A DNA stretch of 7,070 nucleotides from Propionibacteriaceae bacterium (lineage in GTDB: Bacteria; Actinomycetota; Actinomycetes; Propionibacteriales; Propionibacteriaceae), in assembly GCA_020438595.1 (NCBI GenBank), contig JAGQUI010000137.1, positions 1 through 7,070 of the forward strand, in the 5' to 3' direction. The position numbers and the translations under genes were made by a program. How positions within the stretch are numbered: the stretch's first letter is position 1; each line of letters begins with the position of its first letter. The notes below the pieces were generated by a model that was given only the letters and a program-made list of their open reading frames with translations, searched no databases and had not been told where the DNA came from. This document shows, one piece after another, positions 1-7,070 of this stretch.

Positions 1-353
1 ACGCTCGGCAGGTCCGCCGGTGCCACCTCTGTGGCCGTCCGGCCGGACGGGAAGCGCACGTCGGCGGTCTGCACCCAGTCCGGGGTGTTGGCCGGTGCCC
101 GCTTCTGGTAGAACGCCTCTCCCCTGCCGTCCGCGCGGGTGGCCACCACGACGTCCTCGCGGACCCCGCCGGGCCAGCGCTCCATCGCCGTGGGACGGTC
201 CTTCAGGGCGGCAACGATCCCGGGGCCGACGCTGCGGAAATAATCGACCACCCCGAGCTTGTTGACCCCCAAGCCAGCGAAGTACGGCTTGTCCGGACTG
301 GAGATGCGCACCTCGCGCCCCTCGATGTCCAGGACCTCCGCCGGCGTCGCCAT
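1..353 (-). CDS. LigD-type polymerase domain protein, N-terminal part (C-terminus outside window)
   Basis: The product resembles the archaeo-eukaryotic primase-like polymerase domain of LigD. In actinobacteria this occurs both in multidomain LigD and as stand-alone proteins that fill gaps or add nucleotides during end joining and related repair. The visible 117 residues start MATPAEVLDIEGREVRISSP. They carry the family hallmarks SPDKPYFAGLGVNKLGVVDY, DRPTAMERWPGGV and GEAFYQKRAP, then TPDWVQTADVRFPSGRT. The catalytic Asp-x-Asp of the family lies further downstream and is not in the window, so activity cannot be judged. It is also not visible whether ligase or nuclease domains follow. ATG at 353-351 is chosen because homology begins about ten residues later and a -10-like element ends 7 nt upstream. 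It is divergent from msrB with an 81-bp gap. Family assignment is fairly sure; stand-alone status is a guess. Confidence 0.85.
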   Translation of the reverse strand, partial: MATPAEVLDIEGREVRISSPDKPYFAGLGVNKLGVVDYFRSVGPGIVAALKDRPTAMERWPGGVREDVVVATRADGRGEAFYQKRAPANTPDWVQTADVRFPSGRTATEVAPADLPS

Positions 354-360
354 GGCCGTC

Positions 361-366
361 AGGCTA
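361..366 (-). promoter_or_regulatory. -10 element for the LigD-type gene, leaderless geometry
   Basis: TAGCCT on the minus strand fits TANNNT and ends 7 nt before the ATG at 353, which would place the transcript start at or next to the start codon. No convincing -35 and no ribosome binding site are seen. TACTGT on the plus strand (365-370) overlaps it and could serve msrB, so the two divergent genes may have interlocked promoters. Motif-based inference only. Confidence 0.4.
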
Positions 367-423
367 CTGTCGACCCCCCATGCCACGGTGGGCGCACCCG
401 CCGGACGCGTACAACTGCCCAAG

Positions 424-430
424 AAGGAGG
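424..430 (+). promoter_or_regulatory. Ribosome binding site of msrB
   Basis: AAGGAGG lies 4 nt before the ATG at 435 and is nearly a full complement of the 16S rRNA 3' end. It is the only strong Shine-Dalgarno in the window, so msrB, unlike its neighbours, is expected to have an untranslated leader. Candidate -10 elements are TACTGT (365-370) and TACAAC (410-415); I cannot choose between them. Confidence 0.8.
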
Positions 431-434
431 ACAG

Positions 435-845
435 ATGGAACTCAAGGTGATCAAGACCCCCGAGGAGTGGCGCGCCCAGCTCACCCCGCTGGAGTACCGG
501 GTGCTCCGCGAGTCCGGCACCGAGGCCCCCTTCACCGGCGAGTACACCGACCACACCGGTGTCGGCGTCTACAAGTGCCGGGCCTGCGGCGCCGAGCTGT
601 TCCGCAGCGAGCACAAGTTCTCCTCCCACTGCGGGTGGCCGTCGTTCTACACCTCCGCCGCCGAGGACCGCGTCCGGCTGCTGCACGATGACAGCCTGCC
701 GAGGCACCCTCGTACCGAGGTGCGCTGTGCGGCGTGCGACTCCCACCTGGGCCACGTGTTCTCCGGCGAGGGGTACGACACGCCCACCGACCAGCGCTGG
801 TGCATCAACTCGGTCTGCCTCGAGTTCGAACCGGCCGAGTCCTGA
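435..845 (+). CDS. msrB: Peptide-methionine (R)-S-oxide reductase MsrB
   Basis: MsrB reduces the R epimer of methionine sulfoxide in oxidised proteins, with thioredoxin usually regenerating the enzyme; it acts in the cytosol. The 136-residue protein is full length for the single-domain family. Two CxxC pairs, Cys48/Cys51 and Cys98/Cys101, form the structural zinc site. The catalytic cysteine is Cys123 in RWCINS, where many homologues have RYCINS. Cys66 in HCGWPSF sits where the recycling cysteine of two-cysteine MsrBs is found. The active-site stretch DSHLGHVF (residues 102-109) is intact. An extra Cys128 follows the catalytic loop. ATG is set by the strong ribosome binding site. It is transcribed towards the DUF3000 gene but 48 bp away from it, so they are probably separate units. 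No regulatory site is obvious. Assignment is secure. Confidence 0.97.
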   Translation: MELKVIKTPEEWRAQLTPLEYRVLRESGTEAPFTGEYTDHTGVGVYKCRACGAELFRSEHKFSSHCGWPSFYTSAAEDRVRLLHDDSLPRHPRTEVRCAACDSHLGHVFSGEGYDTPTDQRWCINSVCLEFEPAES

Positions 846-881
846 CGGCGCGCCAACCACAGTGTGACCACGCCGGATGGG

Positions 882-887
882 TACGCT
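882..887 (+). promoter_or_regulatory. -10 element for the DUF3000 gene, leaderless geometry
   Basis: TACGCT fits TANNNT and ends 6 nt before GTG at 894, so transcription would begin at the start codon. No Shine-Dalgarno precedes GTG 894 or the alternative GTG 864. No -35 is recognisable at the usual distance. If correct, this promoter drives the DUF3000-rnd pair. Confidence 0.4.
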
Positions 888-893
888 CGGCAC

Positions 894-1490
894 GTGGCCG
901 CCCGGCGTGAACCCAGCACTCCACCGCTGTTCGAGACAGCGGTGCAGGCAATCCTCGGGATGTCCTGGCGCCCCGAACTCAAGGTCGAGGAGATCCCGGC
1001 GCCGCAGAAGATCGCACCGTACGCCGTCGCGATCAGCGCCGACCTCGAACTGAACGAGGTCGAGCTGGGCAGCGGCCGCCTCGTGCTGCTGCACGACCCG
1101 GCCGGCAACGCGTCCTGGGACGGCGACTTCCGCTGCGTCACCTACGCCCGCGCGGACGTCGACGTGGAGATGGTCACCGATCCGCTGCTCACCGAGGTCG
1201 GCTGGTCGTGGCTGCTGGACGCGCTGGAGCGCAACCAGGCCGAGTACTCCTCGCCCAGCGGCACCGTCACCGCGGTCTCGAGCCGCTCCTTCGGCGGTAT
1301 CGCCGCCGACCCGCCGCGTGCGGAGGTCGAGCTGAGGGCGTCCTGGACGCCCGCGGTCGCCACCTCCGACGACGTGGTCCGCCACCTGCGGGCCTGGTCC
1401 GAACTGTTGTGCCTCACCGCCGGGTTGCCGCCACTGCCCGACGGCGTCGTGCCGATCGCACCACGCCGTTCGGGAACGTGGCTGCGGTGA
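894..1490 (+). CDS. DUF3000 family protein
   Basis: This is a conserved actinobacterial protein of unknown function, like M. tuberculosis Rv2680. The 198-residue product shows the family core: RPELKVEEIPAPQKIAPYAV near residues 26-45, then GRLVLLHDPAGNASWDGDFR, TDPLLTEVGWSWLLDALE and a GTVT segment. It has no signal peptide, membrane span or obvious catalytic motif, so it is probably cytosolic. GTG 894 is preferred because a -10 element ends 6 nt upstream. GTG 864 in the same frame would add ten residues (MTTPDGYARH) and cannot be excluded. Its stop overlaps the start of the exonuclease gene in the sequence GTGA. This means co-transcription and probably translational coupling, and it suggests a role linked to RNA processing, though no direct evidence supports that. 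Confidence 0.85.
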   Translation: MAARREPSTPPLFETAVQAILGMSWRPELKVEEIPAPQKIAPYAVAISADLELNEVELGSGRLVLLHDPAGNASWDGDFRCVTYARADVDVEMVTDPLLTEVGWSWLLDALERNQAEYSSPSGTVTAVSSRSFGGIAADPPRAEVELRASWTPAVATSDDVVRHLRAWSELLCLTAGLPPLPDGVVPIAPRRSGTWLR

Positions 1491-2740
1491 GCGGTACCGA
1501 GGCGCCCGCGGAGGGCTACCCCGTTCTCGCGGTGCCCGTGGACGGCATTCCGGATGTCGTCGAGACCCCCGAAGCCCTCGCCGCGTCCCGGGCCGCCCTG
1601 CTCGCCGGCCACGGTCCGCTGGCCATCGACACTGAACGCGCGCAGGGCTACCGCTACTCCGCCAAGGCCTACCTCATCCAGCTCCGCCGCGCCGGCGCCG
1701 GCACCCACCTGATCGACCCGACGGCCTTCGAGGAGGGCAGCCCGCGCGCCGACTTCAGCGAGTTCGCCCGCGAGCTCTCCGAGCCGGACTGGATCCTGCA
1801 CGCGGCGAGCCAGGACCTGCCCTGCCTCGCCGAGGTGCAGTTCCTTCCCGTCCGCCTGTTCGACACCGAGCTGGCCGCCAGGCTGCTCGGCCTGAGCAAG
1901 GTCAGCCTCGGGGCACTGATGGAACAGGCGCTCGGCGTCACGCTGTTGAAGGAGCACTCTGCCGCGGACTGGTCGCGGCGGCCGATCCCCGCCGACTGGC
2001 TCGCCTACGCCGCCCTCGACGTGGAACGGCTGACCGAACTGCGGGAGTGGCTGATCGAGCGCCTGACCGCGGCGGACAAGCTCGACTGGGCGCACCAGGA
2101 GTTCAGGTACCTCGCCGAGCACGCCACCGACGCGCCGCACCCGCGCAAGGACCCCTGGCGCCGCACGTCCGGCCTGCACGGCCTGCGCACCCCGGCCGCA
2201 CTCGCCGTGGTGCGGGAGCTCTGGCAGGTGCGCGACACGCTGGCCAGCGCCGAGGACCGCTCGCCGGGACGCGTGGTGCCCGACCGCGCCATCACCGACC
2301 TCGCCGCGCGACTCGAGACCGAGCACAAGGCCCGGCTCACCCGTGGCGACCTGCGCTCGGTGCGCGGGTTCAACAATCGCGTGGCGAGCCGCTACGAGGC
2401 CCGCTGGCTGGACGCGCTCGACCGCGCCGCCGGCCTGCCCAGGTCGGAGCTGCCGCCCCGCACGATCGCCCCTGACGGCCCGCCCATGCCACGGTCGTGG
2501 GAGCGGCGCTGGCCGGCATCGTTCGCCCGGTTCAACCGGGTCCGTCCCGCCCTGATCGAACTGGCCGGTGCCCACGAGGTCCCGGTGGAGAACCTGCTCT
2601 CCCCCGACCACCTGCGCCGCCTGCTCTGGGACTCACCCGACGTCGCCTCGGCCGCCGAGGTGGACGCGCGACTGGGCGAGCTCGGCGCCCGCGCCTGGCA
2701 GCGCGAGCTGGTCGTGCCGGTGATCACCGCGCAGTGGTGA
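1487..2740 (+). CDS. rnd: RNase D family 3'-5' exonuclease with HRDC domain
   Basis: RNase D enzymes trim RNA 3' ends, especially tRNA precursors, using two metal ions. The 417-residue protein has a DEDDy nuclease domain (about residues 25-200), an HRDC nucleic-acid-binding domain (about 222-305) and a C-terminal helical domain. All catalytic residues are present: Asp48 and Glu50 in LAIDTE, Asp110 in HAASQDL, and Tyr174 with Asp178 in YAALD. It corresponds to M. tuberculosis Rv2681. GTG 1487 is chosen because it overlaps the DUF3000 stop by 4 bp and leaves a short N-terminal tail before the domain; GTG 1478 is an in-frame alternative. The reading frame is open further upstream, but that part only shadows the DUF3000 gene. 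The last 17 bp overlap the end of dxs on the opposite strand. The exact RNA substrate is unproven. Confidence 0.92.
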
Positions 2741-4646
2741 CCTGCTCCGGGTTCTCCTCCGCCGCCACCAGTTCGGTCACGACCCGGGCGATCCGCTGGG
2801 CGCTCAGCCCGATCCGCTCCAGCAACTCGCCGCGGCTGGCCTGGCCAAGGAACTCCTGCGGAATCCCGAACTCCCGCAGCCGGGTGTCAATGCCCGCGGC
2901 GCGCGCGGCCTGGGCGAGGGTCGCGCCAAGGCCCCCGGCCACCCCGTTGTCCTCGACGGTCACCACGAGCTCGTGCCGCGCGACCAGCCCGAGCAGGTCG
3001 GCGGAGACCGGCAGCGCCCAGACGGGGTCGACGACCGTCGCCGCGATGCCCTGCTGCGCGAGCCGGCTGCCGACCTCGACGGCCGTCCCGCAGAGCTGGC
3101 CGTAACCGACCACGAGCACCCGCGGACGCTCGCTGGCGAACAGCACGTCCACGTCGCCCCGCTGCTCGATCGCCGGCATCGGGTCGGGCACCCGCTCCTT
3201 CGAGTAGCGCAGCACGGTCGGGGCGTCGTCGACCGTCACCGCCCTGCGCAGCGCCTCGCCGAGGCGTTGCTCGTCCCGGGGGGCGGCCAGCTGCAGGCCC
3301 GGCACCAGCGGGAGCAGGGAACCGTCCCACATGCCGTTGTGGCTGGGCCCGTCCGGTCCGGTCACCCCGGCCCGGTCGAGCACGAAGGTGACGCCCTGGC
3401 GGTGCAGGGCGACGTCCATCAGGACCTGGTCGAACGCGCGGTTGAGGAACGTCGCATACACCGCGAACACCGGGTGCAGGCCGCCGGCGGCGAGTCCGGC
3501 CGCGGAGGTCACGGCGTGCTGTTCGGCGATGCCGACATCGAAGGTGCGGTCCGGGTAGAGCCGGGCGAACCGGTCCAGCCCCGTCGGGTGCAGCATCGCC
3601 GCCGTGATCGCCACCACCCGTTCGTCCGTGGCCCCGATCCGGGCGAGCTCGTCGCCGAACGCGTCGGTCCACGTGCGCACCCCGGCCGCGGCCAGGGACT
3701 CCCCGGTGACCTCGTCGATCGGGCCGACCGCATGGAACCGGTCCTGTTCGTTGTCCTCGGCCGCCTTGAAGCCACGCCCCTTCTGGGTGATGCAGTGCAC
3801 GAGCACGGGCGCCCCGAAGCCCTTCGCCTGCTGCAGCGCCAGCTCGACGGCCTCCAGGTCGTGCCCGTCGATCGGGCCGACGTACTTCAGCCCGAGGTCG
3901 CTGAACATGCCCTGGGGCGCCAGCACGTCCTTCACGCCGATCTTCAGGCCGTGCAGCAGCCCGTAGGCCGCCTCGCCGATCACCGGGGCGCGGCGGACCA
4001 GGTTCTTGATCCGCTGCAGCGTCCGCTCGTAGCGCCGGTCAGTGCGGATCGCGGACAGCTGCTTGCCCAGCACCGACAGCTGGGTGGCGATGCCGCCGAC
4101 GGTCGGGGTGTAGGAGCGGCCGTTGTCGTTCACGACGATGACCAGCTTCTCGTCCTCGGCTACCGAGATGTTGTTCAGGGCCTCCCACGCCATGCCGCCG
4201 GTGAGCGCGCCGTCGCCCACGACGGCGACCACGAAGCGGTCCTCGCCGCGCAGCCGAAAGGCCTTGGCCAGCCCGTCGGCCCAGGACAGGGCGGTGGACG
4301 CGTGCGAGTTCTCCACCCAGTCGTGCGGTGACTCGGCGCGGCTCGGGTAGCCCGACAGCCCGTCCGTCTGGCGCAAGGTGTCGAACCGGTCGCGCCGGCC
4401 GGTGACGATCTTGTGCACGTAGCTCTGGTGGCCGGTGTCGAAGATGATCGCGTCCCGCGGCGAGTCGAACACCCGGTGCAGGGCGAGGGTGAGTTCGACC
4501 ACCCCGAGGTTCGGCCCCAGGTGGCCCCCGGTGCGGCTCACGCTGGTGATCAGGAAGGCGCGGATCTCCTCGGCCAGGCGCCGGACCTGCGCCGGCGTGA
4601 GGGCCTTGAGGTCGTCCGGGTCGTTGACGGCGTCGAGCAGGGGCAC
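2724..4646 (-). CDS. dxs: 1-deoxy-D-xylulose-5-phosphate synthase
   Basis: DXS condenses pyruvate with glyceraldehyde 3-phosphate to make 1-deoxy-D-xylulose 5-phosphate. This is the thiamine-diphosphate-dependent entry step of the MEP route to isoprenoids (menaquinone, carotenoid and lipid-carrier precursors). The 640-residue protein has the usual length and order: N-terminal cofactor domain with [17 protein letters not shown] (41-57), His73 in [10 protein letters not shown], and the diphosphate motif GDG (144-146) through NDN (173-175). The middle domain has Glu375 in GIAEQHAV, the cofactor-activating glutamate, and [15 protein letters not shown] (424-438); a transketolase C-terminal domain follows. 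GTG 4646 gives [16 protein letters not shown], the expected N-terminus, with no ribosome binding site but a -10 element 6 nt upstream. It equals Rv2682c in position. The small gene upstream ends 9 bp away, so read-through from it is also possible. Confidence 0.97.
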
Positions 4647-4652
4647 CGGTCG

Positions 4653-4658
4653 AGTCTA
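4653..4658 (-). promoter_or_regulatory. -10 element of dxs built on the upstream stop codon
   Basis: TAGACT on the minus strand ends 6 nt before the dxs GTG, fitting leaderless initiation. Its first three bases are the TAG stop codon of the preceding gene (4656-4658). No clear -35 is seen. A short GC stem, CCCC-GACT-GGGG, lies just upstream on the same strand. Confidence 0.4.
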
Positions 4659-5054
4659 TGTCCCCAGTCGGGGCACGAACACCCGGCCGCGCAGCGCCTC
4701 CTCCACCAGGCCGACCTCCCGGAGGGTCCGCTGCAGGCGCGCCGACTGCTCCTCCCACGCGTCCACGGCGGCCTGCACGACCTCGGGGGGCACCAACTCC
4801 GCCAGGCTCCGCCGGACAGTGCCCAGCGCGTCCGTGCTCGCCGCCACCTGCGCGCCCACGAACGCCAGGGCGAAGCCGGCGAGCACTACCGGGTGCCTGC
4901 GCAGCACCGGGTAGCCGCGGTAGTCGGCCGGGCAGCAGTCGAGCAGGAAGGCCGACGCGCTCACCTCCCAGTCCGTGCAACCGGGCGGACGCACCCCGGC
5001 CGGCCAGCCCGGTGGCGCGTAGGCCGTCCGCCCCCTCACCCGATTATCGTGCAC
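4656..5054 (-). CDS. Small conserved-looking protein of unknown function
   Basis: I do not recognise a named family. From GTG 5054 the product is 132 residues; GTG 5039 in the same frame would give 127. The N-terminus, TAYAPPGWPAGVRPPG, is proline-rich. It is followed by DWEVSASAFLLDCCPADYRG (Cys-Cys pair), the segment YPVLRRHPVVLAGFALAF, and two amphipathic helical stretches ending GLVEEALRGRVFVPRL. From memory, similar proteins occur in other actinomycetes, but I cannot verify that here. There is no signal peptide; the FALAFVG stretch is too short to be a confident membrane span. GTG 5054 is favoured because the good -10 element TACAAT ends 7 nt upstream. It sits 9 bp before dxs and 91 bp after marR on the same strand, with a triple direct repeat before its promoter. 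A link to isoprenoid synthesis is possible from position only. Confidence 0.7.
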   Translation of the reverse strand: MHDNRVRGRTAYAPPGWPAGVRPPGCTDWEVSASAFLLDCCPADYRGYPVLRRHPVVLAGFALAFVGAQVAASTDALGTVRRSLAELVPPEVVQAAVDAWEEQSARLQRTLREVGLVEEALRGRVFVPRLGT

Positions 5055-5061
5055 GTGTTCG

Positions 5062-5067
5062 ATTGTA
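5062..5067 (-). promoter_or_regulatory. -10 element TACAAT for the small unknown gene
   Basis: TACAAT is the best -10 match in the window and stands out in GC-rich DNA. It ends 7 nt before GTG 5054, so the transcript should be leaderless. The -35 position (about 5085-5090) reads CATTCG, far from TTGACA, and lies inside the direct repeats. The promoter may therefore depend on an activator bound there; this is inference. Confidence 0.5.
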
Positions 5068-5078
5068 GCCGGTTCGAG

Positions 5079-5111
5079 GCCACCCGAATGCCACCCGAAT
5101 GCCACCCGAAT
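5079..5111. repeat. Three perfect 11-bp direct repeats (GCCACCCGAAT)
   Basis: The unit GCCACCCGAAT occurs three times head to tail at 5079-5089, 5090-5100 and 5101-5111 without a mismatch. The array ends 11 bp upstream of the TACAAT element and covers its -35 region. A period of 11 bp is about one helical turn, so bound protein subunits would sit on one DNA face. The CACCCG core and 11-bp period recall the direct-repeat units of PhoP-type PHO boxes in actinomycetes, but the match to that consensus is only partial. A simple replication-slippage repeat is the alternative. Confidence 0.85.
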
Positions 5112-5139
5112 GCGACGATGGCCGCCAGGGCCGGTCCCA

Positions 5140-5155
5140 CCCGGATCAGTCCGGG
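5140..5155 (-). terminator. Hairpin over the marR stop codon, possible terminator
   Basis: CCCGGA and TCCGGG form a perfect 6-bp stem with a 4-nt loop (TCAG) that contains part of the marR stop codon. No T-tract follows on the minus strand, so it could only be one of the U-less hairpins proposed for actinobacteria. It may be weak, allowing read-through into the small gene. Confidence 0.3.
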
Positions 5156-5598
5156 AGGTCCGCGATCCGTCGGGAGAGCCGGCCGAGCGCGGCCAGTTCC
5201 CCGGGCTCGAGATGGTCCAGGAGCCGCCTGCGCACGGAGTCGACGTGCATCGGCGCCGCCTCGACGAGAGCCTGCAGCCCCGCCTCGGTGAGGTGGTAGA
5301 TCGATCCCCTCGCGTCGTCCGGATCCGGCGCACGGGTGATCAGGCCACGCGCCTCCATCCGGGCCGCGTGGTGGGAGAGCCGACTCCGCGACCACTGCAT
5401 CTTCTCCGCGAAGTCACGCAGCCCCCAGGCCCGGTCCTCGCGCTCGGACAAGGTGCTCAGCACCTCGTAGTCGGGGGCCGAGAGGCCGGTCGGCACGAGA
5501 TCCCGGGAGAGTCGCGCCGGAAGCACCGTCAGGAGCCGCCGGAACTGCATCCAGTCCCGCAGTTCGTCCTCACTGAGCCAGTCGACATCGCCCACCAT
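5146..5598 (-). CDS. MarR family transcriptional regulator
   Basis: MarR proteins are dimers with a winged helix that usually repress a divergent gene and themselves until a small ligand binds. The 150-residue protein from ATG 5598 has the family layout: N-terminal dimerisation helices (WLSEDELRDWMQFRRLL, residues 7-23), helix-turn-helix at about 60-82 (GLRDFAEKMQWSRSRLSHHA), wing at about 88-103 (RAPDPDDARGSIYHLT), and C-terminal helices. It contains no cysteine, so thiol oxidation cannot be its trigger. ATG 5598 is preferred because a -10 element ends 6 nt upstream. GTG 5595 is also possible, with GGAG 5 nt before it. It is divergent from the flavin reductase-acetyltransferase gene across a 51-bp gap with two identical palindromes, so that gene and marR itself are the likely targets. 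Ligand unknown. Confidence 0.92.
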   Translation of the reverse strand: MVGDVDWLSEDELRDWMQFRRLLTVLPARLSRDLVPTGLSAPDYEVLSTLSEREDRAWGLRDFAEKMQWSRSRLSHHAARMEARGLITRAPDPDDARGSIYHLTEAGLQALVEAAPMHVDSVRRRLLDHLEPGELAALGRLSRRIADLPD

Positions 5599-5604
5599 GA
5601 CTCC

Positions 5605-5634
5605 AGCATACCGTTGACATGTCAAAGATATCGA
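5605..5634 (-). promoter_or_regulatory. marR promoter (-35 TCGATA, -10 TATGCT)
   Basis: On the minus strand TATGCT (5610-5605) ends 6 nt before ATG 5598. TCGATA (5634-5629), a 4/6 match to TTGACA, precedes it by 18 bp. The spacer contains the whole first palindrome, so bound MarR would directly block RNA polymerase. The geometry predicts a leaderless mRNA. Confidence 0.45.
5614..5625. promoter_or_regulatory. MarR operator copy 1 (TTGACATGTCAA)
   Basis: A perfect 12-bp palindrome of the length and symmetry expected for a MarR dimer. It fills the -35/-10 spacer of the marR promoter, and its left half is a perfect TTGACA -35 for the divergent gene. One site could thus repress both directions. 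Operator function is inferred from symmetry, duplication and position. Confidence 0.75.
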
Positions 5635-5642
5635 CCTGATGT
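5614..5642 (+). promoter_or_regulatory. Promoter of the flavin reductase-acetyltransferase gene
   Basis: TTGACA (5614-5619), a 17-bp spacer and TGATGT (5637-5642) form a candidate promoter. The -35 is perfect and the -10 poor. The -10 ends 7 nt before ATG 5650 and no ribosome binding site is present, so leaderless initiation is expected. Both promoter flanks are covered by operator copies. Confidence 0.45.
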
Positions 5643-5659
5643 CTTTGACATGTCAAAGA
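5642..5659. promoter_or_regulatory. MarR operator copy 2, 18-bp palindrome over the start codon
   Basis: TCTTTGACATGTCAAAGA is a perfect 18-bp palindrome containing the same 12-bp core as copy 1. Its centre is 31 bp from the centre of copy 1, close to three helical turns. The ATG of the fusion gene (5650-5652) lies at the centre, so bound protein would cover the predicted transcription start. The longer symmetry suggests the higher-affinity site. Confidence 0.75.
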
Positions 5660-6720
5660 ATGCTCCCGTCCGAATCCTGGCGATCGTCGCGAGCGTCCGA
5701 CCGGTTCGCCGCGCGGACGCCGTCCTGGCCTGGTGGCTCACGGCGACCCGGGCGGTCGTGAACTCGTGCGGTGCCGTCGTCGAGGTCGCCGACCTGCGAG
5801 CGTTGAGACTGCCGCTGGACGATGAACCCGAAGAGCCGCACACCGGCCACTACGCCTCGCCGCACACCCGCCGATGGAGCCGGATGGTCACCGACGCGGA
5901 CGCGATCCTCGTCATCACGAGCGAAAACAACCACTCGCTGCCGGCCTCGCTCAAGAACGCGTTCGACCACCTCTCCGCGGAATGGAGGGACAAGCCGGTC
6001 GCCTGGGTCGGCTACGGCAACACCTCTACGGGTACCCGCGCCGTGCTCGCAGGAAAGCAGGTGGCCACCACGTTGGGGCTGGTGTCGACGGGCCCGGACG
6101 TCTGCCTGCGGCTGGCGGACTGGACCGGCGACCTGCTTCCGGACGACGCGGGGCGGGACCGGGCGGCGCGGGATGCCGTGGCCCGACTGGTCGGGCTGGC
6201 CCGGATCCTCCGTCCCCTGCGGGCGGTGTCCCTCCCGATCCCCCACCTCCCGGAGGACCTGTCCGCAGCCACCGCCACCGCGGCCGACGCCGCCGAACTG
6301 CTCGTCCTGCAGCGGTGCTGCTGGGTCGACGAAGCGATCGCCAACAACACGCTCGCCGTGCCCGCCTTCCGCGAGGGGCTCGAGGACGTCCAGCGAATGA
6401 TCACCGAGCGCGAGGTCGTCGTCGTGCGACGTGGCGGCAGGATGGTCGCGTCGGTCCAGGCGTGGCGGGACGCGAAGAACTGGAGGGTGGCGCGGCTCAT
6501 GGTCGCACCGGACCAGCGGCGGCGCGGACTGGCCAGGTTGCTGCTCCAGCACGTCGAGGCCCGCTACCCGGACGGACCGGAGCGGGTGGTCCTCTCCACG
6601 GGCGAGCACAGCCTCGGCAACATCACCCTGTACGAATCGGCGGGTTTCGCCGTCGTGGGGTCCTCGATCCCGGGCTCGGTCGACCTCGCCAAGCCGATCC
6701 GTCGCGAACCCGCCGCCTGA
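5650..6720 (+). CDS. Fusion of NADPH-dependent FMN reductase domain and GNAT acetyltransferase
   Basis: The 356-residue protein combines two enzyme domains. Residues 1 to about 185 match the flavodoxin-fold NADPH-dependent FMN reductase family: RILAIVASVRP (8-18) is the phosphate-binding loop region, ITSENNHSLPASLKNAFDHL (89-108) the flavin/dimer segment, and WVGYGNTSTGTRA (119-131) the second flavin loop. Variants from the usual pattern are ENN for EYN and NTSTG for a GxSGG-like loop. Residues from about 214 are a GNAT domain, with the acetyl-CoA motif LMVAPDQRRRGLA (283-295) and motif B NITLYESAGF (324-333), where Tyr328 is the likely general acid. A linker at about 186-213 joins them. ATG 5650 lies eight codons before the first strand. 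The open frame further upstream is noncoding overlap with marR. Probably MarR-repressed through the flanking palindromes. Substrates are unknown; reduction followed by acetylation of one xenobiotic is a hypothesis. Confidence 0.88.
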   Translation: MSKNAPVRILAIVASVRPVRRADAVLAWWLTATRAVVNSCGAVVEVADLRALRLPLDDEPEEPHTGHYASPHTRRWSRMVTDADAILVITSENNHSLPASLKNAFDHLSAEWRDKPVAWVGYGNTSTGTRAVLAGKQVATTLGLVSTGPDVCLRLADWTGDLLPDDAGRDRAARDAVARLVGLARILRPLRAVSLPIPHLPEDLSAATATAADAAELLVLQRCCWVDEAIANNTLAVPAFREGLEDVQRMITEREVVVVRRGGRMVASVQAWRDAKNWRVARLMVAPDQRRRGLARLLLQHVEARYPDGPERVVLSTGEHSLGNITLYESAGFAVVGSSIPGSVDLAKPIRREPAA

Positions 6721-6728
6721 GCGATCCG

Positions 6729-6760
6729 CGGCTGACCGCGTCCGGTGCTCCGGTCAGCCG
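6729..6760. terminator. Bidirectional terminator-like hairpin between convergent genes
   Basis: CGGCTGACCG and CGGTCAGCCG form a perfect 10-bp stem with a 12-nt loop, starting 8 bp after the fusion gene stop. The right arm contains the stop codon of the opposing gene. No T-run follows on either strand. Position between convergent genes and stem quality support a shared terminator. Confidence 0.6.
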
Positions 6761-7070
6761 TTCGCGTACCACCAGGCCAGGGCGGCCACCGCCGCGGCGT
6801 CCAGCGCGAGCAGGACGCCGAGCTGGACCCGCCGGAAGGCGCGGCCCCGCTCCCAGTTCGCGCTGACGAGGGACGCGATCGCGGGGACGAAGGCCGCCGC
6901 CACCCACCACCACCACTCGGTGATCGCGTCGGTGGAGATCAGGAACCCGAATCCGGCAACCATCGCCGCCCACAGCCACCAGTCCAGCTTGAGCACCAGC
7001 AGGGCGGGGACCAGGCACAGGAGCTCGTAGAGCACGCAGCCGAGGGAGTAGACGTCGGAGGCCGGGCCGA
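6754..7070 (-). CDS. C-terminal part of a kinase-like/membrane protein (5' end outside window), possibly a broken gene
   Basis: The frame is open from the window edge to the stop at 6754. The first residues read GPASDVYSLGCVLYELL, a near-perfect copy of Ser/Thr protein kinase subdomain IX (helix F). A normal kinase would continue with about 80-100 C-lobe residues. Here the frame runs instead into hydrophobic sequence: CLVPALLVLKLDWWLWAAMV, an EWWWWVAAAFVPAIASLVSA segment, a basic loop (ERGRAFRR) and a final LLALDAAAVAALAWWYANG helix. That gives three to four predicted membrane spans. I do not recognise the membrane part. Either a kinase lost its C-lobe by recombination with a membrane protein gene (GTG 6996 could be that gene's old start), or this is a genuine fusion. 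Another frame does not restore the kinase, so a simple frameshift does not explain it. Confidence 0.6.
   Translation of the reverse strand, partial: GPASDVYSLGCVLYELLCLVPALLVLKLDWWLWAAMVAGFGFLISTDAITEWWWWVAAAFVPAIASLVSANWERGRAFRRVQLGVLLALDAAAVAALAWWYANG

Follow-up and report, generated by a model that had tools for sequence, protein, structure and literature searches.

Gene organisation and twin palindromes

The window, as the whole 7,070-nt stretch analysed here is called, resembles chromosomal DNA of an actinobacterium, to judge by its nearest relatives. It carries a gene encoding a MarR-family repressor and, diverging from it across a gap of 51 bp, a fusion gene that joins an NADPH-dependent FMN reductase to a GNAT acetyltransferase (Table 1). 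Between the marR start codon (ATG 5598, minus strand) and the edge of the fusion gene lie two exact copies of the palindrome TTGACATGTCAA, at 5614-5625 (copy 1) and 5645-5656 (copy 2), and a 15-bp direct repeat, TTGACATGTCAAAGA, spans both with a start-to-start spacing of 31. Copy 2 widens to a perfect 18-bp palindrome, TCTTTGACATGTCAAAGA, whose centre falls within the fusion-gene ATG at 5650-5652. Both the twin copies, 31 bp apart, and the extended palindrome on the start codon had been claimed in a first-pass annotation of the sequence, and both were found exactly in place.

Table 1. Genes, protein domains and candidate regulatory elements of the window.
Feature	Position	Strand	Remarks
marR, 150-aa MarR-family repressor	5146..5598	-	Pfam MarR_2 3e-10; ATG 5598, GTG 5595 possible
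Probable marR -10, TATGCT	5605..5610	-	6 nt before ATG 5598
Operator 1 (putative), TTGACATGTCAA	5614..5625	.	First six bases form the fusion-gene -35
Weak fusion-gene -10, TGATGT	5637..5642	+	Spaced 17 bp from the -35 and 7 nt from the ATG
Operator 2 (putative) with flanks, TCTTTGACATGTCAAAGA	5642..5659	.	Core at 5645-5656; the fusion-gene start codon lies within it
Fusion gene, 356 aa, NADPH-dependent FMN reductase + GNAT acetyltransferase	5650..6720	+	Pfam
FMN_red domain	5671..6093	+	Pfam FMN_red 5.3e-26, residues 8-148
GNAT domain	6382..6648	+	Pfam Acetyltransf_1 8.7e-10, residues 245-333

None of the 200 dinucleotide-shuffled versions of the window contained an exact copy of TTGACATGTCAA, and a simulation of 200,000 stretches of 62 bp with the local composition gave any 12-bp palindrome in 2% of cases and a repeated palindrome in none. 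When three mismatches were tolerated, two matches to TTGACATGTCAA appeared in 25 of the 200 window shuffles, so that the case against chance lies in the exactness of the copies together with their conservation; on these two grounds a chance origin was ruled out, though the mismatch-tolerant count is by itself insufficient. Seven further perfect 12-bp palindromes are present in the window, none of them repeated, and a comparison with Rfam gave no family at or above its gathering score. Directly downstream of the marR gene, at 5080-5112, stand three exact tandem copies of CCACCCGAATG.

Conservation of the gene pair and the site pair

A survey restricted to one genome per species returned 65 loci with relatives of the fusion protein, and in 59 of these a homologue of the window MarR directly adjoins the fusion relative in divergent orientation. 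With the window and ten additional loci, found in later searches, included and one duplicate (L089) removed, the set comprises 69 non-redundant loci; the six loci without an adjacent marR match (L036, L057, L060, L062, L063 and L065) were left out. Absence of the palindromes beside orthologous gene pairs, one of the observations that by the first-pass annotation would have told against its reading, was not encountered, as the site pair is kept in 69/69 loci. Scored against two 9-base half-sites, the pairs reach 14-18 of 18, with at least 16 in 63/69, whereas a score of 14 is attained by only 11 of 2070 shuffled regions treated in the same way, and 16 by none. In 59/69 loci the central CATG is intact in both sites; each of the others has a single-base change in one site or in both. 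The distance between site centres is 30 bp in eight loci, 31 in eight, 32 in 31 and 33 bp in 22.

The start codon of the fusion gene falls within site 2 throughout the set (66 ATG, 3 GTG). A full fusion frame opening from site 2 is missing in two loci: L052, where a stop follows after 74 codons, and L058, from Actinocatenispora comari, where the gene behind the twin sites (5965-6480) encodes only the GNAT part and lacks the flavin reductase.

As a control, related MarRs were collected from eight genomes (16 loci), five of which had no helix match by pattern and went unscored, including L149, a 51% relative. Among the 11 scored loci, a TTGACATGTCA-type pair was present in three (two orthologues and a Dactylosporangium MarR), near-matches in two and neither in six.

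The Dactylosporangium vinaceum genome (12 Mb) contains TTGACATGTCAT three times and holds the two halves of the fusion as separate genes. One TTGACATGTCAT lies in the presumed -35 of a GNAT-only gene, 47% identical to the GNAT part of the fusion. Another TTGACATGTCAT belongs to a different region of the genome, in which a MarR 42% identical to that of the window diverges from an FMN_red-only gene (40% identical); the gap between them has two sites 30 bp apart, one of which contains the likely FMN_red start codon. Since both halves carry a site, a shared regulon is supported. The third TTGACATGTCAT is located between a PadR-like and a hydrolase-like gene, both named by eye. In an Aeromicrobium metagenome genome (L074, around position 1501), another two sites of similar sequence, with about 32 bp between them, form a second pair ahead of an MFS transporter gene, which is a possible further target; no MarR was found on the 3-kb stretch that holds this pair.

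The repressor and two classes of site

By sequence match to the PDB, the solved structures closest to the window MarR are AbsC (3zmd, 1e-22) and SCO3205 (3zpl, 1.5e-18). SCO3205 of Streptomyces coelicolor has two operators, O3204 and O3205, between its own gene and one that diverges from it; it protects 24 bp at these sites and binds them with affinities of 1.3 and 2.4 nM (PMC3737563). In the crystal, side chains touch bases A5, T7, G8, C15 and A16, with residue 77 reading base 8; A:T pairs at positions 6, 7, 9, 14, 16 and 17 matter, T6:A17 and A9:T14 without direct contact, and the C15A change alone is near-neutral (PMC3737563). Position 10 of the published consensus, TTnAAnnnTCAA, is A (PMC3737563). 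From the contacts described in that paper, we reduced the site to a TTGA-N4-TCAA core. Aligned to the SCO3205 site, TTGACATGTCAA of the window supplies T6 T7 G8 A9 and T14 C15 A16 A17, and both window sites match seven of the eight fixed bases of TTnAAnnnTCAA, with C for A at position 10; the symmetrised crystal site, according to its figure legend, also lacks A at this position (PMC3737563).

The window MarR has Arg72, Ser73 and His77, as well as the wing Arg98. Residues were scored in 68 MarRs, that of L001 being missed by the pattern and read separately. Ser73, Arg74, Ser76, Arg81, Arg90, Asp96, Arg98 and the pocket pair Trp16/His119 are kept in 68/68, and Arg72 in 67. The phosphate contacts Arg60/Thr62 of SCO3205 are Gly and Arg in the window MarR, at positions that do not read bases.

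Two classes of loci were assigned by inspection. Class A comprises 16 loci including the window, with MarRs at least 67% identical to the window MarR; TTGA-N4-TCAA is exact in 12/16 at site 1 and in 12/16 at site 2, and the remaining sites have one mismatch. Class B comprises 53 loci, among them two from Lysobacteraceae (L034, L037), with MarRs about 47-58% identical to that of the window; the outer arms TCGTTGACATG ... CATGTCAACGA are retained, and the inner arms are degenerate, deviating at positions that mattered in SCO3205. In the MarR tree a single branch with 100/100 support parts class A from class B, the window clustering with relatives from Microbacterium and Aeromicrobium. All 15 scored class A proteins have His at residue 77 and all 53 of class B have Arg, while position 100 in the wing (SCO3205 numbering) is Ser in 15/15 and Cys in 53/53. 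Site class and MarR class thus split together, which is one event on the tree and not repeated coevolution. The two clades are a natural experiment on how a single residue in the recognition helix sets MarR specificity. The window MarR has no cysteine; in class B, Cys100 is the sole cysteine of 48/53 proteins, and redox sensing is a possible role for it.

Promoter elements and start codons

TTGAC[A/G] lies inside site 1 in 69/69 loci, in support of the proposal that copy 1 supplies the -35 of the fusion gene. Upstream of the fusion start, TAnnnT is found at 7 nt (41 loci) or 8 nt (24 loci), giving 65/69 against 8% in shuffles; the exceptions are L002, L034, L037 and the window itself, which has TGATGT. 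A consensus promoter scan of window positions 5500-5760 found no promoter. None of the 69 loci has a Shine-Dalgarno-like 4-mer before the fusion start. The fusion gene therefore appears, from these elements, to be leaderless, in which case copy 2 would cover both the transcription start and the start codon.

In the 65 loci with TAnnnT the -35/-10 spacer of the fusion gene stays at 16-18, while the centre spacing ranges over 30-33. The 31-bp distance in the window had been read as three helical turns placing two dimers on one face of the DNA. The spacing is real, but it follows the -35/-10 spacer, and promoter geometry explains it equally well; cooperative binding as its cause is unneeded and was set aside.

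On the marR side the two classes differ. All 53 class B loci have a marR reading frame that begins at a start codon inside site 1, with TAnnnT exactly 6 nt upstream in 51/53 (10% in shuffles), TTGACA within site 2 on the marR strand in 43/53, and a Shine-Dalgarno-like 4-mer in 1/54. The marR promoter spacer measures 18-20 bp in the 51 loci with the TAnnnT, which is long for such a promoter. Read from the sequence, each class B site contains the start codon of one gene and, in the majority of loci, a -35-like hexamer for the gene on the other side. As a putative operator sits on both start codons in 53/53, both proteins would begin with an operator-imposed peptide, usually Met-Ser-Thr-Lys-like.

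In class A, except for L054, where the marR frame is open from site 1 too, the frame is closed at site 1 and the likely starts lie 22-28 nt further out. TAnnnT stands 5-7 nt before a possible marR start in 15/15 scored loci, the start being chosen among candidates and the count carrying no shuffle control. A Shine-Dalgarno-like 4-mer, mostly AGGA inside TAGGAT, is present in 9/15, which allows for a leadered marR. The window has GGAG at 5601-5604, between TATGCT and the marR ATG, and a leadered transcript with a start at GTG 5595 is possible. Leaderless marR transcription is accordingly a clear prediction in class B and an ambiguous one in class A. Copy 1 had also been placed in the spacer between the marR -35 and -10; the probable -10 TATGCT agrees with this, but no -35 hexamer is recognisable for marR in the window.

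The missing -35 and the outward shift of the likely class A marR starts, 22-28 nt from copy 1, would both fit a MarR that mainly controls one gene, with copy 2 repressing the fusion and copy 1 kept largely as a -35 with little effect on marR. We consider this unlikely, given that class A copy 1 retains a non-promoter arm, TGTCAAAGA, and that in class B the start codon of marR falls within copy 1 in 53/53 loci. Alternatively, the repeats could be only a conserved divergent leaderless promoter, with TTGACA on both strands and ATGTCAA starts, and involve no repressor at all. The TTGACA and start-codon roles do account for part of each site; nevertheless, bases beyond the hexamers and start codons are conserved, such as, in class A, C at -6 and AGA after the core, and the sites are similar to an operator already demonstrated for this protein subfamily (PMC3737563), which leaves a promoter without a repressor extremely improbable.

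Specificity of the motif

The motif was followed in 38 genomes of one family, 11 of which have the fusion, with marR adjoining it in 11/11. The 15-mer TTTGACRTGTCAAAG is present in eight of the 38, all eight among the 11 genomes with the fusion and none among the 27 without (0/27); five of the eight supplied the pattern, and leaving these out gives 3/6 with the fusion versus 0/27 without. The other three fusion genomes have variant site pairs (L111, L112, L119).

The bare 12-mer TTGACRYGTCAA occurs in 33/38 genomes of the family, and 19 of 26 loci carrying it (one per genome, not every match) precede a luciferase-like monooxygenase gene, whether or not the fusion is present. These copies, most of them with G and C as flanks, were seen at L073, L075, L079, L081, L082 and L086 and at 19/26 of L121-L146, the loci coming from many genomes of the family and from a Microbacterium; two of the monooxygenase genes were checked with Pfam and the rest named by sequence pattern. 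Membership of the monooxygenase gene in the same regulon was dropped, as the 12-mer is there regardless of the fusion, and the palindrome on that side is apparently under another regulator. A whole-genome search with the 12-mer, suggested earlier as a way to list further targets, is consequently non-specific and mostly finds monooxygenase promoters; the flanked 15-mer is the better signature.

The presence of the 12-mer upstream of an unrelated monooxygenase gene means that another repressor could share the sites. The palindromes beside marR might then bind a different regulator, either another MarR or that of the monooxygenase gene, the neighbouring marR being incidental, and the wide distribution of TTGACRYGTCAA (33/38 genomes, 19/26 loci before a monooxygenase gene, fusion-less genomes included) speaks for it. 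Against it, the flanked 15-mer tracks the marR/fusion pair, and the A and B site types split with the MarR tree along the 100/100 branch and with residue 77, the base-8 contact in SCO3205. On this evidence a different regulator is very unlikely.

A proposed divergent switch

Starting from the observed sites, their conservation, the gene pairing, the kept contact residues and the promoter-like geometry, we infer binding by the neighbouring MarR, repression of both genes, leaderless transcription and a class of ligand. The palindromes are very probably operators of this adjacent SCO3205/AbsC-like MarR, which would hold both genes low until released by a ligand. One MarR dimer would bind each TTGA-CATG-TCAA site. 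At copy 1 it would cover the -35 of the reductase-acetyltransferase gene and sit just upstream of the probable marR -10; at copy 2 it would cover the fusion gene, which is probably leaderless, at its transcription start and start codon, and both genes would thereby be kept low. Release would follow when a small ligand, which may be an aromatic acid or related compound, enters the Trp16/His119 pocket. Points that speak against this reading are the C at position 10 where TTnAAnnnTCAA has A, the changed Arg60 and Thr62 contacts, the poor fusion-gene -10 and the negative promoter scan, the unrecognisable marR -35, the GGAG before the marR start, the 12-mer upstream of a monooxygenase gene, the third TTGACATGTCAT of D. 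vinaceum and the deviating inner arms of class B. The comparison of loci supports the compact switch envisaged in the first-pass annotation, with putative operators placed so as to silence both genes.

A more specific version is put forward tentatively, its chances being just short of even. Here the switch is mirror-symmetric, and each operator would have three roles: it binds the repressor, it encodes the beginning of one leaderless gene from the start codon onward, and it provides the gene opposite with its -35. Repressor and site specificities split jointly in this version (77 His/Arg), and class B Cys100 could be a thiol switch.

The layout is compact and widely shared, recurring in many actinobacteria, and in it one short sequence can be operator, promoter element and start codon. 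It also ties a flavin reductase to an acetyltransferase. As the halves are separate in one genome, each with a similar site, the identity of the ligand could point to the pathway.

Comparison with known systems

Within open-licence texts, searches returned no match to the operator strings, no FMN reductase/GNAT/MarR fusion in actinomycetes and no case of operators on start codons or overlapping leaderless promoters; one near case was CrtR of Corynebacterium glutamicum. Like the window MarR, CrtR is a MarR repressor divergent from its target, for which autoregulation is discussed and whose own gene is reported as leaderless (PMC5401885). It differs in its short TTAA motif, in a target with a 114-nt leader and in an operator that does not lie on the start codon, as far as the sections of that paper used here describe it (PMC5401885).

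AbsC (SCO5405), the best PDB sequence match, shares with the window MarR the Trp/His pair that binds salicylate. It is implicated in zinc-dependent antibiotic production and has other targets, and twin sites at start codons are not described for it in the parts of the SCO3205 report drawn on here (PMC3737563).

SCO3205 is closer in arrangement: it belongs to the same MarR subfamily, has two pseudopalindromic operators toward a divergent gene, and has in common with the window the TTGA-N4-TCAA core and the base-contacting Arg72, Ser73 and His77 (PMC3737563). However, it is only 35% identical to the window MarR, its divergent gene is extradiol-dioxygenase-like, its own sites are imperfect, and a start codon inside its operators is not described in the same parts of that report (PMC3737563). 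The kind of system is therefore known, being of the SCO3205 type, and what would be new is that the putative operators coincide with start codons of genes that look leaderless, in class B at either end.
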